A DNA stretch of 64,000 nt from Zhongshania aquimaris (GTDB lineage: Bacteria; Pseudomonadota; Gammaproteobacteria; Pseudomonadales; Spongiibacteraceae): assembly GCF_019312595.1 (NCBI RefSeq), contig NZ_JAHWDQ010000002.1, positions 124,001-188,000 on the forward strand, given 5' to 3'. Below the pieces are notes generated by a model, which saw nothing but the letters and a program-made list of their open reading frames with translations, was not told the DNA's origin and did not search any database. How positions within the stretch are numbered: the stretch's first letter is position 1; every line of letters starts with the position of its first letter. This document shows positions 1 through 64,000 of this stretch, piece by piece. A program made the position numbers and the translations under genes.

Positions 1-596
1 TTGGCAAAACCCTGCGTCGCAATATTGCCTACGGCGGCATTCCCTTCCACCGATTCTGGAAAACCACCCGCAAAGACAAAAGCGATATTTTTGTGCTGTG
101 CGACATAAGCGGTTCCGTCAGCGCCTGGTCGCGGGTGCTATTGCTCTTTGTGCAAGCACTTAGTGATGTGCTGCCCAATACCCGCAGCTTTGTGTTTTGT
201 GGCCAAAGCATTGAAGTCAGCGATTTGTTTAAACAGTACCCCGCTGACGAAGCCATGGCCATCATTCAACAACGACATGGCTTAGGCGGCAGTGATTACG
301 GCTTAGCGCTCAATAGTTTTTGGAATCAAATTGAAGACAAGCTCAATCGCCGAAGCTGTGTGATTATTCTTGGCGACGGTCGCGGCAACGGCGGCGACAC
401 GGGAATAGATGCCCTGCGCAATATTTATCACCGCGCCAGACTGGTGTTGTGGTTTAACCCAGAGTCACACTACAGCTGGAACACCGGCGATTCGGAAATC
501 CGTCGCTATCAAAGTGCCAGTCACTACGTTGCTGAATGTGGGTCGCTGCGCAAACTAGAGCGACTTCTGGACCAATTACTGAGCTTACTGCAATAA
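1..596 (+). CDS. CoxE-like VWA domain protein (5' end missing)
   Basis: The reading frame is open from the first bases of the window (codons from position 3) to a TAA at 594-596, so the start lies upstream. The visible 197 residues form a von Willebrand factor A domain. A MIDAS motif DxSxS (DISGSVS, first Asp codon at 102) is followed by GGSDYG and by LGDGRGN, the usual second and third metal-site loops. This layout fits the CoxE-like VWA family, whose members normally work with a MoxR-type AAA ATPase as a metal-dependent maturation or chaperone pair. The partner would be upstream and is not visible. Family assignment is good; the target protein is unknown. Confidence 0.8.
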   Translation, partial: GKTLRRNIAYGGIPFHRFWKTTRKDKSDIFVLCDISGSVSAWSRVLLLFVQALSDVLPNTRSFVFCGQSIEVSDLFKQYPADEAMAIIQQRHGLGGSDYGLALNSFWNQIEDKLNRRSCVIILGDGRGNGGDTGIDALRNIYHRARLVLWFNPESHYSWNTGDSEIRRYQSASHYVAECGSLRKLERLLDQLLSLLQ

Positions 597-687
597 GGCA
601 TATACTCACTATACCGTGTGCAAATGCGGTATCCTTGTCACACAAAATCGCTACAGTCACGGCAATCCTAAGCTAGCTCGGGCCATC

Positions 688-1299
688 ATGAATAAATTAA
701 AACACTTTATTAGCCAGTCATTTATCGGTGGTGTATTAGTTATCGCACCCGTGATCATTCTATTGCTGGGGCTGCGCTGGTTAGTGAATAGCGTGCAAAC
801 TTTAATTGCCCCCATGACAGCACCGCTTGTTCGCCTTACCGGCGCGCCGCCGCTGTTGATCGACGCGCTGGTGATCGCCCTCATTTTGCTAAGTTGTTTT
901 ATCGTCGGCACCATCGTTGCCACCAGTGCCGGACGCTGGATTCAAAATTTTGTCGATGCTCATCTAGCGCGCTTTGCCCCCGGCTATCGCCTTATTCGCG
1001 ACATCATTCAGCAAATGTTTGGCGCCAATAGCAATTCGCCGTTCACCAAAGGTGAGGCGGCCGTTGTGCAGCTGTACGGCGTAGATAGCCCCGCACGCGC
1101 CACCGCGATTATCACCAGCCGCCACAGCAATGGTTGGTACACCGTATTTGTGCCCACCGGCCCAAACCCAACGTCTGGTTTTGTCTACCATCTTCCTCCA
1201 GAATGCGTAGAGCCTCGACCCGATATCAAACTCGACGCCGCGTTTAAATCGATTATTTCCTGTGGTGCCGGTTCTGCGGAACTTGGCGTTATCAAATAA
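688..1299 (+). CDS. DUF502 family inner-membrane protein
   Basis: This 203-residue protein starts MNKLKHFISQSFIGG. An upstream GTG/ATG extension is open, but the family begins at this Met. Two hydrophobic segments lie at about residues 10-35 and 55-85, followed by a soluble part with conserved-looking stretches such as FTKGEAAVVQLYG and VFVPTGPNPTSGF. This is the standard layout of DUF502 proteins, small membrane proteins of unknown function in many Proteobacteria. It lies 91 bases after the VWA gene and 59 bases before trkH on the same strand. The function is not known and the neighbours do not settle it. Confidence 0.85.
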   Translation: MNKLKHFISQSFIGGVLVIAPVIILLLGLRWLVNSVQTLIAPMTAPLVRLTGAPPLLIDALVIALILLSCFIVGTIVATSAGRWIQNFVDAHLARFAPGYRLIRDIIQQMFGANSNSPFTKGEAAVVQLYGVDSPARATAIITSRHSNGWYTVFVPTGPNPTSGFVYHLPPECVEPRPDIKLDAAFKSIISCGAGSAELGVIK

Positions 1300-1358
1300 T
1301 CGGCTAGCTAGGCCTACGCGAGTACGCCAGCACCAAAGGCCAACACAGCGATCACACA

Positions 1359-2819
1359 ATGACCCAGTCCACACTCATCAAACCAGTCCTCAAAGTCTGC
1401 AGCCTTATACTGCTGGTCTTTGGGCTGATGATGACTGTACCTCTGCTCATGGCCATCATTTACCACACGGGCAACACCGCCGCTTTTAGCAACGCCATCG
1501 CACTGACCGTGGGTCTCGCTGCTGCCGGTTGGATTTTATCGCGCTCACATCGCATCAATATGCTCACCCCTCGGCAAATGTTTTTAATCACCACTAGCTC
1601 CTGGCTGCTCATTTCATTGACCGGAGCCCTGCCGTTTTTACTCATACCCGGACTCTGCGGATTGACCGACGCCGTGTTTGAGTCGGTATCTGGCCTCACC
1701 ACCACCGGCTCTACCGTGCTGACTGGGCTAGACACCATGCCACACGATATTTTGGTATGGCGTTCAATCCTGCAGTGGGTTGGCGGTCTCGGGGTTATCG
1801 GCATGGCCGTCGCGATTCTGCCCTTCCTGAAAGTAGGTGGTATGCGCCTATTCCAAACGGAGTCTTCCGACTGGTCAGACAAAGCCATACCGCGCTCACG
1901 CACCATGGTCACCATGATTATTTACGTGTACATCATCCTCACGTTTCTGTGCACGCTCGCCTATATGTTCACCGGCATGGATAGCTTTCACGCCGTCAAT
2001 CACGCCATGACTACCATCTCTACCGGCGGCTACTCAACCTCAGACAGCTCCTTTGCCCAATTCGCCGACCTTGGCAGTCACTGGGTCGCTATTATCTTTA
2101 TGATCCTCGGCGCACTGCCCTTTGCTATTTACGTTCACTTTTTAATTAAGCGCAGCTGGCGCATATTTAACGACCAACAAATTCGCGGTTTTTTGCTCAC
2201 AATTCTTGTTATTAGTGTGATCATTACCCTCCATCTCATGTCAGAAACCGGCATCGACCTTTTGCACGCCGTTACCTACAGCACATTTAATTTGGTCTCA
2301 GTCATCACCACCACCGGCTATGCCAGCGGTGACTATTCGCAGTGGGGCGAGCTGGCGGTGGCGGCCTTTTTCTTCGCGATGTTTATTGGCGGATGTTCAG
2401 GTTCAACCAGTGGCGGCATTAAAATTTTCCGCTTCCAATTATTATTTATGATGCTGCAAGAAAGCATCGTGCGCGCCGTTCACCCCCGCGCCATGATCCG
2501 GCGGTACTACAATGGCCGACGCGTAGACGACAGTATCGTGTTATCTGCCGTTACGTTTGTCTTCATCATGCTGGCATCCCTGGTGGTTATCACCTTGCTC
2601 CTAGCGTTTAGCGGCTTAGACCTTATGACCAGCCTCACCGGCGCCGCGACGGCTTTAATGAACGTCGGTCCCGGCCTTGGCGACACCATCGGTCCCGCAG
2701 GCAATTTCTCTAGCTTGCCCGATAGCAGCAAATGGATTCTCAGTATGGGAATGTTACTTGGCAGGCTAGAGTTTATGACGATTATCTTGGTGCTAACACC
2801 AACGTACTGGAAAAGTTAA
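1359..2819 (+). CDS. trkH: TrkH/KtrB-type potassium uptake channel subunit
   Basis: This is a 486-residue inner-membrane protein with the fourfold M1-P-M2 plan of the TrkH/KtrB superfamily. All four filter loops can be read: TTTGSTVLTG, ISTGGYST, TTTGYASGDY and NVGPGLGDT. The glycine that lines the K+ pathway is present in each. The length matches TrkH (about 480). TrkH forms the potassium-conducting subunit and needs the cytoplasmic gating partner TrkA, which is not encoded in this window. The gene stands alone after the DUF502 gene. A GC-rich inverted repeat just behind its stop lacks a T-run. Confidence 0.93.
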   Translation: MTQSTLIKPVLKVCSLILLVFGLMMTVPLLMAIIYHTGNTAAFSNAIALTVGLAAAGWILSRSHRINMLTPRQMFLITTSSWLLISLTGALPFLLIPGLCGLTDAVFESVSGLTTTGSTVLTGLDTMPHDILVWRSILQWVGGLGVIGMAVAILPFLKVGGMRLFQTESSDWSDKAIPRSRTMVTMIIYVYIILTFLCTLAYMFTGMDSFHAVNHAMTTISTGGYSTSDSSFAQFADLGSHWVAIIFMILGALPFAIYVHFLIKRSWRIFNDQQIRGFLLTILVISVIITLHLMSETGIDLLHAVTYSTFNLVSVITTTGYASGDYSQWGELAVAAFFFAMFIGGCSGSTSGGIKIFRFQLLFMMLQESIVRAVHPRAMIRRYYNGRRVDDSIVLSAVTFVFIMLASLVVITLLLAFSGLDLMTSLTGAATALMNVGPGLGDTIGPAGNFSSLPDSSKWILSMGMLLGRLEFMTIILVLTPTYWKS

Positions 2820-2859
2820 CGCGCCGTATCTAAGGCGCGCTCAGGTGTATTCGCAATAC

Positions 2860-3729
2860 TCAATTACTGCTAGCGTGCACTAACAGAAGCTGTTTTTTAA
2901 ACAAGGCCAAGACTTGCTGAAAAGCCTGATAGGTAGGATGATCTTCCTCGTCCACGTAATCGCGGGTTAACACAGAGTGCGCGCTAGCTTTAATATTATG
3001 TAAATTCCCCTTAGATGAATCGATACTTATTCCAACAAACTTGTCGCCAAAATTTTCTGTTAAATATCTAAAGCGATTTTCAGGCACCATTTTATCGCCG
3101 CTAAATCTAAGCCCCATTAGACATATATCATCCCGCTCCATTCGGGCCTTAATCTTAGGAATATCGCTGGGATTCACATCAATATCATGACGCAGTTTTT
3201 TACTTAACATAAACGGCATAGACGGCTGAGATAAAACCGGCGCAATCACAGACTCATCGGCCATCATTGCCAAAGCAAAACCACCGCTAAAGCACATACC
3301 AATAGCCCCCACCCCCGGCCCGCCACAACTACGGTGCGCGTCCCGAGCTAAGGCTCTGAGCCAGTTGGCAATCGGCGCCTCTTCCCGAAACGCAAAGCGG
3401 TTAAACTCCTTAGAGACACAGAGCGTAGACATCGACTTAAGCAAATTCTTTGTCGAATAGCTCATCCCAGGCGAACCTATCAAAGAGGGTAAATAGGTCG
3501 TAAACCCCTCCTTATTCAAACGCCGAGCAAAATTCCACACCTCGTCATAAATTCCAGGTATTTCGTGAATGACTATAATCGCAGGGCCTTCACCCGATTT
3601 ATAAACCGGCCGCGTCACGTCGTTAAAAGTAAAACTGCCCGGCTCAAAATCGGGATAATCTTCAACGATAGGGGCCGATTTACTGCGACCGGGCTTCCAG
3701 CTGGGCGTATCTAGTGTGCTATTAGACAT
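2860..3729 (-). CDS. Dienelactone hydrolase family alpha/beta hydrolase
   Basis: A 289-residue soluble alpha/beta hydrolase. IIVIHEIPG near residue 52 is the oxyanion-loop strand seen in dienelactone hydrolases. The nucleophile elbow reads GMCFSGG, with cysteine in the nucleophile position as in DLH (usual form GxCxGG). A histidine in NLHNIKASAHS near the C-terminus could complete the Cys-Asp-His triad. An extra N-terminal segment of about 40 residues precedes the core. It is convergent with trkH and has no operon partner. DLH enzymes open lactone rings in chlorocatechol breakdown, but many homologues act on other esters, so the substrate cannot be given. Confidence 0.85.
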   Translation of the reverse strand: MSNSTLDTPSWKPGRSKSAPIVEDYPDFEPGSFTFNDVTRPVYKSGEGPAIIVIHEIPGIYDEVWNFARRLNKEGFTTYLPSLIGSPGMSYSTKNLLKSMSTLCVSKEFNRFAFREEAPIANWLRALARDAHRSCGGPGVGAIGMCFSGGFALAMMADESVIAPVLSQPSMPFMLSKKLRHDIDVNPSDIPKIKARMERDDICLMGLRFSGDKMVPENRFRYLTENFGDKFVGISIDSSKGNLHNIKASAHSVLTRDYVDEEDHPTYQAFQQVLALFKKQLLLVHASSN

Positions 3730-3924
3730 TATTCTTCACCTATGTGATCTACTTGACGCTACGCTCATACGAAACCGAAACATACCTTGCACTCTTCGTT
3801 AACGATCGTCTTCAAATAAAGCTGGGGGTTTGGACGTACTCCATATATTGATCGACTTTGGCCTTTTAAAGTCTAATATGACCGCCTAGGCAATAAGACT
3901 ATTCCACGAGACTTGATCGCATTG

Positions 3925-4380
3925 TTAACCACTATTCTTGGGCAAAACTCTGTTGCTAATAATACGTTTTAACTCCGCATCATATTTCTCTCCATCTAGC
4001 TTCTCAACCCAGCTACTCCAACTCAAAGTTTCATATTTTTGGTATATTTTTAATATATCGCCTGCCACAACAGTGATCTCGATCACTTTCTCATTTACAT
4101 GCATCGAAACCGTTCCACCTCCGGTAGTAAGCTTATAAGCTATCGTATGCCGCCCAGGAGTTAGCTCTGCGAAACATGTGCTATTTCCCACCAAACTAGT
4201 TAATAGTGGCAGTTTAACTTCTACTCCATTTATCTTTGTAATGGAAACGTATTCATCGCAACTAACGAAGGCAAGCTGCTCTATCGGAAGTGGCGATCCA
4301 TCATACGATCTGTAGTTGGCTACACTACAGCCAGAAAGGAGCACTACAAAAATCAGAAATATAAAACTTTTTTTGATCAT
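3925..4380 (-). CDS. Small lipoprotein with PEGA-like core, unknown function
   Basis: A 151-residue protein with an N-terminal signal ending in a lipobox (LLSGC, Cys at about residue 18), so probably an outer-membrane or periplasmic lipoprotein. The mature part contains ITKINGVEV followed by LTPGRHTIAYKL, the pattern of a short beta-sandwich (PEGA-like) domain. Two further Cys residues could form a disulphide. Local AT content is higher than in the neighbours. It stands alone: 195 bases of noncoding sequence separate it from the hydrolase and 253 bases from the carboxylesterase. I do not recognise a named family. Confidence 0.7.
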   Translation of the reverse strand: MIKKSFIFLIFVVLLSGCSVANYRSYDGSPLPIEQLAFVSCDEYVSITKINGVEVKLPLLTSLVGNSTCFAELTPGRHTIAYKLTTGGGTVSMHVNEKVIEITVVAGDILKIYQKYETLSWSSWVEKLDGEKYDAELKRIISNRVLPKNSG

Positions 4381-4633
4381 AATTATCTCTACAACTCTCA
4401 GTGTTTTTTAAGATCAGAGTGAGAAGCGCGAACTTACAAGCGTCCTAATTGACACATTTTTTAACGTATACAATTCACCTAAGTTACAAAAACTATTGAT
4501 TTCCAACTTATATACAAATGTAAAATCTACTTGCTCTCTATAATTCAAGCCCGCGTAAATACGACAACCGGAATGCTCTGGTCATCCTACAGCGGATTGA
4601 AGCTTTTTCTAGCGGGTCGAACATTATTAACTT

Positions 4634-5293
4634 TTAACCTAACCCCAACCATTCTCTAAGACTATTCCCGATGTCAGTAATCTCTTCTGCGCAGACTTCG
4701 TGCTGCATTTGATAGCTGCGATATTTAGGTTTGAAGCCCATGCTTTTCAGAATTTGATTGGCGGTGTGGCCCATGCTCTCTTGCACCATTAGGTCTTGGC
4801 TGCCGTGGAATATATGAATCGGCAGGGCTTTGTTTGCCTCATTGAGTTTTACTTCTTTCGCGGTGGCGAAATAAGTCGACATAGTGAGTAAGCCCGCCAG
4901 TGGCTTTGAGTAGGATAGTGCGGCGTGATAAACCACGGCGCCGCCTTGGCTGAAACCGGCTAGCACAATACGGTCGCTGGGAATTCCTGCATCTAGCTCG
5001 CGCTGAATTAAGTCGCGCACAGCGGCGGCGGAGGATTCAATTTGCTCTAAATCTATCTCGCGCTCTATCGACATCGCAAGAATGTCATACCAGCCGGGCA
5101 TAACCATGCCGCCGTTGATGGTAATGGGAATTTCCGGGGCGTGGGGGAAAACAAAACGAATGCCGTGATTATCTGGCAAACCGAGGTGGGGCACCACGGG
5201 CACAAAGTCATGGCCACTGGCACCGAGTCCGTGTAACCAAATAACGGCGGCGTCTGCTGTGCCTTTGGGTTCTACTATTTCACAATTAAGCAA
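4634..5293 (-). CDS. Phospholipase/carboxylesterase family serine hydrolase
   Basis: A 219-residue alpha/beta hydrolase of the carboxylesterase II/acyl-protein thioesterase type. WLHGLGASGHDF carries the oxyanion hole, GFSQGGAV the serine nucleophile, HGSQDLMV the aspartate and MQHEVCAEE the histidine, so the triad is complete and correctly spaced. Length matches Pseudomonas EstB (218). These cytoplasmic enzymes hydrolyse short-chain acyl esters and sometimes thioesters of acylated proteins. The ATG at 5293 is followed at once by conserved sequence, so the start is secure. It sits 53 bases downstream of the DUF4112 gene on the same strand and may be cotranscribed with it. Confidence 0.9.
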   Translation of the reverse strand: MLNCEIVEPKGTADAAVIWLHGLGASGHDFVPVVPHLGLPDNHGIRFVFPHAPEIPITINGGMVMPGWYDILAMSIEREIDLEQIESSAAAVRDLIQRELDAGIPSDRIVLAGFSQGGAVVYHAALSYSKPLAGLLTMSTYFATAKEVKLNEANKALPIHIFHGSQDLMVQESMGHTANQILKSMGFKPKYRSYQMQHEVCAEEITDIGNSLREWLGLG

Positions 5294-5346
5294 TGTGTGG
5301 CTCCTGCGTGTAATAATTTACGAGATTTTTAACGATATATAGAAAT

Positions 5347-5691
5347 CTATTTCTTAAGCCAGGCCTCAAGAAGATCTGCATTGCGAATATTTTTCCGGAA
5401 GGCTACGTCGGCTATATCGCCAATAATTGGAATGCAACCAATTAGAAAATCGAGGCCAATATTGCCAAGCATTCTCAATTTTAAAAATCGCGGCGCTTTA
5501 AGTCGATGAGCCTGCCAAACGATAATTAAGCCGAGAAGCGCGCTCGCTAAATCGCCGGCGACAGGCAATAAGCCGAGTAAGGAATCTATCCCAAAACGCC
5601 ACGGCGTATTGGGGATACCCCATGCGCCATCCAATAAGATGGCGAGTTTGCGACTGCGCTGCAGCCGCTGTTCTGCCTCTAGCGATATCAT
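5347..5691 (-). CDS. DUF4112 domain membrane protein
   Basis: A 114-residue protein with two hydrophobic stretches, LLGLLPVAGDLASALLGLIIVW and a shorter one around LDFLIGCIPIIGDIADVAF. The repeated P-x-x-GD loop at each (LLPVAGD, CIPIIGD) is the hallmark of DUF4112, a family of small membrane proteins of unknown role. Its ATG overlaps the TGA of the upstream Pmp3-like gene in an ATGA arrangement at 5688-5691, which implies translational coupling. The two proteins are therefore probably made in fixed ratio. Confidence 0.88.
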   Translation of the reverse strand: MISLEAEQRLQRSRKLAILLDGAWGIPNTPWRFGIDSLLGLLPVAGDLASALLGLIIVWQAHRLKAPRFLKLRMLGNIGLDFLIGCIPIIGDIADVAFRKNIRNADLLEAWLKK

Positions 5692-5846
5692 TTTTTAGCG
5701 ATGATATAAACAGCGTGAATGATACCGGGAAAGTAGCCGCAGAGGGTTAGAATGATATTTATCCAAAAATGCTTACCTAAACCAACTTGTAGAAACACGC
5801 CCAATGGCGGTAATAAAATCGCAAAGATGATACGAATGATATCCAT
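5688..5846 (-). CDS. YqaE/Pmp3 family small membrane protein
   Basis: A 52-residue open frame beginning MDIIRIIFAILLPPLGVFLQ. It has two transmembrane helices: residues 4-20, carrying the PPLGVFL motif, and 28-48, carrying ILTLCGYFPGIIHAVY. Both motifs are diagnostic of the Pmp3/YqaE (UPF0057) family, small hydrophobic proteins linked in yeast and plants to membrane potential and salt stress. An ATG with flanking sequence lies at 5846 and the stop at 5688-5690. The stop overlaps the start of the DUF4112 gene by four bases, so this is the first gene of a two-gene unit. Confidence 0.9.
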   Translation of the reverse strand: MDIIRIIFAILLPPLGVFLQVGLGKHFWINIILTLCGYFPGIIHAVYIIAKK

Positions 5847-6016
5847 AGTATTCTTCTCGTTCCGTATGTGTGAGTTAGAAATGACATGCTAAAGGTAGCA
5901 CATAATTATCAATTTCAACTCATCTGCGAACGCAGTATAGGCAGACGCGCCAGGTTGATCTGAACACTGTTGTTGAATATGCTCTACGCCCAAAATACAT
6001 TGTAGCGAGCCCGATC

Positions 6017-6883
6017 TTGGTGAACATCTCGACAAGTACCCGTTATATTCCAAACGCCAGCGAAATGCTGCAATTCGATGAAATTGGTAAAGACCTTTTT
6101 CGCGCCCGTCACAACCTGGACAATATGGCCGGTGTTACCTTTGGTGGACAAGCGCTAGGGCAATCGCTCGCCGCCGCAACGCTCACGGTTGATGACTGGC
6201 AGTGCCACAGCCTTAGCGGGGTTTTTATGCGCGGCGGCATTATCGACGAGCCCATTGATTACCGTGTTGAGCGTCTCAGCGATAGCCGCAGTTTTGCGAC
6301 TCGCCGTGTCACCGCCGAACAGCGCGGGAGGGTGATATTTGAGCTGCAGTGCTCATTCCATAAAGGTGAGGCGGGATTAAGCCACCAGTTTGCAGATTTA
6401 GGTAATCCCGCCGATCCAAAGTCGTTATTAAACCTTGAGCAGTTTGCCAAGCAAAATGCCCATCGCCTACCGGAGCACATCGTTGCGGTACTCAGCAAAC
6501 CCTATATTTTTGAGCTTAGAATGCTGGAGCCGGAACACTATTTTGACAGCCCAGATACTTCGTTTCGTGACTACTGGATTCGCTTGCCGTCCGCCAAGGT
6601 GGTCAACGATGAACGCGACCACCATTCATTGCTAGTGCTTCTGTCGGACTACTGGATGCCCGGCACGATTGCGGTCTCCCACGGTCGAGACTCGGGCATT
6701 AACTTTTTGGCATCGCTGAATCACTCCATGTGGATTCACGCACCAGTCAAGGTCGATCAGTGGCTGTTGTACCGCACCGAAAGTCATTGGGCTGCAAATG
6801 GCAGGGGACTCGCTACCGGCAAAATACTTACCCAATCTGGCCAACTCATCGCCACTGTCACTCAAGAAGCAGTGTTGCGTTAA
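6017..6883 (+). CDS. tesB: TesB-type acyl-CoA thioesterase (double hotdog)
   Basis: A 288-residue protein with the two fused hotdog domains of TesB/ACOT8. NMAGVTFGGQALGQSLAAA lies in the first domain and the tail LIATVTQEAVLR holds the conserved Gln. The E. coli active site uses Asp204-Thr-Gln278. Here the equivalent of IDHSMWFH reads LNHSMWIH, so the catalytic Asp is Asn at about residue 235. The Thr region reads TESHWAANGRG, as in many ACOT8-like relatives that lack Thr. Activity may therefore be altered. The frame opens with TTG at 6017 and GTG at 6020; the first ATG is at 6065 (MLQFDEIGKDLF), which would also give a full hotdog domain. The start is uncertain. Confidence 0.88.
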   Translation: MVNISTSTRYIPNASEMLQFDEIGKDLFRARHNLDNMAGVTFGGQALGQSLAAATLTVDDWQCHSLSGVFMRGGIIDEPIDYRVERLSDSRSFATRRVTAEQRGRVIFELQCSFHKGEAGLSHQFADLGNPADPKSLLNLEQFAKQNAHRLPEHIVAVLSKPYIFELRMLEPEHYFDSPDTSFRDYWIRLPSAKVVNDERDHHSLLVLLSDYWMPGTIAVSHGRDSGINFLASLNHSMWIHAPVKVDQWLLYRTESHWAANGRGLATGKILTQSGQLIATVTQEAVLR

Positions 6884-6888
6884 TTTTT

Positions 6889-6918
6889 CCAAAAAAAAGC
6901 CCCAGCAATGCTAGGGCT
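6889..6918 (-). terminator. Rho-independent terminator of the 996-residue lipoprotein gene
   Basis: Nine-base arms at 6898-6906 and 6910-6918 pair with one G-T wobble around an AAT loop. Read on the minus strand the hairpin is followed directly by eight T residues, an ideal intrinsic terminator 31 bases behind the stop of the large lipoprotein gene. On the plus strand there is no T-run after the hairpin, so it probably does not stop tesB transcription. Confidence 0.85.
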
Positions 6919-6949
6919 AAATTGAACTACTGAGAGACCTTGTCAGCTA

Positions 6950-9940
6950 CTATTGAGCTGGCTGCAGTTTGCGGCGGAAGGAACCCGACACACGTACTGT
7001 ATTGTCGCCACCCGGCATAATTTGCTCGCCACCCACCACGACCGCGGTGGCCGTGTAAGTGCCGTTCACAAAGCCATCATCATCACTGACAATTTCAATC
7101 TGGCACGCCGCCCCTGGCGTCAATATCGTTTTTCTCAAAACGGTATCGTAGGTTGTAGTTTCATACTTCACGCCGACAGCATTAACAGTAACATTCACAA
7201 TCCGATTATTGCTTGGGTTAATGCTGGCGCAATCGTATACGCCTACTTCGCGGGGGGCATTAAGCACGTCTACGCCGAATTTAATAATACGCTCACCGCG
7301 ATCCATTGAAATACCATAGCTGGTATCAAAAGTTGAGATGCTGTCGAACTGATCCTCAAGGAATTTGAAGCGATCACCGGTCTGCCAATCCGGACTGCCA
7401 TCATCAATTTGCAAAGTAACACCCACTTCTTCTGAGCCAAGCGCGCCCTCGTCATCTACGCCACCTTCTGGACGGTTTAGACGGATGGCGTAATTGCGAA
7501 ATTTGCCCGTCACAGAAAGTGTGCGCAAATCTTCTTCAAGGCCGCCGTCGTTTGATTTCATAGTCGCACTGTACGTTGCATCGTAGAACTTTCCGCCGCG
7601 GCCAACCGTGGTAATGTCGCAGCTACCACCAGTGACCGATGTTGTGTAGACCGTCTCTAGCAGATATGTACCAACTTTTATCGATAGCGGCTTGCTACTG
7701 CAGTTGTAGGTCATATCGCCAACGTACTGCTCACCGGCTTTTAGGCTAATAATATCGGACGCATTGCCGGTAAAAGCCGGGGTGCCGTCATCTGGGCTGG
7801 CACCACCAAGCCCAACACGGTTGTCAAGCAGGAAGTATTGATTATCACCCAACTCGAACGTGCCGCCGTCGCCAATTTCGATTGAACCAAATTTATCTAA
7901 TGGCAAATCGCCCGTTAACTCGCCAGCAGTGCCCACGTGGCGATAAATACGGAAAGGGGTATTTATCATTTCAAAGCTGGTACTTGCATCTCGATCCATT
8001 TTTGCGGACAAAATGACGGCCTGTAAGCCGCCAATATCACTGGCATAATCGAGTCGAATTTTACAGCTACTGGCGGCATAGTTGCCGCTACGATCTGAGC
8101 CCGTTTGCGAGCTCATAAACACCCCAATCGTCAAACCCTCTCCGCAATCCTGTTCACCAAGTACGGGGTCGGTAATGTTTACACTTAATCTAACCGGATA
8201 AATACCCTGGGTGGGCGCGGTATTAAAATTGCGAATATCAACAGTGAACTCTAGTCCGCGTAAACCAGCCGCGCGAGCAATCTCGCCAAAGCCAAGATTA
8301 TACGATTCGGTACCTCCCACAATATTGATCGTGGCTCCGTTGCGGCCGTTTAGGGAATCGTAAACGGGATGACCGAGATCGCCACTCACACCGCCGCCTA
8401 TGTCCCCACCGGTGTCACCGCCTCCGTCGCCACCGCCGCCAAATATAGTTTGCGTCGCATAGAAATAACCGTTAGTTACGGCCCGTAGCGCCGTGCCTGC
8501 TCCAGCAGCGAGCTGACCGGTATAATAACCTTCGTATATTGGCCCGGCTTGCACCACCTTAATACGACAGCTACCGTCACCAGAACCACCGCCGGAGCTA
8601 GGACCTGTAAGCAGTTGCAGCACAACTTCATCGCTAGAGTCGTCACAACTGTAAGTGCCGACTTCATTAGGAATAATTACTCGCCACTTATTCAGTGCCG
8701 AGGAATCGCGACCCTCGATATAAGCCTGATCAGCATCCGCTACGATGGTCACCGTGTCGGTATAAGTAAAGGTAACGCCATCGACGTCTCCAGTGAATCC
8801 ATCACCGGTAAAGCGTCCCTGACCTTGGTTATTGACCATCGGATCGGTATCACCACCAGTATCCCCACCAGTGCCACCGGTACCGCCTCCCGTACCGCCT
8901 GTATCACCACCTGTACCACCGGTATCGCCACCCGTACCACCGGTATCGCCACCTGTACCACCGGTATCGCCACCCGTACCACCTGTACCACCGGTATCTC
9001 CGCCAGTACCACCGGTACCGCCACCTGTACCGCCAGTGTCGCCACCTGTACCGCCGGTATCACCGCCAGTGCCACCAGTATCTCCGCCTGTGCCACCTTC
9101 ACCGTCATCAACATCGGCGCTGCTAGGGGCTTGATCAGCGGCGACTGCCTGCAAGGCTGCGTTGCCATAAATAGCAGCTTGGCGAACCAAAGCAGCGCTC
9201 ATATCAGCCACAAAATCGCTGTACGGTACAGTGATCGACGAGCCGTCAACCAGACCATCTAGTGCGCTATCCGCGCCATCATTTGCCAAGGCCCGCAAAG
9301 TGTTTAGCGCGGGGCTTGCATCACTTGACGAGAGATCCGCCAAGGCAGCCAAAATTAATGCATGTCTTCCAGCGTCGGTATTGTCGAGGACATCCGCTGT
9401 TGCAGCGCTCACTAGCTCTGGAATCGCTAGTATGCTGTTTATACCAGGCGCGATAGCAGCACGCACCTGCTCATTGATGTCATTGACATCATCCGCAGTG
9501 AGCGGGCTAACGCCGCGCGCTTTTGCAATTTCGTAAGCCAAATTTGTTAAGGGCGTCACCGCGATATTTACGTCTGGCAACACCGCCATTGCGCGTATCC
9601 GCTCACCCGCTGGCAAGGCGGTAAACACTTGTAAGGACTCATCAAAATAGGTGGCCGTGCCACCACCAAGAATTTCGATAACAACCGCACCGGTGTAATT
9701 TACGTAGCTCACATCAACTACGCCGCTATTAGAACTAGTGCCTTCACCCAAAAGCGTCGTGCCATCAGCTTGGAAGATTTTTACCTGCGCGTTGCGAATC
9801 AAACCGAGGGACGGTGATACAGCGACTGAGGATGCCGCAGGCGTGACGCCTGTAGGTTCTGGTTTATTAGTGTTATTACACGCCGCTAACGACACGGCCA
9901 CGGCAAGCAGCGGCAAATATCGACCTTTGATGCGAGACAT
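6950..9940 (-). CDS. Large modular lipoprotein with Gly/Thr-rich repeat linker
   Basis: A 996-residue exported protein. The signal ends in a lipobox (SLAAC, Cys21). Residues about 40-270 look like a carboxypeptidase-regulatory-type beta domain followed by a helical region. Residues 281-365 are an 11-copy linker of the unit GGTGG[D/G]T. Residues 370-996 hold four degenerate modules of 120-160 residues at about 377-500, 523-680, 690-815 and 835-996. Each module has a G-x-Y segment and a C-x-I strand followed by a YxA-type strand, and most have a Cys pair that could form a disulphide. A second short Gly/Asp linker lies at 500-520. I do not recognise a named family. The design suits a surface-exposed, multidomain cell-envelope protein. 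The gene is monocistronic, with a strong terminator. Confidence 0.85.
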   Translation of the reverse strand: MSRIKGRYLPLLAVAVSLAACNNTNKPEPTGVTPAASSVAVSPSLGLIRNAQVKIFQADGTTLLGEGTSSNSGVVDVSYVNYTGAVVIEILGGGTATYFDESLQVFTALPAGERIRAMAVLPDVNIAVTPLTNLAYEIAKARGVSPLTADDVNDINEQVRAAIAPGINSILAIPELVSAATADVLDNTDAGRHALILAALADLSSSDASPALNTLRALANDGADSALDGLVDGSSITVPYSDFVADMSAALVRQAAIYGNAALQAVAADQAPSSADVDDGEGGTGGDTGGTGGDTGGTGGDTGGTGGGTGGTGGDTGGTGGTGGDTGGTGGDTGGTGGDTGGTGGDTGGTGGGTGGTGGDTGGDTDPMVNNQGQGRFTGDGFTGDVDGVTFTYTDTVTIVADADQAYIEGRDSSALNKWRVIIPNEVGTYSCDDSSDEVVLQLLTGPSSGGGSGDGSCRIKVVQAGPIYEGYYTGQLAAGAGTALRAVTNGYFYATQTIFGGGGDGGGDTGGDIGGGVSGDLGHPVYDSLNGRNGATINIVGGTESYNLGFGEIARAAGLRGLEFTVDIRNFNTAPTQGIYPVRLSVNITDPVLGEQDCGEGLTIGVFMSSQTGSDRSGNYAASSCKIRLDYASDIGGLQAVILSAKMDRDASTSFEMINTPFRIYRHVGTAGELTGDLPLDKFGSIEIGDGGTFELGDNQYFLLDNRVGLGGASPDDGTPAFTGNASDIISLKAGEQYVGDMTYNCSSKPLSIKVGTYLLETVYTTSVTGGSCDITTVGRGGKFYDATYSATMKSNDGGLEEDLRTLSVTGKFRNYAIRLNRPEGGVDDEGALGSEEVGVTLQIDDGSPDWQTGDRFKFLEDQFDSISTFDTSYGISMDRGERIIKFGVDVLNAPREVGVYDCASINPSNNRIVNVTVNAVGVKYETTTYDTVLRKTILTPGAACQIEIVSDDDGFVNGTYTATAVVVGGEQIMPGGDNTVRVSGSFRRKLQPAQ
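8846..9100 (-). repeat. 21-bp tandem repeat encoding GGTGG[D/G]T
   Basis: About eleven copies of a 21-bp unit, plus partial units, lie in tandem inside the large lipoprotein gene and keep its frame. The coding strand is rich in GGT/GGC/ACC triplets, and the copies differ mainly at third positions, so the amino-acid pattern is held more tightly than the DNA. One unit is cut to GGT near the middle, which points to past slippage or unequal exchange. The complementary strand is open and would encode a Pro/Val-rich peptide, which I treat as a shadow. Confidence 0.9.
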
Positions 9941-10100
9941 ACATTTCTCCCTAAAAATTTATTGCGCTTTAAGCTCTAAATCACAGTTAAAGCTGTAACG
10001 CTTTCGGGAGAATATTTGTTTATTAAAGAGTGCAGTACCCCGTGAACAAGGGGGTATAGTGTAAAAAAGCAGAGAAAACAGGGCTCGCAGAGTCGCCTAA

Positions 10101-10373
10101 CTAGCCCTTGCTTGTGCGAGACTCATAGGTATTGAGCTGATTTCTTACGTGGATAAAACGATAAAGTCCAATCGCAAATACCGCGAGACCGGCAGCGATC
10201 AGAAACCAAGCGGCGGAGGTATAGGTGTGCAAACTCGAGAAAAATTGGAATAGCACCGCGGCGCCGGCTAACATCGCCAAGCTGGTGCGAATATAGGCTA
10301 GCAGTGTTCTTTCATTAGCTAAGCGCGTGCGCTCTAAGGCTAGATTATCCCGTGCATCAGAGTCATTTCTCAT
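10101..10373 (-). CDS. DUF202 family small membrane protein
   Basis: A 90-residue protein with the DUF202 signature LANERTLLAYIRTSLAML in its first third. Two transmembrane helices follow, at about residues 30-48 and 55-72, and then a charged tail. Related to E. coli YidH/YidG. The function is unknown; fungal relatives sit in SPX-type membrane complexes. It stands between the large lipoprotein gene and a tiny lipoprotein gene, with no overlap to either. The assignment rests on the RTxLAYxRT motif, which is clear. Confidence 0.9.
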   Translation of the reverse strand: MRNDSDARDNLALERTRLANERTLLAYIRTSLAMLAGAAVLFQFFSSLHTYTSAAWFLIAAGLAVFAIGLYRFIHVRNQLNTYESRTSKG

Positions 10374-10469
10374 AGATTTGTGACCCTATTAAAATCTGAA
10401 AAGCGAATGGTTTACGGAGGGAGCTTACTATGAATGCCGAATTTAATGGAGTGTGATTTGAATCTTTAC

Positions 10470-10503
10470 CGTAAAGCGCTGCGGAAAGTCTTCCGCAGCG
10501 CCA
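10470..10503 (-). terminator. Hairpin behind the 78-residue lipoprotein gene
   Basis: A perfect 11-bp stem, 10476-10486 with 10491-10501, closes a four-base loop 20 bases behind the lipoprotein stop. On the minus strand only three T residues follow, so it is a stable hairpin with a weak T-run. It could end transcription or protect the 3' end of the message. Confidence 0.6.
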
Positions 10504-10520
10504 CAAGGAACGTATAGCTA

Positions 10521-10757
10521 CTATTTCTTATTGCCGTTGTTACCGTCGGCACTATCCGTGTCGACACTTACCGCTGTGCTATCGCCATCACTATCACTTT
10601 TAAATGAAAACGAGCCTTCGCCAGTATCGAGGCTAACGGCCGTTGATCCCTGCTTTTCAGCTGGTGCTGCTGGCGCCGCGGCTTTATCATCTGAGCATGC
10701 AATTAGAAACAAAGCAGCAAATGCCAAGGTACTTACGGTCAGAATATTTTTAATCAT
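10521..10757 (-). CDS. Tiny acidic lipoprotein, unknown function
   Basis: A 78-residue protein. Residues 1-21 form a signal ending in the lipobox LIAC. The mature 58 residues are strongly acidic and low in complexity (Ala, Ser, Asp, Gly). They contain the element STAVS[L/V]DT twice, around GSFSFKSDSDGD. No hydrophobic core is evident beyond the lipid anchor, so the mature part is probably unstructured or short beta. The downstream hairpin and the isolated position suggest its own transcript. No named family recognised. Confidence 0.65.
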   Translation of the reverse strand: MIKNILTVSTLAFAALFLIACSDDKAAAPAAPAEKQGSTAVSLDTGEGSFSFKSDSDGDSTAVSVDTDSADGNNGNKK

Positions 10758-10873
10758 GTTTCATAGCCTATTCAGAAAATTGACACTGCTTGGACTCTCA
10801 CCGGCAATGACAGTTCCCATGGTATTAATTACTATAAGTAGTGGCTTAAATTAGATGACTATTTATAAATTAC

Positions 10874-10905
10874 TGAAAACAAGCACTGCTTTTGAACAGT
10901 GCTTG
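10874..10905 (-). terminator. Terminator of the surE-lipoprotein pair
   Basis: Nine-base perfect arms at 10880-10888 and 10897-10905 enclose an eight-base loop. Read on the minus strand the stem is followed by TTTT. It lies 31 bases behind the stop of the lipoprotein gene at 10937 and is placed to end the two-gene surE transcript. Confidence 0.75.
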
Positions 10906-10936
10906 CTTCAATGACGAAATATTTTAAGAAAAAAAT

Positions 10937-11572
10937 TTATTCCTGGTAGACCCACAGATCGACAATTTCCTGATCATCGCTGGCAATTAATCTAAATACC
11001 GCCGGTTGATAATCTTTGTCGACCACCAAGACACCGTCCATGGCTAGCGGTAGATCGCAATTTGCAGTTGTAAGGCTCACCGCTAACAAACCTTCTATAT
11101 CGCTTTCAAATACGTCTCCCACAAGCTGACAGTCTCCCGCATCAGCCGTTAAACTGCCGTTACTGCCGAGCGAAAATTTCATCACTTTATCGAAAGATGT
11201 ATTCGTCACAAAGCTACTCGGCAAGTCAGCCAAAGCTATGCTCTGATCCAAAACCGGTGTGCTATTTATAATATTTACCACCGTGTCTGTATTAATATTT
11301 GGCACCGCCGTCCATTCGCCATTCTCCGCACGACGGTATATTTGCGTGACCTTGCCATCGCTTCCCTCAACAAAAGCAAAGCGGCTGGCGCCGTTACCTG
11401 CGTAGTATTTCCCGATAGACGGCGCCTCTTCTTCGCCCACACTAATGGTGTAACGTCCACTTTCTAGCTCATCGACGCTAAGTTTAGCCGCGCTATTTTT
11501 CTGATTCTTATCATTACATGCAACAAGAACCGAGACCGCAAGCATCAGTATTAAATAAGGTATTTTTTTCAT
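10937..11572 (-). CDS. Lipoprotein encoded with exported SurE
   Basis: A 211-residue lipoprotein starting MKKIPYLILMLAVSV, with lipobox LVAC. I chose the ATG at 11572 because GAGGTG stands six bases upstream and because longer starts would put 18 residues before the signal peptide. The mature part is beta-rich and acidic, with two Cys (GDCQLVGD and TANCDLP) that could form a disulphide. It begins 14 bases after the SurE stop, so the two are almost certainly cotranscribed. I recognise no family. The pairing suggests a periplasmic or outer-membrane partner of the SurE-like enzyme. Confidence 0.75.
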   Translation of the reverse strand: MKKIPYLILMLAVSVLVACNDKNQKNSAAKLSVDELESGRYTISVGEEEAPSIGKYYAGNGASRFAFVEGSDGKVTQIYRRAENGEWTAVPNINTDTVVNIINSTPVLDQSIALADLPSSFVTNTSFDKVMKFSLGSNGSLTADAGDCQLVGDVFESDIEGLLAVSLTTANCDLPLAMDGVLVVDKDYQPAVFRLIASDDQEIVDLWVYQE

Positions 11573-11586
11573 AAATGGCACCTCAA

Positions 11587-12603
11587 TTATTGCGACAACA
11601 AATCGCGTAAACGAAGTTGCAACCACTGCTGCCCATATTGGCTATGGTCATAGGAAAGCTGCATTGCGGTAACAGAAACGGCCGAGCTTGAAACATGCGC
11701 TTCGTCGGATGCTTGCTCGGGGCTAATTTCGGCCTCTGAAAACTTGATCGAGATACCGGGAAAAGCGTATGACCCCAAACCTTGGGATTGAGCGAATGGG
11801 TCTTGCGAGAAATCGGCAACAAATACAAACTCTAATTCCTGCGCGCTACCAATTCGCGAAAATTCAAAAGGCGTAGTCGCAGTTACAAGGTCGGGGAAAT
11901 TTACATTTAACAGCATTCTCTCTGGCAACAAGGGCGCGCCAGCTGCTTTGGCAATTAGCACATCGAGTAGCTTGACGCTTAGATTTGCAATCACGCTAGA
12001 ATCCGGATTATCGTCGTAATTTCCGGCTTCATCTTTTTCGCCGCTGCTATCGTGACCAGCACTTAATGCAATTGCAGGTACACCGCGGCCACCGGCAAAT
12101 TGGACATTGTTTACCGTGCCAGAGGAGCTAACAATATAGCCGGTATTGCGGCCTTCATTCGGGCCGGAAAGGACTAGATCAGGATTCTTTCCCCAACGAG
12201 CTTGAGCGAGTAAATCTATGCCGTAAGCGGTAGCCATCACTGGTGTGCCATTCACGTAGTAGAAATCGCTGTAGTCATAGCCGTCACCTTCTTTAGTGAC
12301 TGGCCCTGCGCCCGGATCCCCCGCTGCCGCAGCATTGTTTAAACAGGCCGTGCTCAGCGGAGTTAAGGGGCGCAAAAACTGTACCGCACCACCCATTCCA
12401 CTTTGACCTTGGCAGGGTGTCGATACCAATACATCATGGCCGGCAGTCGTCAAGGCTTGGTACAAAGCCTTTACATTGCTAGTGAGTCCGTCGTCGTTTG
12501 TCAGGAGAATATTTAGTGCAGACGCTGGTGTGGTAAACGCCGTTAAGCTCGCGGCGACAACGCCAGCTGCAGCAACTTGCTTTAAGGAAGCTCGATTGTT
12601 CAT
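11587..12603 (-). CDS. Exported SurE-family 5'/3'-nucleotidase
   Basis: A 338-residue protein with a Sec-type signal (residues 1-29, ending PASA) before a SurE core. NILLTNDDG at 31-39 carries the two metal-binding Asp. GQSGMGG matches the Asn/Ser metal loop, and LSGPNEGRNTG matches the conserved SGxNxGxN motif, so all metal ligands seem present. Classical SurE is a cytoplasmic survival protein of about 250 residues that dephosphorylates nucleoside monophosphates. This version is exported and about 60 residues longer after signal removal. An exported form could recover phosphate or nucleosides from outside. First gene of a pair with the downstream lipoprotein. Confidence 0.85.
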   Translation of the reverse strand: MNNRASLKQVAAAGVVAASLTAFTTPASALNILLTNDDGLTSNVKALYQALTTAGHDVLVSTPCQGQSGMGGAVQFLRPLTPLSTACLNNAAAAGDPGAGPVTKEGDGYDYSDFYYVNGTPVMATAYGIDLLAQARWGKNPDLVLSGPNEGRNTGYIVSSSGTVNNVQFAGGRGVPAIALSAGHDSSGEKDEAGNYDDNPDSSVIANLSVKLLDVLIAKAAGAPLLPERMLLNVNFPDLVTATTPFEFSRIGSAQELEFVFVADFSQDPFAQSQGLGSYAFPGISIKFSEAEISPEQASDEAHVSSSAVSVTAMQLSYDHSQYGQQWLQLRLRDLLSQ

Positions 12604-12880
12604 AGTTTAAATTCCTATCTCGACAATTATTGTTTTAGCCCTGTGCCGATAAACTCGGCACCCGGCTTTCCCTGCTAATCGTGGAGTGGAATGCGGCCGT
12701 ATACCTCTTGCTTTACAAAGAAAGAGTGCAGCACTGAGTCTTGTAAAACGGACGTGTTATTTCCAAAAAAACTATTATTATCATAGGCTTAGAAAAAGCC
12801 CAGGCGCTCTCACTTTGTAAAGCGAGAGCAACTTAACAGCGATTATTATAGATTTTTTGGCCTAAATACTGGGTTTAAGC

Positions 12881-14035
12881 CTAGGGTTTTGCTTTGCTTG
12901 GCAGGGCCTGTAGCATGTACTGTTTTGGTGTGTAACCCGTTGAATTTTTAAACTGCTTATAGAATGCTGACTGCGAATTGAAGCCAGACTCTAGGGCAAT
13001 CGTAATTATCTTCGCCTTGGGTTGTTGAGCTAGCAGCCGAATGGCCTGCGCGACTCGGTACTCGTTTATAAATTCAAAAAAGTTTTTGTCGGCATATTGA
13101 TTAATGATTTGACTTAAATGATTGGGAGGTATTTTTGCCATCTCAGCTAAATCAGAAAGACGAAGGTCATTCTTAAGATACGGCGCTCGACTTTCCATTA
13201 AGCCTTGTAAATCCTGCCAAAGCGACTGCGCTAGCGCTGGCGTCAGCGAACTTGTTTCATACTTACCAGTATTAGCACTGGGCTCGCTACGTTGTTCATC
13301 GTCTTTGCTATCAAGCTGATGCGCTTGGCCTGTAAAAATATCGGGCTGAATGACCGCGGAGAAACCGATCAAGTAGTAAATCACCACGATGCATGCGGTG
13401 TAGTATATTGAGCGCGGCCACAACTCTAAGCCGGGTAACAGCCGAATCAAACTTATCGCCAAACCCAAAATTACCAACATTAAATAGGCGCAAATAAAGA
13501 TACGCAGCCAACGCAGCCCGATACGGTCCTTGTTGGAAAATTCGTTTTCTATGGCCAGGTTGTGATGTCGCGTTAGCCTCTCTGCAAAGGCTAAATAAAT
13601 TACTTGTAAGGTATAAAGTAAAATTCCGAAAACAGCCAAAGGGGTTGGCGGCCAACCGCCACGCGCGCCCTCCAGGGCATTTTTATCAATGCGGATACCC
13701 TCTTTCAATAGGTATACTAATAAAATAAACGGCAGCAGTAGCAGTAAGTTTGTGGCTTTAAGCTGGTAGCTCGGGGTCACCATCTTCTTAACATAGCCAA
13801 GTAAAAAAACCACGCTACATGACGGCAACGCAATCAGTAAGAAATTGGCATTCCTGAGATCTAACCAGTGCAAATGATTAAATAGAATTGACGCTGCCGT
13901 TGTCATTTGGCAGATCAATGATACCGCCAACAAACGGTTAGCTATCTTGTAGCTGTCTTTTTTTAGAAGCAGCGCTGGAATAATAAATATACCAAGCGCC
14001 AGTGCACCTAAGGCGAGTAAGGCCGAACTATTCAT
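12881..14035 (-). CDS. AraC-family regulator with N-terminal membrane domain
   Basis: A 384-residue protein. About seven hydrophobic helices fill residues 5-225, followed by a polar linker and then an AraC-type double helix-turn-helix at about 275-375. In the DNA-binding part, RLSDLAEMAKIPPNHLSQII forms the first HTH, and GFNSQSAFYKQFKNSTGYTPKQY is the conserved second. Such proteins sense a signal in or at the membrane and bind DNA while anchored. It is monocistronic, between the surE pair and the PQQ dehydrogenase gene, all on the minus strand. It could control either neighbour, but no operator is evident. Confidence 0.87.
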   Translation of the reverse strand: MNSSALLALGALALGIFIIPALLLKKDSYKIANRLLAVSLICQMTTAASILFNHLHWLDLRNANFLLIALPSCSVVFLLGYVKKMVTPSYQLKATNLLLLLPFILLVYLLKEGIRIDKNALEGARGGWPPTPLAVFGILLYTLQVIYLAFAERLTRHHNLAIENEFSNKDRIGLRWLRIFICAYLMLVILGLAISLIRLLPGLELWPRSIYYTACIVVIYYLIGFSAVIQPDIFTGQAHQLDSKDDEQRSEPSANTGKYETSSLTPALAQSLWQDLQGLMESRAPYLKNDLRLSDLAEMAKIPPNHLSQIINQYADKNFFEFINEYRVAQAIRLLAQQPKAKIITIALESGFNSQSAFYKQFKNSTGYTPKQYMLQALPSKAKP

Positions 14036-14176
14036 GTAAGGTCAGAATTATTATTTATCGAGCGGCGAGAATCAGTGATCTTGCGATTCATGTCAACCGC
14101 CATAAATATTAACAAGCTTAAGGCTGGAATCTTTTGAACGCCGTGACAGCAAAATAACTGCCGCCACGGCGTGGCC

Positions 14177-16285
14177 TTATTTTCCTATTCTCAACTTCCC
14201 TTCTAGTCCGTCATTGGCCGCCGAGATAATATACGCGCGCAGCGAAGTCAGATCCGCTTTGCTTATCTGGCCCTTAAACGATGGCATACCCCGTGAGGTT
14301 AACGCGCCGTCAATCACCACCGCTTGCATCGCCTCATCAGCGACGAGTAATGGTGACCAGCGCAAGTCTGGAATAAGACCACTCGAAATCACATGGTCGC
14401 CATGACAAACCGTGCAGTTGATATCATAAATAAGTTTACCTTTGGCAATGGTGGCCGCATCCGCGGTAGAGGCAGGCGGTGTCGGTTTCACCACACTGGA
14501 TTCCACCAAAGCGGGCAATTCAGCCTTTGCGCCTAACTTAAACACCATTAAGCGGCCAACGCCCGGATCGCTTTCAGCGGGAAACAGCCCACCGTAAACC
14601 AGTGCAAACACGCCACCCCAACCAGACGCCACCGCAATGTATTGCTGGCCATCTAGCTCGTAGCTAATCGGCGGCGCGACAATGCCAGTTTGGGCAAAAA
14701 AGTCCCATAGACGCTCGCCATTATCTGCGCGATAGGCAACCAGTTTGGCATCTGCATTTCCTTGGAAAACCAATCCACCTGCTGTTGACAGTACGCCGCC
14801 ATTCCAAGCGCTGTTATGCTCCACCTGCCATACCGGCTTTTGGTTTACTGGGTCCCAGGCCAAAAGTCGTCCCTTTACGGAGGCCTTTACCGCTTTGAAC
14901 TGCGCGATGTCGGTCGGTAAAGACGCCAATGCACTGTCAGATCCGGTATTCCAGCGGCCTTCGGTATAGGCAAAACTTTTATCATCACCATAGATAAAAG
15001 GGGTTTCCAAAACCGGAATATAGACGAGGCCGGTGCCTGGATTAAACGACATAGGGTGCCAATTGTGGCCGCCCATTGGTCCCGGCAACTGCAAGTAAGG
15101 TGCTTTGCCGCCCCAGCGCGCATCGGCAACCTCTACTGGGCGCCCAGTCTCCATATCGACATGGCTAGCCCAGTTAACCGGTACGTAATTGTTAGCCGAG
15201 AGAAGCTCTCCGGTGGCGCGGTCGATGACATAGAAAAAACCGTTCTTAGGCGCCTGCATAATGACTTTGCGCGCCGTTCCGCCGATCTCCAGTTCGGCCA
15301 AAATCATGTGTTGGGTGGCGGTGTAATCCCATGTTTCACCCGGGGTGGTTTGGTAATGCCAAACGTATTCGCCGGTATCAGGTCGCAAGGCTACAATTGA
15401 CGATAAATACAGATTGTCACCACCACCGGGACTGCGAATACTTTGGTTCCAGGGCGAGCCATTGCCAACACCGACATATAGCAAATCTAGCTCGGCGTCA
15501 TAGGCCATGGAATCCCAGGCGGTGCCACCGCCGCCGTACTTCCACCACTCGCCATTCCACGTTTTTGCGGCCTTGGCCATGGTGGCATTTTCAAAACCGT
15601 CTTCCGGGTTGCCGGGAACCGTATAGAAACGCCAAAGCATTTCGCCACTGTTCACGTCATAAGCCGACACGTAGCCGCGAACACCATATTCCGCTCCGCC
15701 GTTGCCAATAATAGCTTTGCCATTAACAATGCGCGGTGCGCCGGTAATGGTGTAGGGTTTGCTCTGATCTACGGTAATAACGTCCCATAACTTCTTGCCG
15801 GTTTTGGCATCGATTGCCAGTAAGCGGCCGTCAATGGTGCCGGTGATGATTTTGCCTGCGGAATACGCCACCCCGCGGTTGACCGCATCGCAGCACAAAT
15901 CGGCAGCCTTGCTACGATCTACCTGGGGGTCAAATTGCCAGAGCAGCTCGCCAGATCTAGCATCGAGGGCAAACACTTTATTCCATGTTGCGGTGACATA
16001 AATAACCCCGTCAACCACCAGTGGCGTTGCCTCAATACCACGGCTCACACCTAGGTCGAAGGCCCAAGCCAGGCCCAGTTGATCGATATTTTCAGGGGTA
16101 ATTTGCTTAAGAACAGAGAATCGTTGCTCAGCGTCAGTCCCGCCATGCTTATTCCACTCTTTGGCGACTACTGGCACAGCGATGACAGGCTGTGGTGGCG
16201 CTGGTGTTTTACCGCAGGCAAATAAAAACAGAGACGCGCAAACTAAAGCAGCGCTTTGCAAGGCAGGCAGATGGACCATTTTCAT
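14177..16285 (-). CDS. PQQ- and haem c-dependent alcohol dehydrogenase, lipoprotein form
   Basis: A 702-residue quinohaemoprotein dehydrogenase. The signal ends in a lipobox (FLFAC), so it is membrane-anchored, whereas most relatives are soluble periplasmic proteins. An eight-bladed PQQ propeller follows, with the vicinal disulphide CC at about 131-132 and the catalytic-Asp region TWDYTATQ. HAPKNG-type residues (QAPKNGFFYVIDR) come next. A C-terminal cytochrome c domain has CTVCH at about 624 and a Met ligand in RGMPSF. It oxidises primary or secondary alcohols and passes electrons through haem to the respiratory chain. I chose the ATG at 16285 because GGGGA stands just upstream; 16297 is possible. 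No PQQ synthesis genes are nearby. Confidence 0.92.
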   Translation of the reverse strand: MKMVHLPALQSAALVCASLFLFACGKTPAPPQPVIAVPVVAKEWNKHGGTDAEQRFSVLKQITPENIDQLGLAWAFDLGVSRGIEATPLVVDGVIYVTATWNKVFALDARSGELLWQFDPQVDRSKAADLCCDAVNRGVAYSAGKIITGTIDGRLLAIDAKTGKKLWDVITVDQSKPYTITGAPRIVNGKAIIGNGGAEYGVRGYVSAYDVNSGEMLWRFYTVPGNPEDGFENATMAKAAKTWNGEWWKYGGGGTAWDSMAYDAELDLLYVGVGNGSPWNQSIRSPGGGDNLYLSSIVALRPDTGEYVWHYQTTPGETWDYTATQHMILAELEIGGTARKVIMQAPKNGFFYVIDRATGELLSANNYVPVNWASHVDMETGRPVEVADARWGGKAPYLQLPGPMGGHNWHPMSFNPGTGLVYIPVLETPFIYGDDKSFAYTEGRWNTGSDSALASLPTDIAQFKAVKASVKGRLLAWDPVNQKPVWQVEHNSAWNGGVLSTAGGLVFQGNADAKLVAYRADNGERLWDFFAQTGIVAPPISYELDGQQYIAVASGWGGVFALVYGGLFPAESDPGVGRLMVFKLGAKAELPALVESSVVKPTPPASTADAATIAKGKLIYDINCTVCHGDHVISSGLIPDLRWSPLLVADEAMQAVVIDGALTSRGMPSFKGQISKADLTSLRAYIISAANDGLEGKLRIGK

Positions 16286-16458
16286 TATTATCCCCATGTA
16301 TTAGCTGACCACTTAACAGACATGAACAATGCCAAGCAAACTGTCCCGAGTAAAGAAAATCGTGATGTGGCGCAGCAACAAGCGACGCACTGAACCAGTC
16401 AATATCATGTTGAAGAAGAACTAGGTATTCTCGAAGGGCATGGTGACAAATTGCAGGC

Positions 16459-16485
16459 AAAAAAAGAGCGCTCATAAGAGCGCTC
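16459..16485 (-). terminator. Terminator of the DyP peroxidase gene
   Basis: The eight-base palindrome GAGCGCTC occurs twice, at 16466-16473 and 16478-16485, separated by ATAA, and forms a perfect hairpin. On the minus strand it is followed by seven T residues, 31 bases behind the peroxidase stop. On the plus strand five A residues follow, so it acts in one direction. Confidence 0.85.
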
Positions 16486-16516
16486 AAAAATACCTAGAGT
16501 AGGAGACTTCAAATGA

Positions 16517-17413
16517 TTAGAGAGACCCAATTGCAGAAAGTTCACCGGCCGATGGAGCAAACCAATAGTTTCCGGTGACGGGAGTGGAAAAATCCGTTAA
16601 ATGGTCGTAAATTCCATCGCCGCTAACGCCGAACATACTCTGCAAGATATGGTCAAATCGCCGAATATCGCAACTAAAGGCCAGAAAATACAAGCCATGT
16701 TCCAATACACCACCATAGGGCACACTGCGCCGGTACAACTTTTGCGACACCCCATTTATTTTGACATCGCTGCGGCTAACATGGGAATTTTCCGGCATAT
16801 GCTCATCGTCCAGCTCGATACTGTCGGGCTTGGTACGGCCAATTACCGCCTCTTGTTCTGACTGGCTCAAAGCGTGAAACGAACTCAGATTGTGTACCCA
16901 TTGCTGACTCAAGACGAAGCTACCACCGGCACCGGCCTCACCTTCCGGTATCAGTGCAACAAGCTGCTGACCGCGACCCGTCGGGTTTTCGGTGCCGTCA
17001 ATGAAGCCAGACAGGTCCCGCGAATCTTTGTACAAAAAGCCGATTTTCTCCAGCCGTAAAATGGCAACCGACGCCAGCGCCGTGCTTGCCGCCATGGCGG
17101 CATCAAAATTGGCACTGTGATTTTCACCGTGCACCCACAGTAGAATACTTTGCTGGGTTGCCGGCGCTATTCGCTTACCCTCACCAACCGCCACAAAGGG
17201 CTTTAAGTCGGCCGGACAAACACCGGGGGCAATACTGCGCCAACAATCGGCGCCGAACGCCCACACTTTATTTACCCCCGCGTCACTCAAGGCAATTGCC
17301 TTCGCTAAGGCCTCTTTAAGCTGGGCGGTGCTTACACCGTCAATCAGTTTATATTCCAAAAAGAAATGGGAATGACTTCCCTCAACAAAAATACCGGCCT
17401 GCGGTTCTGACAT
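16517..17413 (-). CDS. DyP-type haem peroxidase
   Basis: A 298-residue dye-decolourising peroxidase. GFIDGTENP (about residues 136-144) is the defining GxxDG motif, whose Asp drives peroxide cleavage. The His in PENSHVSRS is the proximal haem ligand, and the Arg in YRRSVPYG is the distal Arg. The ferredoxin-like fold strands before and after are normal in length. There is no Tat signal, so it acts in the cytoplasm or as encapsulin-type cargo, but no encapsulin gene is nearby. A TTG at 17419 is open, but the ATG at 17413 has GGAGA upstream and is preferred. It reads away from gshA across a 136-base divergent gap. Confidence 0.93.
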   Translation of the reverse strand: MSEPQAGIFVEGSHSHFFLEYKLIDGVSTAQLKEALAKAIALSDAGVNKVWAFGADCWRSIAPGVCPADLKPFVAVGEGKRIAPATQQSILLWVHGENHSANFDAAMAASTALASVAILRLEKIGFLYKDSRDLSGFIDGTENPTGRGQQLVALIPEGEAGAGGSFVLSQQWVHNLSSFHALSQSEQEAVIGRTKPDSIELDDEHMPENSHVSRSDVKINGVSQKLYRRSVPYGGVLEHGLYFLAFSCDIRRFDHILQSMFGVSGDGIYDHLTDFSTPVTGNYWFAPSAGELSAIGSL

Positions 17414-17549
17414 TATCAATCTCCTTATTCAGCCCTCTTTTTTAGCAGTAGCTGATAAACATAACAATCCCATCATTTACAATGCTTGTTCGCAAACCTA
17501 CACAGATTTACACTTAGCGGCCTTTTCATGCTCCGCCGAGGACGCAACT

Positions 17550-19115
17550 TTGGCCACATCGCTAGAACAAAGACTGGCATTTTTTGCAGCCGCTCCGAAA
17601 CTACCACTTTTACTACAAATCCAGCGCGGCATAGAGAAGGAGAGCCTGCGGGCAGACCAGAATGGCATATTAGCGCAAACCAGCCATCCCGACGCGTTTG
17701 GTTCAGCGCTGACCCACCCATCTATTACCACGGATTTTTCTGAAGCCCTGTTGGAATTCATCACGCCGGTCAGTAACTCCATTGAAGACACCTTAAACGA
17801 ATTAGACGCCATTCACCGTTTTGCGGTCAGTGAGCTGGGCGACGAAACGATTTGGAATGCCAGCATGCCCTGTCGCCTGGGTGAAGACGAAGACGCCATT
17901 CCCGTCGCCCGCTACGGCAGCAGTAATACCGCTACCATGAAAAGTCGGTATCGACTCGGGCTGGGCCATCGCTATGGTCGCAAGATGCAAACCATCGCTG
18001 GTATCCACTACAATTTTTCGCTACCTAAATCTGTCTGGCAGGAATTGCACGCGGCGGAGAACAGCGAGCTGCCGCTCAAAACTTACATCACCAATAATTA
18101 CTTTGGCATGATCCGCAACTTCCGTCGCTACGCGTGGCTCCTGATTTATTTATTTGGCGCCGCGCCGGCGGTGTCGCGCTGTTTCTTAAACGGTAAACCA
18201 CATCAACTCGAGCCGCTTGGTGAGTACACACTTTATGGCCCGCACGCGACATCACTGCGGATGGGTGACTTGGGCTACCAAAGTGACGCCCAGAAAAACC
18301 TGCATATTTGTTACAACCATTTAGATTTCTACGTTGAAACCCTGCGCGGCGCCATCACCACCTCCCACAGCGACTACGAAAAGATTCCAAAAGAAGAGCA
18401 GTTATCTTCTGGCTTGCTACAAATCGAGAATGAATTTTACAGCCCTATTCGCCCCAAGCGTGTCACCGAAAGCGGCGAAATACCCCTAGGTGCGCTGCGC
18501 CGCGGTGGCGTGGAATATATCGAAGTGCGCTGTATAGACGTAAACCCCATGTTGCCGGTCGGTATCAATGCCGAGCAAATCCGATTCATCGACGCCTTTT
18601 TACTCTATTGCCTCTACCAAGATAGCCCCAAGTGCGACGACGACAATAACGCTGAGATTAGCAGCAATCTGCTAAGCGTCGTTAACCGCGGGCGGGAACC
18701 CAATCTTGAGCTAAACCAGCACGGCAGCCCGCGAACGATGACAGCCTGGGCGGAAGAATTGATTGTCGATATTAGCCGCATTGCCGAACAACTCGACAAG
18801 GCACATAAGACCGACAGCTATACCCAAAGCTGCAAGGCACAGCTTGCCAAAGTACATGACGTCAGCTTAACGCCGTCGGCACAAATTGTGACCGCGCTTG
18901 AGCAGCGCCACGATACCTACTACCACTATGCAATGGAGCAATCATTGCAGCACGCCGCGGCATTCCGTGAACGCGGACTCAGTACCGAAGAGCAGCAGCG
19001 CTTTACGGCAATGCGCGAAACCTCAGTGGCGGCACAGGCTAAGGTGGAAGCCGAGCAGCAGGAAAGCTACGACGAGTATCTGAGTCGCTTTTATCAGCAA
19101 TATCAGGATCTGTGA
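17550..19115 (+). CDS. gshA: Glutamate-cysteine ligase
   Basis: A 521-residue enzyme of the E. coli GshA class (518 residues) that joins glutamate and cysteine, the first step of glutathione synthesis, in the cytoplasm. RGIEKESLR near residue 26, FGSALTHPSITTDFSEALLEF and YGSSNTATMKSRYRLGLGHRYG are all typical of the family. The start is TTG at 17550, with GAGG nine bases upstream. No ATG precedes the conserved QRGIEKESLR region in frame. The stop overlaps the GTG of acpH by four bases (GTGA), so the two are translationally coupled. Confidence 0.96.
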   Translation: MATSLEQRLAFFAAAPKLPLLLQIQRGIEKESLRADQNGILAQTSHPDAFGSALTHPSITTDFSEALLEFITPVSNSIEDTLNELDAIHRFAVSELGDETIWNASMPCRLGEDEDAIPVARYGSSNTATMKSRYRLGLGHRYGRKMQTIAGIHYNFSLPKSVWQELHAAENSELPLKTYITNNYFGMIRNFRRYAWLLIYLFGAAPAVSRCFLNGKPHQLEPLGEYTLYGPHATSLRMGDLGYQSDAQKNLHICYNHLDFYVETLRGAITTSHSDYEKIPKEEQLSSGLLQIENEFYSPIRPKRVTESGEIPLGALRRGGVEYIEVRCIDVNPMLPVGINAEQIRFIDAFLLYCLYQDSPKCDDDNNAEISSNLLSVVNRGREPNLELNQHGSPRTMTAWAEELIVDISRIAEQLDKAHKTDSYTQSCKAQLAKVHDVSLTPSAQIVTALEQRHDTYYHYAMEQSLQHAAAFRERGLSTEEQQRFTAMRETSVAAQAKVEAEQQESYDEYLSRFYQQYQDL

Positions 19116-19747
19116 ACTACCTCGCCCACTTCCATTTAGCCCAGCAGCTAGCAAGCCGCTGCGGCTTAGCTGAGCGCGGCGCCATGCAGCAGGGCTTGCT
19201 GATTGGCGGTTTATTAGGGGATTTTGTAAAAGGCCCGCTGCGGGGCAATTACCCTGCAACCTGGGAAGTGGGTATTCGCCTTCACCGCCGTATCGATGCT
19301 CTAACCGACAGCCATACCTTAGTCAGCGAGTGTTTAGACAAGCTGCCAGCGGATTACCGCCGCTATGGCGGCATTATGCTGGACGTCTGCTTTGATCACT
19401 GCCTAAGCCTGCGCTGGGACCAACATCATTCAACTTCACTCAACAGTTTTACCCAAGGTTGTTATCAGCAAATACTCCCTGACAAAGACCACTATCCCAC
19501 CGCGGCCAGGCGCCAAATTAGTTTTTTAGCGGAATATGACGTCCTGACAAAAATGGCAGACTGGGACAATATAGAAGCCATGCTTGGCCGGATCGCTAAA
19601 CGCGTTCCCCGCGAAAATCCATTGAGCTATTGCGGCGCGGAGCTCGCGCGCTTGCTGCCATTTATCGACCAACAATTTCTAGCCTTATACCCCGCCTTAC
19701 AAGATCAGTTATTCGAAGAATTTAATGCGTCTTTAGGGCTTGAATGA
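19112..19747 (+). CDS. acpH: Acyl carrier protein phosphodiesterase
   Basis: A 211-residue protein of the AcpH (DUF479) family, starting with the signature MNYLAHFHLA. GGLLGDFVKG and LHRRIDALTDSH supply the metal-binding Asp and His residues of the HD-like hydrolase. AcpH removes the 4'-phosphopantetheine arm from holo-ACP. It starts with GTG at 19112 inside the gshA stop, the second gene of a coupled pair. Length is slightly over the E. coli enzyme (193). Confidence 0.92.
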   Translation: MNYLAHFHLAQQLASRCGLAERGAMQQGLLIGGLLGDFVKGPLRGNYPATWEVGIRLHRRIDALTDSHTLVSECLDKLPADYRRYGGIMLDVCFDHCLSLRWDQHHSTSLNSFTQGCYQQILPDKDHYPTAARRQISFLAEYDVLTKMADWDNIEAMLGRIAKRVPRENPLSYCGAELARLLPFIDQQFLALYPALQDQLFEEFNASLGLE

Positions 19748-19788
19748 ATAATCGCAATGGGCACTTTGCGCGGCGACTAAGGTCGTAC

Positions 19789-19817
19789 TTGTCAGCAATT
19801 ACGCAATCCCCTACTGT
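19789..19817 (+). promoter_or_regulatory. Sigma-70-like promoter before dsbB
   Basis: TTGTCA at 19789-19794 and TACTGT at 19812-19817 are separated by exactly 17 bases. An in-frame ATG at 19818 touches the -10 box and would leave no leader, so this promoter supports the ATG at 19845 as the true dsbB start. Confidence 0.5.
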
Positions 19818-19844
19818 ATGGCGCTTACCGTGAGAGAATACACT

Positions 19845-20339
19845 ATGTCATTAACGCCCCGTTGGATTTATGCCTTTATTGTTGCCAGCTGTTGCGCATT
19901 ATTAGGCTATGCACTTTACACCCAGTACGTAGATGGCTTGCACCCCTGCCCACTATGTATTACCCAACGCGCTTTTTTTGTTCTCATCGCCCTCGTGGCC
20001 TTAATTGCACTGATTACCAATCCCCACCAAAAAGGTCGCTATGTCGCCACCGCCTTTATGCTGTTATCGAGTATTGCAGGTGGGTCAGTCGCCTATCGCC
20101 AAGTGTGGCTGCAAAGCCTGCCACCAGATCAAGTGCCCGCATGCGGTCCGAGCTTAGAATATATGTTCAGCAACCTGCCGTTTGGCGAAGCCTTTAGCAC
20201 GTTGATGCTAGGCGATGGCAACTGCGCTGAAGTCGTGTGGACGCTATTCGGGTTGAGCATGCCCAACTGGTCTATGTTTGCGTTTATCGGACTAGGCTTA
20301 GCCGCTATCGCCAGCGCGCTGCCAATGATAAAACGCTAA
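19845..20339 (+). CDS. dsbB: Disulphide bond formation protein B
   Basis: A 164-residue inner-membrane protein with four transmembrane helices and both redox pairs of DsbB. CPLC (Cys35/Cys38) lies in the first periplasmic loop, and Cys100 and Cys127 in the second. DsbB reoxidises periplasmic DsbA and passes the electrons to quinone. An upstream ATG at 19818 would add nine residues but overlaps the likely -10 box. The stop shares one base with the start of the next gene (TAATG), so translation is coupled to lrgA. No dsbA is in the window. Confidence 0.94.
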   Translation: MSLTPRWIYAFIVASCCALLGYALYTQYVDGLHPCPLCITQRAFFVLIALVALIALITNPHQKGRYVATAFMLLSSIAGGSVAYRQVWLQSLPPDQVPACGPSLEYMFSNLPFGEAFSTLMLGDGNCAEVVWTLFGLSMPNWSMFAFIGLGLAAIASALPMIKR

Positions 20340-20701
20340 TGCTGGCTGGGTTTCTAACGCTAATTGGCTGCCAACTACTGGGTGAATTTATCCAGCGCGC
20401 ACTCGACTTGCCGCTGCCCGGCCCGGTAATTGGCATGCTGCTACTTTTCATTGGCTTGTGCATCCGAGGCGATGTGCCAAAAGATTTAGAAACCGGTAGT
20501 CAGCGATTAATCGAACTTCTACCCATGTTACTGATGGCTCCCGCCGCCGGCGTGTTTTTCTTGGGCGCCGGCTTTGCCGACCAATGGCCGGCATTTATTG
20601 CCGCCGTCACCTTGGGCACCGTCTGCACCTTGGTTTTTTGTGGATTATTAATTCGTTTCTTACATGGCCGAATAGTCAGCAATCGGAATAACCGAGTATG
20701 A
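20339..20701 (+). CDS. CidA/LrgA family membrane protein
   Basis: A 120-residue protein with four predicted helices. LPLPGPVIGMLLLFIGL is the LrgA/CidA signature, and LLPMLLMAPAAGVFFLG follows. These holin-like proteins work with an LrgB/CidB partner in the control of cell lysis or, in other views, in export of small metabolites such as pyruvate. I start it at the ATG overlapping the dsbB stop, because the longer frame runs into dsbB. Its stop overlaps the ATG of the LrgB gene by four bases (ATGA). Confidence 0.9.
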   Translation: MLAGFLTLIGCQLLGEFIQRALDLPLPGPVIGMLLLFIGLCIRGDVPKDLETGSQRLIELLPMLLMAPAAGVFFLGAGFADQWPAFIAAVTLGTVCTLVFCGLLIRFLHGRIVSNRNNRV

Positions 20702-21393
20702 GCGAGCTATTGCACGGCCCATTGTTTGCGATCACGCTAACCTTATTGGCCTATCAAGGGGCCTTATTTTTATATACTCGGAGTCGCCGTCTAGCGTTGT
20801 TCCATCCCACTATTAGTGGCGCAACATTAATCGCTTTGGCACTATTCCTGCTGCAACAGGATTATCACGACTACTATAAAAATATAAATTGGCTTACCTT
20901 TTTATTAGGCCCAGCCACCGTCGCGCTGGCCGTTCCTCTCTATCGACAACTCCATCTCTTACGCAATATGGCGGGACCCCTGCTCATCACCGTCACCGTC
21001 GGCGCTGTTTTCGCATCAGCCTCTGCGCTTATCATCGCCTGGCTTTTTGGCGCCAATCACAGCACCTTGCTATCGCTCACCACCAAATCCATAACCACCC
21101 CCATCGCCATCACCGTCACCCAAGACATTGGTGGTGTTACCACCATTGCCGTAGCCTCCGTTATTCTCACTGGGGTTGTGGGGATCACCACGGTGACTTG
21201 GCTATTTGAAAAACTGAATATTCAAGATGATCGCTTGTGGGGATTTTGTCTCGGACTGTCAGCCCATGCTATTGGCACCTCAAGAGCCTTTGAGCGCAGC
21301 GCCGTAGCCGGTGCTTTCTCAAGTTTAGCGCTGTGCTTAACTGGCACATTCACTGCGATATTTGTGCCCTTCGCGGCACAATGGTTTATGTAA
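20698..21393 (+). CDS. LrgB/CidB family membrane protein
   Basis: A 231-residue membrane protein with about seven helices. FLLGPATVALAVPLYRQ and TPIAITVTQDIGGV are the two conserved LrgB/CidB motifs, followed by GLSAHAIGTSRAFE. It overlaps the LrgA gene by four bases, the usual paired organisation. The gene is last in the plus-strand run that starts at gshA and is convergent with a DUF1275 gene ten bases further on. Confidence 0.93.
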   Translation: MSELLHGPLFAITLTLLAYQGALFLYTRSRRLALFHPTISGATLIALALFLLQQDYHDYYKNINWLTFLLGPATVALAVPLYRQLHLLRNMAGPLLITVTVGAVFASASALIIAWLFGANHSTLLSLTTKSITTPIAITVTQDIGGVTTIAVASVILTGVVGITTVTWLFEKLNIQDDRLWGFCLGLSAHAIGTSRAFERSAVAGAFSSLALCLTGTFTAIFVPFAAQWFM

Positions 21394-21403
21394 TTAAGCC
21401 GCT

Positions 21404-22057
21404 TTAACTTTTTAAATACGCTCGGTAAGCCGCCGCTAAAATCAAGCAAATACACCCTGGCACCCACAGCGCTTGAAAGCTATACGAAATAAATAGGTAG
21501 CCACCAAGAGTACCGCCAAGTACAAATCCCACAATAATATGCGCAAAAAGCATTGCCTTTCTTTTATCAAGTCTCTCTCCTTTAAACCCAGAACCGAGCA
21601 TAAGACCGAGGTCAGTAAAAATGCCGGTTAGATGGGTTGTACGGATTACCGCGCCACTGTAGGTAGTCGCCAAACCATTCTGAATACCGCAGGCCAATGA
21701 CGCTGCTAGCTGACCGGAAAAATAGCCTTTTGACAAAAAAAATAAGGCGACAAAAATAAACATCGCCTCTAAAAAAAGCGCAATATCGTAGCGACGCCCG
21801 AGTTTTAATTGCCCGCCATGTAGTATAAATCCAGATATCGACGCACCAGTAAAAAACGCAAATAACACCGCCGCTAAATGCAGAGTGTTTTCAAAGGAAT
21901 CACCCAAGAAACTGGTGCCAAGTAAGGTCGCTGTACCGGAGAGGTGTGACACAGACTGATGCTGAAATCCCAATAATCCTATCGCATTAATACATCCAGC
22001 AACTAGTGCTAAAACAAATGCGCCGTACTCAATCCACCGAGGTAGTTTAGATATCAA
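21404..22057 (-). CDS. DUF1275 (YoaK) family membrane protein
   Basis: A 217-residue protein with six to seven hydrophobic segments and the YoaK-type motifs GCINAIGLLGF near the N-terminus and FTGASISGF in the middle. SHLSGTATLLG and IRTTHLTGIFTDLG are the two conserved T/S-G segments of the family. DUF1275 proteins are predicted transporters of unknown substrate. It lies 67 bases downstream of the CPBP gene on the same strand. Confidence 0.88.
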   Translation of the reverse strand: MISKLPRWIEYGAFVLALVAGCINAIGLLGFQHQSVSHLSGTATLLGTSFLGDSFENTLHLAAVLFAFFTGASISGFILHGGQLKLGRRYDIALFLEAMFIFVALFFLSKGYFSGQLAASLACGIQNGLATTYSGAVIRTTHLTGIFTDLGLMLGSGFKGERLDKRKAMLFAHIIVGFVLGGTLGGYLFISYSFQALWVPGCICLILAAAYRAYLKS

Positions 22058-22124
22058 GATTATCTCTCTTCTACGAATGACGTGGAACTTGCTTACCCTA
22101 TCTTCGAACCGATAATTAAAAATT

Positions 22125-22994
22125 CTAAAACGGCCACATTATTTCCGGAAGTCGCCCTTGCTGAACTAAAGACGCGACATCCATCCCCACCGCGACACCG
22201 GCGTGGACAAAAAAACCACCCCAAATAGAACGCGACCGCAAAGCCAATATGCCGAGAAACAAACCAAAAGAGATGGCGCCAAATGCCTCTGGCCACAGCT
22301 TAGGAAAGTGGATCATTAAATAGGGCACGCACATTATCCACACCGCATTTGCGCCAATGGCAGGCCGCAGGGCTTGCAGAAAAAACCCACGGAAGAAAAA
22401 CTCCAAACAAATAAACTGTGTTAAGTACAGTAATTCCCAGGCGATAAAATCAAACCAACTTCGACCGGCTTGCTTATAGAATGGATAGTGGGCCAAAAAA
22501 TCTCGGTTGAATGAGGCAATAACAATAAAGATCAATATCGGCGACAACAGCAATACATAAGCTCGCCAATGCTGCGATGTTTCATTCCAGCGCCAACCGA
22601 AATTCAAGATTTTGTCGCGGAACAAATATCTTATTACTAGCGCCGGAATAAGCACATAGCCAACAATATGCCACAATGTCCACCAGGCATAACTAGCCAG
22701 TTCCAGAAAACCCGTTTTGCGCAAGATTAGATATAAATGGTTGGGGGGTTTTTCTAATGTGCCACTGAGTATTTTTAATGACTCAGTAAAGACGCTGGAA
22801 TATTTTAGATAGTGAATTAGCAATAGACACAAAGACACGCAAGCAAGAACCGTGAATACTCGGCGTAGGGCCTGCGGCCGGTTTAAGCTATAGCTAGGCG
22901 CCGACGCATCGATCTCATCCAATAGTTGCATTACTCGCTTGGGATGCAAACTTTGGATTAACCCGATTCGACTATGCTGCTTTGTCTTGTCCAT
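22125..22994 (-). CDS. CPBP-family (Rce1-like) intramembrane protease
   Basis: A 289-residue protein with about eight helices. The CPBP motif 1 reads LEFFFRGF, where the usual form is EExxxR; the second Glu and the Arg are kept and the first Glu is Leu. Motif 2 is PYLMIHFPK, and HAGVA supplies the last conserved His. Members cleave within membranes or handle bacteriocin peptides and immunity. The ATG at 22994 is my choice; the frame is open to an ATG at 23066, which would add 24 polar residues. Neither has a strong ribosome site. Confidence 0.82.
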   Translation of the reverse strand: MDKTKQHSRIGLIQSLHPKRVMQLLDEIDASAPSYSLNRPQALRRVFTVLACVSLCLLLIHYLKYSSVFTESLKILSGTLEKPPNHLYLILRKTGFLELASYAWWTLWHIVGYVLIPALVIRYLFRDKILNFGWRWNETSQHWRAYVLLLSPILIFIVIASFNRDFLAHYPFYKQAGRSWFDFIAWELLYLTQFICLEFFFRGFFLQALRPAIGANAVWIMCVPYLMIHFPKLWPEAFGAISFGLFLGILALRSRSIWGGFFVHAGVAVGMDVASLVQQGRLPEIMWPF

Positions 22995-23182
22995 TAATAA
23001 CCCGCGATTAATTTGAGCACATCTATACAAGAAATTTGTGTGGCCTGTGTTAGGGTCTGTTGCCATTCACTTACACAATATCGCGTAGGGCGACGCTATT
23101 TTTCTATGATGCTATAGTTCAGCACGACATCATATAGGCAATAGTTTTTATGCTCCAAATACACAGTACATCAACATGAGAG

Positions 23183-23938
23183 ATGCCAGCCAGGATGTCC
23201 CTGCGAAACCAAAGTATCGTCGCCATTAGAAACCTTAGCTACAGCAGCTTGGGCCTCATAATGTGTTTGTACTTAAGCTGGCACGCCTTATTGAGTGTCA
23301 ACTTCTTCTATGGCTTTTGGCACGACAATATTGGCATTGCCGAAACCATTGCCGAAACCGGCCCGCAGAACCGCTATCGCAGCGGCTTTGAAAAAACCGA
23401 CCGAGAACAGCGAGTCGACCTCTTTGAGCAAATTTGCACAGCAATTACCCATCAGGGCAAAGGCCTGAAAAGCATTAGCTATTCCCCGGAACCCAATACA
23501 GCTATACCGCTGCTTCACAAGGCAGAGATAGTTCATCTTCAGGATGTTGCTAATCTCATCAGTGTCACCCAAAACCTCGAACCTTATCTTTTTATACTGT
23601 GGATAATTCTACTTGCCGCATTTTTTGCCAAGTCGTGGCCGCTGCCAACGTACCGGCAACTGCTAGCGGTAAATTCTGTATTAATCATTGGCCTTAGCGG
23701 CGCGGTGTTAGCGATCGGCTGGGTTGAAGTTTTCTATGCGGCGCACCGCTGGATTTTCCCAGACGATCACCAGTGGTTCTTTTTCTACCAAGACTCCCTC
23801 ATGTCGACAATGATGCAAGCGCCCGACTTGTTCTTGTATATCGGCATAAGTATGTTCGCTTTGGCTGTCATCGCTTTTATTTCAATACACGAAGGCCTAA
23901 AACGGATACCGCAGCAGAAATTAACCACTAGCGATTAA
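23183..23938 (+). CDS. Four-helix membrane protein, possibly DUF1461-like
   Basis: A 251-residue protein. Helices lie at about 20-42, 130-148, 160-180 and 215-235. A soluble periplasmic-side loop of about 85 residues (45-128) follows the first helix. The segment AHRWIFPDDHQW followed by DSLMSTMM recalls the conserved loop of DUF1461 proteins, but the match is loose. Alternative ATGs lie at 23183 and 23195; the first has a GAG-rich stretch upstream. Its gene is divergent from the CPBP gene and precedes the monooxygenase by 158 bases. Function unknown. Confidence 0.7.
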   Translation: MPARMSLRNQSIVAIRNLSYSSLGLIMCLYLSWHALLSVNFFYGFWHDNIGIAETIAETGPQNRYRSGFEKTDREQRVDLFEQICTAITHQGKGLKSISYSPEPNTAIPLLHKAEIVHLQDVANLISVTQNLEPYLFILWIILLAAFFAKSWPLPTYRQLLAVNSVLIIGLSGAVLAIGWVEVFYAAHRWIFPDDHQWFFFYQDSLMSTMMQAPDLFLYIGISMFALAVIAFISIHEGLKRIPQQKLTTSD

Positions 23939-23983
23939 CTCCGCGCTCCGCCTCCGTATCACCTCAACCACAAGACGCTGCAC

Positions 23984-24011
23984 ATGTCCGAAATTCAACA
24001 GCGCGTGTCCG
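23984..24011 (+). promoter_or_regulatory. Tandem TGTCCG operator upstream of the monooxygenase gene
   Basis: Two direct repeats, ATGTCCG at 23984-23990 and GTGTCCG at 24005-24011, start 21 bases apart, two turns of the helix, as AraC-type monomer pairs often bind. The first extends to ATGTCCGAAATTC and differs at one base from the half-site at 28377. A possible -10 TAAAAT lies at 24043-24048 with no good -35, which suits activation. Assignment to the AraC regulator at 27246 is inference. Confidence 0.6.
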
Positions 24012-24096
24012 GCCGCCTCATAGAAACCCCTGCCCGTCTCTGTAAAATTGCAACACTCGATTTTCTTAGCGCTCACAAAAATAACAGAGGCTCTCT

Positions 24097-25596
24097 ATGG
24101 CCACGACAAGTTCAAACTCCGATGCAGGCATTACCAGCACTAGAATATTAATTATCGGAACCGGTTTCGCCGGGCTGGGCATGGCAATCCGCTTACAGGA
24201 AATGGGCATCGATGATTTCATTATTATCGAGCGCGCCAACGATGTGGGTGGCACCTGGCGAGACAATCGCTATCCTGGCGCGGCCTGCGATGTACCTTCA
24301 CATTTGTACTCCTTTTCCTTTGAACCCAACGCTGACTGGTCGCGGGTTTATCCTAGCCAACCAGAATTAGAGACATATTTACAAAAGGTCGCAAACAAGT
24401 ATCAGCTGCGTCCACATATTCGCTTTAATCATAATTTGCGCGAAGCGCGCTTTGACGACGCTAGTGGCCGTTGGCTTGTGCGCAGCAGCGGCGGGGATTT
24501 TAGTGCACGCTTCGTGATTAGCGGCAATGGCGGTTTAGCAGAACCAAAACTGCCGGATATACCCGGCGTAGAAGCCTTTGCGGGTCATCATTTTCACTCC
24601 GCAAACTGGGATCACGACTACTCGCTGCCAGGCAAGCGGGTTGCGGTTATTGGCACCGGCGCATCGGCTATCCAGTTTGTACCAGAAATTGCCGGCGTAC
24701 CGGCGAAATTGTCTGTATTCCAGCGCACCCCAAACTGGATAATTCCGCGCGGCGATCGTCCCTATAGCCGCATTGAAAAATGGCTTTTCAAATACATTCC
24801 TATTACACGCAAAATAGTCCGCGCCAAGATTTACTGCCAGAATGAATCGCGGGTACTGGGCATGGTGTTACACCCGTCCCTAATGAATTTATTTCGTCGT
24901 TCGGCTATTAAACATATAGAGCGTCAGGTGGCAGATCCCACACTCAGGCCCAAGCTAACGCCCGATTATCCCATTGGCTGCAAACGAATTTTGGTCTCCA
25001 ATGATTGGTATCCTGCACTGCAAAAGCCGAATGTAGAAGTGGTGACCAAGGGTATACGGGAGGTTCGCGAGCACAGCATTATTACCCAGGACAATATTGA
25101 ACACGAGGTGGATTGTATTATCTTCGGTACGGGTTTTTACGCCACCGACAACCCCATCGCCGCGATGATTTACGGTCGCAATGGCGAGCAATTATCGCAA
25201 ACATGGCAGAACGGCGAAGAAGCGTATTTGGGTTCAAGCGTGCACGGTTTCCCTAATTTCTTTTTTATCGTAGGCCCAAATGTCACCCTTGGTCATAGCT
25301 CGATGGTATACATGATTGAGACCCAAGTTCAGGCGATTAGTCGAATACTACAAGCTTCCGATGAAAGTAATTCTGCTACGGTTGAAGTGAAATTAGACGT
25401 ACAGCGAGAATACAATGAAGGCTTGCAAAAATTATTAGGTGGCTCGATATGGGCGACCGGCTGCGACAGCTGGTATAAACACCGCACGGGGAAAATAACG
25501 CAGTTGTGGCCCGGCTTTACCTTTACCTTCCGTCGTCGCAATAGAAATTTTAAGCGCTCTGACTATATATTTAGCTCACTACAAAATAACAACTAG
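24097..25596 (+). CDS. Baeyer-Villiger-type flavin monooxygenase
   Basis: A 499-residue class B flavoprotein monooxygenase. The FAD-binding GTGFAG is at 21-26 and the NADPH-binding GTGASA at 186-191. Between them lies FAGHHFHSANW (161-171), an exact fit to the Baeyer-Villiger fingerprint FxGxxxHxxxW. DVGGTWRDNRYPGAACD is also typical. Such enzymes insert oxygen beside a ketone to give esters or lactones, or oxygenate hetero-atoms. It is followed after ten bases by a GMC oxidoreductase gene and is clearly in operon with it. The pair suggests alcohol-to-ketone then ketone-to-ester steps on a cyclic or sterol-like compound. Exact substrate unknown. Confidence 0.93.
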   Translation: MATTSSNSDAGITSTRILIIGTGFAGLGMAIRLQEMGIDDFIIIERANDVGGTWRDNRYPGAACDVPSHLYSFSFEPNADWSRVYPSQPELETYLQKVANKYQLRPHIRFNHNLREARFDDASGRWLVRSSGGDFSARFVISGNGGLAEPKLPDIPGVEAFAGHHFHSANWDHDYSLPGKRVAVIGTGASAIQFVPEIAGVPAKLSVFQRTPNWIIPRGDRPYSRIEKWLFKYIPITRKIVRAKIYCQNESRVLGMVLHPSLMNLFRRSAIKHIERQVADPTLRPKLTPDYPIGCKRILVSNDWYPALQKPNVEVVTKGIREVREHSIITQDNIEHEVDCIIFGTGFYATDNPIAAMIYGRNGEQLSQTWQNGEEAYLGSSVHGFPNFFFIVGPNVTLGHSSMVYMIETQVQAISRILQASDESNSATVEVKLDVQREYNEGLQKLLGGSIWATGCDSWYKHRTGKITQLWPGFTFTFRRRNRNFKRSDYIFSSLQNNN

Positions 25597-25606
25597 GTGG
25601 ACAATT

Positions 25607-27238
25607 ATGGCTACTGAGTACGAGTACGATTTCGATGTCATTATTATTGGTTCCGGATTTGGTGGCAGTGTCTCGGCTCTGCGCCTTAGCGAAAAGGGTT
25701 ACTCTGTTGGTGTAATGGAAATGGGCCGCCGCTGGGGCCCCGCGAATATGCCGTCCACCAACTGGAAAGTATGGGATTTTTTATGGCGACCACTTCTTGG
25801 TTTACGCGGATTTTTCAGTTTACGTTTTTTTAAACACGTCATGGTCTTGCACGGCAATGCGGTGGGAGGTGGCTCAGTAACTTATGCAAATACTTTATTG
25901 GTACCGCCGGATTCTGTGTGGTCGGATGGCAGCTGGCAGGGTTTAGACAATTGGCAGGCCGTCATGCCCGATCACTACGCCACCGCAAAACACATGTTGG
26001 GTGTGAATAAAAACCAGCGCTTTGCGGCTGCCGACCGCGCGCTAGAAAAAATGGCCATCGCGCAAGGTAGGCACGACACCTTTTACAAAACCGATGTTGG
26101 TGTTTTCTTCGGCGACGAAGACGACGTGGGCGGCGGTAAAGTGTATGCCGACCCGTATTTTGATGGTGAAGGTCCGGAGCGCTCAAGCTGCATAGGCTGC
26201 GGTAGCTGCATGACCGGTTGTGTCCACAACGCGAAAAATTCTTTAGATAAAAATTATCTTTATCTTGCTGAGAAAAAAGGCGCACGCGTTTTTGAACAAA
26301 CCTGTGTTAGCGATGTACAACCACTAGACGGCAAGGAGGGTGGAACAGGCTACGCGATATTCACCCGTCACGGCACATCGCTAATCACAAAAAATACACG
26401 TCGCTTTACCGCTAAGAAAGTTATTTTTGCCGCGAGCTCCTTAGGTACACAGGAGCTTTTGTTCAAACTCAAGCAATCGGGGTCAATGCCCAATATTTCT
26501 GATGAACTTGGCAATCGCGTTCGCACCAATGCAGAATCCTTACTCGCGCTGCGCTTTCCTGGTGGTGAGGATATGTCAAAGGGTGTGGCTATCGGTTCGG
26601 GTTTCTACCTCGATCAATACACCCATATCGAAGCCACACGCTACGGCAAAGGCCACGATTTATTGAGTTTATTATTTACGCCCCTCACAGGTGGCAAGCC
26701 CGGTTTGCTTAGGCCGTTTTTATGGCTGGCGACGCTTTTAATGTCCCTGCTGCGTCATCCCATAAAAACGCTGCGTGCTTGCAACCCCTTTGGCTTCGCA
26801 AAAGAAACGATTATTTTTCTGTGTATGCAAACCGTTGATGGGCATTTAAATATGCGCTACCGCCGACCTTGGTATTTTCCCTTTACCAAGGTCTTACAAA
26901 CCGAGGGCGAGCCCATCCCGTCCTTTATTCCCGCCGCGAATAAATTTGTGGCTGATAGTGCCGAACAGATGAATGGCACGGGCGCCAGTATGGTGTCGGA
27001 AATATTTTTTAATATTCCAACGACAGCTCATTGTATGGGTGGCTGCGGCATGGGTGAGTCGGCAGAGAGTGGCGTAATTGATAGCCAAAACCGCTTATTC
27101 GGATATCAAAATGCCTATGTTTGCGATGGCTCTATGCTAGGTGCCAACCTCGGCGTGAATCCCAGCTTGACGATCACTGCTCTGACTGAGCGCGCCATGA
27201 GTTTTATACCGAGCAAAGGGTCTATTGCCAGCAATTGA
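25607..27238 (+). CDS. GMC oxidoreductase, cholesterol-oxidase (ChoD-like) group
   Basis: A 543-residue flavoprotein. GSGFGG (15-20) binds FAD. GNAVGGGSVTYANTL is the second GMC signature. The C-terminal HCMGGCGMG and GVNPSLTITAL supply the active-site His and Asn. Cys195, 198, 201 and 205 form CxxCxxCxxxC followed by VHNAKNSLDKNYL, an iron-sulphur-like cluster motif found in the ChoD-like group but not in classical cholesterol oxidases. There is no signal peptide. It begins ten bases after the monooxygenase gene with GGTGG upstream. Probably oxidises a secondary alcohol on a sterol or cyclic substrate. Convergent with the AraC gene. Confidence 0.9.
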   Translation: MATEYEYDFDVIIIGSGFGGSVSALRLSEKGYSVGVMEMGRRWGPANMPSTNWKVWDFLWRPLLGLRGFFSLRFFKHVMVLHGNAVGGGSVTYANTLLVPPDSVWSDGSWQGLDNWQAVMPDHYATAKHMLGVNKNQRFAAADRALEKMAIAQGRHDTFYKTDVGVFFGDEDDVGGGKVYADPYFDGEGPERSSCIGCGSCMTGCVHNAKNSLDKNYLYLAEKKGARVFEQTCVSDVQPLDGKEGGTGYAIFTRHGTSLITKNTRRFTAKKVIFAASSLGTQELLFKLKQSGSMPNISDELGNRVRTNAESLLALRFPGGEDMSKGVAIGSGFYLDQYTHIEATRYGKGHDLLSLLFTPLTGGKPGLLRPFLWLATLLMSLLRHPIKTLRACNPFGFAKETIIFLCMQTVDGHLNMRYRRPWYFPFTKVLQTEGEPIPSFIPAANKFVADSAEQMNGTGASMVSEIFFNIPTTAHCMGGCGMGESAESGVIDSQNRLFGYQNAYVCDGSMLGANLGVNPSLTITALTERAMSFIPSKGSIASN

Positions 27239-27245
27239 ACAACCA

Positions 27246-28265
27246 CTACGGCCCGCGGCCATGCTTGCGCAGTGTACCAGGCGTTTGGCCGCTCATCCGC
27301 TTATACGCTTGGGAAAAGCTAGACGCATCGGCATAACAGAGGCGCTCGGCTATTTGCTCAACGCTAAGCCTTGTGCCGGTCAGCATTTCCTCTGCGAGCG
27401 TCATCCTGATTTCGTCAACTAGCTGTCGAAATGACGTGCTCTCTGCATCCAACTTTCTGCGCAAGGTGCGCGATGTCATACACAGAGATTCGGCCACCAT
27501 CTCCATATCCATCGTCATCGGCCTTTGACGCAGTAGTATGTCACGTACCTTACCAGATATTCCTTTTCGCGCCGTGCGCTTGGCAATAAGCTCCGAGCAT
27601 TGCTTATCTAGCAAGCTAGCGGTGGCGCCGTTGCCAACGACTCTTGGCTCGTCCAATACACTGCGCGGAAACATCAAGGCGTTTTTAGACGCAGAGAATT
27701 CGACTCGCCCGCGGAAAAAACGCTCGTATAGATCACTGTGGGCAGGCCTCGCGTGTTTGAAGGTCACCCACTCTTCTCCAAGCTGCTGCCCCACTATTTC
27801 GCGCATAATTACCATCGCCGCGTGAATCTCTCGCTCGATGGAAAACAGGGCCACATCCGCAGGTACATCAGAGTTATCAAACACCAAACAGGCGCTGTCC
27901 CTCGCCTCTTCTACAACAAACCCAGAAAAGACAAAGGTTAGTTCCTGATAGGTTTGCGATAACTCAACGGCCTTGCGCACCGTTGGGCTGCTAGCCAAAG
28001 CAAAACCCCATATACCATAGGCAGACAGATGGTACCGCTCACCAGCATATAAGCCCAGACCGGCTAGCTCTGGTAACTCACGCTGTAAATTTCGAATGAC
28101 GGCCATTTCGTCACTGGCCTCGACGACCGTTTCCGGGTTGTTCAAACTCTGTTGATTTAAACCCGTATTCAGTAGCAGGGCCGATTGCTTCGCACCGTAT
28201 TCAACACCTAAGGCAACCAATATTTGGACGCTGGTTACGCTTCGGCAAAAATCCCAGGTTTTCAT
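27246..28265 (-). CDS. AraC-family regulator with arabinose-binding-like domain
   Basis: A 339-residue regulator of the OruR/ArgR-like subgroup. It has an N-terminal ligand domain (about 20-210) and a C-terminal double HTH. The latter holds MDMEMVAESLCMTSRTLRRKL and YADASSFSQAYKRMSGQTP, where the FSQAYKR/G-x-x-P pattern is the AraC signature. I start it at the ATG at 28265; 28301 is open but lies in a weakly coding extension. Relatives often activate sterol, alkane or ketone oxidation genes in response to the substrate. It lies between the oxidoreductase pair and the TonB receptor and is likely to control both through the TGTCCG repeats. Confidence 0.9.
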   Translation of the reverse strand: MKTWDFCRSVTSVQILVALGVEYGAKQSALLLNTGLNQQSLNNPETVVEASDEMAVIRNLQRELPELAGLGLYAGERYHLSAYGIWGFALASSPTVRKAVELSQTYQELTFVFSGFVVEEARDSACLVFDNSDVPADVALFSIEREIHAAMVIMREIVGQQLGEEWVTFKHARPAHSDLYERFFRGRVEFSASKNALMFPRSVLDEPRVVGNGATASLLDKQCSELIAKRTARKGISGKVRDILLRQRPMTMDMEMVAESLCMTSRTLRRKLDAESTSFRQLVDEIRMTLAEEMLTGTRLSVEQIAERLCYADASSFSQAYKRMSGQTPGTLRKHGRGP

Positions 28266-28356
28266 TATTTTTCCGGCTTTTTGGCAGCTTATTAAAATCA
28301 AGATTCACTTATTTTTCGTACACCCCTAGCTATGCAAGTCGAGGCGAATGGCGATT

Positions 28357-28383
28357 ATGTCCGCCAGACTCCAGAAATGTCCG
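28357..28383 (+). promoter_or_regulatory. Tandem TGTCCG operator between araC-type gene and TonB receptor
   Basis: ATGTCCG at 28357-28363 and again at 28377-28383 form a direct repeat with a 20-base period. The second half extends to ATGTCCGAATTTC, matching 12 of 13 bases of the half-site at 23984. The same orientation relative to the downstream gene is kept at both loci. It lies 92 bases upstream of the regulator start, so self-control is also possible. Binding is inferred. Confidence 0.6.
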
Positions 28384-28396
28384 AATTTCTACATAG

Positions 28397-28425
28397 CTTA
28401 TCAATTACACTGTGACTCGTATAAT
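28397..28425 (+). promoter_or_regulatory. Promoter of the TonB-dependent receptor
   Basis: A perfect -10 TATAAT sits at 28420-28425. Seventeen bases upstream the -35 position (28397-28402) reads CTTATC, a poor match, and the operator pair ends 13 bases before it. This layout is expected of a promoter that needs an activator. The implied leader before the GTG at 28574 is about 140 bases. The rest of the 308-base gap shows nothing further. Confidence 0.5.
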
Positions 28426-28573
28426 ACTTTTTGCGATCCGGCGTCACATTTTCGACGCCATGCTCTATGCTTAAGACTTAATAATAAATACGCAGTCCTT
28501 CGACTTTAATTTAATTGGTCAGCCTAACGACCAGATTATTGTCGTCGAGACGCTGTGACTTCAGGAGTAAGCC

Positions 28574-31018
28574 GTGGCCCGTTCAAAACTCACCCGTCAG
28601 ATATTTCTTAATACGACTCTCTGTAGCTTGACGCTGCTCACTGCCTCTTATGTGATCGCGGCACCGGCACTCGAGGAGGTGCTGGTTACCGCGCAAAAAC
28701 GCAGCGAAAGCGCCCAAGACATTCCCATTGCCGTGACCGGTGTTAGTGCCGATATGCTGGACAAGCTCGGCTTTAGAAATGCCAACGATGTGTCTGCGCA
28801 AGTTCCCAATATGCAGGTCAGTGGACCCTACGGTGATGTGCAGCCAATTTTCTCTATACGCGGTGTGAGCATGTCGGATTACAGCTCTAACCAAGCCAGC
28901 CCTATTGGTGTATACGTAGATGAAGCCTACTTAGGACCCGTATATAGCCACGGTGCAAACTTCTTCGATATCGAACGTCTCGAAGTACTGCGTGGACCAC
29001 AAGGCACGCTATATGGGAAAAACACCACAGGCGGCGCAATCAATATTATTACTCGCACCCCCGGATTTAGCGGCGAAGGCAGCACGTACATCAAAGGCGG
29101 TATCGGGAGCTATAACGCCACCTCACTCGAGGCCGGCACAGAGGCCGTATTAATTGACGACGTACTTGCCGCACGAATTTCAGGCAGTTTGAAGCGCGAC
29201 GAAGGCTATGCTGAAGTCGTTGGCCAAGATACCAACGCGGCGCAAACCGATTTCCAAGGCCTTCGCCTCAGTCTCAACTGGATTATTAACGACAAACTAG
29301 ACGCAATATTAAAAATCACCAAGTCGGGCAACGATTCCCTAAGCACGCCTGTGCGTCATGAAGCGCGCACAGATCTGCGCGGCACCGGATTAGAAGGTAA
29401 CTCCAATGGTTTTATAGACTATATCGGCTATTCAAGCGGCACCCGCAACCTCGACTTTCATGAAACTGAAGCAAACCGCATCGGCGCATTGATTACCAAT
29501 ACCGAGCTGACGGTGTTAACCATGAATTACAACGCCGACAACTACACGATTACCTCAGTCAGCTCCTATATGGATGCCGATTACTACCAGATGGCAGACA
29601 CCGATGGCAGCCCCAACGGCTTATTGGAAATCACCTGGTCTTCAGACTCTGTGAGCTTCAGCCAAGATCTACGTTTCACCTCTAATTTTGATGGCATGTT
29701 CAATATCATCGCTGGCGTTTACTACGGCAGCGAAGATTTATACATGCAAAATATTTACGACATATTCGACCAAATTCCTGATGTGAGGGTTGGTATAGCC
29801 GAGCCAGATGCTATTCCGATTTTTCCATATTTACTTGACTTTGGCATGATTGATCAGCGCCTGGAAACCAAGAAAACCACTGCAGCGGTATACACACAAA
29901 TGCGCTTCGATTTTACCGCAAATTTCGGCATGGATTTTGGGCTGCGCTACACCGAAGACGACAGCACGCTCAGTTATTTAAATATTTCACGGCTTGGCAA
30001 CGACGGTTCACCAAGGGGTAGCTATGTGCCTGGCAACACCACCGGAACAGACAATGCGTGGATCACATTGCCATTAACAACTTTCGATTTACAAAACCTA
30101 CTCACCAATCCAACAGCGCTTACCAACTATCTGCAGGCGGGTTACACACACGGGCCCTACACACTGGATTCAGCACCAAGATTGGATGCACCAGAGCAGG
30201 AGTTCACCGGTAAACTCGGCCTCGATTATCGCTTTAACGATGACTTAATGGTCTACGGTAGTGTTAGTCGCGGTTATCGCGCCGGCAGTTATAACGGAGG
30301 TGTGTACTACCAGCCACGCCCCATCGAAACCGCTTATGCTTCACCGGAGTTTATCGACGCCTATGAAGTTGGTTTCAAGGCCGACATGGCCGAAGGCAGT
30401 GTGCGTTTAAATGGCGCGGCGTTTCTTTATGACTATACCAACCAACAATTTATCAACGTGGTCGGTATTTCTAATTTCCTAGAGAACGCCGGCGGATCTC
30501 AAATTCTGGGGGCAGAACTGGAGTTGTGGGCGCGCGTTACCGAACGCCTAACATTACAGGCCGCTGCGGGTATACTTGAAACTGAGTACACCGAGTTGTC
30601 ACTTGCAAACACCCAAACTATCGCCGATCAAGAAGACCGTGTCGATCTGTCAGGAAACGAGTTAATCTCCGCGCCAAAGCTAAATGTAAGTTTCTCTGCT
30701 GACTACGACCTGCTTATTACCGAGTATGGATATTTGAGCGTAAACGCCAACGCCAACTTCCAGGACGATCAATGGTTCAGCGCTTACAACGATCAATTTG
30801 GCTATGAAAATATCCGGCAAGAGGCTTACTGGCTCTACAACGGCCGTCTAAGCTGGTATTCCAATGATGGCAGCTACAGCGTGTCGGTATGGGGTAAAAA
30901 TTTATTGGATGAAGAATACGATAGCTACGCCATCAACCTACAAGCCGGTTTTGGTTTCGACTATTATCTCCCCGGTCAGCCGCGTACGTATGGGGCAGAA
31001 GTTCAGTTTAAATTCTAA
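28574..31018 (+). CDS. TonB-dependent outer-membrane receptor
   Basis: An 814-residue receptor with a signal peptide (1-29), a TonB box EEVLVTAQKR just after it, and a plug domain. The plug contains PIFSIRGVSM, VDEAYLG and LEVLRGPQGTLYGKNTTGGA. A 22-strand barrel follows, ending in the aromatic EVQFKF. The start is GTG with CAGGAGTAA upstream. The plug pattern with VTAQKR places it in the group abundant in sphingomonads and marine gammaproteobacteria, often used for organic substrates rather than siderophores. The shared operator motif and the neighbouring oxidoreductases suggest uptake of the compound they oxidise. This last point is inference. Confidence 0.93.
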   Translation: MARSKLTRQIFLNTTLCSLTLLTASYVIAAPALEEVLVTAQKRSESAQDIPIAVTGVSADMLDKLGFRNANDVSAQVPNMQVSGPYGDVQPIFSIRGVSMSDYSSNQASPIGVYVDEAYLGPVYSHGANFFDIERLEVLRGPQGTLYGKNTTGGAINIITRTPGFSGEGSTYIKGGIGSYNATSLEAGTEAVLIDDVLAARISGSLKRDEGYAEVVGQDTNAAQTDFQGLRLSLNWIINDKLDAILKITKSGNDSLSTPVRHEARTDLRGTGLEGNSNGFIDYIGYSSGTRNLDFHETEANRIGALITNTELTVLTMNYNADNYTITSVSSYMDADYYQMADTDGSPNGLLEITWSSDSVSFSQDLRFTSNFDGMFNIIAGVYYGSEDLYMQNIYDIFDQIPDVRVGIAEPDAIPIFPYLLDFGMIDQRLETKKTTAAVYTQMRFDFTANFGMDFGLRYTEDDSTLSYLNISRLGNDGSPRGSYVPGNTTGTDNAWITLPLTTFDLQNLLTNPTALTNYLQAGYTHGPYTLDSAPRLDAPEQEFTGKLGLDYRFNDDLMVYGSVSRGYRAGSYNGGVYYQPRPIETAYASPEFIDAYEVGFKADMAEGSVRLNGAAFLYDYTNQQFINVVGISNFLENAGGSQILGAELELWARVTERLTLQAAAGILETEYTELSLANTQTIADQEDRVDLSGNELISAPKLNVSFSADYDLLITEYGYLSVNANANFQDDQWFSAYNDQFGYENIRQEAYWLYNGRLSWYSNDGSYSVSVWGKNLLDEEYDSYAINLQAGFGFDYYLPGQPRTYGAEVQFKF

Positions 31019-31053
31019 AAATGTAAACTTTGTAGTAATTCAACTTCAAGAAA

Positions 31054-31097
31054 CGAGACAAACCTTATATCGTCAGTGATGGCGATATAAGGTCTCG
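31054..31097. repeat. Long imperfect inverted repeat between convergent genes
   Basis: A ten-base perfect stem (31063-31072 with 31083-31092) is extended by CGAGA/TCTCG at 31054-31058 and 31093-31097, with a four-base bulge on the left arm. It lies in the 119-base gap between the stops of the receptor and the Na/Pi transporter. No T-run follows on either strand, so it is a strong hairpin that may act as a barrier or terminate with help from Rho. Confidence 0.6.
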
Positions 31098-31137
31098 GTT
31101 ATAAATGCGAATTAATATTTCCTCACAATAAAGTTGA

Positions 31138-32790
31138 TTAAACGCTAATTTCTTCAAGGTCGCGGACGTCTTTTCGAGTTTCGTTTTCTAAATGCGCCAG
31201 GATTTTAATCGCTTTATACCAATGTTCATTCAGCTGCTTAATTTCCGTGATAAAGTCGATGCCGTTAATCATTTGGTCTAGGCTTATCAGCCCTTTCGTT
31301 CCCGTTGTTAGCATATGCTCTTTTAATACATCACGGTCACTTTTAAGCTGGTGGTAGGTGTTTTCCAGCTTTTCAAAATACCGTTCCGAATCAGGACTAG
31401 TAACCGAATTAAGAAATTTGCAGGCATTATCACGATAGGTTTGCAGCTCTTTCTCTAAGGTAATATTTGGTAGCTTGCCGAGTCGTGTTCTGGTTTCCAG
31501 GGCTGTACTCAATATACCGGCACAAGCCAAGAAGTATTGATCCACTTTCATTAAATTAGATAACTGCTTTGTCACATCGTCGCTTAAGGCGGCGCGTTCA
31601 AGATTAACGATATAACTAGATACTGCGCTAGACAGCTGGTGGATAGCGTAAATTTTTTGATCTAAATCATGATTCGAAATATGAGTGTCAATGGTTTGCT
31701 TCGCCGTAATACCAATTTGAATTGCAGTGCGCTGTAACTCTAAGATCAACGCACTTACCGCCATTACCGGCGCACCCGCTGTGCTTTTATCTAAGTATTT
31801 AGGTTTACCCAAAGACTCGCTGACGGTAATGAATCGGGTTTCCAAAAAGCCAACTAATTTATTGTTAAAGGGTATTATCAATAACACGCCAAGACAGTTA
31901 AATATGGTGTGAAACAGCGCGAGAGTAACACCAACATTGGGAGTCAACTTCATTAATTCCCTGACCGCTTCCACGGTATAAAACAGTGCTGGCAGCAATA
32001 TTAAGGCGACAATAGCCGTCGCAATATTGAATATCACCTGTGCGGTCGCTAATCTTTTAGCGTTTGATGTGGCGCCAATTGAGGCGAACACCGCTGTAGA
32101 TGTGGTTCCCACATTGGCGCCAATAACCATCGCCGCCGCCGCGTAAATGCCGATCATTTCAGCCGAGGCAGCAGAGATGGTGATAGCAATGGCGGCACTG
32201 GAAGACTGGGTCAGTATAGTCATTACTATGCCGATCAGCAGGTAGCCGATCACCTCCGAATTTCCCTCCAACGTGATGGTGCTAAAATCAAAATTCTCCA
32301 CAATGCCTTCAAACGCATGCTGAAGCGTCGAGATGCCGAGGAAAAACAGACCAAACCCAACCATCGCCCGACCAATACCCAGACGCGGCCCCTTGCTTTT
32401 GGCGAGCATCATAAACGCGCCAATACCGATGGCAGGGAGAGCAACTGCATGAATATCCAGTTTAAATCCGACTATCGCAACCAACCACGCGGTCATAGTG
32501 GTGCCAATATTTGCGCCGTAGATAATACCCAGTGCTTGACGCATTTTAATGAGTTCGGCGTTAACAAAACCCAGCGATGCAACCGTGACCGCACTAGAGG
32601 ATTGCACAATAGCTGTCATCAACACACCCGAGAGTACGCCGCGTGCCAGCGTGTTGGTCCAATTAGCGAGTAGTCGACTCAGCGATTGTCCAGCGGCCAA
32701 GGTCAGCCCATCGGTCATCATCTCCATGGCGACTAGAAACAGGCCTAGACCACCCAGAAGGGTTGCAAAAACAACATAACTCTCTGGCAT
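31138..32790 (-). CDS. Na/Pi cotransporter family protein with PhoU-like tail
   Basis: A 550-residue protein. Residues 1-310 hold eight to nine helices, with the duplicated QSSSA motif of the family seen twice: VQSSSAVTVA near 65 and TQSSSAAIAITI near 195. GANIGTTMTAW and GANVGTTSTAV are the paired GANxGTT loops. Residues 340-540 are helical and polar and resemble PhoU. Bacterial members carry phosphate with sodium, in or out. The gene has no phosphate-regulation neighbours in view. Confidence 0.92.
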   Translation of the reverse strand: MPESYVVFATLLGGLGLFLVAMEMMTDGLTLAAGQSLSRLLANWTNTLARGVLSGVLMTAIVQSSSAVTVASLGFVNAELIKMRQALGIIYGANIGTTMTAWLVAIVGFKLDIHAVALPAIGIGAFMMLAKSKGPRLGIGRAMVGFGLFFLGISTLQHAFEGIVENFDFSTITLEGNSEVIGYLLIGIVMTILTQSSSAAIAITISAASAEMIGIYAAAAMVIGANVGTTSTAVFASIGATSNAKRLATAQVIFNIATAIVALILLPALFYTVEAVRELMKLTPNVGVTLALFHTIFNCLGVLLIIPFNNKLVGFLETRFITVSESLGKPKYLDKSTAGAPVMAVSALILELQRTAIQIGITAKQTIDTHISNHDLDQKIYAIHQLSSAVSSYIVNLERAALSDDVTKQLSNLMKVDQYFLACAGILSTALETRTRLGKLPNITLEKELQTYRDNACKFLNSVTSPDSERYFEKLENTYHQLKSDRDVLKEHMLTTGTKGLISLDQMINGIDFITEIKQLNEHWYKAIKILAHLENETRKDVRDLEEISV

Positions 32791-33117
32791 TGCTCTGACT
32801 CTTTATTAAGGCGTATCTACAGTAATTCATCTTAACCTAAGCCCCGCCATACAAATGAAGAACGAGAGGTCCAAATGTTCGCTACAAAGCTATTTTTCCA
32901 GCGCACAGATTCCTTTCTAATAGCGTCGTCGTCTTAATACAGTGCTTTTTTCAGTGCTGGCGCCAGATCAACTCAACATCGAATGGCTAGAAATGGTCGA
33001 TTAACCGTATATTTTTTCGGCGTTTTAGAGTCGCGTGCCCGCGCAGATCATCAACTTACGCCATTTCTTCGTAGTAGGTCTATACGGTATTTTCCGCGAG
33101 CCACTGAAGGGTGTTAC

Positions 33118-33582
33118 GTGTTAGGTAAACTCACCAAGTTCGGCCTGCCGGTCTGGTTTGTCGTCAGCTTTTCGCTTTGGCTTTTACTACCGACCTCTGT
33201 GTTACTGACTCTTACGCCAGTCATTTGCGCATTATTGCTGTGCTCAATCAGTGCGGTGTTAGCAGTGAGTTTGTATAAACTGTATTTGCACCAACATCAC
33301 CGCGCAAAGGGCTTTTACGGCGTATTGTGTTCGGCAATATTAGCGCCGCCAGTTTCCATCCTGTTTTCTTACAAGGTCGACGCGCTGCTAACGGTGTACC
33401 CAATACGCGACTTCGCCGCCCTGCTCTGGATTTTAAGTTCGATGGGCGCGGTACTCACTATTATAGTTTGCCGCCTAATGACTAGTGTGATTTCTAAACG
33501 GAGCCGCATCCACGATTATCAGCAGGCTAAACCGAAAATCGAGGTAGCCGCGAGATTGCAAAACGCCAGCGCCAAAACATAG
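33118..33582 (+). CDS. Small membrane protein, unknown function
   Basis: A 154-residue protein with about four hydrophobic segments, at 9-28, 30-50, 65-82 and 95-120, and a basic tail. I place the start at the GTG at 33118, which has GAAGG upstream and is followed directly by MLGKLTKFGLPVWF. The frame stays open to an ATG at 32983, but that extension is Arg-rich and looks noncoding. The gap 32791-33117 before it shows no other gene. No family recognised. Confidence 0.55.
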   Translation: MLGKLTKFGLPVWFVVSFSLWLLLPTSVLLTLTPVICALLLCSISAVLAVSLYKLYLHQHHRAKGFYGVLCSAILAPPVSILFSYKVDALLTVYPIRDFAALLWILSSMGAVLTIIVCRLMTSVISKRSRIHDYQQAKPKIEVAARLQNASAKT

Positions 33583-33639
33583 GCCTCAAAACAGTGTCGA
33601 ATCACCGCAGTCGGCAACATTCCCTATCTGTCATCTTTG

Positions 33640-35085
33640 TCACGATATAAATAGTGCAAGAACAAGGTAGTAGGCCACGCAACTAACCAAGGCAATTCCG
33701 AACAAATTCAAAACACCACCTACATGCATCATGTCTTTAATGCGCAGCTCACCGCTACCAAATACCACCGCATTTGGCGGCGTAGCGACCGGCATCATAA
33801 AGGCACACGATGCCGCAATGGCAGCGGGCACAACAAACAACAGAGGCGATACCGACTGCGACACCGCCAAGGCGCCCAGCAGCGGTAAGAAGGTCGCCGT
33901 GGTGGCGGTATTGCTCGTTATTTCAGTGAGGAAAATAATCACCGTCACAATCATCAGTACTACCGCAAATATGGGCCATCCATTCAGCAACGAGAAGTTC
34001 TGCGCTATCCATTGGGCCAAGCCTGATGTTTTAATCATCGCCGCCAGGGCAAGGCCGCCACCAAACAGCAATAAAACACCCCATGGCAATTTCTCTGCGG
34101 AATTCCAGTCCAGCAGAGCTTGGGAGTTTTCTCCGCCAGATCTCACTGAAAAAAGTAGAATAGCCGCCGTCATCGCGATAACGGTATCACTAACGCCCGG
34201 AAGAAATGTGGCAAGCAAAGGTCGAAATACCCACGCCGCAGCCGTGGCTAAAAATATCAACAGCACGCGTTTCTCTGCGCTTGTCAATGCACCGAGCTTT
34301 TGCAACTCGGCCTGCAGCAGACTGCGACTGTCAGCCGTATCCAAACCCTCAAACCCCTTGCGACACAGCCACCACCAAGTGAACGACAGCATCGCTGCCG
34401 CGATTGGAACACCAATAAGCATCCACTGCGCAAAGCCAATACTTATATCGTGATCCGCCTTTAAATACGCCGCCAACATCGCATTTGGGGGCGTACCGAT
34501 CAAGGTAGCAATACCACCAATACTGGCACTATAGGCAATAGCCAGTAGCAGCGCGACTGCAAAGCGACGGCGCTGGATCTCATTCCCCGCAGGAACGAAC
34601 CCAATCACTGACAAACCTATCGGCAACATCATAATGCTGGTCGCGGTATTACTCACCCACATGCTCAAAAACGCAGTGGCAACCATAAAACCAGCAATCT
34701 GACGACTCGGCTGTTGTCCCACCGCCAGTAAAATTCGCAGGGCAATACGCCGGTGCAATTGCCAGCGCTGCATCGCCAAACCTAAGAGGAAGCCGCCCAA
34801 AAACAAAAAGATAATGCCATTGGCATAGGCACCAGCCAAATCCTCTACCTTGGCGACCCCCAATACCGGCACTAAAATTAGCGGCAATAACGCCGTCGCG
34901 GGGATAGGTATCGCCTCGGTGGCCCACCAAATTGCCATCCACAACGTAGCGCCCAAGGCCAACCAAGCCTCCGCTGTCATACTAGCGGGTGGCGGTATTA
35001 TTAGAGTCAGCGCTAACATAGCCGGGCCTAATATCAATCCGCTGATGGAGGCAGACCGTACTTGCTGCTGATCGCGATTAGTCAT
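33640..35085 (-). CDS. DASS/SLC13 family sodium-coupled anion symporter
   Basis: A 481-residue inner-membrane transporter. The paired SNT motifs of the DASS family are both present: VSNTATSIMMLPIG near 130 and TSNTATTATFLPL near 400. These bind sodium and the carboxylate of the substrate. PPNAVVFGSG near the end is also conserved. Members import dicarboxylates such as succinate, or sulphate. SNT in both halves fits dicarboxylate carriers such as VcINDY. It is monocistronic and followed upstream by pirin on the same strand after 77 bases. Confidence 0.92.
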   Translation of the reverse strand: MTNRDQQQVRSASISGLILGPAMLALTLIIPPPASMTAEAWLALGATLWMAIWWATEAIPIPATALLPLILVPVLGVAKVEDLAGAYANGIIFLFLGGFLLGLAMQRWQLHRRIALRILLAVGQQPSRQIAGFMVATAFLSMWVSNTATSIMMLPIGLSVIGFVPAGNEIQRRRFAVALLLAIAYSASIGGIATLIGTPPNAMLAAYLKADHDISIGFAQWMLIGVPIAAAMLSFTWWWLCRKGFEGLDTADSRSLLQAELQKLGALTSAEKRVLLIFLATAAAWVFRPLLATFLPGVSDTVIAMTAAILLFSVRSGGENSQALLDWNSAEKLPWGVLLLFGGGLALAAMIKTSGLAQWIAQNFSLLNGWPIFAVVLMIVTVIIFLTEITSNTATTATFLPLLGALAVSQSVSPLLFVVPAAIAASCAFMMPVATPPNAVVFGSGELRIKDMMHVGGVLNLFGIALVSCVAYYLVLALFIS

Positions 35086-35162
35086 TGCACACTAGCAATC
35101 TTCTGTCTTCTCTAGCCAAGATTTAGAACCTCCGACAGAGTGATTATTTCTTTCTAAATTTA

Positions 35163-36077
35163 TCATTCCGGAAGGGGAATAAACTCGTCCTCATCGCCGG
35201 CCACCAGAGGAAATCGACCTTCGCGCCAATCTTCTTTCGCCTGCTCAATTCGCTCCTTTCTGCTAGACACAAAATTCCATTCAATATAGCGCTTGCCGAT
35301 ATTTTCACCACCGATAATGGCAATTCGCGAATCGACGCTGGCCTCTAAAACAATACCTTTCTGATCGGAAAATATCGCCATGGCGTATTCGGCGATTTCA
35401 GTTTCCTTAGACTTTAATTTGCCCTTAGCAACGTATACGGCGCGCTCATCTGCGTCGGGTAAGCTTAGTGTTTGACCTGCCTTTAAGTGCGCTTCTACAT
35501 AGAGGGTTTTAGCAAATACCTTCACCGGTGATGTGACCCCGTATGCACTGCCCATCATGACCCGCACGGCGACATCATTGACCACTGCCGTCGGAATATC
35601 CGCCTCGGGATAATGATAGAAGGCGGCATCAATCTCTTCATCTGCTTCAGGTAGTGCCAACCACAGCTGCAATCCGTGCAAAGTATGATCGACCGCCGTC
35701 AGCTCTGGACGCTCACGTTCAGAGTGGGTGATGCCGCTACCCGCGACCATTAAATTGATATCGCCCGGCTTAATCGCCTGCAAACTACCCACCGAGTCGC
35801 GATGTAATATTTCACCTTCAAACAGGTAGGTCACCGTCGCAATATTGACATGCGGATGAGGTCGAACATTGATCCCCTCGCCTGCGCTAAATTCCGCCGG
35901 ACCCATATGGTCGAAAAAGATCCACGGGCCGACCATTTTCCGCTGAACTGCAGGCAACACACGCCGCACAGAAAAACCACCTAGATCTTTTTCGCGCGGA
36001 TGGAGAAGCAGTTCAATCGCGTTGCAGCCCGTCGATGAATCGCATTCATGCTCAACTTGCTTACTTAGGTTGCTCAT
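35163..36077 (-). CDS. Pirin family protein
   Basis: A 304-residue bicupin. The metal site of pirin is complete: HPHVNIATVTYLFEG gives two His, and GSGITHSERE gives the third His and the Glu. Bacterial pirins can oxidise quercetin or act as redox-sensitive binding partners. A GTG at 36083 is open, but the ATG at 36077 has GGAG upstream and is preferred. The C-terminal cupin ends with an acidic tail. It reads away from the DapA-like gene across a 150-base gap. Confidence 0.93.
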   Translation of the reverse strand: MSNLSKQVEHECDSSTGCNAIELLLHPREKDLGGFSVRRVLPAVQRKMVGPWIFFDHMGPAEFSAGEGINVRPHPHVNIATVTYLFEGEILHRDSVGSLQAIKPGDINLMVAGSGITHSERERPELTAVDHTLHGLQLWLALPEADEEIDAAFYHYPEADIPTAVVNDVAVRVMMGSAYGVTSPVKVFAKTLYVEAHLKAGQTLSLPDADERAVYVAKGKLKSKETEIAEYAMAIFSDQKGIVLEASVDSRIAIIGGENIGKRYIEWNFVSSRKERIEQAKEDWREGRFPLVAGDEDEFIPLPE

Positions 36078-36160
36078 AGTCACTCTCCATACGATAAGAT
36101 TTTAAATATGAAGATCTATAATACCGATTAAACACCGCACATAAACTTTTTAACGCGATT

Positions 36161-36189
36161 TCTACAGTCCTGAATTTTGCCGCTATACT
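36161..36189 (+). promoter_or_regulatory. Promoter of the DapA-like gene
   Basis: TCTACA (36161-36166) and TATACT (36184-36189) are separated by 17 bases. The implied leader is about 32 bases, and TAGGAG stands seven bases before the ATG at 36228. Confidence 0.45.
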
Positions 36190-36227
36190 TTAGACCTGTG
36201 CTGATGACTACTTTTAGGAGTACTCCT

Positions 36228-37094
36228 ATGATCAAAGGCAGTATTGTTGAGCTGATCACCCCAACTCATAGAGACGGGTCGCCAGACTACGAGATTCTGG
36301 AAACACTGGTGGAGTGGCATATCGACAATAGCAGCTCGGCGCTCATTGTTGCCAGCGCCGTGAATCAATCCTCTGCAATGCATATTGATGAGCGCACTGA
36401 ATTACTTCGTCGCGCCATTTGGCAATCCGATGGCAGAATTGGTGTTATTGCCGATTTAAGCAGCGAGTCCCACGAGCAGGTTTTTGAGTTTGCCGCTGCC
36501 GCCGATGAGTTCGGCGCCAACGCTGTATTACTGCGCAACCCTACTTCGCCCATTCAATCGCAAGATGCCCTATTCGACTATTTTCGCGCTGTCATAGACA
36601 GCGCGAAAAGGCCATTGATTATTGGCGACGATTTCACCCACCCCAATTTAATTTCACCACCCGATATTTTGACCCTGGCAAACATGTCGGGAGTTGGCGG
36701 CTTTGTAAACTATTCCAAGCAGCCCCTTCAAATCGCGCATCAGGAACTGCCTGCAGAACTTGCCCTCTATTCAGGCAACCTCGCCAGCGCTTATCAAAGC
36801 TTGTGTGAAGGCTATTCAGGAATTGTGTCCATCGTTGCCAATATCGCTCCTGCACTTGTTCAAAAGCTGTGTTCTGCTGTCGAGACGGGTGAAACGGCAC
36901 GTGCTGATTTACTCAATGCACGCTTACAACCTTTGGTGCAAGCACTGTTAGACGAGCCAAATGTGATTCCAATTAAATGGGCACTCATTGAGATGGGCTG
37001 TATTCCCGAGGGCATTCATCCACCCGTACTTGCACATACCCATGACTACTCGAATTTGCGTCGAGCGATACGCGCTGCTCATATTCCGATATAA
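36228..37094 (+). CDS. DapA-family protein without catalytic residues
   Basis: A 288-residue TIM-barrel protein that aligns without gaps to E. coli DapA in the key region (GSIVELITPT, ALYSGNLASAY, GIVSIVANIAP and EPNVIPIKWA are clear matches). The Schiff-base Lys161 is Asn, Tyr133 is Gly, Thr44 and Thr45 are Ala and Val, and Arg138 is His. With the lysine gone it cannot run the DapA aldol chemistry. It may be a binding or regulatory paralogue, or have a new reaction. The true dapA (usually next to bamC) is not in the window. The start at 36228 has TAGGAG; a longer frame from 36177 is not likely. The gene appears intact and under selection. Confidence 0.85.
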   Translation: MIKGSIVELITPTHRDGSPDYEILETLVEWHIDNSSSALIVASAVNQSSAMHIDERTELLRRAIWQSDGRIGVIADLSSESHEQVFEFAAAADEFGANAVLLRNPTSPIQSQDALFDYFRAVIDSAKRPLIIGDDFTHPNLISPPDILTLANMSGVGGFVNYSKQPLQIAHQELPAELALYSGNLASAYQSLCEGYSGIVSIVANIAPALVQKLCSAVETGETARADLLNARLQPLVQALLDEPNVIPIKWALIEMGCIPEGIHPPVLAHTHDYSNLRRAIRAAHIPI

Positions 37095-37238
37095 GTCCTC
37101 GTTCTAAACAACACTAGCTGAGCTGTTTTTTCTTCGGTACAAAAATAACATTCAAACAGTGATGTAGCTTATGATTAGCGGCTAGTGGCGCTGCAAACGC
37201 TAATATCTCGTAATTTAAAATAACACTGTGCATTCACA

Positions 37239-37721
37239 ATGAAAAATAGCTACACCTGTATCGGCCTGTTTAATCCTAAATCTCCTGAGAATATAGGCTC
37301 AGTGATGCGAGCTGCTGGTTGTTATGGCGTTAGCTCGGTGTTCTATACCGGCACGCGCTACGATTATGCCAAGCCCTTTTACACCGACACCCAAAAAGTC
37401 CATGAGAAAATTCCACTCATTGGCGTCAAGGATTTAAAAGATATTATTCCCCTCGGCTGCGTACCCGTAGCAGTTGAGTTGCTTGACGGCGCCAAACCGC
37501 TCACCACCTATAGACACCCTGCCCAGGCTTTTTATATTTTTGGCCCAGAAGACGGTACTCTGAAAAAAGAGATCACCGAATTTTGCCAGGATATTGTTTA
37601 CATACCAACGCAGGGTTGTATGAATTTAGCCGCGACGGTGAACGTTGTGCTTTACGACCGCCTCGCCAAAGGTGATGACTTCTCATACCATCAGAAAGCC
37701 TTGCGAAAGAAGCCCAAATAG
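37239..37721 (+). CDS. SpoU/TrmH-family RNA methyltransferase
   Basis: A 160-residue, single-domain SPOUT methylase. NPKSPENIGSVMRAAGCYG is motif 1, with the catalytic Arg region. YIFGPEDGTL is motif 2, and IPTQGCMNLAATVNVVLYDR is motif 3, forming the knot that binds SAM. It resembles short TrmH relatives that 2'-O-methylate RNA; the target RNA is unknown. Its stop precedes the next gene by 19 bases on the same strand. Confidence 0.9.
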   Translation: MKNSYTCIGLFNPKSPENIGSVMRAAGCYGVSSVFYTGTRYDYAKPFYTDTQKVHEKIPLIGVKDLKDIIPLGCVPVAVELLDGAKPLTTYRHPAQAFYIFGPEDGTLKKEITEFCQDIVYIPTQGCMNLAATVNVVLYDRLAKGDDFSYHQKALRKKPK

Positions 37722-37740
37722 CCCATCAGGATATCGGTAC

Positions 37741-38463
37741 ATGTCTCTTTTATTCGAAGAAATTGATAGCCAAACCTCAAGCTTAGGCGAAATATCACTG
37801 CGTAGACGGCGCATGCCCGCCTATGGTGAAAGAGATATTTACGAAGTAAAACTGGGCGACGAATTTTTAATGTCGAGTATGTTTGTCGATGCCGAAGAGG
37901 CCTTGTCCACCCTCGGCTTAGCTGCAACGCAAGGCGAAGATCTGAGTGTGGTTGTCGGTGGCCTCGGCCTGGGTTACACCGCAGTCGCGGCACTAAAAGA
38001 CACGCGAATTAGCGAGCTACTGGTGGTTGATGCCTTAGACACCGTTATCGGCTGGCATAAAGATGAGTTGGTTCCTCTCGGGAAAATTCTAAACGCCGAT
38101 AAGAGACACCGCTATGTGCTGGGCAGCTTCTTCGACTTGGCGACCGATCCCCGTTCAGGCTTTGATCCAGACAATACGGCTAGAAAATTTGATGCCATTC
38201 TTTTAGATATAGACCACTCGCCCACCGAATTTTTAAACTCCGCCAACGCCAGCTTTTACACCACTGAAAATCTCGCACTCATGGCAATGCAGCTAAAGCC
38301 CAAGGGCGTGTTTGCGATGTGGTCGCAAAATCTGCCAGAAGCCAGCTTTGAGGCTTTATTGGCGACCGTATTTAAGAGTGTAAGCTCCCATGTGGTGTCT
38401 TTTTACAATCCATTCCAAAATGGCGAATCGACCAATTCCGTGTATGTTTGCGTAAACGCCTAA
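37741..38463 (+). CDS. Spermidine-synthase-like methyltransferase fold protein
   Basis: A 240-residue protein. VVVGGLGLGYTAVAAL near residue 65 is the SAM/dcSAM loop, LLVVDALD near 97 the acidic strand-2 end, and AILLDIDHSP near 150 the catalytic-side Asp segment of spermidine synthases. Many such short proteins carry the fold without a proven aminopropyl transfer role. A start upstream at 37645 overlaps the methylase gene; the ATG at 37741 is preferred because the conserved region follows closely. Confidence 0.8.
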   Translation: MSLLFEEIDSQTSSLGEISLRRRRMPAYGERDIYEVKLGDEFLMSSMFVDAEEALSTLGLAATQGEDLSVVVGGLGLGYTAVAALKDTRISELLVVDALDTVIGWHKDELVPLGKILNADKRHRYVLGSFFDLATDPRSGFDPDNTARKFDAILLDIDHSPTEFLNSANASFYTTENLALMAMQLKPKGVFAMWSQNLPEASFEALLATVFKSVSSHVVSFYNPFQNGESTNSVYVCVNA

Positions 38464-38568
38464 TTATCGACAGCGAAATGACGTTAATTATAACTATAAT
38501 CACGTGCAACGAATGCGCACATATTCCGTCAGAGCATCTTATAGATCGTCCCTCTTAGAAAGGGATAA

Positions 38569-39288
38569 ATGGCATTCACTATGGGGCATACCATGGCCAG
38601 AAAAAAGGGAATAACGAGGCTACTTTTTCGCACAGCCCTTATATTAGTACTACTCAGTGTCGCACTGGTTTTGCCGTTTCGCTGGATTAATCCGCCCGTC
38701 AGTATGGTGATGCTGGAACGCAGCTGGCAACAGCGCAACACGGACTACCATTTAAAAAAGCAGTGGTTGAGTTGGCATCAAATACCCCGCCATGCCGCAC
38801 TGGCGGCTGTGGTATCTGAGGATCAAAACTTTCCAACTCATTATGGCTTCGACATAAAAGCGATTCAAAAAGCTTTTGCCGAGCGCGAGCGCCGCGGCAG
38901 TCTGCGCGGCGCCAGTACCATCAGCCAACAGGTCGCCCGCAATATGTATTTATGGACGGGACGCAGTTGGCTGCGCAAAGGTCTTGAGGTGTGGTTCACC
39001 GGCTTGGTAGAGCTGTGCTGGCCCAAGCAGCGCATTCTGGAAATCTATTTGAATATCGCCGAATGGGGCAATGGGGTATTTGGCTTGCAAGCTGCCAGTC
39101 GCTACCACTTTGGCGTTTCCGCCGCTCAATTATCTCCCATGCAATCCGCCCTGCTCGCCTCAACCTTACCCAGTCCTCTCAACTACAAACCCGCGTCTCC
39201 AGCGCCGCATTTACTGTCGCGCGCTAATTGGAACCTCGGACAACAGCGAATGCTCGGGGGCGACTCGTGGTTAGCGCCTTTGAAATAG
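38569..39288 (+). CDS. mtgA: Monofunctional peptidoglycan transglycosylase
   Basis: A 239-residue GT51 enzyme with one N-terminal membrane anchor (about 18-36). The GT51 motif 1 reads SEDQNFPTHYG, with catalytic Glu at about 84. GASTISQQVARN is motif 2, and QRILEIYLNIAEWG is motif 4. It polymerises lipid II into glycan strands in the periplasm without a transpeptidase domain. The ATG at 38569 has AAAGGGA six bases upstream; ATGs at 38581 and 38593 follow in frame. Length matches MtgA of E. coli (242). Confidence 0.94.
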   Translation: MAFTMGHTMARKKGITRLLFRTALILVLLSVALVLPFRWINPPVSMVMLERSWQQRNTDYHLKKQWLSWHQIPRHAALAAVVSEDQNFPTHYGFDIKAIQKAFAERERRGSLRGASTISQQVARNMYLWTGRSWLRKGLEVWFTGLVELCWPKQRILEIYLNIAEWGNGVFGLQAASRYHFGVSAAQLSPMQSALLASTLPSPLNYKPASPAPHLLSRANWNLGQQRMLGGDSWLAPLK

Positions 39289-39427
39289 AATCGGGTGTTA
39301 CTGCGCGGAAAGAGCAATTCCAGGTACGCGCTACTACGCTCTTTAATTTATCCGCCACTGCTGTTTGCTGCATCGGGCCATGCACGCTACCATTGTGCAT
39401 ATAATTAATAATACCCTCGGACATCCC

Positions 39428-40069
39428 ATGCGCCTTTTGATACTCCTGCTCGCTACCACAGCGATAATTTCAATTTCCGCTTGCGAATCGACTTATTACA
39501 ACGCCATGGAAAAAGTCGGTGTGCATAAACGAGATATATTGGTAGACCGTGTCGATGAGGCCAAAGAGTCTCAAGAAGACGCCCAAGAACAATTTAAAGA
39601 TGCCCTAAGCGAGTTTCGCTCTGTGGTGAGCTTTAATGGCGGCAATTTAGAAAGCCATTACAATCGCCTAAATAGCGAGTTTGAAGACAGCGAAGCGGCC
39701 GCCAAAGAAGTAAGCGACCGCATCAATAGCGTGGAATCAGTGGCAGAGGCCTTGTTTGACGAGTGGCAAGACGAATTGAAGCTGTACACCAATGACCGCC
39801 TGCGCGCTGACAGTGCTAGCAAACTGCAAGCCACTAAGCGCCAATACAGTGCCTTGATCAAATCTATGCGTCGCGCGGAAAAGAGCATCGACCCCGTCTT
39901 GAACGCCTTGCGCGACAATGTGCTGTACCTGAAGCACAATCTCAACGCCTCTGCGATTGGCGCCCTGAAAGGGGAGCTAGCCGGAATCGACCGCGATGTG
40001 CAGCAATTGCTAAGCGCTATGGAAAAAGCAATTAGTGAATCTGACGCCTTTATTAAGCAGTTAAAATAG
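39428..40069 (+). CDS. DUF2959 coiled-coil lipoprotein
   Basis: A 213-residue protein with a lipobox (SISAC) near residue 18 and then a nearly all-helical mature part rich in Glu, Asp, Lys and Ala. ESTYYNAMEKVGVHKRDILVD is the opening of DUF2959. Long heptad-like stretches at 40-120 and 140-205 point to coiled coils. It stays in the periplasm or at the outer membrane, function unknown. The ATG at 39428 starts the signal; a longer open frame from 39365 has no signal features in its extra part. Confidence 0.88.
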   Translation: MRLLILLLATTAIISISACESTYYNAMEKVGVHKRDILVDRVDEAKESQEDAQEQFKDALSEFRSVVSFNGGNLESHYNRLNSEFEDSEAAAKEVSDRINSVESVAEALFDEWQDELKLYTNDRLRADSASKLQATKRQYSALIKSMRRAEKSIDPVLNALRDNVLYLKHNLNASAIGALKGELAGIDRDVQQLLSAMEKAISESDAFIKQLK

Positions 40070-40165
40070 CGAAGGCAAACAAAGCCAATAAATGCCGTTC
40101 TTAGGCTATTGACCAAATAGAAAATTGGGCTTAAAAAGGCGCACCTCAATTTCTTGTAAGCAATC

Positions 40166-40996
40166 ATGGCGTGGATATCCTTCGACGTTTTTCGCACCCT
40201 CGGTTTTAATGACACCCTGCAGCTAAAACCTGAGCAGATTTTTAAACATAAAGACGACATCACGAGTGCCGACTGGGTTTTGTATCCTGAGTACTGGCAG
40301 CTCAACGCCTTAATTTATGGGCTTAAAGCCAAGGTTTTCCCAAGCCAAGCCAGCTATTTATTGGGGCATAACAAAATTGAGATGACCCGCGCCTTTGAAG
40401 TGGTGGCACCGGCCAATATTCCCCAAACCGAAATTCGCGCCAACACCCCCGGCAACGCCGATGAGTTGTGGGAGCTGATGCTGCTTCCCTTTGTTGCCAA
40501 GCTCCCCAAGGCGTCACAGGGTAGCGGCGTGTGGCTAATTCAAACCCGCGCCGATTGGAAAGCCTATTTGGAACGCACGGATATATTGTATGTGCAGGAA
40601 TACCTGCCCATAAACCGCGATATTCGAGTCGTCATTATCGGCGATCAAGTAGTCTGTGCGTACTGGCGCTTGCAGTCAGACCAGGGCTTTTACAATAATG
40701 TCGCCAAGGGCGGCGTTATCGACCAAAGTCCAGTCCCCGCGCAGGCCGTCAATCTAGCGCTGCACTTGGCAACAAGTTTAAGTATTGACCACGGTGGTTT
40801 TGATATCGCCATGGTCAGTGACCATCCCTATGTATTTGAATTTAACCGGCTATTCGGCAATCAAGGGATTGAGGGTGGCGATCAGAAAATTCGTGAAGCC
40901 ATTATTGACTATCTGCACCGTAAGCGGGAGCCAACCCAGCCCAACTTCCCCAAAGCCCCGGCCAATGGTCGCAAGCGCTTGCACCGCGTTGCGTAA
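40166..40996 (+). CDS. RimK-like ATP-grasp protein
   Basis: A 276-residue protein of the RimK/GshB branch of ATP-grasp ligases. FVAKLPKASQGSGVWLI gives the glycine-rich loop and lysine that bind ATP, YVQEYLPINRDIRVVIIG the adenine and phosphate strands, and YVFEFNRLFGNQG the metal-binding Glu/Asn segment. The N-terminal pre-ATP-grasp part (1-110) is short. Such ligases form amide or thioester bonds between a carboxylate and an amine. There is no substrate enzyme or carrier nearby, so the product is unknown. Stands alone after the DUF2959 gene. Confidence 0.82.
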   Translation: MAWISFDVFRTLGFNDTLQLKPEQIFKHKDDITSADWVLYPEYWQLNALIYGLKAKVFPSQASYLLGHNKIEMTRAFEVVAPANIPQTEIRANTPGNADELWELMLLPFVAKLPKASQGSGVWLIQTRADWKAYLERTDILYVQEYLPINRDIRVVIIGDQVVCAYWRLQSDQGFYNNVAKGGVIDQSPVPAQAVNLALHLATSLSIDHGGFDIAMVSDHPYVFEFNRLFGNQGIEGGDQKIREAIIDYLHRKREPTQPNFPKAPANGRKRLHRVA

Positions 40997-41089
40997 ACTA
41001 CTCGCTGCAGAGGCGATGTGTGTATCGACTCTGCAGTCCGTCAACTAGGGTGTTACCATTGAGGTCTGTTTGTTCACGAGACCGATATT

Positions 41090-41704
41090 ATGAACGCTGC
41101 AACACCATCGCTAACCCACCGCAGTCGCACCCTATTCATTTTACTGTTTACCAGCCTATTACTCACAGGCTGCGGCATTAACAATATTCCCCGCCTAGAT
41201 GAAGAAGCCAAAGCGGCATGGGCACAGGTAGAAAACCAATACCAGCGCCGCGCAGACCTTATTCCCAACCTAGTCTCGACGGTGAAAGGTTTTGCCGCCC
41301 AGGAAAAAGAAACCCTGACCGCTGTGGTTGAAGCCCGGGCGAAAGCGACCTCGATGCAGGTTGATGCAAGTATTCTCGATAACCCTGAGAAACTTCAGCA
41401 ATTTGAAGCGGCGCAATCGCAGCTGAGCGGCGCTTTAAGTCGCTTGATGGTGGTGTCTGAGAGATATCCCGACCTTAAGTCTAACCAGAACTTTTTGGCA
41501 TTGCAGTCCCAGTTAGAGGGCACTGAAAATCGCATTAGCGTTGCCCGCCGCGATTTCATCCTTGCAGTTGGTCGTTACAACACCGAAATTCGAACCTTCC
41601 CCGGCAAGATTTGGCATAGCGTGATGTATAGCGAACTAAAAGAAAGGGAAACCTTTAAAGCCACTGCCGAAAAGGCTGATGAAGCGCCTCAGGTTAATTT
41701 CTAA
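41090..41704 (+). CDS. LemA family protein
   Basis: A 204-residue LemA protein. Residues 1-25 are an N-terminal anchor ending LLTGCG, which could also serve as a lipobox. A four-helix bundle follows with QVENQYQRRADLIPNLVSTVKGFA and VARRDFILAVGRYNTEI, the diagnostic LemA motifs. Its stop overlaps the start of the TPM gene by one base (TAATG), so the two are coupled. LemA and TPM proteins are often found together; the role is unclear, with links to envelope stress. Confidence 0.93.
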   Translation: MNAATPSLTHRSRTLFILLFTSLLLTGCGINNIPRLDEEAKAAWAQVENQYQRRADLIPNLVSTVKGFAAQEKETLTAVVEARAKATSMQVDASILDNPEKLQQFEAAQSQLSGALSRLMVVSERYPDLKSNQNFLALQSQLEGTENRISVARRDFILAVGRYNTEIRTFPGKIWHSVMYSELKERETFKATAEKADEAPQVNF

Positions 41705-42450
41705 TGTCTTTTTTTAAAAGCACATCGCTATTGCTCTGCGGTTTACTCTGTAGCCTCAGCGTCTTCGCCGCTGAGCCAGAGTTTCCCAAACTAAGTGGTC
41801 GCGTCGTCGATACCGCAGAGTTACTTTCAGCCAGTGCCGAGCAAAGAGTTATTGCTCAGCTCGCCGCGCAGGAACAACGCACTGGCAATCAACTTGTGGT
41901 GGTCACCCTGCCGAACTTACAGGGCTACGATATTGCCGACTACGGTTATCAACTGGGTCGCCACTGGGGCATTGGCGAAAAAGATAAGAACAATGGCGCC
42001 TTATTGATTATCGCCATGAAAGAGAAAAAAATGCGCATTGAGGTTGGCTATGGCTTAGAGGGCCAATTGACGGATGCCCGCAGCGCGCAAATTATTCAGC
42101 AAATACTCACACCGGCATTTAAAGCCGGCGACTTCGACGGCGGCGTTAGCCGTGCTGTTGAAGCCATGATTTTGATCATTGACGGCAAAGCGCAAGCGAT
42201 TGCTAAGAAGCAAACTTCCACTAAGAAATCACCACCCGCCCTGGGCGGCCTGCTCTTTATTCTGATTATTTTTATGATGATGGGCGGTGGCCGGGGTCGC
42301 GGCGGCTTACTCGGCGGCCTCCTATTGGGCTCCGCCCTAGGTCGCAGCGGCGGCTATGGTGGTGGCTTCGGTGGCGGTGGATTTGGCGGTGGCGGCTTTG
42401 GTGGAGGTGGCGGCGGATTTGGCGGCGGCGGCGCCTCTGGAGGCTGGTAA
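41704..42450 (+). CDS. TPM domain membrane protein (YgcG-like) with Gly-rich tail
   Basis: A 248-residue protein with a signal (1-22), a TPM domain (about 30-150; LSGRVVDTAELLS, VVVTLPNLQGYDIADYG and IEVGYGLEGQLTDA), one transmembrane helix (178-196) and a Gly-rich C-terminus of about 50 residues built from GGGFGG units. The TPM (TLP18.3/Psb32/MOLO-1) fold lies in the periplasm. The Gly tail is normal for the YgcG type. Translationally coupled to lemA and followed after 50 bases by a second TPM gene. Confidence 0.92.
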   Translation: MSFFKSTSLLLCGLLCSLSVFAAEPEFPKLSGRVVDTAELLSASAEQRVIAQLAAQEQRTGNQLVVVTLPNLQGYDIADYGYQLGRHWGIGEKDKNNGALLIIAMKEKKMRIEVGYGLEGQLTDARSAQIIQQILTPAFKAGDFDGGVSRAVEAMILIIDGKAQAIAKKQTSTKKSPPALGGLLFILIIFMMMGGGRGRGGLLGGLLLGSALGRSGGYGGGFGGGGFGGGGFGGGGGGFGGGGASGGW

Positions 42451-42500
42451 GGCAATGAGCTTATTTACCCCGTCGCGAATTTAAAAACACAGAGTTATTT

Positions 42501-43118
42501 ATGGCTTTATTAAACCAACAGCAACAATCGCAGGTCGCAGAGGCCATCAGCAATGCTGAGCGTCAAACTGATGCCGAATTAGTCACCGTCTTGGCTCGCC
42601 AAGCCGATGACTACACCTACATTCCCTTACTATGGGCCAGTGTTTTAGCGCTGTTATTGCCCAGCGCGGTAAATTACTTTCCCCAATGGCTAAGCGTACA
42701 TCAATTAATTTTGTGCCAGTGGGCCGTCTTTATTTTACTGGCAGTCGTGTTCAAACTGCCAAAAGTTCAAACACGACTAATCCCCCGCGCAGTGCGGCAC
42801 TGGCGCGCCAGCAATTTAGCGAGACGACAGTTTTTAGAACAAAATCTGCATCACACTCAGGGCGAAACAGGCATGCTAATTTTTGTGTCTGAAGCGGAGC
42901 GCTATGTGGAAATTTTGGTGGATCGCGGTATCTCCGCAAAGATTCCAGATAGTTATTGGCAAGCTATCGTTAGCCAATTCACCGCACGGGTTGCCAAAGG
43001 CGAGACCGCGCAGGGCTTTATTGAATGTATAGAATCTTGTGGCAAAGAATTGCAGCGACAACTTCCCGCCAGCGCAGCCAAAAACGAGCTGCCGAATCAT
43101 CTTATTATTTTAGATTAA
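42501..43118 (+). CDS. Second TPM domain membrane protein
   Basis: A 205-residue protein. A split TPM domain brackets two membrane helices (about 43-58 and 68-88). The N-terminal part starts ALLNQQQQSQVAEAISNAE, and the C-terminal part contains GMLIFVSEAERYVEILVDRGI, the core TPM strand. It lacks a signal peptide and a Gly tail. The LemA-TPM-TPM order is a recurring three-gene set in Proteobacteria. Its TAA (43116-43118) overlaps the stop of the convergent YkgJ gene through the palindrome TTAA. Confidence 0.88.
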   Translation: MALLNQQQQSQVAEAISNAERQTDAELVTVLARQADDYTYIPLLWASVLALLLPSAVNYFPQWLSVHQLILCQWAVFILLAVVFKLPKVQTRLIPRAVRHWRASNLARRQFLEQNLHHTQGETGMLIFVSEAERYVEILVDRGISAKIPDSYWQAIVSQFTARVAKGETAQGFIECIESCGKELQRQLPASAAKNELPNHLIILD

Positions 43119-43402
43119 CGCGGCTCGTATTCATCTAAACATTCATACGAGCCGGTCGCAAAATCACCGCAAATAAACGGTCTATTTTCATAGATCATGC
43201 AAAGCATGGAATCGCGGTCTAGTGCCGCGCACCAGCCATCATCTAAACGCGCCATCACTTCACCGCCCCACTCATCGCGCTGTATGTATTTTTCTGGGAC
43301 GCCGGTATCACTGATCAACATGACTTCTAGACGGCAGCAAGCCGCTCGGCAGCTGTCACATTTAATACTGCTATTTTCTACGATGGCCGCCGCAATTTTC
43401 AT
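43115..43402 (-). CDS. YkgJ-family cysteine cluster protein
   Basis: A 95-residue protein with eight Cys: CDSCRAACC near residue 15, then WCAALD, MLCMIYENRP and ICGDF. The CxxCxxxCC start and the C-x-x-Y-x-x-RP element are the signature of the YkgJ/zinc- or iron-chelating family. The metal and role are not known. Its ATG directly follows the TAG of the EamA transporter gene (TAGATG), so the two are cotranscribed and probably coupled. Confidence 0.87.
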   Translation of the reverse strand: MKIAAAIVENSSIKCDSCRAACCRLEVMLISDTGVPEKYIQRDEWGGEVMARLDDGWCAALDRDSMLCMIYENRPFICGDFATGSYECLDEYEPR

Positions 43403-44296
43403 CTACCCCACCTCTGGGCGCATCATCGCGCTGCGCTCTGCTAACAAAATTCCAGCGACAACAAGTAGGAGTGCCACAATATGGTAAGCATGTAATACCT
43501 CTCCCAGAATGAGTACGGCTAGTATTGAACCGAATACCGGCACTAAATTAATAAATAAATTGGCGCGATTTCCGCCCACCATTTCTACTCCGCGAATATA
43601 AAGCGATTGAGCTAAAAGCGACGGAAAAATAGCAATATATAAAACCACGCCCATTCCGTGCAAATCTGGGAATAGCATTTTTCCAGATTGATACTCGAAG
43701 TATGCCAAGAGTAGTGACGACAACAGGGCCGACACAGCCAGAACAAATATCATAGCTTGCCAATGCAGTGCAGGTTTATATCTTAAGGTAACCGTATAAG
43801 CTCCGTACAATAGCGCTGCCAACATCATTAAGGCGTCACCGCGATTCAAATTCAGCAACAAGAGACGGGACAAATCACCATGGGATACTGTGATTGCGAC
43901 ACCAAATAAAGTTAGGGAAAATCCTACTAGCTGTAATGCACTTGGTTTTAATTTAAATAATAAAAAATTTCCGAAGAAAACAATCAAGGGCATGATTGAT
44001 TGCTCTATCGTCACGTTGATCGCTGAGGTGTAATTTAAGGCGTGATAGAAAAGTGCATTAAATCCGGCAAAACCGAAAGCGCCAAACAGAAATAGCATCA
44101 GCATATTTTCGCGAATAATTTGCCACTGCTCTCGCACTTTAACTAGTGCAAAAGGCGCAATGAATACAACCGCAAATAACCAACGCAGCGTCGTTAACAG
44201 CATTGGTGAAACATGTCCCACCGCTAACTTGCCGGCGATTGCATTACCACCCCAAAATAAAGCGACACACGTCAGCAGCACAATGGGATTACTCAA
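43403..44296 (-). CDS. EamA/DMT-family transporter
   Basis: A 297-residue, ten-helix drug/metabolite transporter with two EamA repeats (about 5-135 and 150-285). FWGGNAIAGKLAVGHVSP near the start and LEMVGGNRANLFINLVPVFG in the second repeat are family motifs. Substrates of this group are small metabolites or toxic compounds, mostly exported. It is first in a two-gene unit with the YkgJ-type gene. 79 bases separate it from the stop of the MFS gene upstream on the same strand. Confidence 0.92.
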   Translation of the reverse strand: MSNPIVLLTCVALFWGGNAIAGKLAVGHVSPMLLTTLRWLFAVVFIAPFALVKVREQWQIIRENMLMLFLFGAFGFAGFNALFYHALNYTSAINVTIEQSIMPLIVFFGNFLLFKLKPSALQLVGFSLTLFGVAITVSHGDLSRLLLLNLNRGDALMMLAALLYGAYTVTLRYKPALHWQAMIFVLAVSALLSSLLLAYFEYQSGKMLFPDLHGMGVVLYIAIFPSLLAQSLYIRGVEMVGGNRANLFINLVPVFGSILAVLILGEVLHAYHIVALLLVVAGILLAERSAMMRPEVG

Positions 44297-44375
44297 TACG
44301 CGCCGAATTGTAAAAATAATGAACTCCGTGCTTATCTAAAAGACGAGATACTTACCAGAGATAAATTGCCGCGGG

Positions 44376-46040
44376 CTAAGAGTGTATTTCTAGCTTTAAG
44401 GCATCATCGCCACGGTCAGGTGCGTCGTCACTCCAGCGGACTGACCCTGCGGGGCGATCAAGCCAACGCAATACTTTAATGGGCTCAATGCCGATATGCA
44501 TTTTTGCCGCTTGCCGCTGCAGATCGCTATCTTCGATGGTTCTTCGGTTACGCAAGCGCAAATAGTCGTTCCACGTTGGGCAGCTAAATCGTTCAGACCA
44601 ACATTCTGGGTCAGCAATATTACGAGATAACGACCAAGCATACGCGCCATTGCGTGATCGAACTTTTTGCTGATCTCGCATTAGTCTATAAAAATCTCGA
44701 GCCTTATCCTCTGGAATTTGGTACTGCAGTTCAATGCTTATCGGGCCGCTACGGCCGCTAATACCCAGGGTAACATCCGGGTCGTCTAAGACTTGTTCAT
44801 CTAACTCGGTAGAGGTCGTCCTATCTGCCACCGGCAAAAGAAGCCCTAATAGCAGTGACACCATCAACGCGACAGCCGATATCTGAAACGCGATTACCAC
44901 CCCGTGATCTTTGGCAATAAGACCCCACACCCAGGAACCTATCGCTACACCCAAAGTAATCGACGCACTTGACGTCGCTATCGCGCGCCCCATCACCCAT
45001 CGCGGCACAAACAACTGAACCAGAACGCTGATGGATGTCGTGATCATCATCCACGCCATACCCGCGACCATCAGAATGAAGAAATCCAAGGCAATGCTAG
45101 TACTCGCAGCCAAAGCCACTAAGCTTCCAGCAATGATCACAGTACACACTCTTAAGGTATTCTCGTTGCCAATTTTCTTGCGCATAGGATGAAGTACAAA
45201 AATGCCGCACACCGCACCAATGCCAAATGAACCCAACAACAGGCCGAATGTACCGGCATTGCCTTGTAGCAAGTCGTGGGCGATCAAGGGCATCAGAGAA
45301 GGTAGTGACGCACCGATAAAACAGAGAACAAATGCACGCCCGATAGCGCGGCGCACTGGCTGCATATTCATTACATAACGCACGCCGGAGTTTATTGAGC
45401 GCAACAAGCCCTCTGGCGGCAGACGAGAAACCTCAGTTACTCTCTTCCATCTACGCAGGGACTCCAGCATTGGCAAAAAGGAAATCGCATTAATGGCAAA
45501 TGCCGCTGTTGCGCCAAAGCTAACAACAATAAGTCCGCCAATCGCTGGCCCTACGCTGCGCGCCAAATTATAGCTAATATTATTTAGCGCTACCGCCTGA
45601 GGAAGCAGTTCTTTGGGTACCTGTTCCGCGATCGACGCCCCCCGCGCGGGTGCTGCCAAAGCACCACCCGTGCCCACTAAAAAGCATAAGCCCAGTAATA
45701 CCCAAGGTGTAATTAAACCCAGTATAGATACTAGGGCCATGATGGCAGCCGCGATCAAAGACAGTAAGAAAAACGTGATTTGCACCTTGCGACGGTCATA
45801 AATATCCGCAATGGCGCCGGCCGGTAATGCGAACAAGGCCATCGGTAGAAAGGTTGCTGTTTGTACTAAGGCGACGTGATCGGCGGTCGAAATACTGGTC
45901 ATAATCCAGGCAGCCGCGACGCTCTGAATCAGCCCGCCAGCATTGGAAATCGTGTTACTAAACCACATATTGCGAAACAAAGCGTGGCGCAAAGGAGAAA
46001 AAATAGCGTCATTATTATTATCGTTCCCTGACGTTGCCAT
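44376..46040 (-). CDS. MFS_3-family transporter with C-terminal ferredoxin-like domain
   Basis: A 554-residue major facilitator of the EntS-like MFS_3 family with 12 helices over about residues 20-415. AGAIADIYDRRKVQ is the A-motif. The last 130 residues are cytoplasmic: IELQYQIPEDKARDFYRLMR and GAYAWSLSRN form an antibiotic-monooxygenase-like ferredoxin fold often attached to this family. The TTG at 46058 is open, but the ATG at 46040 has GGAG upstream. Probable exporter of an unknown small molecule. The 164-base gap upstream is AT-rich and shows no gene. Confidence 0.9.
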   Translation of the reverse strand: MATSGNDNNNDAIFSPLRHALFRNMWFSNTISNAGGLIQSVAAAWIMTSISTADHVALVQTATFLPMALFALPAGAIADIYDRRKVQITFFLLSLIAAAIMALVSILGLITPWVLLGLCFLVGTGGALAAPARGASIAEQVPKELLPQAVALNNISYNLARSVGPAIGGLIVVSFGATAAFAINAISFLPMLESLRRWKRVTEVSRLPPEGLLRSINSGVRYVMNMQPVRRAIGRAFVLCFIGASLPSLMPLIAHDLLQGNAGTFGLLLGSFGIGAVCGIFVLHPMRKKIGNENTLRVCTVIIAGSLVALAASTSIALDFFILMVAGMAWMMITTSISVLVQLFVPRWVMGRAIATSSASITLGVAIGSWVWGLIAKDHGVVIAFQISAVALMVSLLLGLLLPVADRTTSTELDEQVLDDPDVTLGISGRSGPISIELQYQIPEDKARDFYRLMRDQQKVRSRNGAYAWSLSRNIADPECWSERFSCPTWNDYLRLRNRRTIEDSDLQRQAAKMHIGIEPIKVLRWLDRPAGSVRWSDDAPDRGDDALKLEIHS

Positions 46041-46204
46041 TATTTCTCCGTTAATCAATAACGTTCTTAGTTCGAGTCATTGTATAAAATGCTAACTAAT
46101 TTCTATATAGACATTTCATGCACGAAAGATTTATTACATTGTAAATCTTGACCTATATCACATATCATTTTTCTTATATCGCAGTATAGTTAGTGTGTTA
46201 TTTT

Positions 46205-48034
46205 TTATTCTACGGTAACAGACTTAGCCAAATTACGAGGTTGATCGACATCTGTACCTTTTAGAATTGCCACATGATAAGACAATAATTGCAAAGGAAT
46301 GGTATAGATTATCGGCGCGATGACATCGTTAACGTGTGGCAATTCTATTATGTTCATGCCTTTTGCCACTTTAAATCCTGCCGCCTTATCGCAGAAAACA
46401 AATAGCTGGCCACCACGAGCCTGCACTTCTTCTAGATTGGATTTTAATTTTTCAAGTAACTCGTCGTTCGGCGCTACCGCGACCACAGGCATGTCTGCAT
46501 CCACTAATGCCAAGGGGCCGTGTTTTAACTCTCCCGCGGGATAACTTTCTGCGTGGATATAAGAAATTTCTTTTAACTTTAACGCCCCTTCCATCGCCAC
46601 CGGCCACTGCGCGCCGCGCCCCAAGAATAAAGCGTGGTGTTTTTCCGCAAAGGCATTAGACATTTTTTTAATATTGGAATTTAATTCTAATGTCTCGGCA
46701 AGAAGGTCAGGCAGGGCATTTAATGCCGTGACAATTTCCCTTTCCTGCGCTTCGTTCATATCGTGATGGCGACCAAGCGCAACGGTTAAAAATAATAAAG
46801 CGACTAACTGAGTTGTAAAGGCTTTGGTTGAAGCTACGCCAATTTCTGGGCCAGCCTCTGTCATTAGGTATAAATCTGACTCTCTAACTAAAGAGCTTTG
46901 CGCAACATTGCAAACTGTCATCGACGCGGAATAGCCTAGGGTTTTTGCAAGTCGCAAGGCGGCAAGGGTATCCGCCGTTTCACCCGACTGTGAAATGGTT
47001 ACAAACAGGGTATTGTCTTGAACTTTAAATTTCCGGTAGCGGAATTCGCTTGCGACTTCTACTCTACATGGCACACCCGCCAAGCCTTCAATCCAATATT
47101 TAGCGACCATGCCGGCGTGATAGCTCGTACCGCAGGCAACAATCTGCACAGACGAAATATTCTTTAGAATTTGGCCTGCGCGTGACCCCATAGCCTCAAT
47201 AAGAATTTTATTGCTGCCCAATCTGCCCGCCAGAGAACGACGAATAACTGCAGGCTGCTCATAAATTTCCTTTAGCATAAAGTGACGGTAATGGCCTTTA
47301 TCTACCGACTCAGCCGCTGCATCGATTTGGGTTATTTCACGGGATACCGGATTAAACTCGGCATCAAAAATTTTGTAGTTATCTGGCGTAATCTCAGCTA
47401 TATCGCCCTCTTCCAAGTAGACAAAACGGTCTGTCACTTGTCGTAACGCGAGCTGATCTGAAGCGATGAAGTTCTCACCAATACCGATACCAATAACCAG
47501 TGGGCTGCCCTTTCGCGCGCAAATAATTTTTTCAGGAGCCGCCGCGTGAATAACCGCTAAACCGTAAGCGCCGTGTAAATCTGCAATCGCTAATTTTAGC
47601 GCGGCCATCAGGTCATTCTGTTGTTGATTGTAATAATGTATTAAATGAACGATGGTTTCTGTATCTGTTTGCGATAGGAAGACGTAACCCAAGGTTTCTA
47701 AGCGCGTGCGTAATTCTGTGTGATTTTCTATTATGCCGTTATGAACTAAAGCGATATCACCGGACATATGTGGATGCGCATTTTGTTCGCTAGGCTGGCC
47801 GTGAGTAGCCCAGCGAGTGTGCGCAATCCCCACCCGACCGCGCAGGGGACTGGCTATTAATTCTTCGGATAGCATTTCAACTTTGCCAACCCGCTTACGA
47901 TTCTGAATTTGACCATCTGGGTCAATAATCGCCATGCCAGCTGAATCGTAGCCGCGATATTCTAGGCGTCGCAAACCTTCTAATAAGATACCTGAAACTT
48001 CGCGCTGCGCTACTGCACCTACAATGCCACACAT
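46205..48034 (-). CDS. glmS: Glutamine-fructose-6-phosphate aminotransferase
   Basis: A 609-residue enzyme. The N-terminal glutaminase starts [10 protein letters not shown], where Cys2 becomes the nucleophile after Met removal, followed by [12 protein letters not shown]. Two SIS domains follow, with CGTSYHAG and [11 protein letters not shown], and the end reads NLAKSVTVE. It makes glucosamine-6-phosphate, the first step toward UDP-GlcNAc for peptidoglycan and LPS. It is 32 bases downstream of glmU, as in E. coli. Length is exactly the E. coli length (609). No ribozyme-type leader is seen, as expected in this group. Confidence 0.98.
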
Positions 48035-48066
48035 GTGTCGTTCCTTTTTAAATTCTGTTTTTGCAG

Positions 48067-49437
48067 TTAATCACGGGGCTTTTTTTCTGGCCGCTTCCAC
48101 CCAGTGATATTACGCTGCTTAGCGCGCGCTACCGCTAATTCACCATCGGCAATATTGCCAGTAATGATTGATCCAGCGCCAATGGTTGCGCCTTTGCCCA
48201 CCTTAACCGGCGCTACAAGTGCGGTGTTTGACCCCACGAAAGTGTTATCTGCAATCTCGGTTTTAAATTTATTAACGCCATCGTAGTTACAGGTAATCGT
48301 TCCTGCACCTACATTAACATCGCGTCCTATTTCGGCATCACCGATATAACTTAAATGACTCACTTTACTTGCGCGGCCAATGTTTGCTTTTTTCGTTTCT
48401 ACAAAATTGCCAATTTTAACTTCTTCGGCCAATACCGTACCTGGCCTCAAACGCGCAAATGGTCCAATCGCGCAGGACGCGGCCAAGTTTGCACCTTCAA
48501 TGACAGAATTAGATTTTATTTCACAGTTCGCAGCAATGTTTGAATCAATAATATGGCAATTTGGGCCAATGCTTACGCCGTCGCCCAGCACAACGTCACC
48601 TTCGAAAACGCAATTCACATCAATAAAGACATCTTCGCCAGTTTGTAAATTACCGCGGATATCTATGCGTGTTGCATCGGCTAAGCTAGCACCTTGAGCC
48701 ATTAGCTCTTCAGCAAGATGCCCTTGGTAATAGCGCTCAAGTAATTGCAGCTGCGAGCGAGTATTAGCGCCCTGCACTTCCATGGGATGTGCCGCGTGAC
48801 TTACTTTAATGGCAACGCTATCAGCGACAGCCATGGCAACAATATCGGTTAAATAATATTCGCCCTGGGCATTATTAGACTTAAGCCTTGGCAGCCATTG
48901 ATTTAGCTTCTTCGCGCTTACCGACATAATGCCGGTGTTTACTTCTTTTACTAATAGCTGTTCTGGCGTCGCGTCTTTTTGTTCGACAATCGCAATAACA
49001 TTATTATTGCCATCTCGAATAATACGGCCATAGCCCGCTGGCTTGTCTAAGTACACGGTAAGCAGCGCAAGGGTGTCGGCGCAGGCGGTCTCAAGCAATG
49101 CCTCGAGGGTTTGTGACGAAATAAGCGGTACGTCGCCATAGAGAATAAGAACGCGGCTATCCTCGGGGATGACTGGCAACGCTTGGGCTACAGCGTGGCC
49201 GGTACCTTTTTGTTCCGCTTGCAGAGACCATTTTATATTTTGTCCGGCGAGACTTTCTTTAACCAAATCAGCGCCATGACCGATCACAATATGGCTTCTA
49301 TCGGCGCCAATTTTTTCGGCGACGTCGACAACGTGCCTCAGCATGCTCTTACCGGCAATTTCATGCAGCACTTTAGGGATCTTGGAGCGCATTCGGCTGC
49401 CCTGACCTGCGGCCAGAATCACTACGTCTAGTGTCAT
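48067..49437 (-). CDS. glmU: Bifunctional GlcNAc-1-P uridyltransferase / GlcN-1-P acetyltransferase
   Basis: A 456-residue, two-domain enzyme. The N-terminal pyrophosphorylase has [18 protein letters not shown], and the C-terminal left-handed beta-helix has hexapeptide repeats around [29 protein letters not shown] and [19 protein letters not shown] complete the acetyltransferase site. It makes UDP-GlcNAc from glucosamine-1-phosphate. Length matches E. coli GlmU (456). Followed by glmS; a strong terminator separates it from the ATP synthase operon upstream, so it likely has its own promoter in the 115-base gap. Confidence 0.98.
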
Positions 49438-49504
49438 TATTTAACCTTTTGCTGTTGCGCGTGTTTACCGATAAAAGGATGTAACAGGAGATAGTAACGG
49501 AAAC

Positions 49505-49533
49505 AAAAAAGGGCGGCCAGAGCCGCCCTTTTT
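49505..49533 (-). terminator. Terminator of the ATP synthase operon
   Basis: GGGCGGC (49511-49517) and GCCGCCC (49522-49528) pair around CAGA, with A/T pairs extending the stem. On the minus strand six T residues follow directly. It lies 20 bases behind atpC, so the operon ends here and glmU is transcribed separately. Confidence 0.92.
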
Positions 49534-49552
49534 CTAATACGGTTAAACCGTA

Positions 49553-49978
49553 CTATTTACTTAGTGACTTACGAATTTGCTGCAAAGTCCGAAGCTGAGC
49601 CGATGCTGCCGCTAACTGCGCTGCTGCACGGGAGTAATCGACATCTGCACTTTGATTCAACATCGCTTGTTGAGCGTGCTTTTGTGCTTCTAGTGCGGCT
49701 GCCTCATCGAGGTCGCCGGCGCGCATAGCTGTATCTGCAAGAATACTAACCACATTGGGTTGTACTTCCAGAAAACCGCCAGACACATAGAAAATAATCT
49801 CTTCGCCGTTGTCTTGTACGATACGTACCGGACCTGGTTCCAAGGATGTTAGCAACGGCGCGTGACCATAAGTCACACCCAGGTCACCCTGGGTACCGTT
49901 TGCAACAATCAGCTTGGCACGGCCAGAGAACAACTCTGCCTCTGCACTCACGATGTCACAATGAATAGTCATAGCCAT
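49553..49978 (-). CDS. atpC: ATP synthase epsilon subunit
   Basis: A 141-residue subunit of the F1 central stalk. The N-terminal beta-sandwich contains [17 protein letters not shown] and the helical C-terminus is Ala-rich. Last gene of the operon, 38 bases behind atpD. Epsilon couples rotation and inhibits ATP hydrolysis. The ATG at 49978 has AGAGGCG upstream; a second ATG follows two codons later. Confidence 0.97.
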
Positions 49979-50016
49979 ATTTTCGCCTCTCAGGCATAAA
50001 GCTCGCTAGTGCGAGC

Positions 50017-51435
<1,419 letters not shown>

Positions 51436-51471
51436 TTAAATAATCAAATTCTGTTTCAGTGGTAAAAAATC

Positions 51472-52338
51472 TTACGACGCTACCGCCGCTGCACCACTCA
51501 CGATTTCCGACAGTTCCTGGGTAATCGCCGCCTGACGTGCTTTGTTATAAACCAGCTGCAGACCGTCGATAATATCGCCGGCATTGTCAGTCGCGTTCTT
51601 CATCGCGATCATTCGAGCTGCCTGTTCACAAGCACCGTTCTCAACCACTGTCTGGTAAACCTGTGACTCAACATAACGAGTCAGTAAGCCTTCCAGTAAT
51701 TCTTCAGGGCTGGGCTCGTAAATATAATCCCAGTGGTGTTTTAAGCTGTCATCTTGCTCTGCTTCTAGAGGCAGTAGCTGGTTTACAAATGGGTTTTGAG
51801 TCATGGTGTTCACAAACTCATTACCAACCAGATACAGGCGATCTATTTTGCCTTCGCCGTAAGCGTCGAGCATAACTTTTACACTGCCAATCAAATCAGC
51901 AACGCTGGGTGCTTCACCCATATCTTTTGCCGCTGCAACAACGTTGCCGCCATAGCTCTTGAAGAATGCACCGGCTTTACTACCGATTAAGCACAAATCA
52001 ATTTCTACGTTCTTTTCTGACCAGCCTTGCATTGCTTTGATGGCCTTCTTGAATACATTGGTATTCAAACCACCGCACAAGCCGCGGTCAGTAGAGACAA
52101 TGACATAACCGACGCGTTTAACTTCCCGCTCAGTCATATACTGATGACGGTACTCTGGATTTGCATTGGCGATATGACCCACCACAGCGCGCATGCGCTT
52201 AGCGTAGGGTTTACCCAATTCCATGCGATCTTGAGCTTTGCGCATTTTACTCGCCGCAACCATTTCCATGGCGCTAGTGATTTTTTGCGTGCTCTTGATG
52301 CTGGATATCTGGGTGCGTATCTCTTTTGCACCTGCCAT
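51472..52338 (-). CDS. atpG: ATP synthase gamma subunit
   Basis: A 288-residue shaft subunit. The N-terminus [20 protein letters not shown] and the C-terminus with [19 protein letters not shown] are the coiled-coil halves that rotate inside F1. [13 protein letters not shown] is a conserved central segment. 57 bases upstream of atpD and 51 bases behind atpA. Confidence 0.98.
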
Positions 52339-52389
52339 GATTCAACAATCCTCAAGCAGAAAAGCTGCGCTTGCGCGCAGCTTAACGTC

Positions 52390-53934
52390 TTACCAAGTCT
52401 GAGTTGCCTTGAACTTTTCAACGAGTTCTTTGAACTTGCCTTCCAGTTCTGCGTTCCAGTTACCGCTGTCGTTGATTTCTTTCATTACCGCAGCGTATTC
52501 ACTGTTGGCGAAAGATAAAATTGCGGATTCAAAATCTAGAATCTTAGCAACTTCAACGTTTTTCAGATGGCCTTCGTTGGCGCAGTACAAAGACAGACCC
52601 ATTTCAGCAATGCTGAGGGGGCTGTACTGTTTCTGCTTCATCAGTTCGGTAACGCGCTCACCTTGTGACAACTGAGCTTTGGTCGCTTCATCTAGATCAG
52701 AAGCAAACTGCGAGAACGCCGCCAATTCACGGTACTGAGCCAATGCGGTACGAATACCACCAGACAATTTCTTAATAATCTTTGTCTGTGCTGCACCACC
52801 AACCCGCGATACCGAAATACCTGCGTTCATCGCAGGACGAATGCCTGAGTTGAACATATCGGTTTCTACGAAGATCTGACCGTCAGTGATGGAGATAACG
52901 TTGGTCGGTACGAAAGCCGATACGTCACCCGCTTGGGTTTCGATAACTGGCAGAGCCGTTAATGAACCTGTTTTACCTTTTACTTCACCGTTGGTGAACT
53001 TCTCTACGTAATCCTCTGAAACGCGGGCTGCGCGCTCAAGCAAACGAGAGTGGAGGTAAAAAACGTCGCCGGGATAAGCTTCACGACCCGGTGGACGACG
53101 CAATAACAGGGAGATTTGACGGTAGGCCCAAGCCTGCTTGGTCAAATCATCATAAATGATTAGTGCGTCTTCGCCGCGATCGCGGTAGTACTCACCAATG
53201 GTGCAACCAGTGAACGGTGCAATGAACTGCATAGATGCTGGATCAGAAGCCGTCGCCGCAACAACCACTGTGTGTTCCATAGCGCCGTGCTCTTCTAATT
53301 TACGCACTACTGCGGCAATAGAAGAGGCTTTCTGACCGATAGCGACGTACACGCATTTAATACCAGACGATTTCTGGTTAATGATAGCGTCGACAGCAAT
53401 GGCTGTTTTACCGATTTGGCGGTCACCGATGATCAGCTCACGCTGGCCACGACCGATAGGTACCATGGCATCAACGGCTTTAAGACCGATCTGCACTGGC
53501 TGGTCTACCGATTTACGCCAAATTACGCCGGGAGCAACTTTTTCAATTGCGTCGGTCAACTTTGCGTTGATAGGACCTTTACCATCGATTGGATTACCCA
53601 GTGCGTCAACAACGCGACCTTGTAATTCAGGACCAACCGGTACTTCTAAGATACGACCTGTACATTTACAGGTTTGACCTTCGGCAATTCCTAAGTAGTC
53701 ACCTAGTACTACGGCACCTACAGAATCGCGCTCAAGGTTAAGGGCCATACCAAAACGGCCACCTTCAAACTCGATCATTTCACCGTACATCACCTCGGTT
53801 AAACCGTGGATACGTACGATACCGTCAGATACGGATACTACCGTGCCCTCATTCTGGGCTTGAGCAGACACATCTAATTTATCGATGCGCTGTTTGATAA
53901 TATCGCTAATCTCGGATGGATTCAGTTGCTGCAT
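52390..53934 (-). CDS. atpA: ATP synthase alpha subunit
   Basis: A 514-residue subunit of F1. The Walker A loop reads GDRQIGKTA near 170, where E. coli has [28 protein letters not shown] is the Walker B region, and [12 protein letters not shown] carries the arginine finger. It holds non-catalytic nucleotide sites and contributes Arg to catalytic ones. Length matches E. coli AtpA (513). Confidence 0.99.
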
Positions 53935-53965
53935 GCTCTGTTCCTCAATCCTATTCTCTAAACGC

Positions 53966-54502
53966 TCAGGAATTTATTGCTTCAGCGAGTTTCGCTAAGC
54001 GACCGCGCACCGAGCCATCTATTACCAAGTCCCCTGCTTTCACAATCACGCCGCCCAATAACAAGGGATCGACAGTAGTGTGAACATGAACTTCGCGTGC
54101 CAATTTTTTGCCTAAAGCTTCAACAAGACGCTTCTCAGACTCTGAATCCAGCGCGAACGCTGTTGTCAGTTCTACATCCACTGTACGTTCTTGGATGGCC
54201 TTTTGCGCTTCGAACAATTCGCTTATTGTTGGGAGTAAGCCCAAGCGCTTGTTCTCTGCGAGAATCTTGATGAAATTTTCTCCGCCAGCATTAAATGTAT
54301 CAGCACATACGTTGATAAACGTTTGCGCTTGCTGCTCGGTTGTCATCGCCGGAGAGCTTAAAAACCTCATCACTTCCGGTTGTTGGGATACGGCTGCCGC
54401 TGTTGCCAGCATTGCAGACCACTCTCCCAACGTCGATGCCGCTAAAGCGTACTCAAAGGCCGCTTTAGCATAGGGCCTAGCTGTTGTGCTTAATTCCGCC
54501 AT
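53966..54502 (-). CDS. atpH: ATP synthase delta subunit
   Basis: A 178-residue subunit of the outer stalk, linking F1 alpha to the b dimer. It starts [19 protein letters not shown] and ends with [20 protein letters not shown], both typical. A TTG at 54508 is open, but the ATG at 54502 has GAGG seven bases upstream and is preferred. It starts 13 bases after the atpF stop. Confidence 0.97.
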
Positions 54503-54514
54503 GATCAACCTCGC

Positions 54515-54985
54515 TTAAAGGCTCGCGGCCAGCTTGTCGACCATGTCTTTATGAACAGACTCATCGATAGATGCTTCAAGCACTTTCTCAGCGCCAACCA
54601 AAGCAAGCTTGGCAACTTGTGAACGCAGCTGTTCTTTAGCGCGGTTCACGTCTTGCTCAATCTGTGCTTCAGCAGCCGCCTTCAGGCGTTCGCCCTCAGT
54701 TCGTGCTACGTCTTTCGCTTCTTCAACGATCTGGCTAGCACGCTTATTAGCAGCATCAATAATTGTTGCCGCCTCTGCTTTCGCTTCGCGTAATTGCTTG
54801 GTCGCCTTTTCTTGAGCTAACTCAAGGTCACGACCCGCGCGATCCGCAGCATCCAGACCATCAGCGATTTGCTTTTCACGCTCATCCATCGCTGTGCGAA
54901 TGGCACCCCATACAAATTTGTAGGAGAACCACACAAAGAACAGAAAGCTGATCGATTGTCCAATCAGTGTGAGATTAATATTCAC
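54515..54985 (-). CDS. atpF: ATP synthase b subunit
   Basis: A 156-residue subunit. One N-terminal membrane helix (about 5-25; WFSYKFVWGAI) is followed by a long charged coiled coil rich in Ala, Glu and Lys (AKAEAATIIDAANKRASQIV), which dimerises as the outer stalk. The start is GTG at 54985, as in E. coli. Length equals E. coli AtpF (156). Confidence 0.97.
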   Translation of the reverse strand: MNINLTLIGQSISFLFFVWFSYKFVWGAIRTAMDEREKQIADGLDAADRAGRDLELAQEKATKQLREAKAEAATIIDAANKRASQIVEEAKDVARTEGERLKAAAEAQIEQDVNRAKEQLRSQVAKLALVGAEKVLEASIDESVHKDMVDKLAASL

Positions 54986-55038
54986 GCCGATACCTCTGCT
55001 GTATGAATTTGCTGTTGGTGTTTTTTAGCTGCGTGCAA

Positions 55039-55305
<267 letters not shown>

Positions 55306-55321
55306 TTAATAAAAATGTAAA

Positions 55322-56263
<942 letters not shown>

Positions 56264-56298
56264 TCACTCTCGTAAATGTTAACGCGTTGACCAAAGTT

Positions 56299-56718
56299 TT
56301 AAATTCTGTTGCCCCGCAAAGCGTAGCGGGCAAGTATTACGGCGTTCAGCAGCATAACGATCAAATATGCCAAAAATAAGACAAACACCTGTAACGGCTG
56401 TACTAATGCAAACGTTGCCGCAAACAACATTACTGTTGTCACAAACTTTCCGGATTCGCCTCGGTAAAAAGACCGAGCTACCTCGCGTGCGAATGCCGCG
56501 CCAGTGTAACGAAATACTTGGCGCGCGAAATATGCATTCGGCACTACGGAAATCATTCCCCCTATGACTGCGGAATAGGCCATTACCTTATCCACGGGGA
56601 ACAGTATGAAACTGCTTAACAGCACAAGCGCACATTGCAAACCGTATATCTTTAGTATCGGCGGTCTAGCTATTTTATGAGCAGCGCGCGGAACTCTCCG
56701 CTCATTTCCTGCTGTCAT
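56299..56718 (-). CDS. atpI: ATP synthase accessory protein I
   Basis: A 139-residue protein with four helices, about 30-46, 52-72, 95-112 and 116-134. YSAVIGGMISVVPNAYFA is the conserved AtpI motif. It helps assemble the c ring. First gene of the operon, about 60 bases downstream of a consensus promoter. It starts at the ATG at 56718. Confidence 0.9.
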   Translation of the reverse strand: MTAGNERRVPRAAHKIARPPILKIYGLQCALVLLSSFILFPVDKVMAYSAVIGGMISVVPNAYFARQVFRYTGAAFAREVARSFYRGESGKFVTTVMLFAATFALVQPLQVFVLFLAYLIVMLLNAVILARYALRGNRI

Positions 56719-56787
56719 CTATGCCACCGCGAATGTCTAAAAATGGCTTATTTCGTGCCCGTACTGCTTGTTCAAAAAACGGGGCGA

Positions 56788-56816
56788 ATTATATGGGCTA
56801 TATAAGCAATGTTCAA
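56788..56816 (-). promoter_or_regulatory. Promoter of the atpIBEFHAGDC operon
   Basis: On the minus strand TTGAAC (56816-56811) and a perfect TATAAT (56793-56788) are separated by exactly 17 bases. The transcript would begin near 56780, leaving a leader of about 60 bases before atpI. No other strong promoter is visible in the 247-base gap to parB, which is otherwise AT-rich and empty. Confidence 0.75.
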
Positions 56817-56965
56817 CCAATTTAAGTGCTTATGGCTTATATGTCATATATTCACAAAATCTATTTAATACTCTTAAAATCAATAATTTACACAGTTACA
56901 ACTTGGAACACACATTATAAAACACTACATAATGTAGGGTCTTATTATACTGCACACAAAATAAG

Positions 56966-57898
56966 CTATTTTATGTGATTTAAAATACCGTCTAGCTCAT
57001 CGAGATTAGTGTATTTAATTGTGAGGGTACCGCGCCCCTTTGCGGTATGTTGAATCGATACTGGCGACCCTAATCGTTCAGAGAGACTTTCTTGCAGTTG
57101 TTTTATGTCAGGATCAAGGGCAACTGGCTTTTTCGTTTTATCTTGTAACTTCTCTTCGGCCAAACGCCGCACCAAAGCCTCTGTTTGCCGTACCGAAAGT
57201 CCCTTACTAACAACTGTAGATGCAGCAGCAGATTGCTGCTCTTGCGCAACGCCCAGCAAAGCGCGGGCATGACCCATTTCAATATCGCCATTTTCTAATA
57301 GTTTTTGGACTTCTTCTCGCAAGCCCGTCAAACGTAATAAATTCGTGATTGTGGTTCGTGATTTACCGACTAATTGGGCAATTTCAGCATGGGTTAACTC
57401 AAATTCCTTTTGTAACCGTACCATGGCCAAGGCTTCTTCCATGGGATTAAGGTCTTCACGTTGCAGATTTTCAATTAGCGCCATCGCAGCGGCGGCTTCG
57501 TCGGCTACGTCGCGAATCAATGCTGGAACCGAATCTAAACCCGCCAACTGGGAGGCTCGCCAGCGGCGTTCGCCAGCAATTATCTCGTAGCGGCCACCAT
57601 CAATTGGACGAACCACAATCGGTTGCATAATCCCCTGTGACCGAATGGAGTTTGCCAACTCCTCCAGCGCTTCTGGCTGCATATCACGACGGGGCTGATA
57701 GCGACCACGCTGCATAAATTCGATAGGCAAATTACGCAAAGTGCCGTCGGTGGTCGGCGTAGCTGACTCAGACTGTCCTTCCGAATTCTCACGTTTAGCG
57801 TGATCGATGCCAGCCAGTTCTGGGTTTATTGATACCGGAGTGGCAGAAGCCCCTAACAGTGCATCTAGCCCGCGGCCCAATCCTCTTTTTTTAACCAT
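56966..57898 (-). CDS. parB: Chromosome partitioning protein ParB
   Basis: A 310-residue CTP-dependent DNA clamp. It starts with the typical KKRGLGRGLDALLG and carries IIAGERRWRASQLAG (the GERRxRA CTP/clamp motif) near 130. An HTH with QLVGKSRTTITNLLRL follows, and a C-terminal dimer domain ends the protein. It loads at parS and spreads, guiding origin segregation with ParA. The start overlaps the parA stop by eight bases. I saw no parS-like 16-mer in the window. Confidence 0.97.
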   Translation of the reverse strand: MVKKRGLGRGLDALLGASATPVSINPELAGIDHAKRENSEGQSESATPTTDGTLRNLPIEFMQRGRYQPRRDMQPEALEELANSIRSQGIMQPIVVRPIDGGRYEIIAGERRWRASQLAGLDSVPALIRDVADEAAAAMALIENLQREDLNPMEEALAMVRLQKEFELTHAEIAQLVGKSRTTITNLLRLTGLREEVQKLLENGDIEMGHARALLGVAQEQQSAAASTVVSKGLSVRQTEALVRRLAEEKLQDKTKKPVALDPDIKQLQESLSERLGSPVSIQHTAKGRGTLTIKYTNLDELDGILNHIK

Positions 57899-58700
57899 GT
57901 ATTTGTTCAGCCTGTGTGTTCGCGCCAGTATCTTGCGCCGTTGCGCGGCGTAAGACTTCGCCAGCTAACGCTAAGTAGGCCAATGCCCCCTTAGACTGCT
58001 TATCATAAAACAAAATCGGCAAGCCATGACTTGGTGCTTCGGCAAGGCGGACATTACGCGGAATGACGGTGCTATAAACTTTATTACCAAAATGACGACG
58101 TAGTTCGTCGGTTACTTGATTGGTCAAGCCATTGCGGCCATCGTACATGGTACGCAGTATCCCCTCGATTTCTAAGGTCGGATTTATTAGCTGCTTGACC
58201 CGATTAACAGTATTAATTAACGCGCTTAGACCTTCCAGGGCATAGTATTCACACTGCATAGGAATGATCACGCCGGTTGCAGCGGCAAGTGCATTAACAG
58301 TTAACATGTTTAAGGACGGCGGGCAGTCGATCAACACATAGTCATATTGATCAGCAACGGCATTCAACGCTTCGCGCAGACGAAATTCTCGACCAATTTC
58401 ATTGATTAATTCGACTTCTGCAGCAGTAAGATCTTGATTCGAGGGCAAAATAGAAAAACCACACTCTGGTGCGTCTACAATACATTCGATAATCGGTTTA
58501 TTTGCGACAAGTACATCGTAGACCGAGTACTCAACACTGCTTTTATCTACCCCGCAACCCATCGTTGCATTACCTTGCGGGTCTAGGTCAATCAATAGAA
58601 TTCGACGTTTGGTTGCCGCTAAGGATGCAGCCAGATTTACGCTAGTTGTCGTTTTACCGACACCACCTTTTTGATTGGTAATTGCGTATACCTTGGCCAC
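57891..58700 (-). CDS. parA: Chromosome partitioning ATPase ParA (Soj)
   Basis: A 269-residue deviant-Walker ATPase. NQKGGVGKTTT (about 9-19) is the Walker A with signature Lys, LIDLDPQGNATMG the A' motif, and VLIDCPPSLNML the Walker B. It moves origins by gradient binding to DNA in step with ParB. I chose the GTG at 58700, which has AAGGA upstream and gives the usual start (M)AKVYAITNQKGG; a longer frame from 58757 adds 19 basic residues. Confidence 0.96.
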   Translation of the reverse strand: MAKVYAITNQKGGVGKTTTSVNLAASLAATKRRILLIDLDPQGNATMGCGVDKSSVEYSVYDVLVANKPIIECIVDAPECGFSILPSNQDLTAAEVELINEIGREFRLREALNAVADQYDYVLIDCPPSLNMLTVNALAAATGVIIPMQCEYYALEGLSALINTVNRVKQLINPTLEIEGILRTMYDGRNGLTNQVTDELRRHFGNKVYSTVIPRNVRLAEAPSHGLPILFYDKQSKGALAYLALAGEVLRRATAQDTGANTQAEQIHG

Positions 58701-58875
58701 TGGATTTTCCTTCAGTTTTACTTTGAGAGACCTTTGCAGGATTGCTCTTTTGCCCAAGCACTATGTCAACATCGTGCAGAATGGGCCATTTAAGTCTATA
58801 AACGCCCTCATTCCCCGCCGTTTCCCCTGCCAGAAACCAATTTTTCTCTACAAATGGTTCAAAGACGCCAACGTG

Positions 58876-59502
58876 TCAATGACGGGCCAGCACGATTAAA
58901 TGCCGCTCTTCCTCTACATTTGGCACCGACAAGGCGTAAGAAGCCTCGACGATAAAGTGTTTTGGGAGCTGACTCAACTCTGTATCAGGAAAAACACCCT
59001 TCATCGCGAAGAGCCGACCATCTTCGGTGAGATGCCCTTCACAACCATCGATCATATCGCGTAAGGATGCGAATGCTCTCGATAAAATACCATCATAACG
59101 CGCATCGGCTTTGAAGTGCTCAACACGCTCTGAGTAAATACTCACATTGAGGAGTTTCAGTTGCTGGCGTACCTCAATCAAAAACCGCGTTTTCTTGCCG
59201 TTGCTATCCAGCAGCGAAAAATGCTTATCTGGGAACAATATCGCTAACGGTATACCCGGTAAACCCGCACCCGTGCCAACATCTAAATAACGGTCGCTCA
59301 AGATATAAGGTGCGATACTCAAACTATCTAAAAGATGCTTGCTTACCATTGCCTGAGGATCGCGAATAGCGGTGAGGTTGTACGCTTTATTCCATTTTTG
59401 CAGTAAGTTTAAGTAATCAAGCAATAAATCGACTTGCTGATCAGAGACCGCTATACCTAATTCTGCAATGCCGCCTAGTAATCCTTGTTTAATTCCTTCC
59501 AC
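58876..59502 (-). CDS. rsmG: 16S rRNA (guanine527-N7)-methyltransferase
   Basis: A 208-residue SAM enzyme (GidB). DVGTGAGLPGIPLAI near 70 is the SAM loop, LLQKWNKAYNLTAIRDP the N-terminal family motif, and LSRAFASLRDMI the target-side motif. It methylates G527 of 16S rRNA. The ATG at 59502 directly abuts the mnmG stop, so the two are coupled. Confidence 0.97.
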   Translation of the reverse strand: MEGIKQGLLGGIAELGIAVSDQQVDLLLDYLNLLQKWNKAYNLTAIRDPQAMVSKHLLDSLSIAPYILSDRYLDVGTGAGLPGIPLAILFPDKHFSLLDSNGKKTRFLIEVRQQLKLLNVSIYSERVEHFKADARYDGILSRAFASLRDMIDGCEGHLTEDGRLFAMKGVFPDTELSQLPKHFIVEASYALSVPNVEEERHLIVLARH

Positions 59503-61395
59503 TCAGGCTGATTTCCTATCAAGCAATCCGCGTTTTTTTAAGTAGACCAATAACAAAGATACTGCAGCAGGCGTAACACCGGGTATCCGTGACGCTTGGG
59601 CTAAGGTCAGTGGCCGCGTATTACCCAATTTTTGTTTTACCTCATTAGACAGACCTTCGATAATCGAATAATCAAAATCCAAAGGCAATCTAGTGTTCTC
59701 ATACCGCCGCAAACGGTCGATCTCTTCTTGCTGTCTATCGATATAACCGGCGTACTTAACACCGATCTCAATTTGTTCACTGACTTGTTCACAAACCTCA
59801 TTTTCAGGGCTAGCTACTAAGGCAGCGATATCGGCGTATTTCAATTCAGGCCGTTTAAGCAACTCCAACAAATTGTATTCGTGGCTTAGTGGTTTTTCTA
59901 TCTTGGTATTTAAGGCATTCGCGGCATCACTGCCTGGTTGTACCCAAAAAGACGCTAAGCGCGCTCTTTCTCGTTCAATGTTTTCACATTTCTCTGAGAA
60001 TGCGGCCCAGCGAGTATCATCAACTAAACCCAGCTCTCTACCCTTTGCTGTTAATCGTAAATCCGCATTATCTTCTCGCAGCAATAGGCGATACTCGGCC
60101 CTCGAGGTAAACATCCGATAGGGCTCGCGGGTACCCATGGTAATTAAGTCATCAACCAAAACACCGATATACGCTTCATCCCTACGCGGGCACCACGCTT
60201 CCTTGTCCTGTGCTTGCAGAGCTGCATTAGCCCCAGCCAGTAAGCCCTGTGCTGCGGCCTCCTCGTAACCTGTGGTGCCATTAATTTGGCCGGCAAAGAA
60301 CAAACCGCGTATAAACTTGGTTTCCAGTGAGTACTTTAAATCCCTAGGTTCAAAATAATCATATTCAATCGCATAACCAGGGCGGGTCATGTGGGCATTT
60401 TCGAAGCCCTTGATCGATCTAACTAGATTCAACTGAACATCAAAAGGCAAACTAGTTGAAATACCGTTGGGGTAAAGCTCGTGCGTATTTAGGCCTTCTG
60501 GCTCTATGAATACTTGATGTGAATTTTTATCCGCAAAGCGATGAACCTTGTCTTCGATCGATGGGCAATACCGTGGCCCAATTCCTTCTATCACACCGGT
60601 ATACATCGGTGAGCGATCTAGACCGCCGCGAATAATATCGTGGGTTTGCTCATTGGTATGGGTAATCCAACAACATACTTGTTCGGGATGCTGTTGTTGG
60701 TTTCCTAAATACGACATCACGGGTCTTGGTGTGTCGCCCCACTGGGATTCTAAATCTGTAAAGTTGACTGATTTCGCATCTATTCGCGGTGGTGTGCCGG
60801 TTTTTAGTCTATCAACTCGGAAAGGTAGCTCGCGTAAGCGCTGTGCTAAAGCGAGTGATGGTGGATCACCTGCTCTACCGCCGCTGTGGTTATCTAAGCC
60901 AATATGAATTTTACCGCCAAGAAAGGTCCCTGCGGTTAAAACAACCGTTTTACTAAAAAAGCGCAGACCAATATTGGTAACAACACCTCTAACTTCGTCA
61001 TTTTCAACAATTAAATCATCAACAGCTTGTTGAAAAATAGCTAAATTTGGCTGATTTTCTAAAATTGTGCGTATTGCAGCTTTGTAAAGAATTCGGTCTG
61101 CTTGTGCACGTGTTGCTCTGACCGCGGGGCCTTTACGAGCATTTAATACTCGAAATTGTATACCACCCAAATCGGTGGCTTTTGCCATCGCGCCACCTAA
61201 GGCATCAATTTCTTTAACAAGGTGACTTTTTCCGATACCCCCAATAGCGGGGTTACACGACATTTGCCCCAGGGTTTCAATATTGTGAGTAAGCAATAAG
61301 GTCGCACAACCCATTCTTGCTGCAGCAAGCGCTGCTTCCGTACCAGCGTGACCACCACCAATAACAATTACGTCGTAGCTTTGCGGATAATCCAC
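59503..61395 (-). CDS. mnmG: tRNA uridine-5-carboxymethylaminomethyl modification enzyme MnmG
   Basis: A 630-residue flavoprotein (GidA; E. coli 629). The N-terminal [20 protein letters not shown] binds [19 protein letters not shown] and [20 protein letters not shown] are conserved further on. With MnmE it installs cmnm5 at U34 of several tRNAs. The start is GTG at 61395, which gives (M)[14 protein letters not shown]; an upstream ATG at 61482 would add 29 residues that do not fit the family. It lies next to the probable origin and reads away from it. Confidence 0.97.
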
Positions 61396-61474
61396 GAAAC
61401 ACCTGAAAATGAGTTTGAATGAAGACGCGAAATTATACGTGGATCTAGGCCTGCTGCAATGAATTGGTGAAATT

Positions 61475-61745
61475 TTAATCAAGTATCTTTAGTTAATAAT
61501 GTATATACATATGTATTCTTATCATCTTATTTCTTTACTTTAAATATAGTTATTAGGGAAGCGTATTTTGTTAATAACTAACTTAACCAACTGAAAAATA
61601 TAGAGTTATACCAATGATAAGTAGAGTGTTTATCCACAGATAAGGTGTCAACATCATGCTGGTCTTTTGTGGATGAAATGTGGATAAGTTGGAAGCGTTA
61701 TTTTCCCTGTGGGTAAGAGTGCTTATTTGAGCTACTTACCCACAT
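61475..61745. other. Probable chromosomal replication origin (oriC)
   Basis: The 375-base gap between mnmG and the kinase gene holds an AT-rich stretch (about 61475-61620), which includes the palindrome ATGTATATACAT at 61499-61510. DnaA-box-like sites follow. There are perfect TTATCCACA copies at 61630-61638 (plus) and 61679-61687 (minus). One-mismatch copies lie at 61668-61676 (minus, TCATCCACA), 61708-61716 (minus, TTACCCACA) and 61736-61744 (plus, TTACCCACA). Position upstream of mnmG matches oriC of E. coli and Vibrio. An AT-rich unwinding region beside a box cluster is the expected layout. Function is inferred from sequence. Confidence 0.78.
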
Positions 61746-61770
61746 ACTTAATCGGTGTTTTCCCAGCGCT

Positions 61771-63651
61771 TTATGAGCTGAGCCAATAACTGATTTTCTC
61801 TTTTAGAACATTTAATGAGACGGGTTTGCTTAAAAAATCGTTCATGCCAACCGAAAAGCAGCGGTCTTTGTCTTCTTGTATGCTATTTGCGGTTAACGCA
61901 ATGATTGGGATAGCAGCATACTTAGCGTGTTGCCTTATTTTTATACTTGCTTCATAGCCATCCATAGTGGGCATCTGTAAATCCATAAGGACAATATCGA
62001 CGTGCTGTTTCTGTAGTTCAATTAAGCACTCCTGGCCGTTGTTTGCCGTTATAGCGATCATATTCCAGCGTTTTACTGTATTTGCCACCAGCATTTGATT
62101 GACAGGGTTGTCTTCAACGATCAACACCGTTTTACCGGCTAGAACATTTTCTTGAGGTGTCGTTTCATCTATCGCTTGAACAGCTTCGTACCGACATTTC
62201 CATTTAATGGTGAATTGGGTACCTTCTCCTAGCTTACTGTCCATTTTAAGCTCAGCGTGCATAAGCGAGCACAAACGTTTAACAATCGCTAAGCCTAAGC
62301 CAGAACCGCCATAACGCCGCTTTCTTGATCCGTCTGCCTGCCGAAAACTGTCAAATACAATGAGCTGATCTGATTCGTCGATACCAATACCTGTATCCTT
62401 AACGCTAAGCGTTAATAGCAATTCTTTTGCATTTATTTCCTCACTGTCTAATCTTATGTCTATATTTCCACTGTGGGTAAATTTCACAGCGTTTGACGCG
62501 AGGTTCAGAACGATTTGGCGAACTCGGGTGTCGTCACCATAAACATTTACTGACCGTAATTTTGAGGACACGCTGTAGTTTAGTTCAACTCCTTTGTTTT
62601 TCGCTTCGTAGATTAATGGTGTTAAATGCATGTCAAACAGAGTCGTCGGTGAGTAAAGATGGGAGTCGAGTTTAAGATCACCTTTCTCTATTTTTGAAAA
62701 ATCCAAAATATTATTTACAATATTTAATAAGTGTTCACTTGAGCTTTTAGCTATCTCTATATAATTACTTTGTTCCTGATTTAATTCCGTGGTTGATAGC
62801 AGTTGCAGCATACCAAGGGCGCCATTCATGGGCGTGCGGAGTTCATGGGTCATCGTAGCCAAGAACAAGCTCTTTGCATTATTCGCTTCATCTGCCAAGG
62901 TTTTTGCAAGTTGCAGTTGCTGCAATCGACTGGTGAGTTCAGCTTGCTGAGCCTCGAGATTCATCGTCATTTCATTAATATGATTTTGTAACTCGCCTAA
63001 CTCGCCCTCCCCTTTTACTTTAAGTCGACTACCAAGATTCCCTAAAGATATATTCTTTGTAAATGTGTTTATTTCGGCCAGTGGTTTTGATATTCGTCTA
63101 CTTATTAACCAAGCTAGGAGAATACACAAGAAAATAGAAAGTGCTCCTATGCTACTAGAAACAATAACAATCCGTTTTTGTAGTTTCTCTAATTGATCTT
63201 TCGACTGCTCTATCGTTACGGTGCCAATTTCTTTTGGTGATTTTATAGATGTATCGATATCGCCCGTAAAAGAGTCGCTAATATCTACTCTACTCTGGAA
63301 AACAGGTACTGTTATTAATTCAAATGATTGATGACTTCTATGATTAGACTTTAGATATACTTTATTTTTTGTTAATAAATTTACAACGGTTATTGCTGTT
63401 ATATCTTTGTTGATAGCCGATCGCATGATTTCAATAAGTTGAGTGTCATTTCCACTTATAATTGCTAACTCACTAGATGCGGCAATGTTTTCTGCAATTC
63501 TTATAGCAATTTCTCGCTGATTAGCGGAGGCGTCATTAAGTCGACTTATTAATGAATACGTAAAAAGGGATATAAATATGACAATTGCAGGTGAAATACC
63601 TGCAATCAGTATTTGACTAAAAATAGTATGCTTTCTTAACTTAATTAGCAT
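61771..63651 (-). CDS. Hybrid histidine kinase with receiver domain
   Basis: A 626-residue membrane sensor kinase. Helix 1 lies at about 14-36, a periplasmic domain at 37-160, helix 2 at 161-183 and HAMP at 184-236. In HisKA the phospho-acceptor is His269 (MTHELRTPMNG). The HATPase has NLASNAVKF, DTGIGID and GSGLGLAI. A C-terminal receiver (508-625) has Asp557 (VLMDLQMPTMDG) and Lys609. It is a BarA/TorS-like hybrid that would hand phosphate to a histidine phosphotransferase encoded elsewhere. I chose the ATG at 63651, one base after the stop of the substrate-binding protein gene; 63669 overlaps it. The two are one operon, so the binding protein probably feeds the sensor. Confidence 0.93.
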   Translation of the reverse strand: MLIKLRKHTIFSQILIAGISPAIVIFISLFTYSLISRLNDASANQREIAIRIAENIAASSELAIISGNDTQLIEIMRSAINKDITAITVVNLLTKNKVYLKSNHRSHQSFELITVPVFQSRVDISDSFTGDIDTSIKSPKEIGTVTIEQSKDQLEKLQKRIVIVSSSIGALSIFLCILLAWLISRRISKPLAEINTFTKNISLGNLGSRLKVKGEGELGELQNHINEMTMNLEAQQAELTSRLQQLQLAKTLADEANNAKSLFLATMTHELRTPMNGALGMLQLLSTTELNQEQSNYIEIAKSSSEHLLNIVNNILDFSKIEKGDLKLDSHLYSPTTLFDMHLTPLIYEAKNKGVELNYSVSSKLRSVNVYGDDTRVRQIVLNLASNAVKFTHSGNIDIRLDSEEINAKELLLTLSVKDTGIGIDESDQLIVFDSFRQADGSRKRRYGGSGLGLAIVKRLCSLMHAELKMDSKLGEGTQFTIKWKCRYEAVQAIDETTPQENVLAGKTVLIVEDNPVNQMLVANTVKRWNMIAITANNGQECLIELQKQHVDIVLMDLQMPTMDGYEASIKIRQHAKYAAIPIIALTANSIQEDKDRCFSVGMNDFLSKPVSLNVLKEKISYWLSS

Positions 63652-63652
63652 T

Positions 63653-64000
63653 CTAGTTGGACTCCCCATCGGGGAAGCGTCGCCTTAACTCTTCCTCAGA
63701 AGGAAGAGTTAAGCCAAGTGATTCTGCGACGCTATAGTTTATCTTTACTTCAAAATTACTAGGGTATTGTGGAGCAGGTAATTTCTTCGTATCTATATAG
63801 TAATTTACCATTGATACAATATCTGAAGTATATTGATCTGGTGTAGAAAGTACTGTAGCTAGTGCACCGGCTCTGACGAAGCCTTCTGTTGGCCCAATAA
63901 CTAAAGTTTGATGGCGATAACTACTTAACAGAATAGGTCTTATTGTGTCGGAATTATAAATAGTGTTCTCTGATGTAGTTAATAAAACATCATTATTTTG
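63653..64000 (-). CDS. ABC-type substrate-binding protein, C-terminal part (cut by window end)
   Basis: The last 115 residues of a larger protein; the frame is open to the end of the window and stops at 63653-63655. LLSSYRHQTLVIGPTEGFVRAG followed by DIVSMVNYYIDTKKLP is the pattern of the ABC_sub_bind (PF04392-like) family, periplasmic binding proteins of unknown ligand. Its stop is one base before the kinase ATG. No permease or ATPase gene is visible on this side, which fits use as a sensor partner rather than a transporter, but the upstream genes are unseen. Confidence 0.75.
   Translation of the reverse strand, partial: QNNDVLLTTSENTIYNSDTIRPILLSSYRHQTLVIGPTEGFVRAGALATVLSTPDQYTSDIVSMVNYYIDTKKLPAPQYPSNFEVKINYSVAESLGLTLPSEEELRRRFPDGESN

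Follow-up and report, generated by a model that had tools for sequence, protein, structure and literature searches.

Within the 64-kb window (the whole stretch of DNA analysed), a gene at 24097..25596 on the + strand encodes a 499-aa type I Baeyer-Villiger monooxygenase (BVMO) with a Pfam FMO-like match. Enzymes of this type carry the fingerprint FxGxxxHxxxW(P/D) between two Rossmann GxGxxG motifs. Both fingerprints were present, FAGHHFHSANWD at residue 161 and GGTWRDNRYPGAAC at residue 51, and the Rossmann motifs GTGFAG at 21 and GTGASA at 186 flanked the former, in agreement with the rule of two fingerprints plus two Rossmann motifs given in the available text of PMC6304351. The closest PDB entries were phenylacetone, cyclohexanone and steroid monooxygenases. 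Starting 11 bases past the BVMO end, the gene at 25607..27238 (+) encodes a GMC flavoprotein of the cholesterol-oxidase (ChoxAB) type. It scored 912.8 bits against the cholesterol-oxidase model NF058674 (curated cut-off 850) and about 85 bits against the PDB cholesterol oxidases 1coy and 1b4v, and the initial annotation's calls of a Baeyer-Villiger monooxygenase and a GMC oxidase were upheld by these matches.

An AraC-family regulator is encoded on the - strand at 27246..28265, with its first ATG at 28265 and an ORF list start at the TTG at 28301. The protein matched the PF12625 ligand-binding domain with 133.6 bits (cut-off 27.6) and HTH_18 with 64.1 bits (cut-off 33.6). CypR controls a P450 alkane hydroxylase, and the CypR-type model NF053784 was the best NCBIfam match of the local regulator; an identity as CypR was rejected, as the score of 160.3 bits lies far under the curated cut-off of 500. 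Divergent from the regulator gene, a TonB-dependent outer-membrane receptor of 814 aa is encoded at 28574..31018 (+), with the PF07715 Plug and PF00593 beta-barrel domains both over cut-off.

The initial annotation had described direct TGTCCG repeats at exactly two places in the window, co-oriented, with a period of 20-21 bp and half-sites agreeing at 12 of 13 bases, each pair just upstream of a promoter with a poor -35. All of these points were reproduced. The + strand pattern TGTCCG-N13..15-TGTCCG occurred twice, at 23985-24011 and 28358-28383, and in 100 dinucleotide shuffles of the window its mean was 0.00 and its maximum 0. Operator 1 (23985..24024, +), ahead of the BVMO operon, has TGTCCG boxes at 23985-23990 and 24006-24011 (period 21) and a second box, CATAGA, at 24019-24024. 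Operator 2 (28358..28397, +), ahead of the receptor gene, has TGTCCG boxes at 28358-28363 and 28378-28383 (period 20) and the second box CATAGC at 28392-28397. The only exact matches to ATGTCCGAAWTTC in the window were ATGTCCGAAATTC (23984) and ATGTCCGAATTTC (28377), which are identical at 12 of 13 positions. With three mismatches allowed, ATGTCCGAAWTTC gave 20 matches against 33 expected, and so only its exact form is informative.

A sigma-70-like site follows each repeat pair, assigned in each case by consensus match only: TAGAAA-16-TAAAAT at 24021..24048 (+, 9/12) and TTATCA-16-TATAAT at 28398..28425 (+, 10/12). In a class II operator of the AraC family, two direct half-sites lie about two helical turns apart with the proximal one at the -35 element. 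This placement was found at both sites, the promoter-proximal half-site of operator 1 (box 24019-24024) overlapping the -35 that begins at 24021, and that of operator 2, ending at 28397, abutting the -35 that begins at 28398. The distance from the second half-site to the -10 was 37 bases at one promoter and 42 at the other; the two promoters therefore need not share one mode of activation. A further promoter-like site, again by consensus match only, lies at 28354..28383 on the - strand ahead of the AraC gene. Its -35, CGGACA, is the complement of the operator TGTCCG, and this overlap makes autoregulation possible.

Conservation was assessed in 18 genomes of the Zhongshania/Spongiibacter genus, in which the pairs G006/G016, G004/G007 and G010/G011 are near relatives and thus non-independent samples. 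Orthologues of the AraC regulator (at least 56%) were present in 11 of the 18, and BVMO orthologues (at least 66%; next best 47%) in the same 11. The repeat stood ahead of the BVMO orthologue in all 11, nine times as an exact TGTCCG pair and as TGTCCG/TGTCCT in G010 and G011. It also stood ahead of the receptor gene in 10/10 genomes that keep the receptor there, again with nine exact pairs, the variant being TGTCTG/TGTCCG in G007. The initial annotation had staked its proposal on conservation of the repeats beside orthologous genes, and this is what was found. The remaining genome, G009, has the AraC and BVMO genes and no receptor at the locus (best matches elsewhere 70% and 58%); beside its AraC gene one TGTCCG is left and the other box reads CGCCCG, which we read as probable decay of the operator. 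TATAAT of the operator 2 promoter was retained in G006, G016, G012 and the G009 relic, reads CATAAT in G008, and was not retained in G004, G007, G010, G011 and G020. On this comparison, both putative operator sites are phylogenetic footprints in the genus. Receptor-family members (E 1e-120 or better) occurred in 18/18 genomes, including those without an AraC orthologue. The NaPi gene of the window had no match in any of the genus cluster stretches.

The specificity of the pattern was evaluated at increasing stringency. The TGTCCG 6-mer was picked post hoc, which makes for a generous test, and 14 different + strand 6-mers formed a direct pair with a period of 19-22 at two or more places in the window, 11 of them involving repeats around 7.0-9.0 kb. 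Taken over all 18 genomes of the genus, the bare TGTCCG pair was not enriched, with 32 matches (18 at operators, 6 at a paralogue described below and 8 elsewhere) against 60 for the reversed pattern, and its count was rejected as evidence. The evidence for constraint accordingly lies in position and conservation rather than in the bare count. With the second box included, TGTCC-N15/16-TGTCC-N7-9-CATA matched only the two operators in the 4.25-Mb genome, and 11 of its 12 matches in the 18 genomes were at operators (reversed control, 3). This strict pattern misses five of the 11 genomes with the AraC gene (G007, G009, G010, G011 and G020) and finds one of the two operators in G004. The half-site TGTCCGAAWTTCWACA, with at most one mismatch, gave 20 matches in the 18 genomes, 17 of them at operators (one being the half-site remaining in G009), compared with 4 for the control. 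Given the position-specific conservation in 11/11 and 10/10 genus genomes and in 24/25 of the more distant gaps considered below, chance was rejected as an explanation with near certainty.

For loci elsewhere in the order, TGNCC pairs with a period of 21 faced the BVMO gene in 24 of 25 AraC/BVMO gaps, while no other period from 8 to 45 was seen in more than 3/25. Among the 26 loci outside the genus, one AraC gene (L167) has no adjoining BVMO gene and one gap (L143) has no exact repeat. No TGNCC pair faced the AraC gene in any of the 25 gaps. Of nine named loci from beta- and actinobacteria, seven have the same repeat upstream of a related AraC gene. Judged from these loci, the link between AraC gene, operator and BVMO is older than the genus. 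The usual arrangement elsewhere is a divergent AraC/BVMO pair with one shared operator. The Zhongshania lineage has the BVMO gene, with an operator of its own, on the other side of the AraC gene, and the TonB receptor gene in the divergent place.

The repeat lies before both operons and is kept in place in relatives, which makes it very probable that one local regulator controls both. We consider it highly likely that the AraC regulator encoded at 27246-28265 has its operators in the two repeat pairs and that it activates the BVMO/GMC operon and the receptor gene. The analysis established the operator sequence and where it lies relative to the two promoter-like sites, and showed that it is retained along with the regulator gene and nearly unique in the genome; binding, activation and the ligand are what we infer from these features. 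With a ligand in its PF12625 domain, the regulator would bind as two tandem subunits, in each of which the first helix-turn-helix would read TGTCCG and the second a box (ACAG/CATAG) some 13 bp farther along. Of the two subunits, the one nearer the promoter would overlap or abut the weak -35 and aid RNA polymerase (class II activation). Two promoters would then make up the regulon, that of the BVMO and cholesterol-oxidase-type GMC operon and that of the TonB receptor gene.

The genome encodes 23 PF12625 regulators, and real operators could instead be read mainly by another of these or by several. For a paralogous AraC protein at C5:590795 there is a separate TGTCCG-N15-TGTCCG operator before a DUF5938/saccharopine-dehydrogenase-like gene, and the helix of this protein is MSGRTLRRKL where the local one is MTSRTLRRKL. 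The first box is therefore shared, and a paralogue could also touch the local TGTCCG boxes. The protein at C5:590795 differs, however, in its second recognition helix and its second box (TTTCGCA). Within the genus the two local operators go with the presence of the local AraC gene, and one of them lies in that gene's own divergent promoter region, so that a foreign main reader appears quite improbable. The local protein might also bind both sites as a repressor relieved by substrate rather than as a ligand-dependent activator. Precedents come from Alcanivorax dieselolei strain B5 and from Acinetobacter venetianus RAG-1. In the described parts of these systems, AlmR of B5 is a repressor of almA, and APR1, when alkane is absent, inhibits the gene that encodes it (PMC11784139). 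The candidate AraC promoter with its -35 inside operator 2 points the same way. Direct repeats that overlap or abut a poor -35 would suit activation better, and we regard repression as unlikely.

The initial annotation had proposed an AraC regulon for a cyclic or sterol-like compound. Its regulatory half stands, with the repeats conserved in the genus and at AraC/BVMO pairs beyond it; its substrate half is plausible and not established. The receptor would import a hydrophobic alcohol or ketone, the GMC enzyme would convert alcohol to ketone, and the BVMO would convert ketone to ester or lactone. Both sterol and long-chain ketone routes fit. A sterol or cyclic substrate is not established because the GMC gene, present in 7/11 genus clusters, is missing from G012 and has an alpha/beta hydrolase gene in its place in G010, G011 and G020, and because BVMO and esterase sets serve ketones too, as in the subterminal alkane route proposed in the available text of PMC6304351. 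The genome also has a second ChoxAB-type copy, 59% identical to the cluster copy, and NF058674 was matched over cut-off in 18/18 genus genomes; the cluster copy may thus have another substrate.

A regulon for ketones and secondary alcohols derived from long-chain alkanes or lipids, rather than for sterols, is a serious contender, to which we give slightly under an even chance. In 13 of 15 loci outside the genus (11.5-12 kb stretches) an alpha/beta hydrolase gene directly follows the BVMO gene, and in 11 of those 13 there is also a short-chain dehydrogenase gene, with Pfam checks of the hydrolase in three and of the dehydrogenase in two of these loci. Hydrolase, dehydrogenase and BVMO form a set for alcohol, ketone, ester and acid. 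In Thalassolituus, according to the same partial source, a BVMO and an esterase were up on C28 versus C14 alkane and a TonB receptor was up versus Tween 80 (PMC6304351). Against this, the GMC enzyme of the window passes the cholesterol-oxidase model, and in Nocardia farcinica the BVMO gene is followed by a cholesterol-oxidase-like GMC gene (597 bits, under the cut-off of 850). The genome further has KstD-, HsaA-, HsaC- and HsaD-like genes, all below cut-offs, and eight KshA_C domain matches.

A broader and more tentative reading, which we would not call probable, is that one undescribed AraC/PF12625 lineage in Gammaproteobacteria, Betaproteobacteria and Actinomycetota controls BVMO cassettes via a TGNCC code with a 21-bp period, and that the second operator of Zhongshania captured a TonB receptor, so that this gammaproteobacterium would have a regulon dedicated to the uptake and oxidation of sterols or steroids. 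To our knowledge, few receptors or regulators for uptake of sterols or long-chain ketones have been named in Gram-negative bacteria. Cholesterol oxidase ChoxA has reportedly been described from Acinetobacter. Gammaproteobacterial sponge isolates are reported to grow on cholesterol, with Spongiibacteraceae among the tabulated isolates, and in the accessible text the authors deferred genome analysis (PMC5790920). A repeat seen by eye has become a comparison-tested operator code that can be searched in any genome, and it would tie a defined oxidation step to an outer-membrane receptor that has no assigned cargo. One regulator with two promoters would offer a direct handle for inducer discovery.

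The type of regulon is already known; among the literature matches listed, this regulon was not met. PA2096-PA2098 of Pseudomonas aeruginosa are, we presume, a possible named relative, and no operator or function was found in the accessible portions of the literature naming them. The progesterone pdc cluster of Caenibius tardaugens is likewise a small BVMO cluster with adjacent regulators acting on a steroid ketone, but it includes a luciferase-like monooxygenase, and AraC, TonB and an operator description were absent from the main text as available (PMC12239570). APR1 of A. venetianus RAG-1, likewise of the AraC type, regulates the flavin monooxygenase AlmA and has a long hydrophobic ligand (n-C32); in contrast to the present locus, apR1 does not adjoin almA and the part of the source available describes no operator repeat (PMC11784139).

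SphR of P. aeruginosa, a sphingosine-sensing AraC-family activator, reads two direct half-sites, as proposed for the local regulator. They follow the consensus TGNCCSNNRNNSNCC and are separated by 6-8 bp (period 21-23), and its small lipid-responsive regulon has three promoters with -35 elements far off consensus (PMC3900636, in part). Its targets, sphA, sphBCD and cerN, and its ligand are different. Compared with the described consensus alone, the local first box TGTCCG fits TGNCCS, whereas the distal part of the half-site, here ACAG/CATAG, is unlike TGNCCSNNRNNSNCC. Changing TG to AA in the SphR half-site abolishes induction (PMC3900636).

The pattern TGTCCG-N13..15-TGTCCG was found at exactly two sites in the window, 23985-24011 and 28358-28383, both on the + strand, and in none of 100 shuffles. 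The initial annotation had proposed these repeats as operators of the local AraC regulator; its 13-base half-site match was confirmed as written, as was the weak -35 in the promoter-like site downstream of each. The first putative operator precedes the genes for a Baeyer-Villiger monooxygenase (BVMO; 24097-25596, +) and a GMC enzyme (25607-27238, +). The second lies between the AraC gene (27246-28265, -) and the TonB receptor gene (28574-31018, +). The bare pair was not enriched in the genus, with 32 matches in 18 genomes (18 at operators, 6 at a paralogous AraC and 8 elsewhere) compared with 60 for the reversed pattern, and 14 + strand 6-mers, TGTCCG among them, pair up at comparable spacing somewhere in the window. 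Conservation, and not count, must therefore decide. A terminator-like hairpin at 28515-28534, downstream of the receptor promoter and ahead of the start of the receptor gene, could represent a leader structure.

The genus set comprised 18 genomes, with contigs named Zhongshania, Spongiibacter and Neomelitea. An AraC orthologue (56-100% identity) was present in 11. Those 11 also had a BVMO orthologue (66-100%), and outside these orthologues no match exceeded 47%. Ten of the 11 carried a receptor orthologue at the locus; related receptors (56-71%) occurred elsewhere too, including in genus genomes without this AraC. The repeats beside orthologues, which had been suggested as a check, proved to be conserved before the BVMO gene (11/11) and before the receptor gene (10/10, one with a changed base). 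Before BVMO the TGTCCG pair was exact in nine genomes, with TGTCCG/TGTCCT at period 21 in G010 and G011; before the receptor it was exact in nine of ten, the tenth (G007) differing by one base. In genome G009, which has no receptor at the locus, a promoter-like TATAAT still stands next to AraC together with a single half-site, CGCCCG occupying the place of the other box; this was interpreted as decay once the target gene had been lost. The leftover TATAAT and half-site now precede a 163-aa ORF (fetched stretch L039, G009:C1, 9090-10890). The TATAAT of the receptor promoter was retained in only part of the genus. The alignment revealed a longer common element, TGTCCG followed about 13 bases further by ACAG or CATAG; the distance from the first TGTCCG to the last CATAG was 34 bases at both window operators, while the repeat period differed by one. 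Separately, one receptor orthologue (G006:C14:36513-38951, contig named Zhongshania aliphaticivorans BC9_2A) contained one in-frame TAA, and in G006, G016 and G012 (L036:2168-4483; L037, L038) a further TonB receptor gene, distantly related (27% identical), is transcribed divergently from BVMO across the first operator.

The half-site TGTCCGAAWTTCWACA, allowing one mismatch, gave 20 matches in the 18 genomes (control, 4). Seventeen were at operators, two in each of eight genomes (counting the G009 leftover) and one in G020, and three were away from them (G009, G015, G018). As TGTCCGAAWTTCWACA was derived from these very sites, matches there are expected; scarcity elsewhere is not. The stricter TGTCC-N15/16-TGTCC-N7-9-CATA gave 12 matches across the same genomes, 11 at operators and one elsewhere (G019; control, 3). 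It recovered one operator in G004 and none in five of the 11 AraC genomes (G007, G009, G010, G011, G020). Because only the two operators matched this pattern in the window's own genome (G000), we infer that the regulon there would consist of two promoters.

Across the order, 36 of 390 genomes had an AraC match reaching 1e-55, 26 of them outside the genus (36-43% identity), and all 26 of these loci were inspected. A divergent BVMO, 46-54% identical to that of the window, was present at 25, and 24 of the 25 AraC/BVMO gaps contained TGNCC-N16-TGNCC, period 21, facing BVMO; in the exception (L143), CGTCC replaces the first box with spacing unchanged. Other periods occurred in at most three of these gaps, and no pair in the 25 faced AraC. 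The background was 41 TGNCC period-21 pairs, operators included, in 383,032 strand-bases from 16 of these loci, against 3545 bases of gap. We infer that a divergent AraC/BVMO pair with one operator would be the common form; the arrangement in the window, which puts an operator on either side of AraC, appears to be derived. The receptor's operator could be the old one kept in place and that of BVMO a copy, or the reverse.

Nine named plasmid-collection loci were also fetched, among 60 to 70 matching records per search. Seven had a period-21 pair, facing away from AraC, in the 400 bases upstream of that gene; six had a BVMO match (46-52%) in the stretch, and five had both. The pair was present at one of two Actinomycetota loci (Nocardia farcinica) and absent from the other (Rhodococcus sp. 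DMU1). The order in N. farcinica was AraC, divergent BVMO and a cholesterol-oxidase-like GMC gene, 44% identical (NF058674, 597 bits, under the cut-off). The Burkholderia glumae BGR1 locus has a GMC oxidoreductase gene separating AraC from an alpha/beta hydrolase-annotated gene that contains the BVMO match (fetched stretch L181:1-1712); this 2466-base plasmid gene possibly encodes a BVMO-hydrolase fusion. Cupriavidus sp. KK10 (L178:4445) has a related AraC, the same 21-bp repeat and short-chain dehydrogenase-like matches, with no BVMO match in the stretch.

The regulator carries PF12625 and an AraC HTH and reached no NCBIfam cut-off, its best match being CypR (160 of 500 bits). In AraC proteins with two HTHs, each half-site is read as two boxes. 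A paralogous regulator (C5:590795) has an almost identical first recognition helix, MSGRTLRRKL compared with MTSRTLRRKL in the local AraC, and shares the TGTCCG box; its second helix and second box (TTTCGCA) differ. This fits a model in which TGTCCG would be recognised by HTH1 and the second box by HTH2. At one promoter the proximal half-site overlaps the -35 and at the other it abuts it, a layout resembling that of class II activators; the distance on to the -10 is 37 bases at one and 42 at the other. As the -35 of a minus-strand promoter-like site for AraC is the complement of TGTCCG, autoregulation is possible. At the paralogue's locus (L046:6456-9765, G000:C5 around 590,700), TGTCCG-N15-TGTCCG faces a DUF5938/saccharopine-dehydrogenase-like gene, and a second PF12625 gene converges on the paralogous AraC; the pair is exact in G000, G004, G007, G008, G009 and G016. 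Among the published excerpts considered, the closest parallel to the window operators was SphR, whose TGNCCSNNRNNSNCC half-sites are directly repeated with 6-8 bp between them and which is lipid-induced (PMC3900636); CdhR, with GGTCGC half-sites and a 15-bp spacer, is a further one (PMC5806209).

Domain searches identified the receptor gene product as a TonB receptor. G000 encodes 23 PF12625 AraC regulators. Counting the window's receptor gene, it has five of this family that reach 1e-120, and one AraC gene (C1:1408876) is found a short way ahead of a receptor gene (C1:1410053) that shares 70% identity with the window's. The monooxygenase contains both type I BVMO fingerprints, and its closest solved structures were phenylacetone, cyclohexanone and steroid monooxygenases, whose near-equal scores (248, 244 and 238 bits) do not single out a substrate. 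The GMC enzyme exceeded the cut-off of the NCBIfam cholesterol-oxidase model (912.8 bits against 850); its PDB matches to cholesterol oxidases were weaker (86 bits).

The substrate could be a sterol or steroid, or alkane-derived ketones. The ChoxAB-type GMC enzyme in the cluster favours a sterol or steroid; however, a ChoxAB match over the cut-off was found in all 18 genus genomes, and the cluster copy, 59% identical to the other copy in G000, was present in seven of 11 clusters. G012 has no GMC gene there, and a hydrolase takes its position in G010, G011 and G020. Also in favour of a sterol or steroid, this genome encodes KstD-like (522 of 789 bits), HsaA-like (380 and 361 of 450), HsaC-like (281 of 450) and HsaD-like (160 of 400) proteins, all below cut-offs, alongside a 4-hydroxy-2-oxovalerate aldolase that does exceed its cut-off. 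Eight KshA_C domain matches over the Pfam cut-off point the same way; two of these proteins had no NCBIfam family match at 1e-20, and the domain occurs in 16 of the 18 genus genomes, with or without the BVMO cluster. Growth of gammaproteobacterial sponge isolates on cholesterol, as given in an excerpt of PMC5790920, was counted for this reading. Alkane-derived ketones are favoured by the relatives' hydrolase and dehydrogenase and by Thalassolituus proteomics, as excerpted from PMC6304351. Fifteen BVMO-bearing loci from the order but outside the genus were fetched at 11.5-12 kb. An alpha/beta hydrolase directly followed BVMO in 13, with a short-chain dehydrogenase next in 11 of these; Pfam was run on three of the hydrolases and two of the dehydrogenases. 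Elsewhere in the genome, two clusters (L177:202-11087 and L176:6545-9840) containing KstD-, HsaA-, HsaC-, HsaD- and KshA-like genes and an aldolase resemble those for 9,10-seco steroid ring degradation.
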